From Lachnospiraceae bacterium (lineage in GTDB: Bacteria > Bacillota > Clostridia > Lachnospirales > Lachnospiraceae), in contig JAILEM010000213.1 of assembly GCA_024687745.1 (NCBI GenBank), positions 1-49,526 of the forward strand: a DNA stretch of 49,526 nucleotides. The letters are read 5' to 3'. A program made the position numbers and the translations under genes. Under the pieces are notes generated by a model, which made no database searches, was not told where the DNA came from, and saw only the letters and a program-made list of their open reading frames with translations. Below, piece after piece: positions 1 through 49,526 of this stretch. Numbering within the stretch: the first letter of the stretch is position 1; every line of letters begins with the position of its first letter.

Positions 1-6
1 GAAAAA

Positions 7-35
7 CTGTAAATTTGTGACAAAGATGGTACAAT
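7..35 (+). promoter_or_regulatory. Candidate promoter for the two-component operon
   Basis: A TACAAT -10 element at 30-35 is preceded by TGG, which makes an extended -10. The -35 position at 7-12 (CTGTAA, 17 bp spacing) is poor. It lies about 45 bp before the GTG start of the sensor kinase gene. The call rests on sequence match only. Confidence 0.45.
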
Positions 36-79
36 AGAAAAGGTGTGGTTTAACGCAGTAAAAACAGTAGGAGATAAAA

Positions 80-2425
80 GTGGGTGTTATGGGAAATTTA
101 AATGAATTAAGCGGTGTTGAAAAAGAAGAAAAGAGAACTGTGATCAAAAAAAATTATTTTTTCGGACACAGGAGAAAGACAGATGATTTCGAAGATGAAA
201 AGAAGGAGGAATCCTTAAAGAAGGAGGAATCCCTGAAAGAGGAGGAATCCCTGAAAGAGGAAGAACCCCTGAAAGGGGAGGAATCCCTGAAAGAGGAAGA
301 AACCCTTAAAGAGGAGGGATCCCTGAAGGAGGAAGAATCCGTAAAGAAGAAGAACTCCCCGGTATGGGAAGAGTCTGCTGAGAAGGAAGAAGATAAGGAA
401 GACAAAGAAGGTAAAGCAGATAAGGAAGATAAAGCAGATAAGGAAGATAAAACAGATAAGGAAGATAAAGAAGACAAAGAAGGTAAAGCAGATAAAAAAG
501 ACAAACAGTTAAAAAAAGAGAGAAAAAAGAAGGCAGGAGAAGAAAAAAAGGAGAAGAAGGATAAAAAGAAAAATAAAAAAAATAAAGACGATGATATGGG
601 GGAAGAAAGTAATGAGGAGTCTGTAAGAAGCATACTTGAGGATAAGAAAAAGCCATCAAGAAACAAGCTTATGGATAAGATACCTCTCTGGGCTCAGCTT
701 ACCTTTTTCATTGCGGGACTTTTTGTTTTTACTATCATAGTCCTGTCAGTGTCGTATTTTATGAGAAGCAGCAGGCTTGTCACCGATAATAAGGAACAGG
801 CGGCAGAAAGGATACTTGCGTCCAAGATGTCCAACCTGAATATGTATTTAAAGGAGCTTGGATCCTTCAGTATATCTCCGATCTACAGTACGAGTGATTA
901 TTCAAAGCTTCAGTCGGAGAGAGAATTGGGGACACAGACTCTGAACGAACTAAAGGATAATCTGAGGACGATCTATTTCACCAGAAATGACCTGTTATCC
1001 TATCATTTGTTTCTTTTGAACCAGAGAAAGGCGATCGGACGGTCTGAGGATCAGGAGATCTTCTCGGTATATGATACAAAAAATATTGCGGATACCGAGA
1101 TATACAGGGAATGTATCTTAAGCGAAAGCTATTCTGCGGTATTTCCCGCAGATACAAAGAATGCAGCCTTCAAATACGGTCATGTACTTATAAGGGTTTT
1201 TGACAGGAAGATAATTGCCCTTGTTGAGTTTGATGTAAAGAAGGACAAGGTTGATTTCCTGACATCTGACCTTAATGATGACGGAGAGAAGATAGTACTT
1301 TTTGATGATAAGGGAAGGGTGATATTTTCGGGAGACGATAGTGATGAGCCCGACAGCTTTAACACGGTCTTTCAAAGCCTGAAAAGAGGAGATAAATATG
1401 TGAATTATAATGGAGAAGATTTTCTTACCGTTGTAAATAAGGACAGATCCGGGCTTATGCTTGTCTCAATGATACCTCTCAGCGGGATAACAGAGAGCAT
1501 CATGGAGACTCAGATGATCATTTTAATGACAGCGGGTATTATTCTTATACTTGCCCTGATCTTTGCCTATGCCCTGATCCGTCATCTTTCCAAGCCCTTA
1601 AGAACGATATCTGCGATGCACAGTCGTATAGGAGAGGGAGAATTTGAAAGGGTCGATATAGGCGGCTGCAGGGAGACGAGAAAACTCAGTGATTCATATA
1701 ATCTTATGACTGACAGGATACAGGAACTCATAGAGAAGAATTATGTTGCAAGACTCAGTGAGGAGACTGCGAAGCTCGTGGCTCTTGAAGCCCAGGTAAA
1801 CCCGCATTTTCTTTATAATACCCTTCAGGCCATCGGATCAAAGGCTTTACTCAATGATGACAATGAGGTATATACAATGCTTGTATCGCTTGCATCCAAT
1901 ATACGCTATTCGCTTAAGGCACCCGGCTCGATAGAACTTGAAGAGGAAATAAAGTATACGGATAATTATATAATGCTCCAGCAGCTGAGGATGGGTGATA
2001 AGCTTACTGTTACAAGGAAGATAGAGGATGAGATCCCGGATATCCATGTGCCCAAAATGTGTATGCAGCTTCTTGTGGAGAATTCCATAATACACGGTAT
2101 AAGCGGTGATAAGTCAAAGATCTCTCTGGTCGTTGAGGTTAAATGTGAGGATGAAATGCTCCTCATCAAGGTCAGGGATGACGGTGTCGGGATTGAAGCA
2201 AATGAGCTTAAGAGGATCAGGGAAAGCTTTGAGGGTAATTTTGCTGAGGAATTCAGGGATGGAGAAAAGGTTAAGCTTGGACTTAAGAATCTCGCAACCC
2301 GTATAAGGATCATGTATAAGGGAAGGGCAGGGATAGAAGTGGACAGCAATACGGACAGCCCCTCATTTACAGAGGTTATACTTAAACTGCCCGCAGACAG
2401 GGAGGCGTTAAAAAATGATGTATAA
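80..2425 (+). CDS. YesM-type sensor histidine kinase with long Lys/Glu-rich N-terminal tail
   Basis: Membrane sensor kinase, expected to phosphorylate the response regulator encoded next. Start is GTG at 80, 6 bp after AGGAG (69-73); ATG at 89 is the alternative. Residues 1 to about 195 are a very charged cytoplasmic tail containing two sets of 18-bp tandem repeats. Membrane segments lie at about 206-228 and 479-503, enclosing an extracytoplasmic sensor region of about 250 residues, followed by HAMP. The His_kinase motif NPHFLYN places the phospho-acceptor at His576. The ATPase domain shows the N box (QLLVENSIIHG), a DDGVGI G1 motif and a GLKNLATR G2 motif. This is the YesM/LytS-like class. 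Typical YesM kinases are about 580-600 residues, so the excess length is the repeat tail. The final 11 bp overlap the next gene. The ligand cannot be told from sequence. Confidence 0.93.
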   Translation: MGVMGNLNELSGVEKEEKRTVIKKNYFFGHRRKTDDFEDEKKEESLKKEESLKEEESLKEEEPLKGEESLKEEETLKEEGSLKEEESVKKKNSPVWEESAEKEEDKEDKEGKADKEDKADKEDKTDKEDKEDKEGKADKKDKQLKKERKKKAGEEKKEKKDKKKNKKNKDDDMGEESNEESVRSILEDKKKPSRNKLMDKIPLWAQLTFFIAGLFVFTIIVLSVSYFMRSSRLVTDNKEQAAERILASKMSNLNMYLKELGSFSISPIYSTSDYSKLQSERELGTQTLNELKDNLRTIYFTRNDLLSYHLFLLNQRKAIGRSEDQEIFSVYDTKNIADTEIYRECILSESYSAVFPADTKNAAFKYGHVLIRVFDRKIIALVEFDVKKDKVDFLTSDLNDDGEKIVLFDDKGRVIFSGDDSDEPDSFNTVFQSLKRGDKYVNYNGEDFLTVVNKDRSGLMLVSMIPLSGITESIMETQMIILMTAGIILILALIFAYALIRHLSKPLRTISAMHSRIGEGEFERVDIGGCRETRKLSDSYNLMTDRIQELIEKNYVARLSEETAKLVALEAQVNPHFLYNTLQAIGSKALLNDDNEVYTMLVSLASNIRYSLKAPGSIELEEEIKYTDNYIMLQQLRMGDKLTVTRKIEDEIPDIHVPKMCMQLLVENSIIHGISGDKSKISLVVEVKCEDEMLLIKVRDDGVGIEANELKRIRESFEGNFAEEFRDGEKVKLGLKNLATRIRIMYKGRAGIEVDSNTDSPSFTEVILKLPADREALKNDV
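200..343 (+). repeat. Eight tandem 18-bp coding repeats (KEEESL unit)
   Basis: Eight consecutive 18-bp units encode residues 41-88 of the kinase. The six-residue pattern is Lys-(Glu/Lys/Gly)-Glu-(Glu/Gly)-(Ser/Pro/Thr)-(Leu/Val). Units begin at 200, 218, 236, 254, 272, 290, 308 and 326. They differ mostly at third positions, so they are diverged rather than freshly copied. Several units contain AGGAGG-like strings resembling ribosome binding sites. Confidence 0.9.
395..502 (+). repeat. Six tandem 18-bp coding repeats (KADKED unit)
   Basis: A second 18-bp repeat set in the same reading frame. Units beginning at 395, 413, 431, 449, 467 and 485 encode KEDKEG, KADKED, KADKED, KTDKED, KEDKEG and KADKKD. 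Period and phase match the array at 200-343, but the unit sequence differs. Confidence 0.88.
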
Positions 2426-3161
2426 GGCGATGATCATCGATGATGAAGAGCCTGTCAGGATAGCTGTAAACAAGCTCGCCGACTGGAAAAAGTATAATGT
2501 AGATGAGATATATCAGGCAGAGAACGGGATGGAGGCCTTAAAGTCCATGAGAGAGCTAAGGCCGGATATAATATTTGTAGATATGAACATGCCGGTGCTT
2601 GACGGGGTGAGATTTCTGGAAAAGGCATCAAAAGAATTTCCGGATGCAAGATTTATAGTAATAAGCGGTTACGATGATTTTTCATATGCGCAAAGTGCAA
2701 TAAGATACGGGGCGGTAGAGTATCTTTTAAAACCGATAGATGCGTCTGAACTCAACAGGTCCATAGAGAGAGCCATTTTATCGATAAATCCTGAGGAAAC
2801 CTTTGAAGAGAAGGAGGAAAACTATACAACCGCCGAAGATGTTATCCTTCTCATCCACAGGACCATAGAAGAAAGATACAGCGAAAACATAAAAATAAGT
2901 GATTTTTCCGACAGATATTTTTTCTCAAGGGAGTATATATCAAAGCTTTATAAAGTAAAATACGGTATCGGTATATATGAAGATCTTTCCCGTATAAGGA
3001 TGGAGAGAGCCTGCGATCTTTTAAAGGATCAGGAGAACCAGGTAAGGGATATAGCCTTAAGAGTCGGCTTTTCCGATACAAATTATTTCTCCAGGGCGTT
3101 CAGGAAATATACAGGAATTACTCCCACGGAATACAGGAGGTCAGTGACCGGTGGAGAGTAA
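2415..3161 (+). CDS. YesN-type response regulator with AraC DNA-binding domain
   Basis: DNA-binding response regulator, the likely partner of the kinase encoded just upstream. The receiver domain (about 4-122) has the acidic pair D9-D10, the phospho-acceptor D56 in FVDMNMP, and the switch lysine in LLKPID. A linker leads to a C-terminal AraC/XylS double helix-turn-helix (about 145-245) with the family signature around GFSDTNYFSRAFRKYTG. The ATG at 2415 is 9 bp after GGAGG (2401-2405); the adjacent ATG at 2418 is equally readable. It overlaps the kinase gene by 11 bp and the next gene by 11 bp, which suggests translational coupling. Its target promoters are unknown; control of its own operon is an inference. 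Confidence 0.93.
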   Translation: MMYKAMIIDDEEPVRIAVNKLADWKKYNVDEIYQAENGMEALKSMRELRPDIIFVDMNMPVLDGVRFLEKASKEFPDARFIVISGYDDFSYAQSAIRYGAVEYLLKPIDASELNRSIERAILSINPEETFEEKEENYTTAEDVILLIHRTIEERYSENIKISDFSDRYFFSREYISKLYKVKYGIGIYEDLSRIRMERACDLLKDQENQVRDIALRVGFSDTNYFSRAFRKYTGITPTEYRRSVTGGE

Positions 3162-4146
3162 AGAAAAGAATGACAGACATATAAGGATGTCTGAACGTGA
3201 TGAGAGGATCAGAAGGTATCACGAAGAAAGAGAGATAATAAAGAGAAACCGTCAAAAGAAGCTTGAGGGAAACGAACGGGGAAAATATATAAGAAAAAGG
3301 ATCAGTGTCGTTGTCATAAGTATTCTTTCAATACTTATCCCCACTCTGATCCTTCAGTTTGTTATCCCGGGTTCTTTACTTAAAAGGAAGGAAGCTGATG
3401 CCATATCGGATCCCGTGATCACGCCGACTGTTGTAAGCTTAGAGGTTATTGCCATACCTCAGAAGGAGTATGCCGGTTATTCGGGGATATCCGAGGAGCA
3501 GAGGATATGGGATGTTCTTATGGAACATTTTGAGGGGAACAAAACTGCAGTTTTGGGAGTAATGTGTAATCTTAAAAGTGAATCCGGATTTGAGGCCAAA
3601 AATCTCGAGGATTATAATAATCGTTTCTGGAATATAGAGGATGATATTTATACCGAGAAGGTAAACACGAGATTGGTCAGCATGAAGGATTTCATTGAGT
3701 CAAGGCATATGGATTCCACGAACGGATATTATAATAAATATGATGAATGGGTCAACAGGGACGGAGGCTACGGATATGCCCAGTACACCGCTTATGACAG
3801 GAAAGAGGATCTTTATCTTTATGCGGAGCAGTGGTTTGGTCCGGGAGGCCCCGGTGAGGAATACAGGTTTGATATCGGAGATCCAAATATGCAGGCACAT
3901 TATATAGTAAACCTACTCAGGTCCGAAGAGTTCAGCAGCCTTAATAAAAGACTGATGAGTGCATCAAGTGTTGTCGATGCCTGTTATCTGTGGTTAAAGA
4001 AATATGAAATACCATATGATCCGTACAATGATGATTATTATACGCTTGCTTTTGAGAGAGCAGCCTGTGCCGATAAGATAAGAGAAGCCTGTGACAAAGT
4101 AAGTATTGATATACAGGCTGATAACGGAGAGAGAGATGTACCCTGA
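3151..4146 (+). CDS. Membrane-anchored phage-tail-lysozyme-like protein
   Basis: A 331-residue protein, probably a cell-surface murein hydrolase or wall-binding sensor partner. GTG at 3151 follows AGGAGG (3135-3140) by 10 bp. A basic cytoplasmic stretch (1-50) is followed by one membrane segment (about 51-73), a short linker and an exported domain. The exported domain resembles the phage tail-tip lysozyme family (Phage_lysozyme2): it has the pattern in which a helix precedes GVMCNLKSESGF, with Glu144 in the position of the catalytic acid, and a later GGYGYAQYT segment. The gene lies between the response regulator and the binding-lipoprotein gene, overlapping both by 11 bp, so it is probably made with them. 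Family assignment comes from motif memory, not from a search. Confidence 0.75.
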   Translation: MESKEKNDRHIRMSERDERIRRYHEEREIIKRNRQKKLEGNERGKYIRKRISVVVISILSILIPTLILQFVIPGSLLKRKEADAISDPVITPTVVSLEVIAIPQKEYAGYSGISEEQRIWDVLMEHFEGNKTAVLGVMCNLKSESGFEAKNLEDYNNRFWNIEDDIYTEKVNTRLVSMKDFIESRHMDSTNGYYNKYDEWVNRDGGYGYAQYTAYDRKEDLYLYAEQWFGPGGPGEEYRFDIGDPNMQAHYIVNLLRSEEFSSLNKRLMSASSVVDACYLWLKKYEIPYDPYNDDYYTLAFERAACADKIREACDKVSIDIQADNGERDVP

Positions 4147-5641
4147 CAAGATAAAAAATATATATAAAAGCATTATACTGCTGTTAACTGTATTTTTTTC
4201 ATCCCTGATACTGATTTCCTGTAAGGATAAAGCTGTTAAGGATGAGCTTCCCGATAAAGCAAAGGAGTATGATTCTGAGGAATATATAATAGGTGTTGCC
4301 GAGGGATATATATTTGAGGATGCAGTGAGAAGGAATCTCCCGGATGCTTACGTTAAGAGTTATGAGTCGAGGGAGGATCTTTACAGGTCTTTAACAGTCG
4401 GGGAGATAGATGCAGCTGCAGATGATGAACCGATAATCCGGACGATAATGCGGTCAGAAAGCAGTATCGAGCTTATAGACGATTATATCGAGTCCTCGGA
4501 ATATGCATTTGTTTTCACTAAAAATGAAAAGGGAGAGAGACTCTGCAGGGAGTTTGGAGAATATGTCTCAGGACTTAAGGATAATGGAGAGCTGAATAAG
4601 CTTGATGAAAAATGGTTTGGAAATGCTACAGATAATAAGCAGAGTGAGAGTATCGATGTTCTTCCAAAGGATGGTGAAAAGATAAGACTTTCCTTTGATC
4701 CGAGTAATATCCCCTTTGCCTATATGTCGGCAGGAAATCCGGTCGGGTACGATATAGATCTCGCGATCGGTTTCTGTAAGGAAATGGGATATTCACTTGA
4801 GATAAACAGAACCTTCTTTCCTCAGATGCTTGATATGGTAGCGACCGGAGACTGCAGTATGGGGTGCGGGGCAATAACTGTCACAGAGGAAAGAAAGAAA
4901 AGACTTAATTTCAGTACAGCCACTTATCATGGCGGTATATCCTTATGTAAGGCTGCAGATTCTCCTGATTTTGGGGATGAGGGAGAGAGCAAAGGGGGTA
5001 AAAATGCTTTCATAAAAACCTTCATTGAGGGAGAAAGATACAGACTTTTTTTAAAGGGTATCCTTCTTACCCTGCTTATAACCCTCCCTGCTGCCATACT
5101 CGGAACCCCTTTTGGAACCATATTGTATGTTTTCTCAAGAAGGGGGATCCTTCCCGTAAGAGCATTGATGAAGGCACTTGCCTGGCTGTGTTATGTTTCG
5201 CCACCGGTCATGATGATAATGTATGCGTATTATACATATTATAAGGATCTTTATCATGGCGGCCTGATCGCTTCAGTTATCGGCTTTATGTTCTTCTTTG
5301 CGTCAGAAATCTTTAAGCTTATAGTAAGATACGCAGAAAAATGCGAGGATGGTAAGCTTGAATACGAGTACAGGCTTGAATATATAGACGCAGATGAGTT
5401 TTTTAAAAGACTTTTGTCAAAATACGGGAATGAGATACGGGAAGAATACGGGGAAAAAATGGTTATGATGATAAAGCTTACCTCTGTGGTTTCCTTTGTT
5501 TCCGTTACCGATATAACAGGGGTTTTTGATATGATAAGGATGGAAAGCCATGAAGTCATGCTTCCGCTTTTTGCGTCGCTGACGGCATATATACTTATTA
5601 TAGTGTTGATCAGTCGTTTGTTTAAAGGCAGAAGGAGATAG
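4136..5641 (+). CDS. Lipoprotein with permuted amino-acid-binding fold fused to an ABC permease-like domain
   Basis: Start is ATG at 4136 after CGGAGAG; an upstream in-frame ATG at 4106 has no comparable site. The result is 501 residues, and the gene overlaps the previous one by 11 bp. A signal peptide ends in the lipobox LISC (Cys29). Residues about 45-162 match the second half of the SBP_bac_3 family, with GEIDAAADDEP-like and LNKLDEKWFG elements. Residues about 180-271 match the first half, with DPSNIPFAY, VGYDIDLA and GAITVTEERKK. The binding-fold halves therefore occur in swapped order. Residues about 300-501 resemble the membrane domain of polar amino acid permeases, ending with a VSFVSVTDITGVF element. 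The cytoplasmic loop that normally carries the EAA motif for ATPase docking is unrecognisable. No polar amino acid ATPase gene is adjacent, so a sensory role is as plausible as transport. Confidence 0.75.
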   Translation: MYPDKIKNIYKSIILLLTVFFSSLILISCKDKAVKDELPDKAKEYDSEEYIIGVAEGYIFEDAVRRNLPDAYVKSYESREDLYRSLTVGEIDAAADDEPIIRTIMRSESSIELIDDYIESSEYAFVFTKNEKGERLCREFGEYVSGLKDNGELNKLDEKWFGNATDNKQSESIDVLPKDGEKIRLSFDPSNIPFAYMSAGNPVGYDIDLAIGFCKEMGYSLEINRTFFPQMLDMVATGDCSMGCGAITVTEERKKRLNFSTATYHGGISLCKAADSPDFGDEGESKGGKNAFIKTFIEGERYRLFLKGILLTLLITLPAAILGTPFGTILYVFSRRGILPVRALMKALAWLCYVSPPVMMIMYAYYTYYKDLYHGGLIASVIGFMFFFASEIFKLIVRYAEKCEDGKLEYEYRLEYIDADEFFKRLLSKYGNEIREEYGEKMVMMIKLTSVVSFVSVTDITGVFDMIRMESHEVMLPLFASLTAYILIIVLISRLFKGRRR

Positions 5642-5776
5642 TTTTTTTGTTTTAATTATCTCTCATATGATGTATTATTAAGGTGCTGACGTTTCATTTT
5701 TGATGATCGATAAATATCTGATCCTCATTTTAGCCATTAAAGTTATCGTAATAGTTTGTTTTCGGGAGGGAAAAAA

Positions 5777-7093
5777 TTGTTTGATATAATCATTAATGTG
5801 ATGGTGACCGTTTCATGGATATTCACTTCGGTCGGAACATATGGAATATTCAGAAAATGCGGGGTAAAATGGTACTACTGTTTCATCCCGTTTGCAAGAG
5901 AATACCATATCGGGCTTTGTGCGGACAGAGAGAAGGAAGGCCGTATTTATATGGTCCTTTCCGTACTCTACGATGTACTGAATGTCGTAAATACCTTTTT
6001 TGGTGAGGGCACTGTCCCCAATAAGGTATTTTCCATATTGATACTTGCGATCGCGACAGGAGTTGCGATATACGGAATAAGGGTATATCTCGGACTTTGC
6101 CGTATCTTTAACAGAAGTAAAAAATGGCTGTTCATGTGGATATTTTTTGAGGGTATCACTTCGGTGATCTGGGGTTTTAATAAAAGCTTCATGCCCTCAA
6201 AGCAGGTTGAAACTATCGACAGAAATGCCGGTGCAAAAGTTGCGGGTATAAACGCAAAGGTCATGGATATGGGACTGACTGTTAACATTACGGAAAGAAC
6301 AGCGATAGATCTTTTCAGGAAAAAGATCCTTTTAAAGGATATTCATTTAAATATTCCCTTAGGACATATGGTACTGTTGCTCGGGGGCTCCGGAGCGGGG
6401 AAGACTACCTTTGTAAATGCAGTTACAGGATATGAGAAGGCTGATGCAAAGATCCTTTTAAACGGTAAGGATCTGTATGCCGACTATGGCAAAATGAAGT
6501 ATGATATCGGATTTGTTCCCCAGCAGGATCTTATGAGAGGAAACGATACGGTAGCACTTACATTATCAGATGCCGCTTCGTTAAGGCTTCCCGCGAGTGT
6601 ATCCTATGATGAGAGGAAAGGAAGGATACAGGATGTTTTAGAGGAATTCGGTCTTGCTTCCATAAAGGGGAGCCTTGTTGAAAAGCTTTCGGGAGGCCAG
6701 AGAAAGAGGCTTTCTATAGCGATGGAATTCATTTCCAACCCTTCACTCTTCATACTTGATGAACCGGATTCGGGACTTGACGGAGTGGTTGCAAGGGGAT
6801 TATTTGAAAAACTCAGGGCTATAGCAGATACAGGTAAGATAGTCATAGTCATCACCCATACACCTGACCGTGTGATAGATCTTTTTGATGATGTGATAGT
6901 GCTCGCAAAGGATGCATCAAGGACAGGACGGCTTGCGTATTACGGACCTGTAAAGGGCTCTTATGAATTCTTTGGAAAAGAATCCATGGAGGGAGTACTG
7001 TTATCCATCAACCAAAAGGATGAGGGAGGAGAAGGAAAAGCCGATGAATATGTCGGCAAATATTCGGAAAAATTAAAGGAAAAGGTGGGGTGA
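5777..7093 (+). CDS. ABCG-type ABC transporter ATP-binding protein with N-terminal membrane domain
   Basis: TTG at 5777 lies 7 bp after GGGAGG (5764-5769) and is preferred over the upstream TTG at 5756, which precedes that site. The product is 438 residues. The N-terminal third has four hydrophobic segments (about 2-24, 55-75, 82-103, 115-135), like the small membrane domain sometimes annotated DUF5684. The ATPase follows: Walker A GGSGAGKTT (from about 203), Q-loop VPQQD, signature LSGGQRKR, Walker B LFILDEPDSGLD and switch histidine ITHTPD. The relatively long region and DEPDSGLD are typical of the ABCG/White group. It overlaps the permease gene by 4 bp. The substrate is unknown. Confidence 0.88.
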   Translation: MFDIIINVMVTVSWIFTSVGTYGIFRKCGVKWYYCFIPFAREYHIGLCADREKEGRIYMVLSVLYDVLNVVNTFFGEGTVPNKVFSILILAIATGVAIYGIRVYLGLCRIFNRSKKWLFMWIFFEGITSVIWGFNKSFMPSKQVETIDRNAGAKVAGINAKVMDMGLTVNITERTAIDLFRKKILLKDIHLNIPLGHMVLLLGGSGAGKTTFVNAVTGYEKADAKILLNGKDLYADYGKMKYDIGFVPQQDLMRGNDTVALTLSDAASLRLPASVSYDERKGRIQDVLEEFGLASIKGSLVEKLSGGQRKRLSIAMEFISNPSLFILDEPDSGLDGVVARGLFEKLRAIADTGKIVIVITHTPDRVIDLFDDVIVLAKDASRTGRLAYYGPVKGSYEFFGKESMEGVLLSINQKDEGGEGKADEYVGKYSEKLKEKVG

Positions 7094-8046
7094 GCAGGAT
7101 GGAAAATAAAAAAACAAGGCATAAAGGCCGTTTTTCACAGACATTTATTTACCTTGGCAAGCTTTTCAGAATGTTTGTTTTTCAAAATGACTGGAAGGTT
7201 CTGCCGATGGCTGCGATAATAGCAGGCCTTGTCTGCTATGTTATCGGTGCCAATCTCTTTAAGACCATGGAAGGGACTGCGATGGGTACCTTTGCGGTTT
7301 CCTGTATCTGTATCTGGAACGGATTTTTTAATTCAATACAGGTGGTATGCAGGGAGAGAGCCATCGTAAAGAGAGAGCACAGATCGGGACTTCATATATC
7401 CTCATATATTATGGCTCATATGATCTATCAGGCCTTTCTCTGCTTATGCCAGACACTGATAACCCTGATAGTGTTCAGGGTTACAAATGTTACCTTCCCC
7501 GAAAAAAGTCTGGTTACGGGATGGTCAGTGATAGATATAGGGATCACGGTCTTTCTGGTGACCTATTGCGCAGATATGATGGCGTTGATGATATCATCAC
7601 TGGTACATTCGACAACGACAGCGATGACCATAATGCCATTTCTCCTTATCTTCCAGCTGGTCTTCTCGGGAGGCTTCTTTAGCCTCGAGGGATTTGCGAT
7701 GAAGATAACCGATTTTACAATAACAAAATGGGGACTCAGAGCTCTCTGTACCCAGGGTGACTACAATTCACTTCCCATGGTGGCGATATGGAGCAGTCTT
7801 ATCAAGATGGAGAACTTAGAGATCCTGGGTGTAAAACCCATACATGAGATAGCCAAATTCATATATGGAAATGAGGACTATCTCAATGCATTTACTCTTG
7901 GCTGCGGGAGTCTCAACCAGAAACCCGAATACGCCTTCAGTCTGGAAAGTCTGCTTCAGTGCTGGGGATTTCTGCTTCTGTTTATAATAATATATGCGTC
8001 GATCGCAGTTATATCCTTAGAGCTTATTGACAGGGACAGAAGATGA
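7090..8046 (+). CDS. ABC-2 type transporter permease
   Basis: A 318-residue membrane protein, partner of the ATPase encoded just upstream. Starts at GTG 7090 or ATG 7099; ribosome site bases are shared with the end of the previous gene, so the start is not settled. Six hydrophobic segments are readable: GLVCYVIGANLF, GTFAVSCICIWNGFFNS, a segment in YQAFLCLCQTLITLIVF, VIDIGITVFLVTYCAD, MPFLLIFQLVFSGGFF and the C-terminal LLLFIIIYASIAVISLELI. The order matches the ABC-2 permease half of ABCG systems. Export of an unknown substrate is inferred from the family. Confidence 0.85.
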   Translation: MSRMENKKTRHKGRFSQTFIYLGKLFRMFVFQNDWKVLPMAAIIAGLVCYVIGANLFKTMEGTAMGTFAVSCICIWNGFFNSIQVVCRERAIVKREHRSGLHISSYIMAHMIYQAFLCLCQTLITLIVFRVTNVTFPEKSLVTGWSVIDIGITVFLVTYCADMMALMISSLVHSTTTAMTIMPFLLIFQLVFSGGFFSLEGFAMKITDFTITKWGLRALCTQGDYNSLPMVAIWSSLIKMENLEILGVKPIHEIAKFIYGNEDYLNAFTLGCGSLNQKPEYAFSLESLLQCWGFLLLFIIIYASIAVISLELIDRDRR

Positions 8047-8146
8047 TCCCGGATAATATCGGAGGAACAGATGTCCGGAGGGAGATTTCTCCCACTGAGT
8101 TAAAATAAATGATCTAAAAGGATTTTGATCCAGGGAGGTTTTGAAA

Positions 8147-10309
8147 TTGAAAAATAAAACTTTTAAGAGAACGGTCACGCTGATAATGAGTCTTGTCATG
8201 ATCTCACTAAGCCTGTCCGCATGTACGGTGGATATGAGTAATGTACCGCCTCAGTATGAGAAGGCAGCTGTGGCGATAGCAGAGGAATTTGAAGGTAAAG
8301 ATATCGAAGACATGAGTGATGAGGAGATTGATAAGGCCTTAGAGAGGATAATGACAAATGAGGATGTTAATGCTGCTCTTGAGAGCATGATGTCCGATGA
8401 AGAGGTTTCTTCTCTTATCGATGAATTACTTCCTGAGGGAGTAAGCTTACCCGGAGCTGATGAGATAGCCGGTACTGATGAGGCTAAAGGTACTGATGAA
8501 CCGATTGGTACTGATGAAGGCCTTAAGGATCTTCCGATAGAATGCGATCATACCGAGATATATGAGGACTTTGATGCTTTTGTTAAGGATATCGATCGTA
8601 TAATGGAGCTGATACCGAGCCTCGAAAAACACAAGGGGAAGCTCAACAGCGTTGAAGGGATTCTGAATTTCCTTGAGGATCCGGAATATCTTGAAATGAC
8701 CGAAACTATAAATAAAGCTGTTCTCTATACTTCAATAAGGACCCGGATAGATATGACGGACAGAGAAGCAAAACAGGCAGCTTTGAAGGTTAACGAAGTG
8801 AAAAGCATTGTGAATGAAGCTTTAATATTTGTTGATAAGGAGATAATGGCTCTCCCCTATGAGGAGAGAGTGAAGATAATAAACGATGAACGCCTTGACG
8901 ATTACAGCTATCTTTCACAGAATTATCTGGATCCGGATCATGAGTTATTAAGTGATGATACCAAAAAAACCCTTAATAATGTGACGGATTTACTGGGAAT
9001 GGCCCAAACAACCCGTGATATATTTGATCATACCGAACGCCCGCTTCCTAAGATCACCCTCTCCTCAGGAGAGGAGGTTGAACTTACGGACAGTATGTTT
9101 GCCATGCTTATAAATGACAGTGAATTTACGCAGGCAGACAGAAGAAAGCTGTTTGAATTAAGGAATTCATCAAGGATAGCATATGCCGGAACATATGCAA
9201 CTCTGCTTGAAGGATATATAAGAGGGCAGGTAGATAAGGCAAGGATAATGGGCTATGATTCAGCTCTTGAGAATGCTCTTAAAGAAGAAAATATTGATCC
9301 GGCAGTTTATGGTAAAGTGATCGAATTTGCTCACAGCATGTTCCCTCAGGTACACAGATACTATAAGATGAGAAAGGAGCTTTCAGGTCTTGATACTTAT
9401 TATTATTCGGATCTTACAGTTCCCTGCACCGATTATACGCCTAAAGAGATTAAATATGAGGATCTTGTGAATATTGGACGGGAGGTCGTAAAAGTCTGGG
9501 GAGATGAATATCTTGAAACCTTTGATGAAATAGTTACAAGTCCTCATATCAGTGTGTATCCCGGACCGTTAAAGGCTACGGGTACATATGAAATAAACAG
9601 CATGGTCAAAGGAATAAAACCATATGTTTTATTGAATTTTACAGGAAGAGAAAACTATTTAACTGCATTCGTACATGAGATGGGACATGCGGTTTACTCT
9701 GACCTCTCTGTTGAAAATCAGAATTTGTTTAATAATTCCCCCGGAAGCTTTACCCAGGAGGTCGCATCGACATCAAATGAGATAATGTTATATAGATATA
9801 TGAAAGAAAATGCCAAAGATAAGGATGAGAAGTTATACTGGCTCAGCATGGAGATAGAGTACTTTATGGCAACTCTTATGAGACAGTGTATGTATGCGGA
9901 ATTCGAAGACTACTGCTATAAGGTTGTAGAATCGGGAGGAATACTTGATAAGAGCGATCTTAGCAGTAAGTGGCTTGAGCTGATGTCAGAATACTACGGA
10001 GATGACGTAGTGATCGATGAATCCCAGGGAATAGACTGGGCAAGGATACAACATTTTTATTTAGGTTATTATGTTTATAATTATGCCACATCGATAACCT
10101 ATGCAACATCTGTCTGCAATATGGTGGAAAGGGATGGACAGGAGGAAACAGATAAATATATTGAATTCTTAAAGGCAGGCAGCAGTGCCGATCCTGTCAC
10201 CCTGTTAGGCATAGCCGGAGTCGATCCGCTTTCTGACAGTACTTATGAGGAAGCGGGAGAGTATCTCTCGGGTCTTATAGATGAATTTGATGAACTGATA
10301 TCAGAATAA
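8147..10309 (+). CDS. M3-family oligoendopeptidase-like lipoprotein
   Basis: Zinc metallopeptidase anchored outside the membrane. The TTG at 8147 is 8 bp after GGGAGG (8133-8138); TTG at 8141 would be too close. The product is 720 residues. A signal peptide ends in the lipobox LSAC. An acidic region of about 100 residues follows, including three GTDE repeats, and then a PepF/M3-like catalytic domain. The zinc site is HEMGH (His510, Glu511, His514), with a downstream glutamate in the region FTQEVASTSNE as expected for gluzincins. Family members are usually cytoplasmic; the lipoprotein signal makes this an exported variant. The gene appears monocistronic, followed by hairpins at 10316-10402. 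Confidence 0.88.
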   Translation: MKNKTFKRTVTLIMSLVMISLSLSACTVDMSNVPPQYEKAAVAIAEEFEGKDIEDMSDEEIDKALERIMTNEDVNAALESMMSDEEVSSLIDELLPEGVSLPGADEIAGTDEAKGTDEPIGTDEGLKDLPIECDHTEIYEDFDAFVKDIDRIMELIPSLEKHKGKLNSVEGILNFLEDPEYLEMTETINKAVLYTSIRTRIDMTDREAKQAALKVNEVKSIVNEALIFVDKEIMALPYEERVKIINDERLDDYSYLSQNYLDPDHELLSDDTKKTLNNVTDLLGMAQTTRDIFDHTERPLPKITLSSGEEVELTDSMFAMLINDSEFTQADRRKLFELRNSSRIAYAGTYATLLEGYIRGQVDKARIMGYDSALENALKEENIDPAVYGKVIEFAHSMFPQVHRYYKMRKELSGLDTYYYSDLTVPCTDYTPKEIKYEDLVNIGREVVKVWGDEYLETFDEIVTSPHISVYPGPLKATGTYEINSMVKGIKPYVLLNFTGRENYLTAFVHEMGHAVYSDLSVENQNLFNNSPGSFTQEVASTSNEIMLYRYMKENAKDKDEKLYWLSMEIEYFMATLMRQCMYAEFEDYCYKVVESGGILDKSDLSSKWLELMSEYYGDDVVIDESQGIDWARIQHFYLGYYVYNYATSITYATSVCNMVERDGQEETDKYIEFLKAGSSADPVTLLGIAGVDPLSDSTYEEAGEYLSGLIDEFDELISE
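8471..8524 (+). repeat. Three 18-bp coding repeats (GTDE unit)
   Basis: GGTACTGATGA recurs at 8471, 8489 and 8507, giving GTDEAK, GTDEPI and GTDEGL in the acidic linker of the lipoprotein peptidase. The 18-bp period equals that of the repeats in the kinase tail, but the sequence is unrelated. Confidence 0.8.
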
Positions 10310-10315
10310 AGCGCA

Positions 10316-10358
10316 ACCCTCATCTGCAGTAAAGACCTTAAACACTGCGGATGAGGGT
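10316..10358 (+). terminator. 15-bp hairpin after the M3 peptidase gene
   Basis: Inverted repeat of 15 base pairs (10316-10330 with 10344-10358, one G-T pair) and a 13-nt loop. It begins 7 bp after the stop codon. No T-run follows directly, so it may stabilise the 3' end rather than terminate alone. Confidence 0.6.
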
Positions 10359-10379
10359 ATTGATAATTCCTGAAGATCT

Positions 10380-10402
10380 CCGCCATTATGAGCGGTTTTT
10401 TT
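10380..10402 (+). terminator. Short T-rich terminator downstream of the M3 peptidase gene
   Basis: CCGC (10380-10383) pairs with GCGG (10392-10395), followed by seven T (10396-10402). The stem is only 4 bp. Further GC-then-T runs follow to 10450, so termination is probably shared across the region. Confidence 0.45.
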
Positions 10403-10473
10403 ATTGCCTCTGTAATCTCATCGGCTTTTTTTCGGGCGGGCTTTTTTTTATGATCCGGCAGACAAGCTTTTGG

Positions 10474-10501
10474 TTGACAAAGTTTTAAATAAGATTATAA
10501 T
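10474..10501 (+). promoter_or_regulatory. Promoter of the zinc regulator-transporter operon
   Basis: A perfect TTGACA -35 (10474-10479) and a perfect TATAAT -10 (10496-10501) are separated by 16 bp. The expected transcription start is near 10508, inside the operator-like palindrome at 10503-10517. Confidence 0.8.
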
Positions 10502-10502
10502 G

Positions 10503-10517
10503 TGAAAATGATTATCA
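10503..10517 (+). promoter_or_regulatory. Fur/Zur-family operator
   Basis: The 7-1-7 palindrome TGAAAAT-G-ATTATCA matches the Fur-family consensus TGATAAT-N-ATTATCA at 13 of 14 positions. It overlaps the expected transcription start, so a bound repressor would block initiation. A Fur-family gene follows with zinc transport genes, which makes Zur the likely ligand protein. Confidence 0.75.
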
Positions 10518-10606
10518 AATTCAAATATTGACTTAAAGGAGATAAGAGATCCTTTTGTGTCATGATCGGGCAGAAGGGTCATTTATCTTTAAAAGGAACA
10601 GGGATA

Positions 10607-11023
10607 ATGGCTAAATACAGGACTAAGCAAAGGGACGAGCTTATAGACTATTTCGTGGGACTTAACGGTGAACACACAACGGCTGCGGAGATATGTAATG
10701 ATCTTAAATCCAAAGGAAGCAGTATAGGTATGGCTACCGTATACAGACAGCTTGAAAAGCTGGTGGATGAAGGAATTGTCAATAAGTATTTTATTGACGA
10801 AGGGAGCAGTGCATGCTTCGAATATGCCGCAGATGTTACGGGAGATACTTATCCGAGATGTTATCATATGAAATGTGAGAGCTGCGGCAGGCTTATCCAT
10901 CTTGACTGTGCTGAGATAAGGAATCTGGAGGAGCATGTTTTCAGTGAACACAGCTTCAGGATCAATCCCTTAAGGACTGTTTTCTACGGATTATGTGAAG
11001 AGTGCTATAACGGGATAAAATAA
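10607..11023 (+). CDS. zur: Fur-family transcriptional regulator, probably Zur
   Basis: Metal-responsive repressor of 138 residues from ATG 10607; an earlier in-frame ATG at 10562 would add 15 residues with no family resemblance. A winged-helix DNA-binding half contains MATVYRQLEKLVDEG, typical of Fur proteins. The C-terminal dimerisation half has two CxxC pairs (CESC and CEEC) for structural zinc. Identity as Zur rather than Fur or PerR rests on the zinc transporter genes that follow 12 bp later and on the operator at 10503-10517; the residues alone do not decide it. Confidence 0.85.
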   Translation: MAKYRTKQRDELIDYFVGLNGEHTTAAEICNDLKSKGSSIGMATVYRQLEKLVDEGIVNKYFIDEGSSACFEYAADVTGDTYPRCYHMKCESCGRLIHLDCAEIRNLEEHVFSEHSFRINPLRTVFYGLCEECYNGIK

Positions 11024-11035
11024 ACGGAGACGATA

Positions 11036-11749
11036 ATGGCTTTAATTACCTGTAAAAATTTAAAACTTGGTTATGAGAATGCGACTGTAGTGGATAAACT
11101 GGATTTCTCCGTCAATGAGGGAGATTATCTTTGCATAGTGGGTGAGAACGGGTCGGGAAAGTCAACCCTTATGAAGGCTATCCTTCATCTCATGCCTGTT
11201 ATGGAGGGAAGTATAGAATACGGGGACGGTCTTCTGGCGGATGAAATAGGTTATCTTCCGCAGCAGACCCTGGTTCAGAGAGATTTTCCCGCTTCGGTAT
11301 ATGAAATAGTTCTTTCCGGATGTCAGAATCATCTGAAGAAAAGGTTTTTTTACAGCAGGGAAGATAAGAAGATGGCCGAAGCCAATATAGAAAGGCTAGG
11401 TATCTCAGGTCTTAAGAACAGATGCTACAGGGAGCTTTCGGGAGGGCAGCAGCAGAGAGTCCTGCTTGCAAGGGCCCTTTGCGCGACCGTTAAGATGTTA
11501 GTGCTCGATGAGCCGATGGCCGGTCTTGATCCGCAGGTCACATCAGAGCTGTATGATCTTATTTTAAAGCTTAATAAGGAGAATGGTATCGCCATAATAA
11601 TGGTCTCCCATGATATAGCATCAGCTGTCAGGTATTCGACACATATACTTCATATAGGAGACAGCTGTATATTCAAGCCGGTTGAGGAATACAGAAGCTC
11701 CGAAACAGGAATGAGATATATAAAAACAATAACGGAGGGAGAAAAGTAA
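11036..11749 (+). CDS. znuC: Zinc/metal ABC transporter ATP-binding protein
   Basis: Energises metal uptake through the permease encoded next. 237 residues. Walker A GENGSGKST (36-44), Q-loop LPQQT, signature LSGGQQQR, Walker B VLDEPMAGLD and switch histidine VSHD are all present. Sequence style matches the ZnuC/AdcC/MntB group. The start follows CGGAGA. It shares one base with the permease gene (TAATG), a tight coupling. Manganese or iron transport is possible, but the Zur-like regulator favours zinc. Confidence 0.9.
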   Translation: MALITCKNLKLGYENATVVDKLDFSVNEGDYLCIVGENGSGKSTLMKAILHLMPVMEGSIEYGDGLLADEIGYLPQQTLVQRDFPASVYEIVLSGCQNHLKKRFFYSREDKKMAEANIERLGISGLKNRCYRELSGGQQQRVLLARALCATVKMLVLDEPMAGLDPQVTSELYDLILKLNKENGIAIIMVSHDIASAVRYSTHILHIGDSCIFKPVEEYRSSETGMRYIKTITEGEK

Positions 11750-12594
11750 TGGCAGATATTTTTGCAAAACTGCAGCTATATTTTCAGTATCCCTTTGTAA
11801 GATACGCTTTTATAGTCGGAGTGATGATAGCGCTGTGTTCCTCTCTTCTGGGAGTGACCCTGGTGCTTAAGAGGTTTTCATTTATAGGAGACGGATTGTC
11901 ACATGTGGCCTTTGGGGCTATGGCAATTGCTTCGGTTCTTAACCTTACAAATGAGATGCTTTTCATCCTTCCGGCTACCGTAGTATGTGCCATTTTACTC
12001 TTAAGGACAGGACAGAACACAAAGATCAGGGGAGATGCTGCCATAGCGATGATCTCGGTCGGAGCTCTTGCAACAGGTTATCTTTTGATGAACGTCTTTT
12101 CCGTATCCTCAAATCTTTCGGGAGATGTCTGTTCAACACTTTTCGGATCCACCTCAATTCTGACTCTGAGGTCCTTTGAGGTATGGATGTGTGCTGTTTT
12201 GTCCCTCATTGTGATCGTGATATTTGTTTTGTTTTATAACCGTATCTTTGCGGTTACCTTTGATGAGAATTTTGCCAAAGCTTCGGGGACGAGAGCCGAT
12301 ATATATAATCTGATGATTGCTGTCATAATTGCCGTGATAATAGTGCTTGCAATGAACCTTGTCGGCTCCCTTCTGATATCTGCACTCATAATATTCCCGG
12401 CCTTATCGGCGATGAGGGTGTTTAAGAGCTTCCTTTCGGTAACGGTCTGTTCTGCGATCTTATCGGTCATCTGTGCCTCCCTTGGGATACTTCTGTCAAT
12501 ACTTGTGGAAACTCCCGTAGGTTCCACGATAGTGGTTATAGACATAGCTGCATTTCTGATATTTGCGACAGTGGGATATATCCTGCACAGATAG
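11749..12594 (+). CDS. znuB: Zinc/metal ABC transporter permease
   Basis: Membrane subunit of 281 residues in the ABC-3 (ZnuB/AdcB) family, with about eight hydrophobic segments. The conserved early GDGLSHVAFGAMA segment, which contributes to the cytoplasmic coupling region of this family, is present. The gene overlaps the ATPase gene by one base. No binding-protein gene (ZnuA/AdcA) follows; the next gene is metY after a terminator. The binding protein must be elsewhere or borrowed from another system. Confidence 0.9.
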   Translation: MADIFAKLQLYFQYPFVRYAFIVGVMIALCSSLLGVTLVLKRFSFIGDGLSHVAFGAMAIASVLNLTNEMLFILPATVVCAILLLRTGQNTKIRGDAAIAMISVGALATGYLLMNVFSVSSNLSGDVCSTLFGSTSILTLRSFEVWMCAVLSLIVIVIFVLFYNRIFAVTFDENFAKASGTRADIYNLMIAVIIAVIIVLAMNLVGSLLISALIIFPALSAMRVFKSFLSVTVCSAILSVICASLGILLSILVETPVGSTIVVIDIAAFLIFATVGYILHR

Positions 12595-12623
12595 TTATCA
12601 CCCGGGCTGCTGTAACAATTATT

Positions 12624-12652
12624 TTGACATATCAATAAAAAAAATATATAGT
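12624..12652 (+). promoter_or_regulatory. Promoter for metY, overlapping the zinc operon terminator
   Basis: TTGACA (12624-12629), 17 bp, TATAGT (12647-12652). The -10 element is part of the left arm of the hairpin at 12648-12696, so promoter and terminator share bases. Confidence 0.6.
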
Positions 12653-12701
12653 AAACAAAGCGATATGTACTATTTTATATCTGCTTTGTTTACTATTTTT
12701 A
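12648..12701 (+). terminator. Terminator of the zinc operon
   Basis: A perfect 14-bp inverted repeat (12648-12661 with 12683-12696), loop of 21 nt, then a T-rich tail. A-rich sequence before the stem could extend pairing. It separates znuB from metY. Confidence 0.65.
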
Positions 12702-12719
12702 TCTTTAGGAGATGACGAT

Positions 12720-14003
12720 ATGGGAAATTACAGGATCAATACAAAATGCGTTCAGTCAGGATACAGACCGGGAAACGGGGAGCCCAGACAGATCCCGATA
12801 ATACAGTCAACAACCTTTAAGTATGATACGAGTGAGGCTATGGGAAAGCTTTTTGACTTAGAGGAGAACGGATATTTTTATTCAAGACTCCAGAACCCGA
12901 CCAACGATCTGGTCGCGGCAAAGATAGCGGAGCTTGAGGGCGGAACAGCGGGAATGCTGACCTCATCCGGACAGGCCGCCAATTTCTTTGCTCTTTTTAA
13001 TATCTGTGAGGCCGGAAGCCATATAGTTGCGTCATCCGCGATTTATGGAGGGACCTTTAACCTGATAGCCGTAACGATGAAGAAAATGGGTATAGATGTT
13101 ACCTTTGTATCGCCTGATGCCACAGAGGATGAGCTTAATGCTGCATTTAAGGATAATACAAGGGCAGTGTTTGGAGAATCCATAGCAAATCCGGCACTTA
13201 CCGTGCTCGATATAGAAAGATTTGCAAAGGCTGCGCATGCTCATAATGTGCCGCTCATAGTCGATAATACATTTCCCACTCCGGTCCATTTAAGACCCAT
13301 AGAGTGGGGAGCTGATATAGTCACGCATTCCACGACAAAGTATATGGACGGACACGGGTCTGCGGTAGGAGGAGCCCTGGTTGACTCAGGTAATTTTGAC
13401 TGGATGGCTCATAAGGACATGTATAAGGGACTGACAACTCCGGATGATTCATATCACGGGATAACATATGCCGAGAAATTCGGACAGGGAGGAGCCTTTA
13501 TCACCAAGTGTACCGCCCAGCTCATGAGGGATCTTGGCTGTGCGCAGTCACCCCAGAGTGCATTTTTGCTTAATTTAGGCCTCGAATCACTTCATGTAAG
13601 GATGAAACGTCATGCAGAGAACGGGCTTTGTATAGCGGAATATCTCAATTCAAATGATAAGGTAACAAAGGTGAGCTTCCCTCATTTAAAGGGAGACAGA
13701 TATTATGATCTGGCTCAGAAGTATATGCCAAAGGGAGGGTGCGGTGTAGTATCCTTTGAGATAGAGGGAGGAAGAGAGGCAGCCGAAAAATTCATGAAGA
13801 ACTTAAAGCTTGCAGCAATAGAAACACATGTGGCCGATGCAAGAACCTGCTGTCTGAATCCGGCAACATCCACTCACAGACAGATGACAGACAGACAGCT
13901 TGAGGAGGCGGGGATCCCGGCAGGACTTGTAAGGATGTCCTGCGGACTTGAAGATAAGGACGATCTTATAGAGGATCTTGACCAGGCTCTTTCCGCATTA
14001 TGA
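12720..14003 (+). CDS. metY: O-acetylhomoserine sulfhydrylase (aminocarboxypropyltransferase)
   Basis: PLP enzyme of the Cys/Met metabolism family, 427 residues, expected to make homocysteine from O-acetylhomoserine and sulfide in the cytoplasm. The PLP lysine is Lys207 in HSTTKYMDGHG. The family landmarks YSRLQNPT near the start, SSGQAA, and VDNTFPTP are present. The length and the SSAIYGGTFNL segment favour MetY over cystathionine gamma-synthase or gamma-lyase, though these are close relatives. ATG follows AGGAGATG. No S-box riboswitch-like leader was recognised; the short leader consists mainly of the hairpin arm. Confidence 0.88.
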   Translation: MGNYRINTKCVQSGYRPGNGEPRQIPIIQSTTFKYDTSEAMGKLFDLEENGYFYSRLQNPTNDLVAAKIAELEGGTAGMLTSSGQAANFFALFNICEAGSHIVASSAIYGGTFNLIAVTMKKMGIDVTFVSPDATEDELNAAFKDNTRAVFGESIANPALTVLDIERFAKAAHAHNVPLIVDNTFPTPVHLRPIEWGADIVTHSTTKYMDGHGSAVGGALVDSGNFDWMAHKDMYKGLTTPDDSYHGITYAEKFGQGGAFITKCTAQLMRDLGCAQSPQSAFLLNLGLESLHVRMKRHAENGLCIAEYLNSNDKVTKVSFPHLKGDRYYDLAQKYMPKGGCGVVSFEIEGGREAAEKFMKNLKLAAIETHVADARTCCLNPATSTHRQMTDRQLEEAGIPAGLVRMSCGLEDKDDLIEDLDQALSAL

Positions 14004-14063
14004 TAATGCAGGGAAAGCGTGGGTATATATCTGAATAAACAATTATTGTTACGGGAGGTATAA

Positions 14064-15332
14064 ATGGCACTTATAAAGAAGCCTGTTACAGGCATGAAGG
14101 ATATAATGCCCGATGAAATGAGAATAAGGGATTATGTTACGGAGCTCGTAAGGGAAACCTACTGTTCCTTTGGGTTTCAGAAGATCGAGACGCCCATTGT
14201 TGAGCATATAGAAAATCTTTGCAGCAAAAACGGCGGAGAAAATGAAAAGCTTATCTTTAAGATCCTTAAAAGAGGAGAGAAGCTTGATATAGGAAACGCC
14301 GTTAATGAGGATGATCTTGCGGATTCGGGGCTTAGATATGACCTGACACTTCCTCTTGCAAGGTATTATTCCAATCATTCCAATGAACTGCCCAATCCCT
14401 TTAAGGCACTGCAGATAGGCAGCGTATTCAGGGCTGACAGACCGCAGAAGGGAAGATTTCGTCAGTTTACCCAGTGTGATATCGATATTCTGGGGGATCC
14501 GTGTTTTCTTGCAGAAACAGAGCTTATCTTAGCTACGACCACTCTTTTGGGCAAGCTCGATTTTAAGGGATTTACCGTAAGGATCAATGACAGAAGGATT
14601 CTTAAGGCGATGGCGGCCCATGCCGGATTTGATGAGGATCAGTATGATAATGTGTTCATTATCCTTGATAAGATGGATAAGATCGGCCTGTCCGGTGTCG
14701 AAAGCGAGTTGATCGAAGCAGGCTATGATAAACAGGCCGTATCCTCCTATATAGGCCTTTTTTCGGATATAAAGGATGATATCGGTGCGATCAGGCAGAT
14801 AGGGGATACACTTTCCAAAGAACTTGAGGGTTCCGTGGCTGATGACCTTATTACGATCATTGACAGTGTTAATACCACAAAAAGCATAGATTTCAGGATC
14901 TCCTTTGACCCGACACTGGTACGTGGGATGTCCTATTATACGGGGACCATCTTTGAGATAAGTATGGATGAGTTTGGGTCAAGCGTAGCCGGCGGAGGAA
15001 GATACGATGAGATGATAGGCAAGTTTACCGGGGTAAATACACCGGCCTGTGGATTCTCGATCGGATTTGAAAGGATAATAACCATTCTTATGGACAGGGG
15101 ATTCAAGATTCCCGAAAATAATGAAAAGCGTGTTTTCCTTATTGAAAAAGGAATGGATTGTAAGCGGATATGTGATATCATGAAAGAGGCGGCAGATTTG
15201 AGATCAAAGGGCATAAGCGTACTGATCTGCCAGATGAATAAGAACAAGAAGTTTCAAAAGACCAGGCTCATACAGGATGGTTATGATGAATGCTGCATTA
15301 AAGATTTCTATTGTACAGAGTTTAAAAAATAG
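14064..15332 (+). CDS. hisS: Histidyl-tRNA synthetase
   Basis: Charges tRNA-His. 422 residues, ATG after GGGAGG. The class II core shows motif 2 around QIGSVFRADRPQKGRFRQFTQ, the histidine motifs RGMSYYTGTIFEI and GGGRYDEMIGKF, and motif 3 GFSIGFERI. The C-terminal anticodon-binding domain ends early, after IKDFYCTEFKK, without the usual final strand and helix elements. The catalytic arginine of RGMSYYTG argues against the regulatory paralogue HisZ. A second, longer HisRS elsewhere in the genome is possible. The gene follows metY by 60 bp. Confidence 0.88.
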   Translation: MALIKKPVTGMKDIMPDEMRIRDYVTELVRETYCSFGFQKIETPIVEHIENLCSKNGGENEKLIFKILKRGEKLDIGNAVNEDDLADSGLRYDLTLPLARYYSNHSNELPNPFKALQIGSVFRADRPQKGRFRQFTQCDIDILGDPCFLAETELILATTTLLGKLDFKGFTVRINDRRILKAMAAHAGFDEDQYDNVFIILDKMDKIGLSGVESELIEAGYDKQAVSSYIGLFSDIKDDIGAIRQIGDTLSKELEGSVADDLITIIDSVNTTKSIDFRISFDPTLVRGMSYYTGTIFEISMDEFGSSVAGGGRYDEMIGKFTGVNTPACGFSIGFERIITILMDRGFKIPENNEKRVFLIEKGMDCKRICDIMKEAADLRSKGISVLICQMNKNKKFQKTRLIQDGYDECCIKDFYCTEFKK

Positions 15333-15344
15333 AGGGACCGTAAT

Positions 15345-16799
15345 ATGAAGTACTGTAAAAAATGTGGAATGCTGCTTGAAGACACACAGGATATCTGCAT
15401 AGGATGCGGACTGGATGTTTCTTTGCCGGAGAATACGTCTGAATTCCCGCCGGAGCTTGCGGAGCAGATGGAAAATAAAAAGGAGCAGGAAAAAAAGAAA
15501 ACGGGGATCATCATTGCCATTATAGCTGTCTTTGTCCTGCTTGCCATTCTTATAGGTATTATAGTCGTCTATACCTCAAAGAACACAAAGATAGAGGAAC
15601 CGGTGGCAGAGGAGCCCATAGCGGAAGCGGAAGCTGAAGAGGAGGAGGCTCCACAGGAAGACTCGGATACTGAGGAGGAAGCTGTTGCAGAGGAGCCTCC
15701 CGCAGTACAGGATGACAGAGAGGTAAGCGATACAGAGGGCGATTATTATAAGATCGGAAAAGTTTATGACGAAGCCGGGAATCTGATGTTTACAACCCTA
15801 TATCCCGAGGATTTCGGTGATCTTGAGTCAAACTTTGCCTATGATAAATACTCGGATCTTTTCCCCATGGTAATGACTGCCGTTACAACAAATTCGGATA
15901 ATACATTAAGGCTTACGTTTACCTCACCCCAGCACTTCTGGTATCAGGATTCCTCTAAGGGACAGACAAGGGATAATGAGGTCGACCTTGACTATTATAT
16001 GAGTTATTTTAAATACAGCGGTCCTCAGGGATTTGTTGAAGCCATGATAGGGCAGGCATATCCCGGAGCCAAAAAGGTTGAGCTTACAGAGACAAAGGAA
16101 GCTCCGGAATCTGTTATCGAGACACTTAATCTTCTCATTAAGGAAAAGACAAAAAAACTGACCGGAGATATCGGAGATTATGCGCATATCGGTGAGACGA
16201 CCACATATGCGACGGGTGAATCGGAATCAACGGCCAATATTTTCAAATACCATATAGTGACTGCGGAGGGTGAAGATGTTTACAGTGACTTCTATGTACC
16301 TATCATCGCGAATTCATTTTATTATGCAAATGATATGACCGGAGACCAGGGAAGCGTAACCGAATGGATGCCCTTATGCGTGATAAGCTATGAATCCGGA
16401 AATATTGAGACCTATGAATTCTATGAGGATGTGTTTACCGTATTTGTAAATAATTCCATCCTTACAAAGGAGTTCTTCAGGATAAATGAGGAATACGGAA
16501 AGATAATAGACCAGGCTGTTGAGAATAAGACAGAGGCGGAAGCGGTAACTCCTGATCTTCTCAAAAAACTCACAGAGGCTGTTACTGCAAACAATAAGTT
16601 AAATGATATGAATTCCGATATCTATGATTTCCTGAGAACTCCGGACGAAGCTCTTCCGACCTTCAGCGATACGGAACACAGGGTTACGGGTATTGAGAAC
16701 ACCATGCAGGCATTTTATTCGGAAAGTGAGGGAAAGGTATACATCACTCCTTCAGAGACAGAGTATCCGGGAAGTGAGTATAAGGATCTGCTTCAATAA
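15345..16799 (+). CDS. Zinc-ribbon, single-pass membrane protein of unknown function
   Basis: A 484-residue protein, start ATG 12 bp after hisS. An N-terminal zinc ribbon has two pairs of cysteines (CKKCG at 4-8 and CIGCG at about 18-22). One membrane segment (about 49-72, IIIAIIAVFVLLAILIGIIV) follows, then an acidic Glu/Ala/Pro-rich linker (about 80-125) and a C-terminal domain of about 350 residues that I do not recognise. The topology puts the zinc ribbon in the cytoplasm and the large domain outside. Similar zinc_ribbon plus membrane layouts are common in Clostridia, without assigned function. A terminator-like element follows at 16806-16824. Confidence 0.8.
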   Translation: MKYCKKCGMLLEDTQDICIGCGLDVSLPENTSEFPPELAEQMENKKEQEKKKTGIIIAIIAVFVLLAILIGIIVVYTSKNTKIEEPVAEEPIAEAEAEEEEAPQEDSDTEEEAVAEEPPAVQDDREVSDTEGDYYKIGKVYDEAGNLMFTTLYPEDFGDLESNFAYDKYSDLFPMVMTAVTTNSDNTLRLTFTSPQHFWYQDSSKGQTRDNEVDLDYYMSYFKYSGPQGFVEAMIGQAYPGAKKVELTETKEAPESVIETLNLLIKEKTKKLTGDIGDYAHIGETTTYATGESESTANIFKYHIVTAEGEDVYSDFYVPIIANSFYYANDMTGDQGSVTEWMPLCVISYESGNIETYEFYEDVFTVFVNNSILTKEFFRINEEYGKIIDQAVENKTEAEAVTPDLLKKLTEAVTANNKLNDMNSDIYDFLRTPDEALPTFSDTEHRVTGIENTMQAFYSESEGKVYITPSETEYPGSEYKDLLQ

Positions 16800-16805
16800 A
16801 CAGAT

Positions 16806-16824
16806 CCGGGATTACCGGTTTTTT
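16806..16824 (+). terminator. Short terminator between the zinc-ribbon and DUF5662 genes
   Basis: CCGG (16806-16809), five-base loop, CCGG (16815-16818), then six T (16819-16824). It ends only 7 bp before the next start codon. Confidence 0.55.
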
Positions 16825-16831
16825 AAACGAT

Positions 16832-17416
16832 ATGAAGTGGTTAGATCATCTTAAAACAATAAATGAACACAGAAGGCTTGTCAGAGAGGGATGCTTCAGA
16901 CTTGGTCTGTACAGGCAGGGTCTGATGCACGATCTGTCAAAATATTCCCCCTCGGAATTCCTTGTGGGAGCAAGATATTATCAGGGATATAGAAGCCCCA
17001 ATAACGCAGAGAGAGAAGATAAGGGTTATTCTGCAGCCTGGCTCCATCATAAGGGCAGGAATAAACATCATTATGAATACTGGATCGACTATTCGGCAAC
17101 TGAGGGAGAGGGAATGGTACCGGCAAGAATGCCGGAAAGATATCTTTGTGAGATGTTCGTAGACAGGGTGGCTGCTTCTAAGATCTATAACGGGGATAAA
17201 TATACGGATGATATGCCCCTTAAGTATTTTCTTAAGGGAAAGCCAAAGATTCTTATGGAAAGGCAGACCAAACGGACACTGGAGTTTCTTTTGAGAAAGC
17301 TTGCAAAAGACGGGGAAAAGGAAACCGAAGATTATATAAGAAGAAGGATCTTAAAAAAATATCTGGTTCCGGGCTTCATGAAAAGCTGCGGATCAAAGAA
17401 AAAGAGAAACGCTTAA
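16832..17416 (+). CDS. DUF5662 family protein
   Basis: A soluble 194-residue protein. The N-terminus, with HLKTINEHRRLV and QGLMHDLSKYSPSEF, followed by WLHHKGRNKHHYEYW, matches the pattern of DUF5662, whose conserved His/Asp residues suggest a metal-binding, HD-like hydrolase; activity is unproven. The family-like N-terminus supports ATG 16832 although no clear ribosome site precedes it: the six-T tail of a terminator-like element sits there instead. The stop codon lies in the loop of the next terminator. Confidence 0.8.
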   Translation: MKWLDHLKTINEHRRLVREGCFRLGLYRQGLMHDLSKYSPSEFLVGARYYQGYRSPNNAEREDKGYSAAWLHHKGRNKHHYEYWIDYSATEGEGMVPARMPERYLCEMFVDRVAASKIYNGDKYTDDMPLKYFLKGKPKILMERQTKRTLEFLLRKLAKDGEKETEDYIRRRILKKYLVPGFMKSCGSKKKRNA

Positions 17417-17437
17417 GCAGGCGTTTCTCTTTATTTT
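17403..17437. terminator. Bidirectional terminator between convergent genes
   Basis: A 10-bp perfect stem (17403-17412 with 17421-17430) and 8-nt loop, T-rich on the right and A-rich on the left. It can stop both the rightward DUF5662 transcript and the leftward CorC-like transcript. Confidence 0.85.
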
Positions 17438-17441
17438 AGGA

Positions 17442-18776
17442 TCAGTCCGGATCATTCTTTTCTCTTACTTCATTTTCACGATCATCATCTGAACTGTCTG
17501 ATTCCTTTTCTTCGGGATGCTCAGGGATTGTGAGCCTTACCTTATCGATATGGTTTTTATCCATGCTAATTATCTCTATCAAGGAACCGTCTTCCAAAAC
17601 GGCGGCTTCTCCCTCTTCTGGGATCTTTTCAAGCTTTTCTATCACAAGACCGCCTATGGAATCATAGTTTTCCGAATCAAAATCTGTCCCTAAGGCATCA
17701 TTTATATCGTCTAACTTAAGAGACCCGTCTATCTGGTAGATATTGGGTTCTATTTCCTGTATAAGCTCTTCCTCATCCTCATCAAACTCATCTCTTATCT
17801 CTCCGACGATCTCTTCGATCAGATCTTCAAGAGTGACAAGACCGACCGTTGCGCCGTATTCATCAAGCACACAGACCATACTGATATGGTTCTGCCTCAT
17901 CTCTATCATAAGATCCGAGGTTTTCTTGTATTCAAGAGTGAAATTTGCTTCTCTCAGGTAGGTTTTTATGGAGAAGGCGGATATCTCTTCGGAGGAAAGG
18001 AAAAGTATATCCTTCATATTTATTATACCGACTATATTGTCTGTGGAATCTTCGTATACAGGATAACGGGTATATTTTTTATCCGCAAAGATAAGTGAGA
18101 GCTCATCATAGGTGCTTTCGATGTCAACACAGGTCATCTCGACCCTGGGTATCATTACATCCTTTGCAAAGGAATCCCCGAAATCCACCACGTTGTTTAT
18201 CATTTCACGTTCTTCACTCTCTATAACCCCGTCCTCATGAGAGACCTCAACTATCGTTCTGAGCTCGCCCTCTGTCATCATGGTCTGGGCTTTGTTCCTG
18301 TCGATACCGAATAACCTCATAAATGCGCCGGCAAGAAGATCTACCACAAAAACGACAGGAGTAAGGATCACAACAAAAAACCTTATTATTCCCGTACAGA
18401 AAAAGGAAAACTTCTCATTATAGATCGTAGCGGCATTTTTGGGACCTATCTCACCGAATATAAGTATTATGAGTGTGAGGAGACCTGTGGCCGCTGCGAC
18501 CGCCTTATCACCAAAAAGCTTGAGGGCAAGGGTTGTGGAGAGAGCAGATGCCGACAGGTTGACGACATTGTTAAGGATGAGAATGGTTGATAACATTTTG
18601 GCTCTGTTATCAAGAAGCTTCATTGTTCTGGCAGCCTTCTCATTACCTTCATCGATGAGAGTCCTTAACCGCAGGGGATTAAGAGTGGTCAGAGCCGTTT
18701 CCGCAGCTGAAAAGAAGGCTGACAATATGATCAAAAGTATAAGTGCCACAATATAAATGGTACTGTCCGAGTCCAA
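17442..18776 (-). CDS. CorC/HlyC-like CNNM and CBS-domain membrane protein
   Basis: Membrane protein of the HlyC/CorC (UPF0053) family, associated with magnesium or other cation efflux in relatives. The start chosen is TTG at 18776 (444 residues), 10 bp after AGGAG; the ATG at 18800 lies upstream of that ribosome site and would place it inside the coding region. The N-terminal DUF21/CNNM domain has about four hydrophobic segments with AFFSAAETALTTL. A CBS pair (VMIPRVEMTCVD... to TLEDLIEEIVGEI) and a C-terminal CorC_HlyC domain ending around DKVRLTI follow. The C-terminal tail is acidic. Substrate is inferred from family only. Confidence 0.88.
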   Translation of the reverse strand: MDSDSTIYIVALILLIILSAFFSAAETALTTLNPLRLRTLIDEGNEKAARTMKLLDNRAKMLSTILILNNVVNLSASALSTTLALKLFGDKAVAAATGLLTLIILIFGEIGPKNAATIYNEKFSFFCTGIIRFFVVILTPVVFVVDLLAGAFMRLFGIDRNKAQTMMTEGELRTIVEVSHEDGVIESEEREMINNVVDFGDSFAKDVMIPRVEMTCVDIESTYDELSLIFADKKYTRYPVYEDSTDNIVGIINMKDILFLSSEEISAFSIKTYLREANFTLEYKKTSDLMIEMRQNHISMVCVLDEYGATVGLVTLEDLIEEIVGEIRDEFDEDEEELIQEIEPNIYQIDGSLKLDDINDALGTDFDSENYDSIGGLVIEKLEKIPEEGEAAVLEDGSLIEIISMDKNHIDKVRLTIPEHPEEKESDSSDDDRENEVREKNDPD

Positions 18777-18848
18777 GAAAAGATCACTCCTTAATAGCAT
18801 ATTTCATTAGTTTTACGGAAAAAAACCATAAGTTTTTTCTTGTAGTTT

Positions 18849-18877
18849 AATGTACAACAATGTTGTGTCACTGTCAA
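18849..18877 (-). promoter_or_regulatory. Promoter of the CorC-like gene
   Basis: On the minus strand TTGACA (18877-18872), 17 bp, TACATT (18854-18849). The spacer contains the palindrome ACAAC-AAT-GTTGT (18854-18866), a possible operator. Confidence 0.55.
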
Positions 18878-18885
18878 GAAAGGGA

Positions 18886-18915
18886 TTGCAAATGAAGGGC
18901 GAACTGTGATACGAT
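18886..18915 (+). promoter_or_regulatory. Promoter of the zinc-ribbon/secDF/recJ genes
   Basis: TTGCAA (18886-18891), 18 bp, TACGAT (18910-18915) with a TGA extension giving an extended -10. It diverges from the CorC-like promoter, with 8 bp between the two -35 elements. An imperfect hairpin (about 18927-18965) lies in the leader. Confidence 0.5.
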
Positions 18916-19000
18916 GTTACTGTTTGTGACAGATAAAAAGATGCTTTTTTCGCATCCTTCTGTCCCGGACATATAATCAGATTATGCGGGGGAAAATGAT

Positions 19001-20116
19001 ATGGCTGAAGAACAGGATTATGAAGCCGTTATGGAGGCAGAAAAAGCTTCCACCATGAAGGAGACCGATAAAAAGTGTCCCCAGTGCGGTGGAACTATGG
19101 ATTTTGATCCGGCAACCGGAGGTCTGCACTGCCCTTTCTGTGATTTTACCATGGAAATAGCTGCATCAACCGATGAGAATGGCAGTGAAAGTGCAGAGGA
19201 ACTGGATTTTGAGTCGGCAGAGCTTACCGGAAACTGTGACTGGGGCGTTTCACAGAAGACGGTCACCTGTAAGAACTGCGGAGCTGTAAGCGTATATGAT
19301 GCATTAGAGGTTGCCAGCGAGTGTCCGTACTGCGGCTCCAATCAGGTAATGGAGGCAAGCGATGTAAATACCCTGGCTCCGGGTGGAGTGGTACCCTTTA
19401 AGGTTACTCCCGAACAGGCTGAAATGTCCTTTACAAAGTGGATAAAGCATAAGCTTTTCTGCCCTTCCAAAGCAAAACAGAGCGCAAAGGCCGACAGCTT
19501 CAATGGTGTATATCTTCCCTACTGGACCTTTGACGCCGATACAGAGACAGAGTATACCGCTGATTTTGGAAGAGACAGAAAGGTCAAGAGAGGAGATAAG
19601 GAGCAGATAATTACCGACTGGTATCCGACAAGAGGAAAATATGATCATTTCTTTGATGATGAGCTTGTCTGCGGCTCCACAAGACATGATTCGAGTATAC
19701 TCGGAGCTATCCTTCCCTTTGACGGAAAGGATAATAAGCTTTATAAACCCGAATATCTTGCAGGCTTTACCGCAGAGAGATATTCGATCGGTCTGAAGGA
19801 CGGATGGGAAAGGGCGAAGGAGATCCTTAAAAGTAAGCTCAACAGCCTCATCTCCGATAAGATAAGATCGGAGAACCGTGCGGATAAGGTAAGGAATCTC
19901 AGAACAAATACGATGTATTCAAATATAAAGTATAAGTATCTTCTTATGCCGATATGGCTTTCAAGCTTTGAATATAAGGGCAAGATATATCAGTTTATGG
20001 TAAACGGGCAGTCCGGAAAGGTTGGAGGACATACTCCGATATCCGCACTCAGGGTTGCTATTGCAATTTTGATCGGAATCGCTATAATTGTACTGTTGTA
20101 TTATTCGTTGGGATGA
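19001..20116 (+). CDS. Multi-zinc-ribbon protein with C-terminal membrane segment
   Basis: A 371-residue protein of a family often mislabelled as a PriA-like zinc-ribbon protein. Three CxxC-type pairs are visible in two ribbons: CPQCGG with CPFC, and CKNCG with CPYCG. A middle region of about 200 residues has GVYLPYWTFDADTETEYTA. A single membrane segment ends the protein (VAIAILIGIAIIVLLYYSL), so the bulk is probably cytoplasmic and tail-anchored. ATG follows a GGGGGAAAA ribosome site. It precedes secDF by 40 bp and is probably co-transcribed. Function unknown. Confidence 0.8.
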   Translation: MAEEQDYEAVMEAEKASTMKETDKKCPQCGGTMDFDPATGGLHCPFCDFTMEIAASTDENGSESAEELDFESAELTGNCDWGVSQKTVTCKNCGAVSVYDALEVASECPYCGSNQVMEASDVNTLAPGGVVPFKVTPEQAEMSFTKWIKHKLFCPSKAKQSAKADSFNGVYLPYWTFDADTETEYTADFGRDRKVKRGDKEQIITDWYPTRGKYDHFFDDELVCGSTRHDSSILGAILPFDGKDNKLYKPEYLAGFTAERYSIGLKDGWERAKEILKSKLNSLISDKIRSENRADKVRNLRTNTMYSNIKYKYLLMPIWLSSFEYKGKIYQFMVNGQSGKVGGHTPISALRVAIAILIGIAIIVLLYYSLG

Positions 20117-20156
20117 TACTGTTTTAAGAAAGGTAAATGAAAGGAAGTAAGCAACA

Positions 20157-22409
20157 ATGAAGAAGCGGAATGCAGTCATCACCCTTGTGGTATTTGCAGT
20201 TGTAACTGTACTTCTCGGGATGATGGTAATATTCGGTCTGGGGACAGAAAAAACCGGCGCAGCCTCCAACATCAAGTTGGGTCTTGATCTTGCTGGAGGT
20301 GTCAGCATAACCTACCAGGCAGTGGGCGATGGGGAACCCTCAAATGATGATATGAGCGATACAGTATATAAGCTCCAGAAGAGAGTGGAAGGATACAGTA
20401 CCGAATCTCAGGTGTACAGAGAGGGAGACGACAGGATAAATATCGAGATTCCCGGTGTAGAGGATGCAAATGCGGTACTTGAGGATCTTGGAAAACCGGG
20501 TTCTCTGTATTTCATAAAAGAGTACGATCCGGATCATAATGCAAATTATTCCATGGCAGGATTCAAGGAAGACGGGAAACCGAGCTATATCCTTGCAAAA
20601 TCCATAGAGGATCTGGAAGCGGAAGGCTCCATAGTCCTTACGGGAAATGATATACAGACTGCTCAGGCGGCTTCTTATACAAACGATATGGGAAATATCG
20701 AATACATCGTGGAGCTGACACTTAATACTGAGGGAACTAAGAAATTTGCGGATGCGACAACTGAGGCAGTTGCTGCACATGACAGTATAATGATCTATTA
20801 TGACGGCGATGCGGTATCTGTTCCTACAGTTCAGAGCGCCATTACCGGAGGGCAGGCACAGATAACCGGAATGAGTGATTTTGAGGAGGCAGAGAACCTT
20901 GCATCGACCATCCGTATCGGCGGACTCAAGGTCGAGCTTGAAGAGCTGAGATCAAATGTAGTAGGTGCACAGCTTGGTTCAGAGGCAATATCAACCAGCT
21001 TAAAGGCAGGTGCAATCGGATTTGTCCTTGTTGCCATATTCATGATAGTCATATATTTTGTACCGGGTCTTTGCGCAGTACTTGCACTTTGCTTATATAT
21101 CGTACTGGTGATGGTACTTCTTGTTCTGTTTGAAGTTACACTTACTCTTCCCGGTATGGCCGGTATCATACTTTCGATAGGTATGGCGGTTGATGCAAAC
21201 GTTATAACCTTTGCCCGTATAAGGGAGGAGATAACGGCAGGGAAAACAGTTAAGTCTGCTATAAAGACCGGATACGAGAAGGCTCTTTCCGCCATAATCG
21301 ACGGTAATGTGACAACACTTATCGCGGCAATAGTCCTTGCGGTACTCGGAACAGGCTCAATAAAGGGCTTTGCCGCAACACTTGCTATAGGTATAGTGGT
21401 ATCGATGTTTACTGCTCTTGTTGTTACCAAGGGACTTATGAACGCATTGTTTGAACTTGGAGTAAAGGATGTAAAGTTCTACGGTATGGCAAAGGAGAGA
21501 AAGTACATAGACTTCCTTGGAAAGAGGAAGCTGTTTATCGGAATATCCCTTGCTGTGATAGCCGCAGGATTTATCTGCATGGGTGTTAATGCAGGCATGG
21601 GAAAGGGAGGCCTCAATTTCTCACTTGAGTTCTTAGGCGGAACATCCACAAATGTTGCATTTAATGAGGATATGAGCCTCAGTGATATAGACAGCAATGT
21701 GGTTCCTCTTATCGAGGATATTACAGGTGATGCCAATGTCCAGGTACAGAAGGTTGCCGGAACCAATGAGGTTATATTTAAGACAAGAACTCTCAGTGCT
21801 GAGGAGAGAACGGCCTTCAGTAAAGCTATGGTGGACAATTTCTCAGTCGAACCCGAGACAATAACCGCCGAGACGATCTCTTCGACGATCTCTTCCGAAA
21901 TGCAGTCGGATGCGGTCATAGCGGTTCTTGTTTCCATAGTGTTTATGCTTTTATACATCTGGTTCAGATTCAAGGATGTCAGGTTTGGTGCAAGCTCGGT
22001 CATGGCTCTTATTCACGATGTGCTGGTAGTACTTGCCTTCTATGCATTCACCAGGGTATCGGTAGGATCGACCTTTATAGCCTGTATGCTTACGATCGTA
22101 GGTTATTCCATAAATGCGACCGTTGTTATTTTTGACAGGATCAGGGAAGCACTTAAGGCAGCGGAAAAGGGAGATACACTTGAGCCTATCGTCAACAGAT
22201 CGGTTAACCAGACACTGTCACGAAGTCTGTTTACATCGCTGACAACCTTTATAATGGTATTTGTACTGTTCATATTGGGAGTTTCCTCAATTAGGGAATT
22301 TGCACTTCCGCTTATGGCGGGTATAATCTGCGGATGTTATTCATCCGTATGCCTTGCAAGTACCTTCTGGTATCTGCTGATAACAAAATTTAAGAAGAAG
22401 GAAGCTTAA
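20157..22409 (+). CDS. secDF: SecDF protein-export fusion
   Basis: Uses the proton gradient to support late steps of Sec protein export. 750 residues contain both SecD (about 1-440) and SecF (about 445-750), as in Bacillus. SecD landmarks are GLDLAGGVSITYQA near the first membrane segment, and GMAVDANVITFARIREE in the fourth. SecF landmarks are LEFLGGTSTNV and YSINATVVIFDRIRE. Twelve membrane segments are expected, six per half, with large outer loops after the first in each. ATG follows AGGAAG. The gene lies between a zinc-ribbon protein gene and recJ. Confidence 0.93.
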   Translation: MKKRNAVITLVVFAVVTVLLGMMVIFGLGTEKTGAASNIKLGLDLAGGVSITYQAVGDGEPSNDDMSDTVYKLQKRVEGYSTESQVYREGDDRINIEIPGVEDANAVLEDLGKPGSLYFIKEYDPDHNANYSMAGFKEDGKPSYILAKSIEDLEAEGSIVLTGNDIQTAQAASYTNDMGNIEYIVELTLNTEGTKKFADATTEAVAAHDSIMIYYDGDAVSVPTVQSAITGGQAQITGMSDFEEAENLASTIRIGGLKVELEELRSNVVGAQLGSEAISTSLKAGAIGFVLVAIFMIVIYFVPGLCAVLALCLYIVLVMVLLVLFEVTLTLPGMAGIILSIGMAVDANVITFARIREEITAGKTVKSAIKTGYEKALSAIIDGNVTTLIAAIVLAVLGTGSIKGFAATLAIGIVVSMFTALVVTKGLMNALFELGVKDVKFYGMAKERKYIDFLGKRKLFIGISLAVIAAGFICMGVNAGMGKGGLNFSLEFLGGTSTNVAFNEDMSLSDIDSNVVPLIEDITGDANVQVQKVAGTNEVIFKTRTLSAEERTAFSKAMVDNFSVEPETITAETISSTISSEMQSDAVIAVLVSIVFMLLYIWFRFKDVRFGASSVMALIHDVLVVLAFYAFTRVSVGSTFIACMLTIVGYSINATVVIFDRIREALKAAEKGDTLEPIVNRSVNQTLSRSLFTSLTTFIMVFVLFILGVSSIREFALPLMAGIICGCYSSVCLASTFWYLLITKFKKKEA

Positions 22410-22426
22410 AAGGTAAGGTAGAGGGT

Positions 22427-24163
22427 TTGTCTAAATGGCTTGTTAAGAATATAAAGGGCGACTATAAGGGGATATCCGAAAAATTCGGCATATCCCCTAT
22501 GCTTGCAAGAATACTTATAAATAAGGGAATAAAGGACAGCGTGGAGATCGAGAGCTTCTTAAACGGCGATATCTCAATGCTTAACGATCCTCATCTGATG
22601 AAGGACATGGACAGGGCCACTGAGGAGATCCTTACCTGTAAGAATGAGGAGAAGAGAGTTCTGATCATAGGTGATTATGATATAGACGGCATATGCTCCT
22701 CATATATATTAAAAAGAGGACTGAAGGATATAGGTATTATAGCCTCGGTAAGACTTCCCGACAGAGTGATGGACGGATACGGAATGAACAGGGCCATGAT
22801 AGATGAGGCATACGAAAATGGCATGGATCTCATCCTTACCTGTGATAATGGCATAGCTGCCTTTGATGAAACAGAATATGCTGCATCTCTGGGTATAAAG
22901 GTCATCATTACCGATCATCACGAGGTTCCCTTTGAGACTGACGATAAGGGTGAAAAATCATATATAATCCCAAAGGCTTTGGCAGTTGTGGATCCTAAGC
23001 AAAAGGATTGTTCGTATCCGTTTGAGGGGATCTGCGGAGGGGTAGTTGCGTACAAGCTTATAGAATGTCTCTATGAGAGATGCGGTATCGACAAGGAAAA
23101 GCTTTACAAACTGCTTCCCTATGCTGCATTTGCAACCGTCGGTGATATTATGCCGCTTACGGATGAAAACAGGATAATCGTAAAATATGGTCTGAAGCTT
23201 ATGCAGACCACTGCGGATAAAGGCCTGAACGCTCTTATAAATGCGACAGGGGTCGACAGGACAAGGATAGCCCCGTATCATATCGGATTTATACTGGGAC
23301 CGTGCATCAATGCAACGGGAAGATTAGATACACCGGATCGTGCACTTAAGCTTTTTCTCACTGAGGATGAAAAAGAGGCGGCGGTTATAGCTTCAGAATT
23401 AAAAACTCTGAACGATAACCGCAAGGAGATCCAGACGCTGTATACCAAAAAGGCTGTAGATATGGTAGAAGGGGATCCGTCCTTTTTAAAGGATACCGTA
23501 CTTGTGCTTTACCTTCCCGATTGTCATGAAAGTCTTGCCGGACTTATAGCCGGTAAATTGAAGGAAAAGTATTCAAGGCCATCCTTTGTACTGACTAAGG
23601 GTGCAGACTGTGTCAAGGGCTCGGGAAGATCCATCGAAGCCTATGATATGTATGAAGAAATGAATAAATGCAGTGATCTTTTCTTAAAATTTGGCGGGCA
23701 TAAGATGGCTGCGGGATTATCACTTGAGGAAAAGAACGTCCCTGAATTCAGAAAAAGGATAAATGAGTTATCGCTCCTTACAGAAGAAGATATGGAGCCT
23801 CTTTACAGGGTTGAGATGCAGCTTCATATGAAGGGGGCATCCCTTTCATTTGCAAAGGAGCTTGAGAGGCTTTCCCCCTATGGGAACGGTAACGAGAAGC
23901 CTTTGTTTGCGGAGAAGGATCTTAAGATACTTAAACGTGAGATATTGGGGAAAAACAATAATACTGTAAAGCTTATCGTTGCACCAAAGGATCAGGCGTC
24001 TGATCCGGAATTAAAAAGAGAAGCGCTTATTTTCGGCGATGCGGCTAAGATAATGGAGGAGATTAAGGATAAAGAGGATATAATGCTTGTTTTTGAACTG
24101 GCCGTCAATTACTTTAAAGGCACGGAGAATGTACAGCTTCTGGTCAGGGATTACAGGATTTAG
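22427..24163 (+). CDS. recJ: Single-strand DNA exonuclease RecJ
   Basis: 5'-3' exonuclease for repair and recombination. 578 residues from a TTG start at 22427. The DHH superfamily motifs are present: GDYDIDGICSSYIL, a TCDNG element, TDHHEV, and VDPKQKDCSYPFEGICGGVVAYKL. The DHHA1 part has GSGRSIEAYDM and FGGHKMAAG. A C-terminal OB-like region follows with LSPYGNGNEKPLF. The size matches minimal RecJ proteins of Firmicutes. It begins 17 bp after secDF. The coding end is followed by AT-rich sequence and the terminator at 24300-24334. Confidence 0.9.
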   Translation: MSKWLVKNIKGDYKGISEKFGISPMLARILINKGIKDSVEIESFLNGDISMLNDPHLMKDMDRATEEILTCKNEEKRVLIIGDYDIDGICSSYILKRGLKDIGIIASVRLPDRVMDGYGMNRAMIDEAYENGMDLILTCDNGIAAFDETEYAASLGIKVIITDHHEVPFETDDKGEKSYIIPKALAVVDPKQKDCSYPFEGICGGVVAYKLIECLYERCGIDKEKLYKLLPYAAFATVGDIMPLTDENRIIVKYGLKLMQTTADKGLNALINATGVDRTRIAPYHIGFILGPCINATGRLDTPDRALKLFLTEDEKEAAVIASELKTLNDNRKEIQTLYTKKAVDMVEGDPSFLKDTVLVLYLPDCHESLAGLIAGKLKEKYSRPSFVLTKGADCVKGSGRSIEAYDMYEEMNKCSDLFLKFGGHKMAAGLSLEEKNVPEFRKRINELSLLTEEDMEPLYRVEMQLHMKGASLSFAKELERLSPYGNGNEKPLFAEKDLKILKREILGKNNNTVKLIVAPKDQASDPELKREALIFGDAAKIMEEIKDKEDIMLVFELAVNYFKGTENVQLLVRDYRI

Positions 24164-24299
24164 GTTAAAGATAAAAAATATTTATAAACTGAAAAAACAT
24201 ATTTTCTTTATTTTTTGAACACATTTTAAACACAATTTTGGGTTATTCTTTTATCAAGATAGTTGATAACACACCCACTATCTCCCCCTCATAAACGAT

Positions 24300-24334
24300 A
24301 AGAGCCCATCCTGAACGGATGGGTTCTTGTTTTT
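24300..24334 (+). terminator. Terminator after recJ
   Basis: A 12-bp stem with one G-T pair (24300-24311 with 24317-24328), 5-nt loop, then GTTTTT. It ends the recJ transcript ahead of the cardiolipin synthase gene. Confidence 0.85.
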
Positions 24335-24395
24335 CAGAAAAAATCAGATTTGTAATTATTTTGGAGTATTGTCATTTTCAGTCACGGAGGTCTTT

Positions 24396-25973
24396 ATGGA
24401 ACAATCCACCCTTTATGAGAGAACAAGGAAAAAAGGTAAGGAGATAATGTCGAGGGTCTTTTTTTCAAAGGGTCTTCCAACTGTCCTTTTTGTGCTGATG
24501 CAGCTTTTTCTTCTTATCTGGTTCTCCGTTTACTTTCAGATATATTTTGAAAGCTTCTATATTATCACCCTCCTTCTTGTATTCATAACGATAATATACA
24601 TAATGAGCGGGGACAGTAAAAACGAGTTTAAGATGGCATGGATACTGATGATGGCATTCCTTCCAATCTTTGGCATACTGATGTATATATATACGATGAC
24701 AAACTATACCACCATAAGGCTTAAGAAAAGCTATGAGAAGCATCATGGATTATCCATGTCCATACTTTCGGATACAGAACAGCCCAAAAAGCTTTTAAAG
24801 GAAAAAAAAGATGTCAGGCACCTGTTTGAATATCTTAAGAATTCCGGAGGATATCCTGTATATGAGGATACCGTATTTGATTATTACAGTGATGGAGCGG
24901 GATTTTTAAATGCGATGGCAGAGGAGCTGACGACTGCCAGGGAAACCATATTTATGCAGTTTTTTTCGATAGAGTACGGTATAGTATGGGAAAAGATACA
25001 CGATATCCTTGTGGAAAAGGTTAAAGAGGGGGTTGAAGTAAGGCTTATCTTTGATGGGACAAATACCCTTATCTACCTTCCAAAGACCTTTGCAGCAGAG
25101 CTTGAAAAAGAGGGGATAAAGGTCAGGATATTTGCCCCGGTCGTTCCCATCCTTTCCACCTATCAGGATTACCGCAATCACAGAAAACTTGTGATAATAG
25201 ACCAAAAGATAGCTTTTACCGGAGGAGTGAATATCGGAGACGAGTATGCAAATCTCGAGGAAAGATTCGGAAGATGGAAGGATGCAGGTATAAGGATGGA
25301 AGGAAACGCCGTAAGGACATTTACGGCAATGTTTCTCGAAAGCTATAATCTCTCGTCAAAGGATCCGGGTCTTGAAGACTATGACAGGTTTTTAAGTTCT
25401 AAGGAGGATGTAAAAACAGGAGGTAAGGGCTTTGCGGCTCCTTATGGTGATGATCCCTTAAATCACGCGGATATTGCTGAGGATGTATACAGGCATATGA
25501 TAAACACTGCAAAAAAATATGTCTATATAATGACTCCTTACCTTGTGATAGATAATGAGATGCTTAACAGTCTTTGCTTTGCCGCAAAGAGCGGTGTGGA
25601 TGTGAGGATAATAATGCCCCATATCCCCGATAAAAAAATTACCTTCTGTATAGGTCATACCTATTACAGGAGACTTTTGAAGGCGGGAGTAAGGATATAT
25701 AATTATACCCCCGGCTTTATTCACTCAAAGGTGGTACTCTCTGATGACAAAAAGGCCGTTGTCGGAACCATAAATTTTGATTACAGAAGCCTTTATCACC
25801 ACTTTGAGGATGCAGTATATATCTATGATAATCCGGTCACCGGAGATATCTTAAAGGATTTCAAAAAGACCTTTGATGAGTCGTCGCTCGTGACCTATGA
25901 GGATTATGCAAGAATGTCAAATGTATATAAGGTTGTGGGCAGGGTTTTGAGGATATTTGAATCTCTGATATAA
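24396..25973 (+). CDS. cls: Cardiolipin synthase (phospholipase D family)
   Basis: Joins phosphatidylglycerol units into cardiolipin at the membrane. ATG 24396 is 5 bp after GGAGG and gives 525 residues; an upstream ATG at 24327 lacks such a site. Two membrane segments lie in the first 90 residues. Two HKD motifs are present: NHRKLVIID (His262) followed by GGVNIGDEY, and IHSKVVLSDD (His443) followed by GTINFDYRS. Layout and length fit bacterial Cls. A related PLD lipid synthase cannot be excluded. Confidence 0.9.
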   Translation: MEQSTLYERTRKKGKEIMSRVFFSKGLPTVLFVLMQLFLLIWFSVYFQIYFESFYIITLLLVFITIIYIMSGDSKNEFKMAWILMMAFLPIFGILMYIYTMTNYTTIRLKKSYEKHHGLSMSILSDTEQPKKLLKEKKDVRHLFEYLKNSGGYPVYEDTVFDYYSDGAGFLNAMAEELTTARETIFMQFFSIEYGIVWEKIHDILVEKVKEGVEVRLIFDGTNTLIYLPKTFAAELEKEGIKVRIFAPVVPILSTYQDYRNHRKLVIIDQKIAFTGGVNIGDEYANLEERFGRWKDAGIRMEGNAVRTFTAMFLESYNLSSKDPGLEDYDRFLSSKEDVKTGGKGFAAPYGDDPLNHADIAEDVYRHMINTAKKYVYIMTPYLVIDNEMLNSLCFAAKSGVDVRIIMPHIPDKKITFCIGHTYYRRLLKAGVRIYNYTPGFIHSKVVLSDDKKAVVGTINFDYRSLYHHFEDAVYIYDNPVTGDILKDFKKTFDESSLVTYEDYARMSNVYKVVGRVLRIFESLI

Positions 25974-26023
25974 TGATACTTATCGGAAGATAATAAAAGT
26001 ATAAAGGATGGGAGAGCATAAAA

Positions 26024-27508
26024 ATGAAGCTTAAGACATTGCTTAAGGATATCGATCATAAGATAGTTTCGGGAAGAGTTGAAAGGGAAATAACAAAGGT
26101 TGTCTATGATTCGAGAAAGCTTGAAAAAGACTGTCTTTTTATATGTATAAAGGGAGCAAACTTTGACGGACACAGTGCGATCCCCGAAGCAATTGAAAAG
26201 GAAGCGGGAGCTATAGTCCTGATGGATGATACAGATGTCCCTGCGGACTCTGACACAACTCTCGTAAAGGTTTCCGATACGAGACTTGCAATGGCATATA
26301 TCTCAGCCGCATCATACGGCTATCCGTCGAAAAAGTTAAGGGTGATAGGCGTTACGGGGACAAAGGGAAAGACTACAACAACCTATCTTGTAAAGTCAAT
26401 ACTCGAAAATGCGGGATATAAGGTTGGGCTTATTGGCACTATAGAGACGATAATAGGTAAGGAGCATATACATGCGCTTAATACTACGCCCGAATCATAC
26501 GTGCTTCAGGAATATTTTGACAGGATGGTAAAGGAGGGCATAGAGGTTGTTGTAATGGAGGTATCATCACAGGCTCTTATGCTTAAGAGGACTGCGGGGA
26601 TCGAATTTGAACTTGGAATATTTACCAATATAGAGCCGGATCATATCGGCCCCAATGAGCATAAGGATTTTGAGGATTATCTTTATTGCAAGAGCTTGTT
26701 GTTCAAACAGTGTAAAGTTGGTATACTTAATGGTGATGATGAGCATCTTCCTGACATCCTTAAGGATCATACCTGCAGGGTTGAAACCTATGGTATGGGA
26801 GAGGATGTGATGCTTAGGGCATACAATATCGGGCTTTTCAATAAAAACGGTGTTCTCGGAGTGGAATTTGATACAAAGGGACTCTTTGATATGCATGCGA
26901 TATCCGATACACCCGGAAGGTTCAGCGTTTATAATGCGCTCTGTGCGATAGCCATATGCAGACATTTTGACATATCCAGGGAGGATATCAACGCCGCATT
27001 AAAAAATGCCAGGGTTAAGGGCAGGATAGAGATGGTAAAGATATCTGATGAGTATTCTCTGATGATAGATTATGCGCATAATGCCATGGCTCTTGAAAGC
27101 CTGCTATCAACATTAAAGGAATATTCTCCGGGAAGGCTTGTATGTCTCTTTGGCTGTGGCGGAAACAGGGCTAAGAGCAGAAGATATGAGATGGGAGAGG
27201 TATCCGGGAAAATCGCCGATCTTACCGTTATAACCTCGGATAATCCCAGATTCGAAGAACCAATGGATATAATCGCGGATATAAGGACAGGTATCGAAAA
27301 GACAGACGGTAAATATGTAGAGATCCCCGACAGGAAAGAGGCAATAAAGTATGTGATAGAAAATGCAAGGAAGGGGGATGTTATAGTCCTTGCGGGTAAG
27401 GGTCATGAGGATTACCAGGAGATAAAAGGGGTAAAATACCCCATGGATGAAAGGACACTTATAAGAGAGGCCTGTGAGGAGCTTTCGATAGAATATAGCG
27501 GTATTTAA
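26024..27508 (+). CDS. murE: UDP-N-acetylmuramyl-tripeptide synthetase
   Basis: Cytoplasmic ligase adding the third residue of the peptidoglycan stem peptide. 494 residues. The ATP loop is GTKGKTTTTYLVKS. NTTPES and EVSSQALMLKR bind the substrate, and KSLLFKQC provides the conserved lysine region. The specificity loop reads DNPR, the pattern of meso-diaminopimelate-adding enzymes rather than the lysine type. The mDAP assignment is inferred from that motif. Mur ligase middle and C-terminal domains are complete. The start follows GGGAG. Confidence 0.9.
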   Translation: MKLKTLLKDIDHKIVSGRVEREITKVVYDSRKLEKDCLFICIKGANFDGHSAIPEAIEKEAGAIVLMDDTDVPADSDTTLVKVSDTRLAMAYISAASYGYPSKKLRVIGVTGTKGKTTTTYLVKSILENAGYKVGLIGTIETIIGKEHIHALNTTPESYVLQEYFDRMVKEGIEVVVMEVSSQALMLKRTAGIEFELGIFTNIEPDHIGPNEHKDFEDYLYCKSLLFKQCKVGILNGDDEHLPDILKDHTCRVETYGMGEDVMLRAYNIGLFNKNGVLGVEFDTKGLFDMHAISDTPGRFSVYNALCAIAICRHFDISREDINAALKNARVKGRIEMVKISDEYSLMIDYAHNAMALESLLSTLKEYSPGRLVCLFGCGGNRAKSRRYEMGEVSGKIADLTVITSDNPRFEEPMDIIADIRTGIEKTDGKYVEIPDRKEAIKYVIENARKGDVIVLAGKGHEDYQEIKGVKYPMDERTLIREACEELSIEYSGI

Positions 27509-27588
27509 GATGAAATAAAAATTTGGGAGATATTTAGGAGCACAGAGAACAGATATCAAATAAATGAAAGGGTTAAGGGTGAGAGAAT

Positions 27589-28044
27589 ATGAAGAACGGT
27601 ATTAATATGCCACATGAAAAGAAGCCTATATTATGGAGAGACAGAAAGAGAACCTTTCTTGGACTGCCCTGGAGTTTTACCGTATATTCGGCCGATGATG
27701 AGAGATTTTATATAGAAAAGGGATTTTTCACAAAGAATGAGGATGAGGTAAGACTTTACCGTATAATGGACATATCGCTTACAAGGAGCTTTTTCCAGAG
27801 AATATTCGGGCTGGGGACCATACACTGTGATTCGGCCGACAGGACACTTAAGGATTTTGATATAAAGAATGTAAAGAAACCCAAGGAGGTAAAGGAGCTT
27901 TTATCCCAGCTCATCGAGCAGGAGAGGCTCAATAAGCATGTGACCGGAAGGGAATATCTTATGGATCAGGGAGCCGACCTTACCGCAGAGGAATTACTGT
28001 CCGATGACGGCTTTGATGATGATGACATGAGTGATGATATTTGA
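27589..28044 (+). CDS. Small bacterial PH-domain protein
   Basis: A 151-residue soluble protein. Residues about 12-110 resemble the bacterial PH domain of the YdbS/DUF304 group (IEKGFFTKNEDEVRLYRIMDISLTRSFFQRIFGLGTI), which usually follows membrane segments; none are present here. The C-terminal 30 residues are very acidic, ending DDDDMSDDI. It follows murE by 80 bp. Function unknown. Confidence 0.75.
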   Translation: MKNGINMPHEKKPILWRDRKRTFLGLPWSFTVYSADDERFYIEKGFFTKNEDEVRLYRIMDISLTRSFFQRIFGLGTIHCDSADRTLKDFDIKNVKKPKEVKELLSQLIEQERLNKHVTGREYLMDQGADLTAEELLSDDGFDDDDMSDDI

Positions 28045-28064
28045 TCTGTTTTTATAAAATAGTC

Positions 28065-28093
28065 TTGAAGATAGCCTGCAACTATGCTACAAT
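28065..28093 (+). promoter_or_regulatory. Promoter embedded in a terminator, upstream of rpsB
   Basis: TTGAAG (28065-28070), 17 bp, TACAAT (28088-28093). The -10 lies in the loop of the hairpin at 28073-28109, so transcripts starting near 28100 would lack the left arm and escape termination. The rpsB leader would be about 155 nt. Confidence 0.55.
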
Positions 28094-28115
28094 GCTAAAG
28101 TTGCAGGCTTTTTTT
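28073..28115 (+). terminator. Terminator after the PH-domain gene
   Basis: An 11-bp perfect stem (28073-28083 with 28099-28109), 15-nt loop, then six T (28110-28115). Confidence 0.88.
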
Positions 28116-28254
28116 GCAAAAGTGCGGCTATTGTCGCAGTTTGCAGGACAGAGCCAATAAAATACACGTCTGTTGATTTTTGGGCAGGTGTCCCTTTAAA
28201 GGATCGCCGGAAAAAGTGATGCAGACGGAAGACAAAACCAATGGAGGTAGAAAA

Positions 28255-29043
28255 ATGAGCGTTATTTCAATGAAGCAGCTGCTTGAAGCAGGTGTACACT
28301 TTGGACATCAGACAAGGAGATGGAACCCTAAGATGGCTCCGTATATCTATACGGAAAGAAACGGGATCCATATCATTGATCTCCAGAAGTCGGTAGGAAT
28401 GGTCGACGATGCTTACAATGCGGTAGCAAGTATAGCATCACAGGGTGGAACGGTTCTTTTTGTAGGAACAAAGAAGCAGGCGCAGGATGCCATAAAGTCA
28501 GAGGCAGAGCGTTGCGGAATGTATTATGTAAATGAAAGATGGCTCGGAGGTATGCTTACAAACTTCAAGACCATTCAGTCAAGGATCAAGAGGCTTAAGG
28601 ACATTGAAAGAATGTCCGAGGACGGAACCTTTGATGTGCTTCCCAAGAAGGAAGTTATCGGGATCAAAAAGGAATGGGAAAAGCTTGAGAAGAACCTTGG
28701 CGGTATCAAGGAAATGAAGAGAGTACCCGATGCCATATTTATCGTAGATCCCAAGAAGGAGCATATCTGTGTTCAGGAGGCTCATGCGCTTGGTATAACC
28801 CTTATAGGTATATCTGATACAAACTGTGATCCCGAGGAGCTTGATTATGTCATTCCCGGAAATGATGATGCCATAAGAGCCGTAAAGCTTATAGTTTCAA
28901 AGATGGCAGATGCAGTGATCGAGGCAAGACAGGGTGAGACAGAAGCGGATGGAGCTGAAGCTGTAGCTGAGGAATTTGAGGAAGCGGCAGCAGATAAGGA
29001 ACCCACAGATATAGAAGAGGTTGCTGAAGCAGCTGAAGAGTGA
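28255..29043 (+). CDS. rpsB: 30S ribosomal protein S2
   Basis: Component of the 30S ribosomal subunit. ATG 28255 follows GGAGG (28243-28247) and gives 262 residues starting [20 protein letters not shown], the expected S2 N-terminus; an upstream in-frame start at 28180 is not supported. Diagnostic parts include [21 protein letters not shown] and [14 protein letters not shown]. The acidic C-terminal tail (about 30 residues rich in Glu and Ala) is an extension common in Clostridia. Followed 44 bp later by tsf, the standard pairing. Confidence 0.97.
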
Positions 29044-29087
29044 TAAATATAGGCATAGAGATTAAGGAAAGATAGGAGATAAATATA

Positions 29088-30026
29088 ATGGCTAATATAA
29101 CAGCTTCAATGGTTAAAGAGTTGCGTGAGATGACAGGCGCCGGAATGATGGATTGCAAGAAGGCACTTGGAGAAACAGACGGAGATATGGAAGCAGCGGT
29201 AGAATTCCTTCGTAAAAAGGGTCTTGCCGGAGCTGAAAAGAAAGCAGGAAGGATCGCTGCGGAAGGTATCGTTGATACATATCTTGAAGGAGACAACAAG
29301 GCAGTTGTCGTTGAGGTTAACGCAGAGACAGATTTTGTTGCAAAGAATGAAAAGTTCAGGACCTTTGTTGCAGAGGTTGCAGCACAGGCGGTTGATACCG
29401 AAGCGGGAAATATAGATGCTTTCCTCGCAGAGCCCTGGAAGCTTGATACATCCATGACAGTAAGTGAAAAGCTCTCATCCATGATCTCGATAATCGGTGA
29501 GAATATGCATATCAGACGTTTTGAGCAGATGAAGGAGGATAACGGTTTCATAGTTTCCTATATTCATGCAGGTGGAAAGATCGGTGTTCTCGTAGACGTC
29601 GAATCAGATGTTGTTAACGACGGAGTAAAGGAGATGGGCAAGAACCTTGCAATGCAGATAGCAGCTCTTTCACCCAAATTTACAGGCAGATCTGAGGTTG
29701 ATGCCGAATATATCGAGAAGGAGAAGGAGATATTAAAGGCTCAGATCATGAATGATCCCAAGGAATCCCAGAAGCCTGAAAAGGTTATAGACGGTATCAT
29801 CCAGGGACGTGTCAACAAGGAGCTTAAAGAGATCGTCCTTTTGGATCAGACCTATGTTAAGGCCGAGGACGGAAAGCAGAGCGTTGAAAAGTATGTGGCT
29901 GAAGTAGCCAAGGCAAACAACGCCAATATAAATATAAAGAAGTTCATACGTTTCGAGACAGGTGAAGGTCTTGAAAAGAAGAACGAGGATTTTGCAGCTG
30001 AGGTTGCCGCACAGATGAATAAGTAA
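29088..30026 (+). CDS. tsf: Translation elongation factor Ts
   Basis: Nucleotide exchange factor for EF-Tu. 312 residues. The N-terminal UBA-like part has VKELREMTGAGMMDCKKAL, followed by VVEVNAETDFVAKNEKF and HAGGKIGVLV. The dimerisation part ends with the RFETGEGLEKK region. ATG follows AGGAGATAA. It is transcribed with rpsB. Confidence 0.97.
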   Translation: MANITASMVKELREMTGAGMMDCKKALGETDGDMEAAVEFLRKKGLAGAEKKAGRIAAEGIVDTYLEGDNKAVVVEVNAETDFVAKNEKFRTFVAEVAAQAVDTEAGNIDAFLAEPWKLDTSMTVSEKLSSMISIIGENMHIRRFEQMKEDNGFIVSYIHAGGKIGVLVDVESDVVNDGVKEMGKNLAMQIAALSPKFTGRSEVDAEYIEKEKEILKAQIMNDPKESQKPEKVIDGIIQGRVNKELKEIVLLDQTYVKAEDGKQSVEKYVAEVAKANNANINIKKFIRFETGEGLEKKNEDFAAEVAAQMNK

Positions 30027-30065
30027 TTTTATATATCTTGTGGCTTGGATCCGGAGGGATAAAAA

Positions 30066-31448
30066 ATGAAGACAGAAAAAGATAAGAACATACCTTATAA
30101 GATTTATCTCAAGGAAGATGAGATACCCACACAATGGTACAATGTCAGAGCCGATATGAAGAATAAGCCGGCTCCGCTGTTAAATCCCGGGACCTTGGAG
30201 CCGATGAAGGCCGAGGAACTCTATGGTGTATTCTGTGAAGAGCTTGTAAAACAGGAGCTTGACAATGAAACCCCGTATATCGATATTCCCGGGGAGATAG
30301 TCAGCTTTTATAAGATGTATCGTCCTTCGCCGCTTGTCAGAGCGTATTGCCTCGAAGAAAAGCTTCAGACACCGGCAAAGATCTATTATAAGTTTGAAGG
30401 CAATAATACAAGCGGATCACATAAGCTCAACTCTGCAATTGCCCAGGCTTATTATGCAAAGAAGCAGGGACTTAAGGGTGTGACTACAGAGACGGGTGCC
30501 GGACAGTGGGGAACCGCTCTTTCGATGGCCTGCTCATATTTCGGACTTGACTGTAAGGTGTATATGGTTAAGGTATCATACGAGCAGAAGCCCTTCAGAC
30601 GTGAGGTCATGAGAACCTACGGAGCAAGCGTGACACCTTCTCCTTCAACCGAGACAGAGGTTGGAAAGAAGATATTGAGTGAGCATCCCGGAACCACAGG
30701 CAGTCTTGGATGTGCTATTTCAGAGGCGGTTGAAAAGGCCGTAACCTCAGAGGGTTACAGATATGTGCTTGGAAGTGTATTGAATCAGGTGCTTTTGCAT
30801 CAGTCGGTAATAGGACTTGAGACAAAGAAGGCTCTTGATAAGTATGGGATCAAACCCGACATAATAATAGGATGTGCGGGCGGAGGATCAAATCTCGGAG
30901 GACTCATCTCCCCGTTCATGGGAGAAAAGCTAAGAGGCGAGGCCGATTACAGGATAATCGCCGTAGAGCCTGCAAGCTGTCCTTCATTTACAAGAGGAAG
31001 ATATGCATATGATTTCTGTGACACAGGTAAGGTTTGTCCTCTTGCCAAGATGTATACTTTGGGATGCGACTTTATTCCTGCGCCCAACCATGCGGGCGGA
31101 CTCAGATATCACGGAATGAGCTCGATCCTTTCACAGCTTTATGATGATAAATATATGGAGGCTGTATCGGTATCCCAGACATCCGTATTTGAAGCCGCAG
31201 AGGAATTTGCAAGGATCGAAGGAATCCTTCCCGCTCCCGAGAGCTCACATGCTATCAAGGTAGCCATAGACGAGGCATTAAAGTGTAAGGAAACCGGAGA
31301 AGAGAAGAATATCGTATTCGGTCTTACCGGCACAGGTTATTTTGATATGGTAGCATATGAGAAATTCCATGACGGGCTCATGGAAAATTATGTTCCTACA
31401 GATGAAGAGCTTAACGAATCCCTTGCAAAGCTCCCTGAAGTAAAATAA
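30066..31448 (+). CDS. trpB2: TrpB2-type tryptophan synthase beta-like enzyme
   Basis: PLP enzyme of the TrpB2 group, expected to make tryptophan from indole and serine, usually acting without a tight TrpA partner. 460 residues. The PLP lysine is Lys120 in SGSHKLNSA. ETGAGQWG, GCAGGGSNLGG and the late HAGGLRYHGM segment are diagnostic; TrpB2 proteins are longer at the N-terminus than TrpB1, as here. No other trp gene lies nearby. It starts 40 bp after tsf, so it may be read with the ribosomal genes. Confidence 0.88.
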   Translation: MKTEKDKNIPYKIYLKEDEIPTQWYNVRADMKNKPAPLLNPGTLEPMKAEELYGVFCEELVKQELDNETPYIDIPGEIVSFYKMYRPSPLVRAYCLEEKLQTPAKIYYKFEGNNTSGSHKLNSAIAQAYYAKKQGLKGVTTETGAGQWGTALSMACSYFGLDCKVYMVKVSYEQKPFRREVMRTYGASVTPSPSTETEVGKKILSEHPGTTGSLGCAISEAVEKAVTSEGYRYVLGSVLNQVLLHQSVIGLETKKALDKYGIKPDIIIGCAGGGSNLGGLISPFMGEKLRGEADYRIIAVEPASCPSFTRGRYAYDFCDTGKVCPLAKMYTLGCDFIPAPNHAGGLRYHGMSSILSQLYDDKYMEAVSVSQTSVFEAAEEFARIEGILPAPESSHAIKVAIDEALKCKETGEEKNIVFGLTGTGYFDMVAYEKFHDGLMENYVPTDEELNESLAKLPEVK

Positions 31449-31453
31449 ATGTC

Positions 31454-31482
31454 TTGCAATAAAGACAGACAAATGATAGAAT
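31454..31482 (+). promoter_or_regulatory. Promoter of rplS
   Basis: TTGCAA (31454-31459), 17 bp, TAGAAT (31477-31482), beginning 6 bp after the trpB2 stop. Confidence 0.6.
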
Positions 31483-31488
31483 TTATTA

Positions 31489-31574
31489 CGTTGTGAAGAA
31501 GAGACGGTCCGCTGTTTATCAGAACCAGGTGTTAACGATAGATCAAGAACGTCCGAAAACAGAAGGAGGTCGCT
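31489..31574 (+). promoter_or_regulatory. Possible structured rplS leader
   Basis: About 86 nt between the predicted transcript start and rplS. CTGTTT (31512-31517) can pair with AAACAG (31557-31562), closing a 39-nt internal region. L19 leader RNAs are known in Firmicutes; identity with that family is not established here. AGGAGG of the ribosome site lies just outside the stem. Confidence 0.35.
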
Positions 31575-31922
31575 ATGAACGACATTATTAAAAAGATCGA
31601 AGAAGAACAGCTTAAAGAAACAGTACCCGAGTTTAATGTAGGAGATACGGTAAGGGTACACGCCAAGATCAAGGAGGGTAACCGTGAAAGGATACAGATC
31701 TTTGAGGGAACAGTCTTAAAGAGACAGGGCGGCTCAAACAGAGAGACCTTTACGGTAAGGAAGAATTCAAACGGTGTAGGTGTTGAAAAGACCTGGCCTC
31801 TGCATTCTCCAAGTGTGGATAAGATCGAGGTGGTAAGAGAAGGTAAGGTAAGACGTGCTAGATTATTCTACTTAAGAGACAGAGTAGGTAAGAGAGCTAA
31901 AGTCAAAGAAAAAGTTAAATGA
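31575..31922 (+). CDS. rplS: 50S ribosomal protein L19
   Basis: 115 residues, full family length, start after AGGAGG. The N-terminal helix and the [19 protein letters not shown] strand pattern, followed by ETFTVRK and [12 protein letters not shown], are diagnostic. In many Firmicutes rplS is followed by rbgA/lepB/rnhB; here an aromatic pathway block intervenes. A terminator follows at 31946-31978. Confidence 0.97.
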
Positions 31923-31945
31923 TCTATATCATCGGATGGTTTGAG

Positions 31946-31978
31946 GTGCGGCTTTCAATATAGGAAGCCGCACTTTTT
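31946..31978 (+). terminator. Terminator after rplS
   Basis: A 9-bp perfect stem (31946-31954 with 31965-31973), 10-nt loop, then five T (31974-31978). Confidence 0.88.
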
Positions 31979-32041
31979 GAAAAAGAATGTTTGAGATTTG
32001 TCGGATATAATATATAAGCAGGAAAGACGGAGGGGCAGAAA

Positions 32042-33133
32042 ATGTCAGAGCTTGAAGGCGCAAGAAAGAAGATCAATGAGATAGATGAAAAGATGGCAAA
32101 GCTTTTTGAAGAGAGGATGGAGGTTGCAAAGACCATAGCTCTCTATAAAAAGGAACACGGGCTTTCTGTTAAGGATCATGCCAGGGAGGAGGAGATGATC
32201 AAAAGAAACCGGAATTTTATAGACAATAATGCCATAGAGGGATATTATGTTGATTTTCTAAGGAGCGTGGTTGATCTTTCCTGTGCTTACCAGTCAAAAG
32301 TCATGAACGGACTCAGTGTTTCCTTCAGTGGTGCGGAGGGAGCATTTGGATATATAGCTTCCAAGACTCTTTTCCCGGATGCCGAGCTTAAGGCTTTTCC
32401 TGATTTTGTTCAGGCATACAGATCGGTAGAAAAGGGCGATACCGACTGTGTTGTTCTTCCGATAGAGAACAGCTTTGCGGGGGATGTGGGAACCGTAATG
32501 GATCTTATGTTTTCCGGAGACCTCTATATTAATCAGGTTATAGATATAGATATTGTCCAGAATCTTCTGGCTGTTGAGGGCGCTACGACAGATTCCATAA
32601 AAACTGTTGTAAGCCATCCCCAGGCACTTGAGCAGTGTGCCGAATTCATCATGGATAACGGATATGATGAGATAACGTATTCAAATACAGCGCTTGCGGC
32701 AAAATATGTAAAGGAACTGAATGATAAGAGTATTGCCGCGATCGCCTCTGAAGATACCGCTGAGCTGTACGGACTTAAGGTACTGCAGAAGGATATCAAT
32801 ACAAGCAAGAATAATACGACAAGATTTGCTGCTTTTTCAAGATCGCAGAATAAGCCTGTCATCACCGGCAAGAGAGACAATGAGCATTTCATTCTGGTTT
32901 ATACGGTAAGGAATGAGGCGGGTGCACTGGCTCAGACACTTAATATAATCGGTGCTCACGGCTTTAACATGAGAAGCCTGAGAAGCCGTCCGATGAAGGA
33001 TCTTCTGTGGTCATATTATTTCTATGTTGAGGCTGAGGGAAATATCAATACTCCCAACGGAAGGGATATGATCCAGGAGCTCTCGGCAATCTGCGCAAAG
33101 CTCAAGCTTGTGGGCTCATATCTTGACAAATAG
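32042..33133 (+). CDS. pheA: Bifunctional chorismate mutase / prephenate dehydratase
   Basis: Converts chorismate to phenylpyruvate for phenylalanine. 363 residues. An AroQ-type mutase (about 1-85) shows ARKKINEIDEKMAKLFEERM. The dehydratase (about 95-270) shows GAEGAFGYIA, VLPIENSFAGDV, HPQALEQC and the catalytic TTRF. The C-terminal ACT domain (about 280-360) contains GALAQ and a RSRP element resembling the ESRP phenylalanine-binding motif, so feedback inhibition by phenylalanine is likely. First gene of the aromatic block; a TATAAT lies at 32007-32012 but its -35 is unclear. Confidence 0.95.
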   Translation: MSELEGARKKINEIDEKMAKLFEERMEVAKTIALYKKEHGLSVKDHAREEEMIKRNRNFIDNNAIEGYYVDFLRSVVDLSCAYQSKVMNGLSVSFSGAEGAFGYIASKTLFPDAELKAFPDFVQAYRSVEKGDTDCVVLPIENSFAGDVGTVMDLMFSGDLYINQVIDIDIVQNLLAVEGATTDSIKTVVSHPQALEQCAEFIMDNGYDEITYSNTALAAKYVKELNDKSIAAIASEDTAELYGLKVLQKDINTSKNNTTRFAAFSRSQNKPVITGKRDNEHFILVYTVRNEAGALAQTLNIIGAHGFNMRSLRSRPMKDLLWSYYFYVEAEGNINTPNGRDMIQELSAICAKLKLVGSYLDK

Positions 33134-33141
33134 GAGATCGT

Positions 33142-33579
33142 ATGAAAATATACGTTATAAACGGACCGAATATAAATATGCTCGGGATCAGAGAACCTTC
33201 AATATACGGGAAGGAGGACTATTCTGCCCTGAAGACCCTGATAGAGGAATATTGCGCAAAAAAGGGGATCCTTACAGAGGTATATCAGTCGAACCATGAA
33301 GGAGATCTTGTGGATAAGATCCAGGAGGCCTATTTTGAGAAGGTTGACGGAATAGTGATAAATCCCGGAGCCTATACACATACATCGATCGCTCTGTTTG
33401 ATGCTCTGAAAAGTGTAAGCATTCCTGCGGTCGAGGTACATATTTCAAAGGTTGAGGAAAGAGAAGAATTCAGGCAGGTAAGCTATATAAGAAAGGCCTG
33501 TGTAAAGACTGTTACCGGTGAGGGATTAAGAGGCTATCTTACAGCTATAGATTTTCTTTTGGAAATGCCGGAGAAGTAA
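33142..33579 (+). CDS. aroQ: Type II 3-dehydroquinate dehydratase
   Basis: Third step of the shikimate pathway. 145 residues, the typical size. INGPNINMLGIREPSIYG carries the N-terminal motif and active-site tyrosine. NHEGDLVDKIQEA, INPGAYTHTSIAL and EVHISKVEEREEFR are family landmarks, the last being in place of the usual EVHLSNxxxREEFR. It lies 8 bp after pheA and 1 bp before aroA. Confidence 0.95.
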   Translation: MKIYVINGPNINMLGIREPSIYGKEDYSALKTLIEEYCAKKGILTEVYQSNHEGDLVDKIQEAYFEKVDGIVINPGAYTHTSIALFDALKSVSIPAVEVHISKVEEREEFRQVSYIRKACVKTVTGEGLRGYLTAIDFLLEMPEK

Positions 33580-33580
33580 A

Positions 33581-34798
33581 ATGAGAGTTGATATAAAAAA
33601 GAGTAAGCTTAAGGGCAGTATAAATGCTCCGTATTCCAAAAGCTACGCACACAGGATGCTTATCCTTGCGGCCCTTTCAAACGGAGAGTCGAGGATAGAG
33701 GGTATATCGGACAGCGAGGATATGCTCGCAACCATTGACTGTATAAGGGCTCTTGGGGCAGAGGTCTTAACAGATGGGGATACTGCTCTCATAAAAGGGA
33801 AAAGCCGCGGCAGGATTTTGGATGAGTGTATTTTTCCCTGCAGAGAAAGCGGTTCCACATTGAGATTTATGATCCCTCTATCTCTTATGTACTGTAAAAA
33901 GGCTGTTTTTACTGGCACAGAAAGGCTTTTCTCAAGAGGACTCGGGGTATATGAGGAGCTGTTTGAAAAAAATTCTGTATTACTCAATAAAATCCCCTCG
34001 GGGGTGGAAATAAGCGGATGCCTTAAAGCTGGATACTATGAGATCAGAGGTGATATAAGCTCACAGTTTGTTACGGGACTTCTTTTCCTTCTTCCGATGT
34101 TTGGGGAGGACAGCAGGCTTAAAGTGACTGAGCCTGTGGAGAGCAGGCCGTATATAGACATAACCCTCGATATTCTTGAAAAGTTCAGGGTATCGATACA
34201 GGAGAGCGGAAATAACGAATTTTATATAAAGGGTGGCAGGGATTATGCTGCCGGAGATTTCAGGGTAGAGGGAGACTGGTCGAATGCGGCTTTTCTCTAT
34301 GCCTTAAAGGAGCTTGGAAATGAAATAGAGATAAAGGGCTTAAATCCTTGGAGCATTCAGGGAGACAGAGTATGCAAAGGCCACTTTAAGACTCTGTTAA
34401 GAGAGGATGCCGTGATAGATATATCCGACTGTCCGGATCTTGGACCCGTGCTCTTTGCCTTTGCGGCAGCAAATAAAGGCGCCCTGTTTAAGGGGACCAA
34501 AAGACTCAGGATAAAGGAAAGTGACAGGGCCCTCTCAATGGGGGAGGAGCTTATAAAGTTTGGGATAAAAAGTGAGATCGGGGAAAACACGGTAAGGATA
34601 ATACCGGGGAGGCTTAAAGCTCCCACAGAAATTCTTGAGGGACATAATGATCACAGGATAGTCATGGCTCTTTCCGTATTGTGTTCAATAACGGGAGGCA
34701 GAATAAACGGGATAGAGGCGGTAAGAAAGAGTTACCCTGATTTTTTTGAAAGATTAAAAGATCTTGGCTTGGAGGCAGAGTATGAAGCTTATCAATAA
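33581..34798 (+). CDS. aroA: 3-phosphoshikimate 1-carboxyvinyltransferase (EPSP synthase)
   Basis: Transfers enolpyruvate to shikimate-3-phosphate. 405 residues, somewhat short for the family. PYSKSYAHRMLILAAL carries the conserved Lys-Ser substrate site, ESGSTLRF the phosphate-binding motif, SSQFVTGLL and RPYIDITL the middle motifs, RIKESDRA and GHNDHRIVMAL the C-terminal active site. All expected active-site segments are intact. It overlaps tyrA by 17 bp. Confidence 0.95.
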   Translation: MRVDIKKSKLKGSINAPYSKSYAHRMLILAALSNGESRIEGISDSEDMLATIDCIRALGAEVLTDGDTALIKGKSRGRILDECIFPCRESGSTLRFMIPLSLMYCKKAVFTGTERLFSRGLGVYEELFEKNSVLLNKIPSGVEISGCLKAGYYEIRGDISSQFVTGLLFLLPMFGEDSRLKVTEPVESRPYIDITLDILEKFRVSIQESGNNEFYIKGGRDYAAGDFRVEGDWSNAAFLYALKELGNEIEIKGLNPWSIQGDRVCKGHFKTLLREDAVIDISDCPDLGPVLFAFAAANKGALFKGTKRLRIKESDRALSMGEELIKFGIKSEIGENTVRIIPGRLKAPTEILEGHNDHRIVMALSVLCSITGGRINGIEAVRKSYPDFFERLKDLGLEAEYEAYQ

Positions 34799-35636
34799 TT
34801 GTAAGATACTGATAGTCGGACTTGGACTCATGGGCGGAAGCTATGCGGATGCCCTGACAGATTTTGGTTTTGAGGTTGGGGCAATTTCAAGAAAGCAGTC
34901 GACCATTGACACAGCGATCGAAAGGGGACTTATAAAACACGGCTTTGTTGAAGTCACAAAGGATTATGTCAGTCAGTTTGATATCATAGTATTTGCCCTC
35001 TATCCTCATATTTTTATGGAATGGATAGAGAGATATCAGGGTTATATAAAACCCGGAGCCCTGCTTACGGATGTGACCGGTGTAAAGAGAAGCGTGGTCT
35101 ATAAGGTGCAGGATATGTTAAGGGATGATATCGAGTTTATAGGTGCCCATCCCATGGCGGGAAAGGAGACAAGCGGTATCGAAGCTGCGGACAGACGTAT
35201 ATTCATAGGTGCAAATTATCTTGTCACTCCCACGGATAAGAATACTCCCGATGCCGTAGAAACCTGTAAGGAGCTTGGAAAGCTTTTGGGGTGCGGGACT
35301 ATAAGGGTACTTGATCCCGAAGAGCATGATGAGATGATAGGCTTTTTGTCACAGCTTACCCATTGCATCGCCGTATCTCTTATGACCTGTAAGGATTCAA
35401 AGGATTTAGTAGACTATACGGGAGACTCCTTCAGGGATCTGACAAGGATAGCAAAGATAAATGATGAGATGTGGAGTGAGCTGTTTTTACTTAACAAGGA
35501 TGAGCTTCTTAAACAGATGGATCTTTTTCTTGAAAGGTTTAATAAGCTGAAAGAGTTTATCGTGGAAGACGATAAGGACAAAATGAGGGAAATGATGAGA
35601 TTATCCTCAAAGCGAAGAGGATATTTTGATAAATGA
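34782..35636 (+). CDS. tyrA: Prephenate dehydrogenase
   Basis: NAD-linked oxidative decarboxylation of prephenate on the way to tyrosine. ATG 34782 is 6 bp after GGAGG (34771-34775) and gives 284 residues; an earlier ATG at 34764 precedes that site. The nucleotide-binding loop is VGLGLMGGSYA; GAHPMAGKETSG and FLSQLTHCIA are substrate-site motifs. There is no C-terminal ACT domain, so feedback control, if any, differs from Bacillus-type TyrA. Confidence 0.93.
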   Translation: MKLINNCKILIVGLGLMGGSYADALTDFGFEVGAISRKQSTIDTAIERGLIKHGFVEVTKDYVSQFDIIVFALYPHIFMEWIERYQGYIKPGALLTDVTGVKRSVVYKVQDMLRDDIEFIGAHPMAGKETSGIEAADRRIFIGANYLVTPTDKNTPDAVETCKELGKLLGCGTIRVLDPEEHDEMIGFLSQLTHCIAVSLMTCKDSKDLVDYTGDSFRDLTRIAKINDEMWSELFLLNKDELLKQMDLFLERFNKLKEFIVEDDKDKMREMMRLSSKRRGYFDK

Positions 35637-35692
35637 TCAATTATCGGGACAATGAGCCTGTGATATTATAAAGGCAGAAAAGGAGAAGCCAT

Positions 35693-36715
35693 ATGGAATT
35701 TAAAAGAAGATTACCTGCTACCACCGAAGTAAAGGCTATGTATCCGCTTTCGGAGGAGCTTATACTGAAGAAGGAATCGAATGACAAAGAGATAAAAAAG
35801 ATATTTACCGGTGAGGATAACAGGCTTCTGCTGATAATCGGACCCTGTTCCGCAGACAGAGAGGATTCGGTACTTGAATATCTTTCGAGACTTAAGAAGG
35901 TCAGTGATGAGGTAAAGGATAAGATCCTTGTAATTCCGAGGATATATACAAACAAACCAAGGACAACGGGTGAGGGATATAAGGGGATGCTCCATCAGCC
36001 CGATCCCAATTCTTCGCCGGATATGCTTAAAGGGATAATAGCCATAAGAAAGCTTCATTTAAGAGCTTTGGAGCAGACAGGATTTTCCTGCGCTGATGAA
36101 ATGCTCTATCCCGAAAACCATAACTATCTGGATGATGTGCTCTCTTATGTTGCAGTCGGTGCAAGGTCCGTGGAGGATCAGCAGCACAGACTGACAGCCA
36201 GCGGGCTTGATATACCGGTCGGAATGAAGAATCCCACAAGTGGTGATATAAAGGTTATGATGAATTCGATCTTTGCCGCAAAGCACCCGCATACCTTTGT
36301 TTACACCGGCTGGGAGGTACATACAAGGGGAAACAGCCTTACCCATGCTATCCTAAGGGGTTCGGTTGATAAGTACGGTAAGAATATCCCAAATTATCAT
36401 TATGAGGATCTGATGCTTCTGTGGGAGGCATATAATGAGAGCAAATTAAGTAATCCTGCCGTGATCGTAGATACAAACCATAATAATTCCGGAAAGAAAT
36501 TTGAGGAACAGCCAAGGATAGCAAAGGAAGTTCTGCACAGCACAAGGCATTCCGGCGATATAAACAAAATGGTCAAGGGTCTTATGATAGAATCCTATCT
36601 TGAGGACGGCTGTCAGAAGCCTGACGGTGGAGAGTACGGAAAATCAATAACGGATCCATGCCTGGGCTGGGAAAAGACAGAAAGACTTATACATGAGCTT
36701 GCCGATCTGAGATAG
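35693..36715 (+). CDS. aroF: 3-deoxy-7-phosphoheptulonate (DAHP) synthase, class I alpha type
   Basis: First step of aromatic biosynthesis, joining PEP and erythrose-4-phosphate. 340 residues, ATG after AGGAG. Landmarks are GPCSADRED, RIYTNKPRTTGEGYKG, GARSVEDQQHR, GMKNPTSGD and DTNHNNSGK. This is the Escherichia AroF/G/H type, without a fused mutase. Gene symbol among aroF/G/H is arbitrary. It follows tyrA by 56 bp and precedes lepB by 10 bp. Confidence 0.93.
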   Translation: MEFKRRLPATTEVKAMYPLSEELILKKESNDKEIKKIFTGEDNRLLLIIGPCSADREDSVLEYLSRLKKVSDEVKDKILVIPRIYTNKPRTTGEGYKGMLHQPDPNSSPDMLKGIIAIRKLHLRALEQTGFSCADEMLYPENHNYLDDVLSYVAVGARSVEDQQHRLTASGLDIPVGMKNPTSGDIKVMMNSIFAAKHPHTFVYTGWEVHTRGNSLTHAILRGSVDKYGKNIPNYHYEDLMLLWEAYNESKLSNPAVIVDTNHNNSGKKFEEQPRIAKEVLHSTRHSGDINKMVKGLMIESYLEDGCQKPDGGEYGKSITDPCLGWEKTERLIHELADLR

Positions 36716-36725
36716 GAGAGAGACA

Positions 36726-37325
36726 TTGATCCCCAATAAGACAAGTGATTTCACGGGTCCTTCCTTCAGAAGACGTGAAAGAAGAAGAATAAAGACAAAG
36801 ACGATACATGAGATGATAATCTGGAGCATAGCGATAGTAAGTGCGATCTTTTTGGGGATCACTGTCGTTATCTTCTACGGCCTTCGTACCAACATGGTCG
36901 GAAGCTCCATGGAACCCATGCTCTACAACGGACAGGGAGTATTGCTGGACAGGGTTTCTTATCAGTTCGTGTCCCCAAAGAGGGGGGATGTGATCGCTTT
37001 TTACCCGAACGGTAATACAAAATCCCATATGTATATAAAAAGAGTTATCGGACTTCCGGGAGAAAAGATCCAGATAAAGGACTATTATGTGTATATAAAT
37101 GGCGCAAGACTCTTTATGGATTACGCCGATTATACTTATGAGGCCGGTATCGCAAAAAATGAGATCGAACTCGGTGAGGACGAATACTTTGTCATGGGTG
37201 ATAACAGGGACAATTCCGAGGATTCGAGAAGCGCCAATATCGGAAATGTCAAAAAGGAAATGATAAAAGGAAGGGCATGGCTGCATCTGAAGACCGCAAA
37301 GTCCAAGATGGGCCTGATAGAATAG
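36726..37325 (+). CDS. lepB: Signal peptidase I
   Basis: Cleaves signal peptides outside the membrane. 199 residues from TTG 36726, 7 bp after AGGAG. A basic N-terminus leads to one membrane segment (about 31-53). The catalytic pair is Ser61 in GSSMEP and Lys105 in YIKRVIGLPGE; the GDNRDNSEDSR box is intact. The first of two signal peptidase genes that flank rbgA. Confidence 0.93.
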   Translation: MIPNKTSDFTGPSFRRRERRRIKTKTIHEMIIWSIAIVSAIFLGITVVIFYGLRTNMVGSSMEPMLYNGQGVLLDRVSYQFVSPKRGDVIAFYPNGNTKSHMYIKRVIGLPGEKIQIKDYYVYINGARLFMDYADYTYEAGIAKNEIELGEDEYFVMGDNRDNSEDSRSANIGNVKKEMIKGRAWLHLKTAKSKMGLIE

Positions 37326-37329
37326 ATAT

Positions 37330-38202
37330 ATGAATTATCAGTGGTATCCTGGTCATATGACTAAGGCGATGCGCATGATGAAGGAGGATATAAAGCTTAT
37401 AGATCTTGTGATCGAGCTTCTTGATGCAAGAGCTCCCATAAGCAGCAGAAATCCCGACATCAATGAGCTGGCAAAGGGGAAATCAAGACTGATCATCCTC
37501 AACAAATATGATCTGAGTGATGAAAAAAAGACGGAGGCCTTCGAACGATATTTTAAGGATGCAGGTCTGACTGTCGTGAAATGTGACTCGAGGAATTCCG
37601 GAAACGTAAAACAGATAGGAGAGGCAATAAAAACAGCCTGCAGGGAAAAAACAGAGAGAGACAGAAAAAAGGGTATAATGAACCGCCCCGTAAGGGCAAT
37701 GGTCGCAGGTATACCAAATGTCGGAAAGTCGACTCTTATAAATACACTTGCCGGAAGGGCGAGTGCAAAGACAGGAAATAAGCCCGGAGTGACAAGGGGA
37801 AAGCAGTGGATAAGGCTGAATAAGCAGGTAGAGCTTCTTGATACCCCGGGTGTCCTCTGGCCGAAGTTTGAAGATAGGGAAACGGGACTTAAGCTGGCAT
37901 TGCTCGGTACCATCAATGATGATATAGTAGATGAGAGAGAGCTTGCACTTGAACTTATCGCCCTGTCCGCAAAAGAAGGATTTCTGGAGCTTGAACAAAG
38001 ATATGGTATAGAGGGGTATGATGAAAATCTGAAAGCAGAGCTAACGGAAGGAAAAGAAGGTGCTGATATACTTACCCGGATAGCAAAGGCAAGAGGGGCA
38101 TTGCTAAAGGGCGGGGAGTTTGATATTGATAAGGCTTCAAGGATATTGCTCGATGATTTCAGATCCGGAAAGCTGGGGAGAGTGACACTGGATAATATCT
38201 GA
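37330..38202 (+). CDS. rbgA: Ribosome biogenesis GTPase RbgA (YlqF)
   Basis: Circularly permuted GTPase needed for late 50S subunit assembly. 290 residues. The motif order is G4 NKYDLSD (about 58), then G1 GIPNVGKSTLIN (about 128) and G3 DTPG (about 172), as expected. The N-terminus MNYQWYPGHMTKAMRMM is diagnostic. It begins 4 bp after lepB. Confidence 0.95.
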   Translation: MNYQWYPGHMTKAMRMMKEDIKLIDLVIELLDARAPISSRNPDINELAKGKSRLIILNKYDLSDEKKTEAFERYFKDAGLTVVKCDSRNSGNVKQIGEAIKTACREKTERDRKKGIMNRPVRAMVAGIPNVGKSTLINTLAGRASAKTGNKPGVTRGKQWIRLNKQVELLDTPGVLWPKFEDRETGLKLALLGTINDDIVDERELALELIALSAKEGFLELEQRYGIEGYDENLKAELTEGKEGADILTRIAKARGALLKGGEFDIDKASRILLDDFRSGKLGRVTLDNI

Positions 38203-38212
38203 GGGGGATAAG

Positions 38213-38749
38213 GTGAAGAAAAACAAAAAAAACAGTCTGGTAAAGAGCATCCTTGATACAGGGATCTTTCTGTTCACGGTTCTTATCATCACATATCTGT
38301 GTCTTACCTTTGTTACTCAGAGAACAGAGGTAAAGGGGACGTCAATGGAGCCCACGCTTTACGAGGGCGATAATATCATGATCGATAAGCTTTCTTATCA
38401 TTTCAGATCTCCCAAAAGAAAGGAGGTCATCTGCTTTTATTCCGAAAATAAAAAAGAGATACTCATAAAGAGGGTAATAGGACTTCCCGGAGAGACCGTC
38501 AGAATAGAGGGTGGAGGTATATTTATAGACGGGAAGGAGATCAATGACTATATAGGCGGCCTTAATTACGCCGGAAGAGCTGTCAATGATGTTGTGCTCT
38601 CAGAGGATGAATTCTTTGTGATAGGAGACAACAGGCAGGACAGTATCGATTCGAGATATCAGGAGATAGGGAACATAAAGAAGGATAAAATACTCGGAAG
38701 GGCATTTTGGCTGTTTTATCCCTTTGACAGGATAAGGATGGTAAAGTAA
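38213..38749 (+). CDS. lepB: Second signal peptidase I
   Basis: 178 residues from GTG 38213, shortly after AGGGGG. One membrane segment (about 14-34). Catalytic Ser44 in GTSMEP and Lys86 in LIKRVIGLPGE; GDNRQDSIDSR box present. It resembles the first copy but is clearly diverged, so this is an old duplication or separate acquisition. The stop codon touches the ATG of rnhB. Confidence 0.93.
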   Translation: MKKNKKNSLVKSILDTGIFLFTVLIITYLCLTFVTQRTEVKGTSMEPTLYEGDNIMIDKLSYHFRSPKRKEVICFYSENKKEILIKRVIGLPGETVRIEGGGIFIDGKEINDYIGGLNYAGRAVNDVVLSEDEFFVIGDNRQDSIDSRYQEIGNIKKDKILGRAFWLFYPFDRIRMVK

Positions 38750-39502
38750 ATGGAAAATATAAACAGGATAAAAGAAGAATATAAGAACAGTCCGGAAAAT
38801 GAGCTTGAAAGCTTTATCGGAAAGTATAAGGGCGATGAGAGAAGCAGTGTTAAGAGCATAGTGGAGGGAGCAGAAAAAAAGCTTGAAAAATACAGGGCAG
38901 AGCTCATTCGTACAGAGAACATGAAGAGGTATGAAAGAGAGTATTCCGACTGTAAATATATATGCGGGATCGATGAGGTCGGAAGAGGCCCCCTTGCCGG
39001 ACCTGTTGTCGCCTGTGCCGTTATCCTGAAAAAGGATACAAAACTGCTTTATATAAACGATTCCAAAAAGCTTTCGGAAAAGATGAGGGAAAAGCTTTAT
39101 GAGGATATAAAGAGGGAGGCGCTTGCCATAGGGCTTGGGTCTGTATCCAATGAGAGGATAGATGAGATAAATATCCTGAATGCAACCTATGAAGCGATGA
39201 GGGAGGCTATTCAGAATCTTTCGATAAAACCCGATATATTATTAAATGATGCTGTTACTATACCGGGTGTCGATATAAAGCAGGTTCCGATAATAAAGGG
39301 AGATGCAAAGAGCATATCGATAGCGGCGGCATCCATAGTAGCTAAGGTGACAAGGGACAGGCTGATGGTCGAAATGGATGAAAAATATCCGGGCTACGGA
39401 TTTGCTTCCAATAAAGGCTACGGATCAAAGGATCATATGGAGGCTGTCAGGACTCTTGGCCCCTGTATTCTTCACAGAAGGACATTTATAAAGAATATAT
39501 GA
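38750..39502 (+). CDS. rnhB: Ribonuclease HII
   Basis: Removes RNA from RNA-DNA hybrids and misinserted ribonucleotides. 250 residues. About 68 N-terminal charged residues precede the catalytic core, an extension typical of Bacillus-type RnhB. The active site shows Asp75-Glu76 in GIDEVGRGPLAG and the later aspartate in LNDAVTI; GDAKSISIAAASIVAKVTRD follows. It overlaps the next gene by 4 bp. Confidence 0.95.
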   Translation: MENINRIKEEYKNSPENELESFIGKYKGDERSSVKSIVEGAEKKLEKYRAELIRTENMKRYEREYSDCKYICGIDEVGRGPLAGPVVACAVILKKDTKLLYINDSKKLSEKMREKLYEDIKREALAIGLGSVSNERIDEINILNATYEAMREAIQNLSIKPDILLNDAVTIPGVDIKQVPIIKGDAKSISIAAASIVAKVTRDRLMVEMDEKYPGYGFASNKGYGSKDHMEAVRTLGPCILHRRTFIKNI

Positions 39503-41454
39503 GCTTTTTAAGTAATCTCTATGATCTTGGAAACCAAATACAGACAGGTTATAATAACAGAACCGGGAATACGGTAAGGACGGGAGAGAACGGCGCGATC
39601 CTCTCAAACGGAAAGGAAGCCTCTCAGAACGTTTCGCTTAAAAGCGGTGATGTTATTACCGGTGAAGTCGTGGAAACCGATGGCAGCAATGTAAAAATAA
39701 AGCTTGGCGACAATAAATACATAGATGCCAGGCTTGACTCGAATGCCGATATAAGAAACGGACAGAGCCTGACCTTTGAGGTTAAGAGCGAGGGAGGACA
39801 GACTGCCTTAAGACCTCTTTATGCCAATCTTTCCGCAACGACACCGCAGGCCTATCAGGCCCTTAACGGAGCCTCTCTTCCGGCAAACAGTACAAATATC
39901 GCCATGGTAAATGCCATGATGGAGGAGGGGATGAGCGTAAACCGCGAAGCCCTCTATGCGATGTTAAAGGACGTTAATTCTTTTAAAAATGCAGATCCCG
40001 CAACCATAGTCCAGTTAAATAAGCTTGGTATGCCGGTCAATGATACAAATATTACACAGCTTGATAATTACAAGAATCTCGAATATAAGATCATAAACGA
40101 TGCCGATGAATTATCAACGGGTCTTTCGGATATGATAAAGGGCGATATATCGGATAAGATTACCTCGGATATCCTTTCACTTGTTTCAACGGGGGAGGAT
40201 GAGTCTTTGGAAAAGATCAAAGCACTTATCGAGGGATTAAAGGAACTGCCCAAAGGAGCAGATGGCAGCGGTAGTTTGGGTATTTCGGACATAGCGGGAA
40301 GAGAAAACGGACAGGTAAATGATCCGGGTTCATCTCCCGGGGGTGTTATTGCAGAGACGGCAGATCAGGCGGCAGCTTCAGGGACTATTAAAGAAAATGC
40401 CGGGGAAAGCTTTCTTAATGCGCTTAAGGAGCAGGGAATAGCTATCGGGAAAGGGAATGAAGGGATAGCTTTAGAAACTGTATCAAACGGCTCAGAAACA
40501 GTAAGCAGAGCAATAGATGTATCCTCGCCGGATGCTCTTATGCCGGGTGCTGTCACAGAGGGAGCTAAGGATGTTTCTTCTGACATTTTATCAGACAAAG
40601 GTATTACCTACCCCGACACCTATGAAGGAGCCGTAAATGAACTTACAGATAAGCTAAAAAGCATGGGAATGAGCGATGAAGCCGTAAATGAACTGATCTC
40701 AAAGGATATTCCCGATCAGAAGATGATAGGTTTTGTAAATGAGCTTATGAAGGAAATGGGAGGAGAGGATAATAAGTTTGACCCATTAAAAAAAGCTCTT
40801 GAAAAGCTTTTGTCGACAGATGAATTCAAAACCGGCGTAAAGAACGCCCTGAGCGATACATTAACGATAAGGCCGTCAGATGTATCCGAGGACGGTAAGA
40901 TAAACGATCTCTACAGAAAACTCCTTAATCAGACCGATAAGATAACGGATATATTGAATAACGCAGGCAAGGCTGAGAGCCATCTTATGGAGAATGCTTC
41001 CAATATCAGGAATAATGTCAGCTTTATGAACGATCTCAACCAGATGATGCAGTATGTTCAGCTGCCGTTAAAGATGGCACAGGAAAATGCCCACGGAGAT
41101 CTCTATGTCTATACAAAGAAGAAAAATCTTATGAATAAGGACGGGAATGTAAGCGCCCTTCTCCATTTGGACATGGAAAATTTAGGCCCCATGGATGTTT
41201 ATGTGGCAATGCAGTCCAATAAAGTCAATACCCATTTCTATATGCAGGATGATGATGCTCTTGATCTGGTCATGCAGAATATAGAAAGACTTGATGAAAG
41301 GCTTAAGTCCAAGGGCTATGATATGCATACCACGGTGACAACAAAGGATATAAAGGAAGATAAGGGTATAGTTGATGTATTCCTTGAAAATGCATCCAAA
41401 GAGGGGACTGTAAGCTCAGTCATCTCAAAGTATTCATTTGATGTAAGAGCCTGA
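39499..41454 (+). CDS. YlqG-like protein with FliK-type C-terminal domain
   Basis: A 651-residue, mostly hydrophilic protein in the position of Bacillus ylqG. The first 100 residues form a beta-rich segment (SGDVITGEVVETDGSNVKIKLGD-like pattern). The middle is Ser/Gly/Glu-rich and helical. The C-terminal about 110 residues (LLHLDMENLGPMDVYVAMQ and following) resemble the flagellar hook-length control C-terminal domain. With the FlhB-like gene that follows, it may be a stand-alone relative of the FliK-FlhB pair. Function is not established. Confidence 0.72.
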   Translation: MSFLSNLYDLGNQIQTGYNNRTGNTVRTGENGAILSNGKEASQNVSLKSGDVITGEVVETDGSNVKIKLGDNKYIDARLDSNADIRNGQSLTFEVKSEGGQTALRPLYANLSATTPQAYQALNGASLPANSTNIAMVNAMMEEGMSVNREALYAMLKDVNSFKNADPATIVQLNKLGMPVNDTNITQLDNYKNLEYKIINDADELSTGLSDMIKGDISDKITSDILSLVSTGEDESLEKIKALIEGLKELPKGADGSGSLGISDIAGRENGQVNDPGSSPGGVIAETADQAAASGTIKENAGESFLNALKEQGIAIGKGNEGIALETVSNGSETVSRAIDVSSPDALMPGAVTEGAKDVSSDILSDKGITYPDTYEGAVNELTDKLKSMGMSDEAVNELISKDIPDQKMIGFVNELMKEMGGEDNKFDPLKKALEKLLSTDEFKTGVKNALSDTLTIRPSDVSEDGKINDLYRKLLNQTDKITDILNNAGKAESHLMENASNIRNNVSFMNDLNQMMQYVQLPLKMAQENAHGDLYVYTKKKNLMNKDGNVSALLHLDMENLGPMDVYVAMQSNKVNTHFYMQDDDALDLVMQNIERLDERLKSKGYDMHTTVTTKDIKEDKGIVDVFLENASKEGTVSSVISKYSFDVRA

Positions 41455-41467
41455 GGGATTGTAAACT

Positions 41468-41779
41468 ATGGCAGACAGGGATAAGGATAAGGATAAGAAA
41501 AAAATAAAGACCGCCGTAGCGCTTGAATATGATCCCGATGATGTGGCGCCTAAGATCATTGCAACAGGAAAGGGAGCGATAGCAGAGAGGATCATAGAAA
41601 AGGCAAAGGAAGCTGATGTTCCTCTTCATGAGGATTCAAAGCTTGCCAACACGCTCTCAAAGCTTGAGATAGGAGATTATATCCCGCCCGAGCTTTATGA
41701 GGTTGTGGCGGAGATACTTGTATTTGTAGATGAAATGGAAAAGATAAGAGGAAAGATCGATAGAAACAGAAACCAATAA
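41468..41779 (+). CDS. FlhB C-terminal-like protein (YlqH-like)
   Basis: 103 residues corresponding to the cytoplasmic C-terminal domain of the flagellar export switch FlhB. AVALEYDPDDVAPKIIATGKGAIA aligns with the FlhB region just after its self-cleavage site, and IIEKAKEADVPLHED with the next helix. The NPTH cleavage motif and all membrane segments are absent: the protein starts just beyond that point. It follows the FliK-like gene by 13 bp. Confidence 0.85.
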   Translation: MADRDKDKDKKKIKTAVALEYDPDDVAPKIIATGKGAIAERIIEKAKEADVPLHEDSKLANTLSKLEIGDYIPPELYEVVAEILVFVDEMEKIRGKIDRNRNQ

Positions 41780-41786
41780 GAGAAGG

Positions 41787-42125
41787 ATGGGAAAGAAATA
41801 CGAGGAAACGGCAGCAGATCATCTGAGATCCAAGGGATTAAATATCCTTGAATGCAATTTCAGATGCAGGATAGGGGAGATAGATATTATTGCCAAAGAC
41901 AAAAGGACCATCGTATTTGTGGAAGTAAAATACAGAAGGAATAAGAAGCTCGGTCTTCCGAGTGAAGCGGTAGATATAAGAAAACAGATCACAATATCAA
42001 GAGTTGCGGATTATTACAGACTGATAAACAGGTTGCCCGAAGGAACTCCATACAGGTTTGATGTTGTTGCTATCCTTGGAGAAGAGATCAGATGGTATGA
42101 AAATGCGTTTGAGTATATGGCATAA
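41787..42125 (+). CDS. yraN: YraN/UPF0102 family endonuclease-like protein
   Basis: 112 residues. The family core is intact: GKKYEETAADHLRSKG, a GEIDIIAKD segment and FVEVKYR, which together form a PD-(D/E)xK nuclease-like site. Nuclease activity of the family is inferred from the fold. Last gene of the rightward operon, ending at a strong terminator. Confidence 0.92.
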   Translation: MGKKYEETAADHLRSKGLNILECNFRCRIGEIDIIAKDKRTIVFVEVKYRRNKKLGLPSEAVDIRKQITISRVADYYRLINRLPEGTPYRFDVVAILGEEIRWYENAFEYMA

Positions 42126-42126
42126 A

Positions 42127-42164
42127 AAACATCCGGCTTTTTCGATCCTGCCGGATGTTTGTTC
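42127..42164. terminator. Bidirectional terminator between yraN and prs
   Basis: An 11-bp perfect stem (42127-42137 with 42150-42160) and 12-nt loop, with T-rich sequence on the right and A-rich on the left. It serves the convergent yraN and prs transcripts. Confidence 0.85.
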
Positions 42165-42168
42165 TCTG

Positions 42169-43365
42169 TCATTCTTCACGGTTGTTATATCTTGTAAGTA
42201 TATTTTTGATCTTTTCCGTAGGAGTATGTACCTGTGAGAGCGCCATATCATGGTTGGAAAAATCTATTATGGAGGCTAAGAACTTACTCATGTCAGCCTC
42301 TATGTAATAAGGCCTCTCTGAAACCTCCTTGGGATGATAGGTAAGATTTGTTGTGATTATCTTATCAAAGTAACATTTCTCATAGGCCTCATCAAAGGCC
42401 TTGAGCCCTTCGGTAAACAGACCGAAGGTGCAGCAGATGAATATCCTTTTGGCATTCATTTCCCTGAGCTGCCTTGCAGTGTCTATCATACTCCCGCCGG
42501 AGGATATCATGTCATCTATTACGATGACATCCTTTCCGTCTATATCATCACCTAAGAATTCGTGAGCCACGATGGGATTTTTACCGTTGACCACGGTTGA
42601 ATAATCCCTTCTTTTATAGAACATACCTGTATTTACCCCAAGAACACCGGCAAAATATACGGCCCTGTCAAGTGCACCCTCATCGGGGGAGATAACTATA
42701 AGATGCTCCTTATCAAGCAGGAGATCCTTCTCATAGTGAATGAGTGATTTGATGAACTGATAAGGAGGGAGAAAATTATCAAAGCCGTTTAAGGGAGTGG
42801 AGTTCTGGACCCTCGGATCGTGTGCGTCAAAGGTGATCACATTGCTGACACCCATATTCATCAGCTCCTCAAGAGCCAGGGCACAGTCAAGAGACTCCCT
42901 GAAGTTTCTTTTGTGCTGTCTGCTCTCATACAGAAAGGGCATGACAACGGTCACTCTGTGAGCCTTACCGGCGATCGCCGCGATTATACGTTTTATATCC
43001 TGATAGATATCATCGGGGGACATGTGGTTTTCATAACCGTTTATCTTATAAGTGAGGGAGTGATTGGTCACATCCGCAAGTATGAAGATATCCTTGCCGC
43101 GGATAGATTCGTTGAGCCGTGCCTTACCTTCGCCGGATCCGAATCTTGAGCACTCAAAATCCACCAGGAAGGTTTCGGGCTCATATCCCTGGAATTCGGG
43201 AGAGTTTTTATATTGAATATTGGTGACCTTCCTGAAATCCTTTAAGTGACCGTTTACCAGATTCCCGAAATCCTTAAGACTTTCATGGCAGATTATCCTT
43301 AAGGGTGCAACGGGTATCTTTGAATCGAGTATCTCATTATTTGAAGTGGTTTTGGCATCTGACAT
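42169..43365 (-). CDS. prs: Ribose-phosphate pyrophosphokinase (PRPP synthetase)
   Basis: Makes PRPP from ribose-5-phosphate and ATP. 398 residues, longer than the usual roughly 315, with extra N-terminal and C-terminal sequence. The catalytic flexible loop has ESRQHKR, the ATP/ribose region FDAHDPR, and the PRPP loop is VIDDMISSGGSMI in place of the more common DDxxDTxGT. The long form may be the second PRPP synthetase type found in some Clostridia. The ATG follows a CGGAGC site on the minus strand. Confidence 0.88.
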   Translation of the reverse strand: MSDAKTTSNNEILDSKIPVAPLRIICHESLKDFGNLVNGHLKDFRKVTNIQYKNSPEFQGYEPETFLVDFECSRFGSGEGKARLNESIRGKDIFILADVTNHSLTYKINGYENHMSPDDIYQDIKRIIAAIAGKAHRVTVVMPFLYESRQHKRNFRESLDCALALEELMNMGVSNVITFDAHDPRVQNSTPLNGFDNFLPPYQFIKSLIHYEKDLLLDKEHLIVISPDEGALDRAVYFAGVLGVNTGMFYKRRDYSTVVNGKNPIVAHEFLGDDIDGKDVIVIDDMISSGGSMIDTARQLREMNAKRIFICCTFGLFTEGLKAFDEAYEKCYFDKIITTNLTYHPKEVSERPYYIEADMSKFLASIIDFSNHDMALSQVHTPTEKIKNILTRYNNREE

Positions 43366-43428
43366 GTCATGCTCCGATCTTTATGCTGTCATTTGACATA
43401 AATGTTCTGATATTTATGACTAATCATA

Positions 43429-43458
43429 TTTATATCATTTATGGGTATTCAGCGTCAA
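43429..43458 (-). promoter_or_regulatory. Promoter of prs
   Basis: On the minus strand TTGACG (43458-43453), 18 bp, TATAAA (43434-43429). An inverted repeat (CATAAAT at 43397-43403 with ATTTATG at 43412-43418) lies in the leader and could be an operator or hairpin. Confidence 0.55.
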
Positions 43459-43531
43459 GGGAGTAAACGATAAAAGATAAAAGGCCTCGGGCTGCAGGTA
43501 AAGACAATTTTCATAAAAGATTTTTTTGAAA

Positions 43532-43560
43532 CTGACATAGGGGGGATATCGTGGTATAAT
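43532..43560 (+). promoter_or_regulatory. Promoter of gltX
   Basis: CTGACA (43532-43537), 17 bp, TATAAT (43555-43560) preceded by TGG, an extended -10. Forty bases before the gltX start. No T-box-like leader fits in this distance. Confidence 0.75.
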
Positions 43561-43600
43561 TTAGAACGGTTTCAGAAAAAAATACAGATGAGGAGCTAAG

Positions 43601-45049
43601 ATGAAGATAAGAACAAGATTTGCACCAAGTCCTACAGGAAGGATGCATGTTGGAAATTTAAGGACTGCTCTCTATGCCTATCTGATAGCAAAGCATGAGG
43701 GCGGAGATTTCTTATTAAGGATCGAGGATACCGATCAGGAACGTTTGGTGGAGGGCGCAGTGGATATTATCTACAGAACCCTGTCCAAAACCGGACTCAT
43801 ACATGATGAGGGTCCTGATAAGGATGGCGGTGTAGGTCCTTATGTTCAGAGTGAGAGAGTTAAAAACGGAATCTATCTTAAATATGCCAAACAGCTTATA
43901 GATGACGGCAAGGCATATTATTGCTTTTGCGATAAAAAAAGGCTTGAGAGTCTTACACAGGAGATAGACGGAAAAGAGATAAGCATATATGACAAACACT
44001 GTCTCAGTCTTTCGAAAGAAGAGATAGAGGCAAATCTTGCTGCGGGAAAGCCCTATGTTATTAGACAGAATAATCCGACTGAGGGAACTACCACCTTCCA
44101 TGATGAAATATATGGAGACATAAGTGTGGATAATTCCGAACTTGACGATATGATCCTTATAAAGTCGGACGGTTATCCTACATATAATTTTGCTAATGTT
44201 ATAGACGATCATCTTATGGGTATCACCCACGTTGTCAGGGGCAATGAATATCTTTCATCATCCCCTAAGTATAACAGACTGTATGAGGCCTTTGGATGGG
44301 AAGTCCCCACCTATGTGCACTGCCCTCTTATAACGGATGAGGAGCATAAGAAATTATCGAAGAGAAGCGGACATTCCTCCTATGAGGATCTTATAGAGCA
44401 GGGATTTCTCTCAGAGGCTGTTGTTAACTTTGTGGCGCTTTTGGGTTGGAGCCCTGAGGATAATCAGGAGATAATGAGCCTTGAGGAGCTCATCTTAAAG
44501 TTTGACTATCATCATATCAATAAGTCACCGGCAGTTTTTGATTATACAAAGCTTAAGTGGATGAACGGCGAATATATAAAGGCAATGGATAATGAGAGCT
44601 TTTATGAAAAAGCCATGCCCTATATAAAAGAGGTGGTAAAGAAGGATTATGATCTTAAGAGAATTGCCGACATGGTAAAGACACGTATCGAGATATTCCC
44701 GGATATTAAGGATCACATAGATTTCTTTGAGGAGCTTCCGGATTACGATATATCAATGTATACACATAAAAAGATGAAGACGGATAAGGAATCCTCGCTT
44801 TCTGTTTTAAAGGATGTGTATGAGATTCTTAAGGAAACGGATGATTATTCAAATGATGCATTATATGCGACCCTTTCCGGATATGTCACGGAAAAAGGAT
44901 ACAAGAACGGTTTTGTTATGTGGCCGATAAGGACAGCTGTTTCCGGGAAACAGAGTACTCCCGGTGGCGCAACCGAGCTTATGGAGGTCCTTGGAAAGGA
45001 TGAATCCTTAAGAAGGATACGCATAGGTATCGAAAAACTCGGAGGCTGA
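43601..45049 (+). CDS. gltX: Glutamyl-tRNA synthetase
   Basis: Charges tRNA-Glu (and possibly tRNA-Gln where GatCAB is used). 482 residues. The class I HIGH region is [19 protein letters not shown], and the KMSKS region is [26 protein letters not shown] and [23 protein letters not shown] are family landmarks. The C-terminal anticodon-binding helices are complete. ATG follows GAGGAGC. It is followed 17 bp later by a helicase gene. Confidence 0.96.
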
Positions 45050-45066
45050 AATAAAGAAAGGCGTAT

Positions 45067-47028
45067 ATGGAAAAACTTAATAATGAACAGCTTGAGGCCG
45101 TCATGCATAAGGACGGCCCCATGCTCACCCTTGCCGGGCCCGGGTCCGGCAAGACATTTGTTTTGGTGATGCGTATCTGCGCATTGATAAACAAATACGG
45201 TGTGGCTCCTGAAAAGATACTGGTACTTACATTTTCAAAGGAGGCTGCACTGGAGATGAAAACACGATTCTACGATCAGGTCGGACATGCCGGATATCCG
45301 GTGCATTTTGGAACATTTCACGCTGTTTTCTATCACATCTTAAAGAAACAGGGATTATACAACGAGAGCAGCATACTTACACACAGGGAAAAACTCGGAT
45401 TGATAAAGGATGCGGGAAGAAGACTCCGTATAAAGGAGGCTTTTGATGAAGCATGGCAGGAAAGGATATTGTCTTTATTGCCGGGATTTAAGAAAAAAAG
45501 CGGGAAAAACACGGAGGAAATCGTTGAAAACAATGAGGAGAGGGAGGTCCTTGAGCTCTATTTAACACTTTGCAAAAACAACAAAAAAATAGATTTTGAC
45601 GACATGATCCTCGAATGCATAAGGCTTTTAAAGAGTATACCCAAGGTCTTAAAAAAGTGGCAGGATAAGTATGACTATATACTCGTGGATGAGTTTCAGG
45701 ACATAGATCATATGCAGTACGAGATTTTAAAGCTCCTTGCAGGTGATAAAAAGAATATTTTCATGGTGGGAGATGATGATCAGTCCATATACGGCTTCAG
45801 GGGCGCAGATCCCATGATCATGCAGATGCTTAAGGAGGATTTTGAAGGCCTTAAGACAGTAAAACTATGCATAAATTACAGGTCGGGGAGAGCTGTGACA
45901 GAATCTGCGCAAAAACTTATATCAAACAATAAGCTCAGATATGATAAAGTGCAAAGCTGTGGGACTGACAGTGAGGGAAGCGTATCATTACGGATATTTA
46001 AAGATGCTTATGAAGAAGCGGAATTTATCGCAGATGAAATAGAAGGATATATAAGAGAAAGAGACGGGAATAACGGAAAGGATAAAGGGAGTGAATCCGT
46101 CAGTGGAGAAAGGGTGCCTGAAAGGATAGGGATCCTTTACAGGACCGTAAGGAGTGCGGATCATCTTGAGGAGGTTTTAAAGAGCCGCAGCATAAGATAT
46201 ATCAGGGATGAAAAAAGATCCGGATACTTTGATAATGAGTGTATAAAGGACATAATGGCATATTTTCTGCTTGCCGGGAAAAGAGGATCGGGGAGCGAAC
46301 TTCTTAGGATATTAAACAGGCCAAAGAGAGGGCTTTTAAGGGAGGCTTTGTATGGAGTAGGTGCAGAAAACAGGGATATGGGCGATATGACGGTTCTCTT
46401 TAAAAGACTTAAGGATTATTATGCCTGTGATACAAAAAGCCTTGCTGCTGTATCAAAGCTTGAAAAAGATATCGGGTTTATCGGGGAGCTTCCGCCAAAA
46501 GCCGCCTTAACCTATATACTTAAGGGTATAGGATATATGGAATATACCGGTAAATATAAAAGAGGGATCAATCTGTCAGAGGATCGGGTAACAGAGCATA
46601 AAAATACCTTACAGATAAGAGAAAGCGGGGAATATGATCTGCTTGCGGGATTTGAACATATCTGCGGCCTTTTTAAGTCCCTGAAAGAGCTCATAGAGTA
46701 TTACCTTGAATATACAGGGGCAGAGGATGAGAACAGAGAAAGGAGGGAGGTAAAGAGAGGAGCTTATGATGTCGTCATGCAGACTATACACGCATCCAAG
46801 GGGCTTGAATATGAAACCGTATATGTGATAGGACTTCAGGAGGGTATATTTCCGCACAGAAAAATGACAGATGAAGGTATGATAGAAGAAGAGAGAAGAC
46901 TTCTTTATGTAGCAATGACAAGGGCAAAGAAAAAACTCTGTCTTTGCGGCAGAAGGATGGATGAATATGGGAAAAGGGAATCGAGATTCTTAAGGGAAAT
47001 ATTCCGGGAGGAAAATGAAGGTTCCTGA
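45067..47028 (+). CDS. UvrD/Rep-family DNA helicase
   Basis: Superfamily 1 ATP-dependent DNA helicase, 653 residues, compact for the family (PcrA is about 740). Walker A AGPGSGKTF, motif Ia TFSKEAALEM, Walker B VDEFQDID, motif III GDDDQSIYGFRGA, motif IV INYRSG, motif V TIHASKGLEYETVYVIGL and motif VI VAMTRAKKKL are all present. The C-terminus ends soon after motif VI, without the PcrA-like tail. Accessory sequence begins directly after its stop. Confidence 0.92.
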   Translation: MEKLNNEQLEAVMHKDGPMLTLAGPGSGKTFVLVMRICALINKYGVAPEKILVLTFSKEAALEMKTRFYDQVGHAGYPVHFGTFHAVFYHILKKQGLYNESSILTHREKLGLIKDAGRRLRIKEAFDEAWQERILSLLPGFKKKSGKNTEEIVENNEEREVLELYLTLCKNNKKIDFDDMILECIRLLKSIPKVLKKWQDKYDYILVDEFQDIDHMQYEILKLLAGDKKNIFMVGDDDQSIYGFRGADPMIMQMLKEDFEGLKTVKLCINYRSGRAVTESAQKLISNNKLRYDKVQSCGTDSEGSVSLRIFKDAYEEAEFIADEIEGYIRERDGNNGKDKGSESVSGERVPERIGILYRTVRSADHLEEVLKSRSIRYIRDEKRSGYFDNECIKDIMAYFLLAGKRGSGSELLRILNRPKRGLLREALYGVGAENRDMGDMTVLFKRLKDYYACDTKSLAAVSKLEKDIGFIGELPPKAALTYILKGIGYMEYTGKYKRGINLSEDRVTEHKNTLQIRESGEYDLLAGFEHICGLFKSLKELIEYYLEYTGAEDENRERREVKRGAYDVVMQTIHASKGLEYETVYVIGLQEGIFPHRKMTDEGMIEEERRLLYVAMTRAKKKLCLCGRRMDEYGKRESRFLREIFREENEGS

Positions 47029-47043
47029 GAGCCTGCATAACTT

Positions 47044-47163
47044 GTGAAAAATGAAGAGCAGGCTGAAGTGGCAAGGCAGATCTTTTCAGAGTATATAAGC
47101 GGCAGGCCATCGACAGCTATAGCAAGAGATCTAAGGAGTAACAAGTTTTATAGTTCGATTTAA
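47044..47163 (+). pseudogene. Fragment of a large serine recombinase
   Basis: A 39-residue open frame from GTG 47044, with a stop just upstream. NEEQAEVARQIFSEYISG followed by RPSTAIARDLRSN matches the recombinase domain (PF07508-like) pattern of large serine integrases, in which a helix ending IFxxYxxG precedes an IAxxL helix. The catalytic resolvase domain and the zinc-ribbon/coiled-coil end are absent. It is a remnant, probably of an integrated element next to the helicase gene. Confidence 0.6.
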
Positions 47164-47293
47164 TTATACGTTAAATCTTCTGCTGACCATCTCCTTTTTC
47201 TTTGGTATGCAGTTTTAAGTTTCATGTCACGTTTTCCGGTGTTGAAACCGTACATGACACGTCGTTTCTTGGCTTTAAGCTTTTTTTAGATTC
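47164..47293. other. Intergenic scar with no recognised gene
   Basis: Contains near-repeats of CATGTCACG (47223-47231) and CATGACACG (47253-47261) and a T-rich run at 47280-47287. A 31-codon frame on the minus strand (47160-47255) is not recognised. Sequence character differs from the core genes to the left. Confidence 0.4.
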
Positions 47294-49201
47294 TTGAGGT
47301 ATTCCGTAAGTGGAATTATAATAATGAATCATATTTCACAACGTGGTGAATGGAAGGGCATGAAGTGGCTGTTCTATGTTTATTATCCGGCGCACTTGTT
47401 TGTTATAGGAATTGTCCGGATTTTGCTTGCTTGGGAACGTATCAGCAATCTTCTGGATGAGCCGGGCGCAGACCGAGAGTTATACTGCCGCCAATGGCGG
47501 GATATCAGCTTTTACCAATGCGTGACAAATGATATTATGCTAAATGACACAGAGGAGATGCTAAAAGGCATGAAGCGGGATTTTGAAGACTTTGATGAAT
47601 TGGATGAATTGTTATCAGAAAAGAAAGCGCGGAAAAAGAGGAAGCGTAACACAGGCAATGGTATCATCATTGCATGCTGCGTGATAATTGCCTGTATTAT
47701 CATATCCTGCGTATATTTGATCATTAGCCGGACTTTGGGAGGAGAACAGGAAACTGGTGAACAGGCTTTGGAGATTGAGGTAGAAGAGAACATTGTAGTC
47801 GAAGGAGAGCCTGCTGAAGAAAAAGACACTACATCTGTCGGAGAACAGGATGTGCAAACAGAAGACATCAACATGGAAGGCGAGTCAGAAGAGCCTTTGC
47901 ATGAAGAACAGGAAGCGGAGTCGTCTGATCCTCAGACTGCAGCTGTAAAAGAGAGCGGCGCGGAGATAGATGTCGCGCAGCTTGTCAGTGCAAGTAACGT
48001 GGGAGAGAATTCTTCTGTGACTTACGGAATAGACGTTTCCAGATTTCAGGGAACCATAGACTGGGCACAGGTTGCAGGCACGGGTATTGATTTCGCCATG
48101 ATAAGGGTCGGATACAGGGACGCTGTCACCGGTGAGATCAAGGACGATTCCAATGCCAAATACAATATGCAGGAAGCAGAGAAAAATGGCATCAAAATCG
48201 GAGCATATTTCTTTTCAACAGCTATAAGCGCGCAGGAAGCTGCGGAAGAAGCGGAATGGGTGGCAAATTATATAGCTAAGTACCCTATAACCTATCCTGT
48301 GGGATTTAACTGTGAGGGCTTTGAAAACGCGTCTAGCAGACAGTACAGCCTCACCAAGGATGAGAGGTCTTCCATAGCACTGGCTTTTCTGGATAAGATA
48401 TATAATGCGGGTTATACTCCGATATTTTACGCTTCAAGAGGCGAGCTTTCAGAGGATGCTCAGTGGAACACCTCTCAGATAGAGCAGAAATATAAGATAT
48501 GGATGGCCTGGTATAATCAAGATACTTCCAAACTCGCTTCAGGTCCGTCATATGAAGGCCAATGCGCCATGTGGCAGTACTCTGACAAGGGAACAGTTGC
48601 CGGCATTGGCAAATCAGTGGATGTAGATGTGGCCTACTTCGGATACGGTGGCACAGAAACGGCCAAGGACACATCAGAAAGAGAAACAGTATCAGCCGAT
48701 GTGGAAGCTTTGATGAACTTCGAAGCGGTAGATGAGACAGTCACCGCCAAGAACAGTACAAACCTAAGGGACAAGCCCAGCCAGGGCTCGGACAGCACTG
48801 TTAAGGTAACCCTGCAGAATGGTCAGACAGCCCGGAGGACCGGCATCAGTGACAGCGGATGGTCCAGAGTTATATATGAAGGCGGTACATATTATGCAGT
48901 TTCCGGCTATTTGACCACGGATATGAGCGCACCTGAGCAAGAGATTACACAACAGCCGGAGGATACTTCAGGGTTCAAGACCAAGTTCATGGACTGTAAT
49001 GAAACCGTTACCGCTAAAGAAGTTGTTAACCTTAGGAATAAGCCCAGTGTGACAGATGAGGATTCTGTAGTAGTCGCAACGCTGTACGCCGGAGATACCG
49101 CGGTAATGACTGGAGTTAATGCAGAGTTTGGATGGGCCAGAGTCGAATACAATGGCCAGACTCTTTACTGTGTGAGCAGTTACCTTAAGTATGTGGAGTA
49201 A
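47294..49201 (+). CDS. TraX-like end fused to membrane-anchored GH25 lysozyme with two SH3 domains
   Basis: 635 residues if read from TTG 47294; ATG at 47324, 47360 or about 47578 are alternatives. Residues about 18-50 (KWLFYVYYPAHLFVIGIVRI) resemble the final membrane segment of TraX proteins of conjugative elements. After a charged region comes one membrane segment (about 118-143), then an acidic linker and a GH25 muramidase domain (about 242-455). It begins YGIDVSRFQG (Asp247) and has Glu341 in FNCEG, where GH25 enzymes usually show Asp-x-Glu; here the first residue is Asn339. Two SH3-like domains (about 475-545 and 565-635), each with NLR(D/N)KPS, end the protein. Likely cuts or binds peptidoglycan outside the cell. 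Confidence 0.85.
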   Translation: MRYSVSGIIIMNHISQRGEWKGMKWLFYVYYPAHLFVIGIVRILLAWERISNLLDEPGADRELYCRQWRDISFYQCVTNDIMLNDTEEMLKGMKRDFEDFDELDELLSEKKARKKRKRNTGNGIIIACCVIIACIIISCVYLIISRTLGGEQETGEQALEIEVEENIVVEGEPAEEKDTTSVGEQDVQTEDINMEGESEEPLHEEQEAESSDPQTAAVKESGAEIDVAQLVSASNVGENSSVTYGIDVSRFQGTIDWAQVAGTGIDFAMIRVGYRDAVTGEIKDDSNAKYNMQEAEKNGIKIGAYFFSTAISAQEAAEEAEWVANYIAKYPITYPVGFNCEGFENASSRQYSLTKDERSSIALAFLDKIYNAGYTPIFYASRGELSEDAQWNTSQIEQKYKIWMAWYNQDTSKLASGPSYEGQCAMWQYSDKGTVAGIGKSVDVDVAYFGYGGTETAKDTSERETVSADVEALMNFEAVDETVTAKNSTNLRDKPSQGSDSTVKVTLQNGQTARRTGISDSGWSRVIYEGGTYYAVSGYLTTDMSAPEQEITQQPEDTSGFKTKFMDCNETVTAKEVVNLRNKPSVTDEDSVVVATLYAGDTAVMTGVNAEFGWARVEYNGQTLYCVSSYLKYVE

Positions 49202-49205
49202 TTTG

Positions 49206-49289
49206 ATGTATGAGGAAATATTAAAGGCTTGTAAAGAATGGTGTCCTTCACTTTTCAAACTTTTCAATGTGCTATATATCGGAAGATAA
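49206..49289 (+). CDS. Short open frame of unknown status
   Basis: 27 codons from ATG 49206, starting MYEEILKACKEWCPSLFKLF. It begins 4 bp after the lysozyme stop and lacks a clear ribosome site. Possibly a fragment of a longer lost gene; low support as a real gene. Confidence 0.2.
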   Translation: MYEEILKACKEWCPSLFKLFNVLYIGR

Positions 49290-49376
49290 TCTTACAAAAG
49301 ATTTATATGACATTAGAAAAGCAGAAGTAATCTTAGTAAAGAATATAATGGAATTTTTCTTACGAAGGGAGTCTAT

Positions 49377-49526
49377 ATGAAATATAATAAGCATTGCCCG
49401 AAATGCGATGGAAATAAAATTGTAGTGATACAGAACGATGGTCATCCGGATGGAACCTACGGTAATAATGTAATGTGTGGAGCAACTACTTTATCAGGTG
49501 TTGTTTTTGTAGAGCGCTATATATGT
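49377..49526 (+). CDS. Zinc-ribbon protein, 5' part only (runs off the window)
   Basis: ATG 49377 follows AAGGGAG (49365-49371) by 5 bp. The first 50 residues have CPKC at 7-10 and further cysteines in MCG and YIC, consistent with a small zinc-ribbon protein. The frame is open to the window edge, so length and family cannot be judged. Confidence 0.55.
   Translation, partial: MKYNKHCPKCDGNKIVVIQNDGHPDGTYGNNVMCGATTLSGVVFVERYIC

Follow-up and report, generated by a model that had tools for sequence, protein, structure and literature searches.

What does a protein do that carries the two halves of an amino-acid-binding domain in swapped order, followed by a permease-like membrane domain in which the usual docking loop is not recognizable? 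Such a protein is encoded by an intact open reading frame (4136..5641, 501 amino acids; all coordinates refer to the plus strand) in the window analyzed here, a stretch of 49,526 nucleotides from a bacterium of the Lachnospiraceae, a family that lives in the gut and rumen. The original prediction was that it may sense an amino acid rather than move it. We give an even chance to the reading that this gene is a retired amino-acid importer, reused as a ligand-responsive, non-transporting regulator of the lysozyme encoded next to it.

The protein starts with a signal peptide (4136..4222), with a hydrophobic segment (residues 9-27) and the lipobox LISC, which ends in Cys29; by our own pattern, a lipobox-like cysteine is found in 24 of 32 family proteins, including that of the window, and is absent from eight. 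The second half of the SBP_bac_3 fold (residues 44-168; 4265..4639), with the invariant Asp97 and the closing KWFG, is followed by the first half (residues 176-275; 4661..4960), with PFxYxS and the invariant Thr248 and Arg253. Pfam aligned residues 183-296 to SBP_bac_3 profile positions 1-98 (E 1.7e-22 for the whole protein, 1.3e-18 for the piece with these residues alone), and gave the N-terminal piece alone a weak match to positions 49-131 (E 0.0026; its 18 bits lie below the Pfam cut-off of 26.4). The swap became clear once 16 aligned relatives entered the half profiles. The profile of residues 44-168 matched 53 solved sequences at E ≤0.01 (best 3.9e-16) and covered the C-terminal part of single-domain binding proteins, e.g., 121-224 of 226 in GlnH (1ggg); the profile of residues 176-275 matched 35 solved sequences at E ≤1e-10 (best 1.4e-26) and covered the N-terminal part, e.g., 3-95 of 1ggg. 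These separate profiles confirm the order that had been proposed, i.e., second half, first half and then the permease-like domain. By Pfam and the profiles alike, the chain contains one second half ahead of one first half, which is a circular permutation, and two complete tandem binding domains are absent.

The family alignment (A3) contained 28 of the 35 loci in which a lysozyme has an adjacent partner, plus the window, i.e., 29 rows; near-copies (L072, L075, L103), partners cut by contig ends (L079, L089) and partners consisting of the membrane domain only (L095, L106) were left out. Profiles A5 and A7 were built from the first 16 of these rows and profile A6 from the first 20. Pfam found the SBP_bac_3 domain in all 29 members, and Asp97, Thr248 and Arg253, which we take to be amino-acid-binding residues, were each present in 29 of 29 of these full-length proteins. 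A natural circular permutation that retains its ligand residues is supported. Structure prediction, which had been proposed as a check, yielded a confident model of the binding region (residues 41-270, mean pLDDT about 90), but only a moderate fold match, the top one being OpuAC (TMt 0.47, rmsd 9 Å).

The swap is not decay of the window gene, because related Lachnospiraceae proteins have the same order, arranged as (half2-half1)n with n = 1, 2 or 3 ahead of a permease whose EAA loop is intact. ATPase-linked importers and stand-alone binding proteins share it as well, so that an origin of the permutation by loss within this gene, which had been suggested, is not supported. Among 59 fetched loci, a partly overlapping set picked for resemblance to the window protein, normal order was seen in one only, a separate binding-protein gene of the same genome (L003), and no fused relative carried a complete binding domain in normal order; elsewhere in the phylum, ordinary normal-order binding proteins appear as split matches. 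The permutation may plausibly derive from a tandem like that of GlnP, since the alignment to the tandem 6h30 runs through the junction. It should be noted that this alignment is not specific, because any tandem would align, as does that of a GGDEF protein (5gzs). The nearest homologues beyond the lysozyme-linked family are permuted importers (L006-L011, 30-34% identity). A circularly permuted SBP_bac_3 family with such repeats means that domain order can be shifted by half a domain while importers are still served.

The PAAT/type-I permease-like membrane domain (residues 290-498; 5003..5629) was not matched by Pfam BPD_transp_1, which recognized only five of the 29 aligned members, and the match to TIGR01726 (E 5.7e-6, 26.8 bits) was under the cut-off of 42.2. 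The family profile matched the solved permease 4yms_D over its full length (E 1.2e-15), with no gap in the loop, and Foldseek gave a TMt of 0.68 for the structure model; together, these matches identify a type-I permease fold. The domain is genuine, although divergent.

Where the EAA coupling loop would lie (residues 406-434; 5351..5437), the EAA signature with its glycine and PQA was not found in the window protein. The unrecognizable loop noted in the original prediction was thus confirmed, and the loss extends across the lysozyme-linked family: the EAA glycine is present in 1 of 34 and the proline in none of 34, versus 42 of 42 for each in a comparison set, all of whose loops carry the EAA glycine and PQ. 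The 34 loops come from the 35 partner loci plus the window, minus L079 and L089; the 42 comparison permeases were collected as matches to the window protein, each locus counted once, and form a non-random set that includes stand-alone permeases. Instead, the lysozyme-linked loops have a new conserved motif, YR[LV] (Y in 31 of 34, R in 30 of 34), and the window copy is itself divergent, with Ser at a position where 32 of 34 have Gly. In a tree calculated with the loop columns excluded, a branch with SH-aLRT 100 separates the lysozyme-linked proteins from the others.

An ATPase match lies within the fetched stretch in 38 of the 42 comparison loci (the exceptions are L010, L017, L018 and L030, and the full protein of L017, L028, has the ATPase fused). 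An ABC ATPase lies within 2.5 kb in four of 36 lysozyme-linked loci, including the window, with 2.5 kb present on both sides in 28 of the 35 partner loci and incomplete flanks in seven. The best NCBIfam models of these four are drrA, LolD, PhnT2/PotA and ABCG-type, none of them PAAT. The nearest ATPase in the window, about 115 bases downstream, is ABCG-like and not PAAT-type, which bears out the claim that no matching ATPase gene is adjacent. We rejected it as the engine of the window protein: it belongs to another family and is followed by its own membrane gene; nor is it an FtsE-type partner. Similarly, the LolD-like ATPase in L085 (genome G271) is followed by a 797-aa membrane protein, by eye its own partner. 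A search of the PDB with the tails of the relatives' ATPases gave no match at E 1.

Since the EAA signature is lost and a dedicated ATPase is absent nearby, ligand binding is probably not driving transport, and these two observations support sensing rather than transport. The protein could still be an importer served by an ATPase whose gene lies at another place in the genome, with the lysozyme only supplying or exposing a wall-derived substrate. GlnQ-like ATPases do adjoin the paralogue L002 and another permease (L004) of the same genome, and the gapless alignment to 4yms_D is in line with this possibility; yet the near-complete absence of the EAA glycine and proline, and the fact that none of the four ABC ATPases within 2.5 kb is best matched by a PAAT model, make it unlikely.

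Immediately upstream, overlapping the start of the permuted-protein gene by 11 bases, lies a gene (3151..4146) for a membrane-anchored Phage_lysozyme2 protein of 331 amino acids (PF18013, Pfam E 4.3e-14). This overlapping gene, the defining partner of the window protein, had been overlooked in the original prediction. The lysozyme has one membrane helix following a mostly basic N-terminal part; its lysozyme domain (residues 116-292; 3496..4026) contains Glu144, presumably the catalytic residue, which is invariant in 34 aligned lysozymes (alignment A4, without L072, L075, L089, L093, L103, L107, L108 and L109). The best fold matches were 3csq and 3csr, with probabilities of 0.98-0.85 but E values of 0.04-0.18, and a PDB profile search with four lysozymes gave no match at E 1.

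The partner is found directly downstream, on the same strand, in 35 of 41 lysozyme loci, and in two of these (L079, L089) the contig ends inside the partner gene. Its start, as placed by us, is at most 60 bases from the lysozyme end in 31 of the 35; among the remainder, L095 and L096 reflect start-choice problems, and L078 and L108 are not close. Lysozymes with no adjacent partner are L093, L104, L105, L107 and L110, while L109 is cut by a contig end. These counts overstate independence, because several loci are near-copies or come from the same genomes (G271, G397, G420). In 397 genomes of the family, the protein, for which the three best candidates of each genome were scored, was found at 400 bits or more in four and the lysozyme in five, with all four shared (chance about 5e-9, ignoring relatedness); 58 genomes hold some relative of the window protein. 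Genome G211 has the lysozyme and no partner match at E 1e-30. Among 391 class-wide genomes, the lysozyme was detected at E 1e-20 in two, both of the window's family. The lysozyme tree, from which L103, L108 and L109 were left out, requires two changes of partner status. Lysozyme Pro231, which a post hoc filter picked out along with three other positions, is present in 34 of 34 partnered and one of six unpartnered proteins (L107, nested among the partnered ones). Tree distances of the lysozyme and the membrane domain correlate modestly (r 0.61, with no species control). The adjacency may reflect shared expression only.

Upstream of the lysozyme gene, the window contains two possible operon members, a histidine kinase (80..2425; PF06580 His_kinase, plus dCache and HAMP matches that stay under threshold) and a response regulator with AraC-type output (2415..3161), which overlaps the lysozyme gene, so that all four genes overlap. 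This arrangement would suit an accessory sensor of the two-component system, the lysozyme being a regulated output gene of the same operon; furthermore, L102 and L103 have a window-like kinase and regulator, and L100 an AraC-type regulator, directly downstream. Against this, window-like kinases or regulators were found near the module in only four of 42 loci (window, L100, L102 and L103, two of them near-copies), although some loci were too short to show neighbours and only types similar to those of the window were sought. A conserved link was therefore rejected as sporadic; the lysozyme is the sole constant partner, and we assign this explanation a low probability.

In two related loci (L095, L106), the binding domain is gone and the lysozyme is accompanied by nothing but the membrane domain; as these loci have no sensor domain, some lineages do without ligand sensing. 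This persistence would suit a protein that acts as a channel or facilitator of the passive kind, or as an inhibitor or immunity-like partner of the lysozyme, in which the binding domain forms a lid. We consider this quite unlikely, given that all 29 full-length proteins of the alignment retain the binding domain and its invariant ligand residues.

Signatures of purifying selection were found in close pairs of relatives: the dN/dS of the membrane domain was 0.05-0.17 in eight of eight pairs, which partly overlap, and the values for both domains were well below 1. The exception is the pair L102/L103, whose binding part gave 0.69 from few changes; for the window gene, there is no relative close enough for this test. 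That the gene is a decayed pseudogene on its way out, as long branches and the failure of the Pfam permease model might suggest, is hardly credible in view of these ratios and of the intact reading frames of 28 relatives in the alignment (38-46% identity). A phage origin (close relatives are absent from viral contigs) and a defence origin (no PADLOC match at E 0.01) were rejected as well.

We return to the ligand-responsive regulator, which would bring together the swapped halves, the kept ligand residues, the loss of the EAA signature, the absence of a PAAT ATPase nearby, the lysozyme adjacency and purifying selection. The lipid-anchored permuted domain would close, outside the membrane, on an amino acid or a ligand resembling a peptidoglycan stem peptide. 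The type-I permease fold, with neither a coupling signature nor a dedicated ATPase nearby, would probably carry out no ligand-driven transport, and the membrane domain might relay or gate the state of the lysozyme, itself anchored in the membrane, whose gene lies directly upstream. We infer the ligand identity, the contact with the lysozyme and the control, whether by activation or restraint. A more specific version, which we regard as doubtful, is that these proteins form a new class of ATP-free ligand-gated controllers of wall enzymes, in which the YR[LV] face, on the cytoplasmic side that once docked the ATPase, now docks the basic N-terminal cytoplasmic part of the lysozyme, the importer ATPase having been lost; an extracellular amino acid or muropeptide would then set lysozyme activity across the membrane.

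If true, an ABC-importer fold has been turned into a signalling device that works with no ATPase. Among the full-text literature matches listed, which cover few subscription journals and stem in part from searches on other points, neither an ATPase-free importer-fold regulator nor a permuted SBP_bac_3 family was described, and searches for OpuAC "domain dislocation", for the EAA motif with hydrolases and for SBP_bac_3 in Lachnospiraceae gave no full-text match.

Among known systems, PAAT importers of the GlnPQ type have homologous SBP_bac_3 halves and permease fold (6h30, 4yms_D), with binding domain and permease in one polypeptide, as in the window protein. GlnPQ has two SBP_bac_3 domains fused to the permease, plus the GlnQ ATPase; in contrast, the window protein has swapped halves, one binding unit, no EAA signature, no PAAT ATPase nearby and a lysozyme partner. 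The permuted Lachnospiraceae importers, e.g., the paralogue L002, share the swapped order and the fusion, but retain the EAA glycine and PQ (42 of 42) and the ATPase (38 of 42), and are set apart by the rarity of the lysozyme (5 of 397 genomes, while 58 hold some relative). Natural circular permutants of the bilobed binding fold are OpuAC/ProX and Treponema MglB-2, as documented for OpuAC (PMC2395249) and MglB-2 (PMC4990184). They belong to other ligand families and serve transporters as binding proteins.

The lysozyme domain is of the phi29 gp13/Phage_lysozyme2 type; unlike gp13, the window lysozyme is chromosomal, has one membrane helix and is paired with a permuted protein. MltF is not known to have a permease domain, and its regulatory domain, which we take to be SBP_bac_3-like, has the halves in normal order; the binding domain of the window protein gives a cross-match to the NCBIfam model of MltF (3.1e-10), although far under the cut-off of that model. 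According to PMC10746161, the N-terminal domain of MltF, when bound to muropeptide, opens the catalytic domain. By analogy, a ligand-binding regulatory domain may control a wall enzyme here as well, with the difference that MltF is one polypeptide and the window lysozyme is encoded by a separate, overlapping gene. FtsX, a member of the ABC3 superfamily that acts together with the FtsE ATPase, is not known to contain an SBP_bac_3 domain. In the FtsEX-PcsB/CwlO/RipC systems, an ABC-transporter-like membrane protein controls a wall hydrolase without transport, FtsX relaying signals to hydrolases (PMC6355983); a similar role might apply here, the candidate hydrolase partner being the lysozyme, with gene adjacency in 35 of 41 loci. 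The regulator could thus be likened to MltF plus FtsEX minus ATP and, if true, would provide a further route, besides these two, of coupling an outside signal to wall cutting.

The lipoprotein gene at 4136-5641 (+) is an intact ORF, and its 501-residue product has the lipobox cysteine at residue 29. Pfam places SBP_bac_3 positions 1-98 at residues 183-296 (E 1.7e-22, protein score). Taken by itself, the N-terminal piece gives a weak, sub-threshold match to positions 49-131 (E 0.0026), and the Pfam permease model gives no match on this protein. Profiles of each half, built from 16 relatives and run separately, settle the order: for residues 44-168, 53 solved sequences scored E 0.01 or better, the strongest at 3.9e-16, and the matching part of GlnH (1ggg) is 121-224 of 226; for residues 176-275, 35 scored E 1e-10 or better, the strongest at 1.4e-26, and the matching part of GlnH is 3-95. 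The second half thus precedes the first, and a PAAT-like permease domain follows at 290-498 (profile versus solved 4yms_D, E 1.2e-15), as the original prediction had it. An alignment of the window family with GlnPQ (6h30) runs across the junction of the GlnPQ tandem binding domains (69-277 to 135-336); since the tandem 5gzs also aligns over its junction, this alignment tells little about ancestry. Structure prediction, the proposed check, gave an AlphaFold2 model from 29 sequences (pLDDT 80.9, pTM 0.49) that reached near 90 in the binding region. Its best solved Foldseek matches were the OpuAC entries 2b4m and 2b4l, at E about 1e-6 but with a TM score near 0.47 and an rmsd near 9 A. The family of 2b4l is a documented case of circular permutation (PMC2395249); the model fits a bilobed domain in permuted form and is not proof of one.

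The permutation is a trait of the family and not of the window gene alone. Half and permease profiles run on 59 fetched, partly overlapping loci revealed second-half/first-half units before a permease, present once, twice (L006, L008, L010-L015, L017/L028, L038, L041 and L050) or three times (L021). The repeated units in L012, L006, L021 and others start with the second half and end with the first, ahead of the permease. The scan also recovered all-in-one proteins with a fused ATPase (L016, L019, L028, L032, L033, L049), as well as permuted binding proteins that stand alone, with a separate permease next to them (L023, L025, L026). The paralogue L002, in the same genome as the window, has an intact EAA loop and an adjoining GlnQ-like ATPase; its N-terminal half was missed by the second-half profile, yet NCBIfam ArtJ puts residues 63-126 at positions 117-179, ahead of the first half at about 200. 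A 272-residue stand-alone match in another family of the phylum (G940) spans the two halves, the second coming first. Among the loci scanned, normal order occurred only in L003, a separate gene, and several matches elsewhere in the phylum split as normal order would predict. Homologues with the swapped order are present in L002, the repeat-unit importers, the stand-alone proteins and G940, and the sharing of swapped order with ATPase-linked importers and stand-alone proteins argues against its proposed origin by loss of outer halves in this gene.

At their C-terminus the GlnQ-like ATPases of permuted importers have a conserved extension, roughly 110 residues long (L002:2966-3322 and 23 similar tails), that resembles an RsbW/GHKL domain by eye; Pfam gave no such match for L002 at E 1, nor did an alignment of 15 tails match the PDB. 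In the window's own genome, L005:247-2022 encodes 591 residues that include an SBP_bac_3 first half plus, by eye, a further C-terminal region resembling a binding protein; a cysteine-synthase-like gene lies next to it.

The real novelty is the lysozyme partner rather than the permutation. The three closest relatives (G420, G271 and G397; 39-42%) all lie, like the window protein, downstream of a membrane-anchored Phage_lysozyme2 gene (3151-4146 (+) in the window). Of 397 genomes of the family, five have the lysozyme and four have a window-type protein scoring at least 400 bits, all four being among the five; the next best match (253 bits) is ATPase-linked. Scanning named genomes with the lysozyme turned up 41 loci, which the records assign to Lachnospiraceae, Clostridia, Clostridiales or Eubacterium and many of them to ruminants; this set overlaps the 397 genomes (L085, L087 and L097 taken as G271, G420 and G397). 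The partner lies directly downstream on the same strand in 35 of the 41; of the rest, L109 is cut by a contig end, and L093, L104, L105, L107 and L110 have other genes there. In L095 and L106 the membrane domain alone, with no binding domain, adjoins the lysozyme, beginning 2 bases past its stop in L106; by eye, the L095 pair lies between ribD and ribE-like genes and the L106 pair after ribD. In L108:7632-9010 the lysozyme gene is split across two frames beside an intact partner. A membrane protein, by eye a PP2C-type phosphatase, lies directly upstream of the partnerless lysozyme, with a one-base overlap, at L104:5584-7530 and L105:5674-7656.

The lysozyme has a Pfam match at E 4.3e-14, and its best fold matches are phi29 gp13 (prob 0.98-0.85, but E 0.04-0.18). 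By a hydropathy scan, 41 of the 42 copies have a single membrane helix (L103 has two), and the part N-terminal to it is basic in most copies but not in L092 and L098. Partner status changes twice on the lysozyme tree (40 rows); this tree is unrooted, so it is compatible with either gain or loss of the partner at the deep split. Partnerless L107 nests inside the partnered set. Pro231, one of four positions passing a partnered-versus-unpartnered filter, is present in 34/34 partnered copies and 1/6 unpartnered ones, namely L107. The L107 lysozyme (7536-8672), the sole partnerless copy within the partnered set, also ends early, and genes that by eye resemble anti-sigma, antagonist and PP2C-type regulators lie downstream.

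The EAA loop had been called unrecognisable, and the family bears this out: the EAAxxxG glycine is kept in 1/34 lysozyme-linked proteins and the loop proline in 0/34, versus 42/42 for both in a comparison set of permeases matching the window protein. A new YR[LV] motif stands in the loop (Y 31/34, R 30/34), and a tree without the loop columns splits the two sets by one branch (SH-aLRT 100, midpoint root). Within 2.5 kb, ABC ATPases were found at four of 36 loci, the window counted as one of them: L071, L085, L098 and the window itself (flanks of 2.5 kb on both sides present in just 28/35 partner loci). In NCBIfam these four score best with drrA, LolD, PhnT2/PotA and ABCG-type models, none reaching its cut-off and none being a PAAT model; the window's nearby ATPase is the ABCG-type one, in line with the earlier observation that no matching ATPase gene is adjacent. 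By these signatures, the transport engine is predicted to be lost in the lysozyme-linked family.

The protein itself is apparently still in use, as indicated by its ligand residues and dN/dS. Asp97, Thr248 and Arg253 are invariant in 29/29 aligned members; these positions, which we take to bind amino and carboxylate groups in SBP_bac_3, align to GlnPQ, supporting that role. The dN/dS is 0.05-0.17 for the membrane domain in 8/8 close pairs and 0.08-0.15 for the binding half in 6/7 (0.69 in L102/L103, with few changes there). The lost EAA signature and the lack of a PAAT ATPase within 2.5 kb favour putative sensing of an amino acid over moving it, as first proposed.

The best-supported reading is that the permuted protein is a putative regulator of the lysozyme rather than a transporter: a ligand would make the permuted binding domain close, the former permease would pass on this state, and the lysozyme would then be switched or restrained. 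Kinase (80-2425) and regulator (2415-3161) genes overlap the lysozyme module in the window, and a kinase and regulator also follow L102/L103; these neighbours, though sporadic, suggest a signalling context. The histidine kinase has a low-complexity N-terminal region (window 154-666) rich in Lys, Glu and Asp and made of repeats (KEESLKEEE..., DKEDKEDK...). Among the matches listed by full-text literature searches, none described a permuted binder combined with ABC-like, ligand-regulated control of a wall enzyme without an ATPase. Permuted binding proteins are already known (PMC4990184, PMC2395249), and so, each separately, are transport-free ABC-like hydrolase control, with FtsEX as precedent (PMC6355983), and ligand-regulated wall enzymes, with MltF as precedent (PMC10746161).
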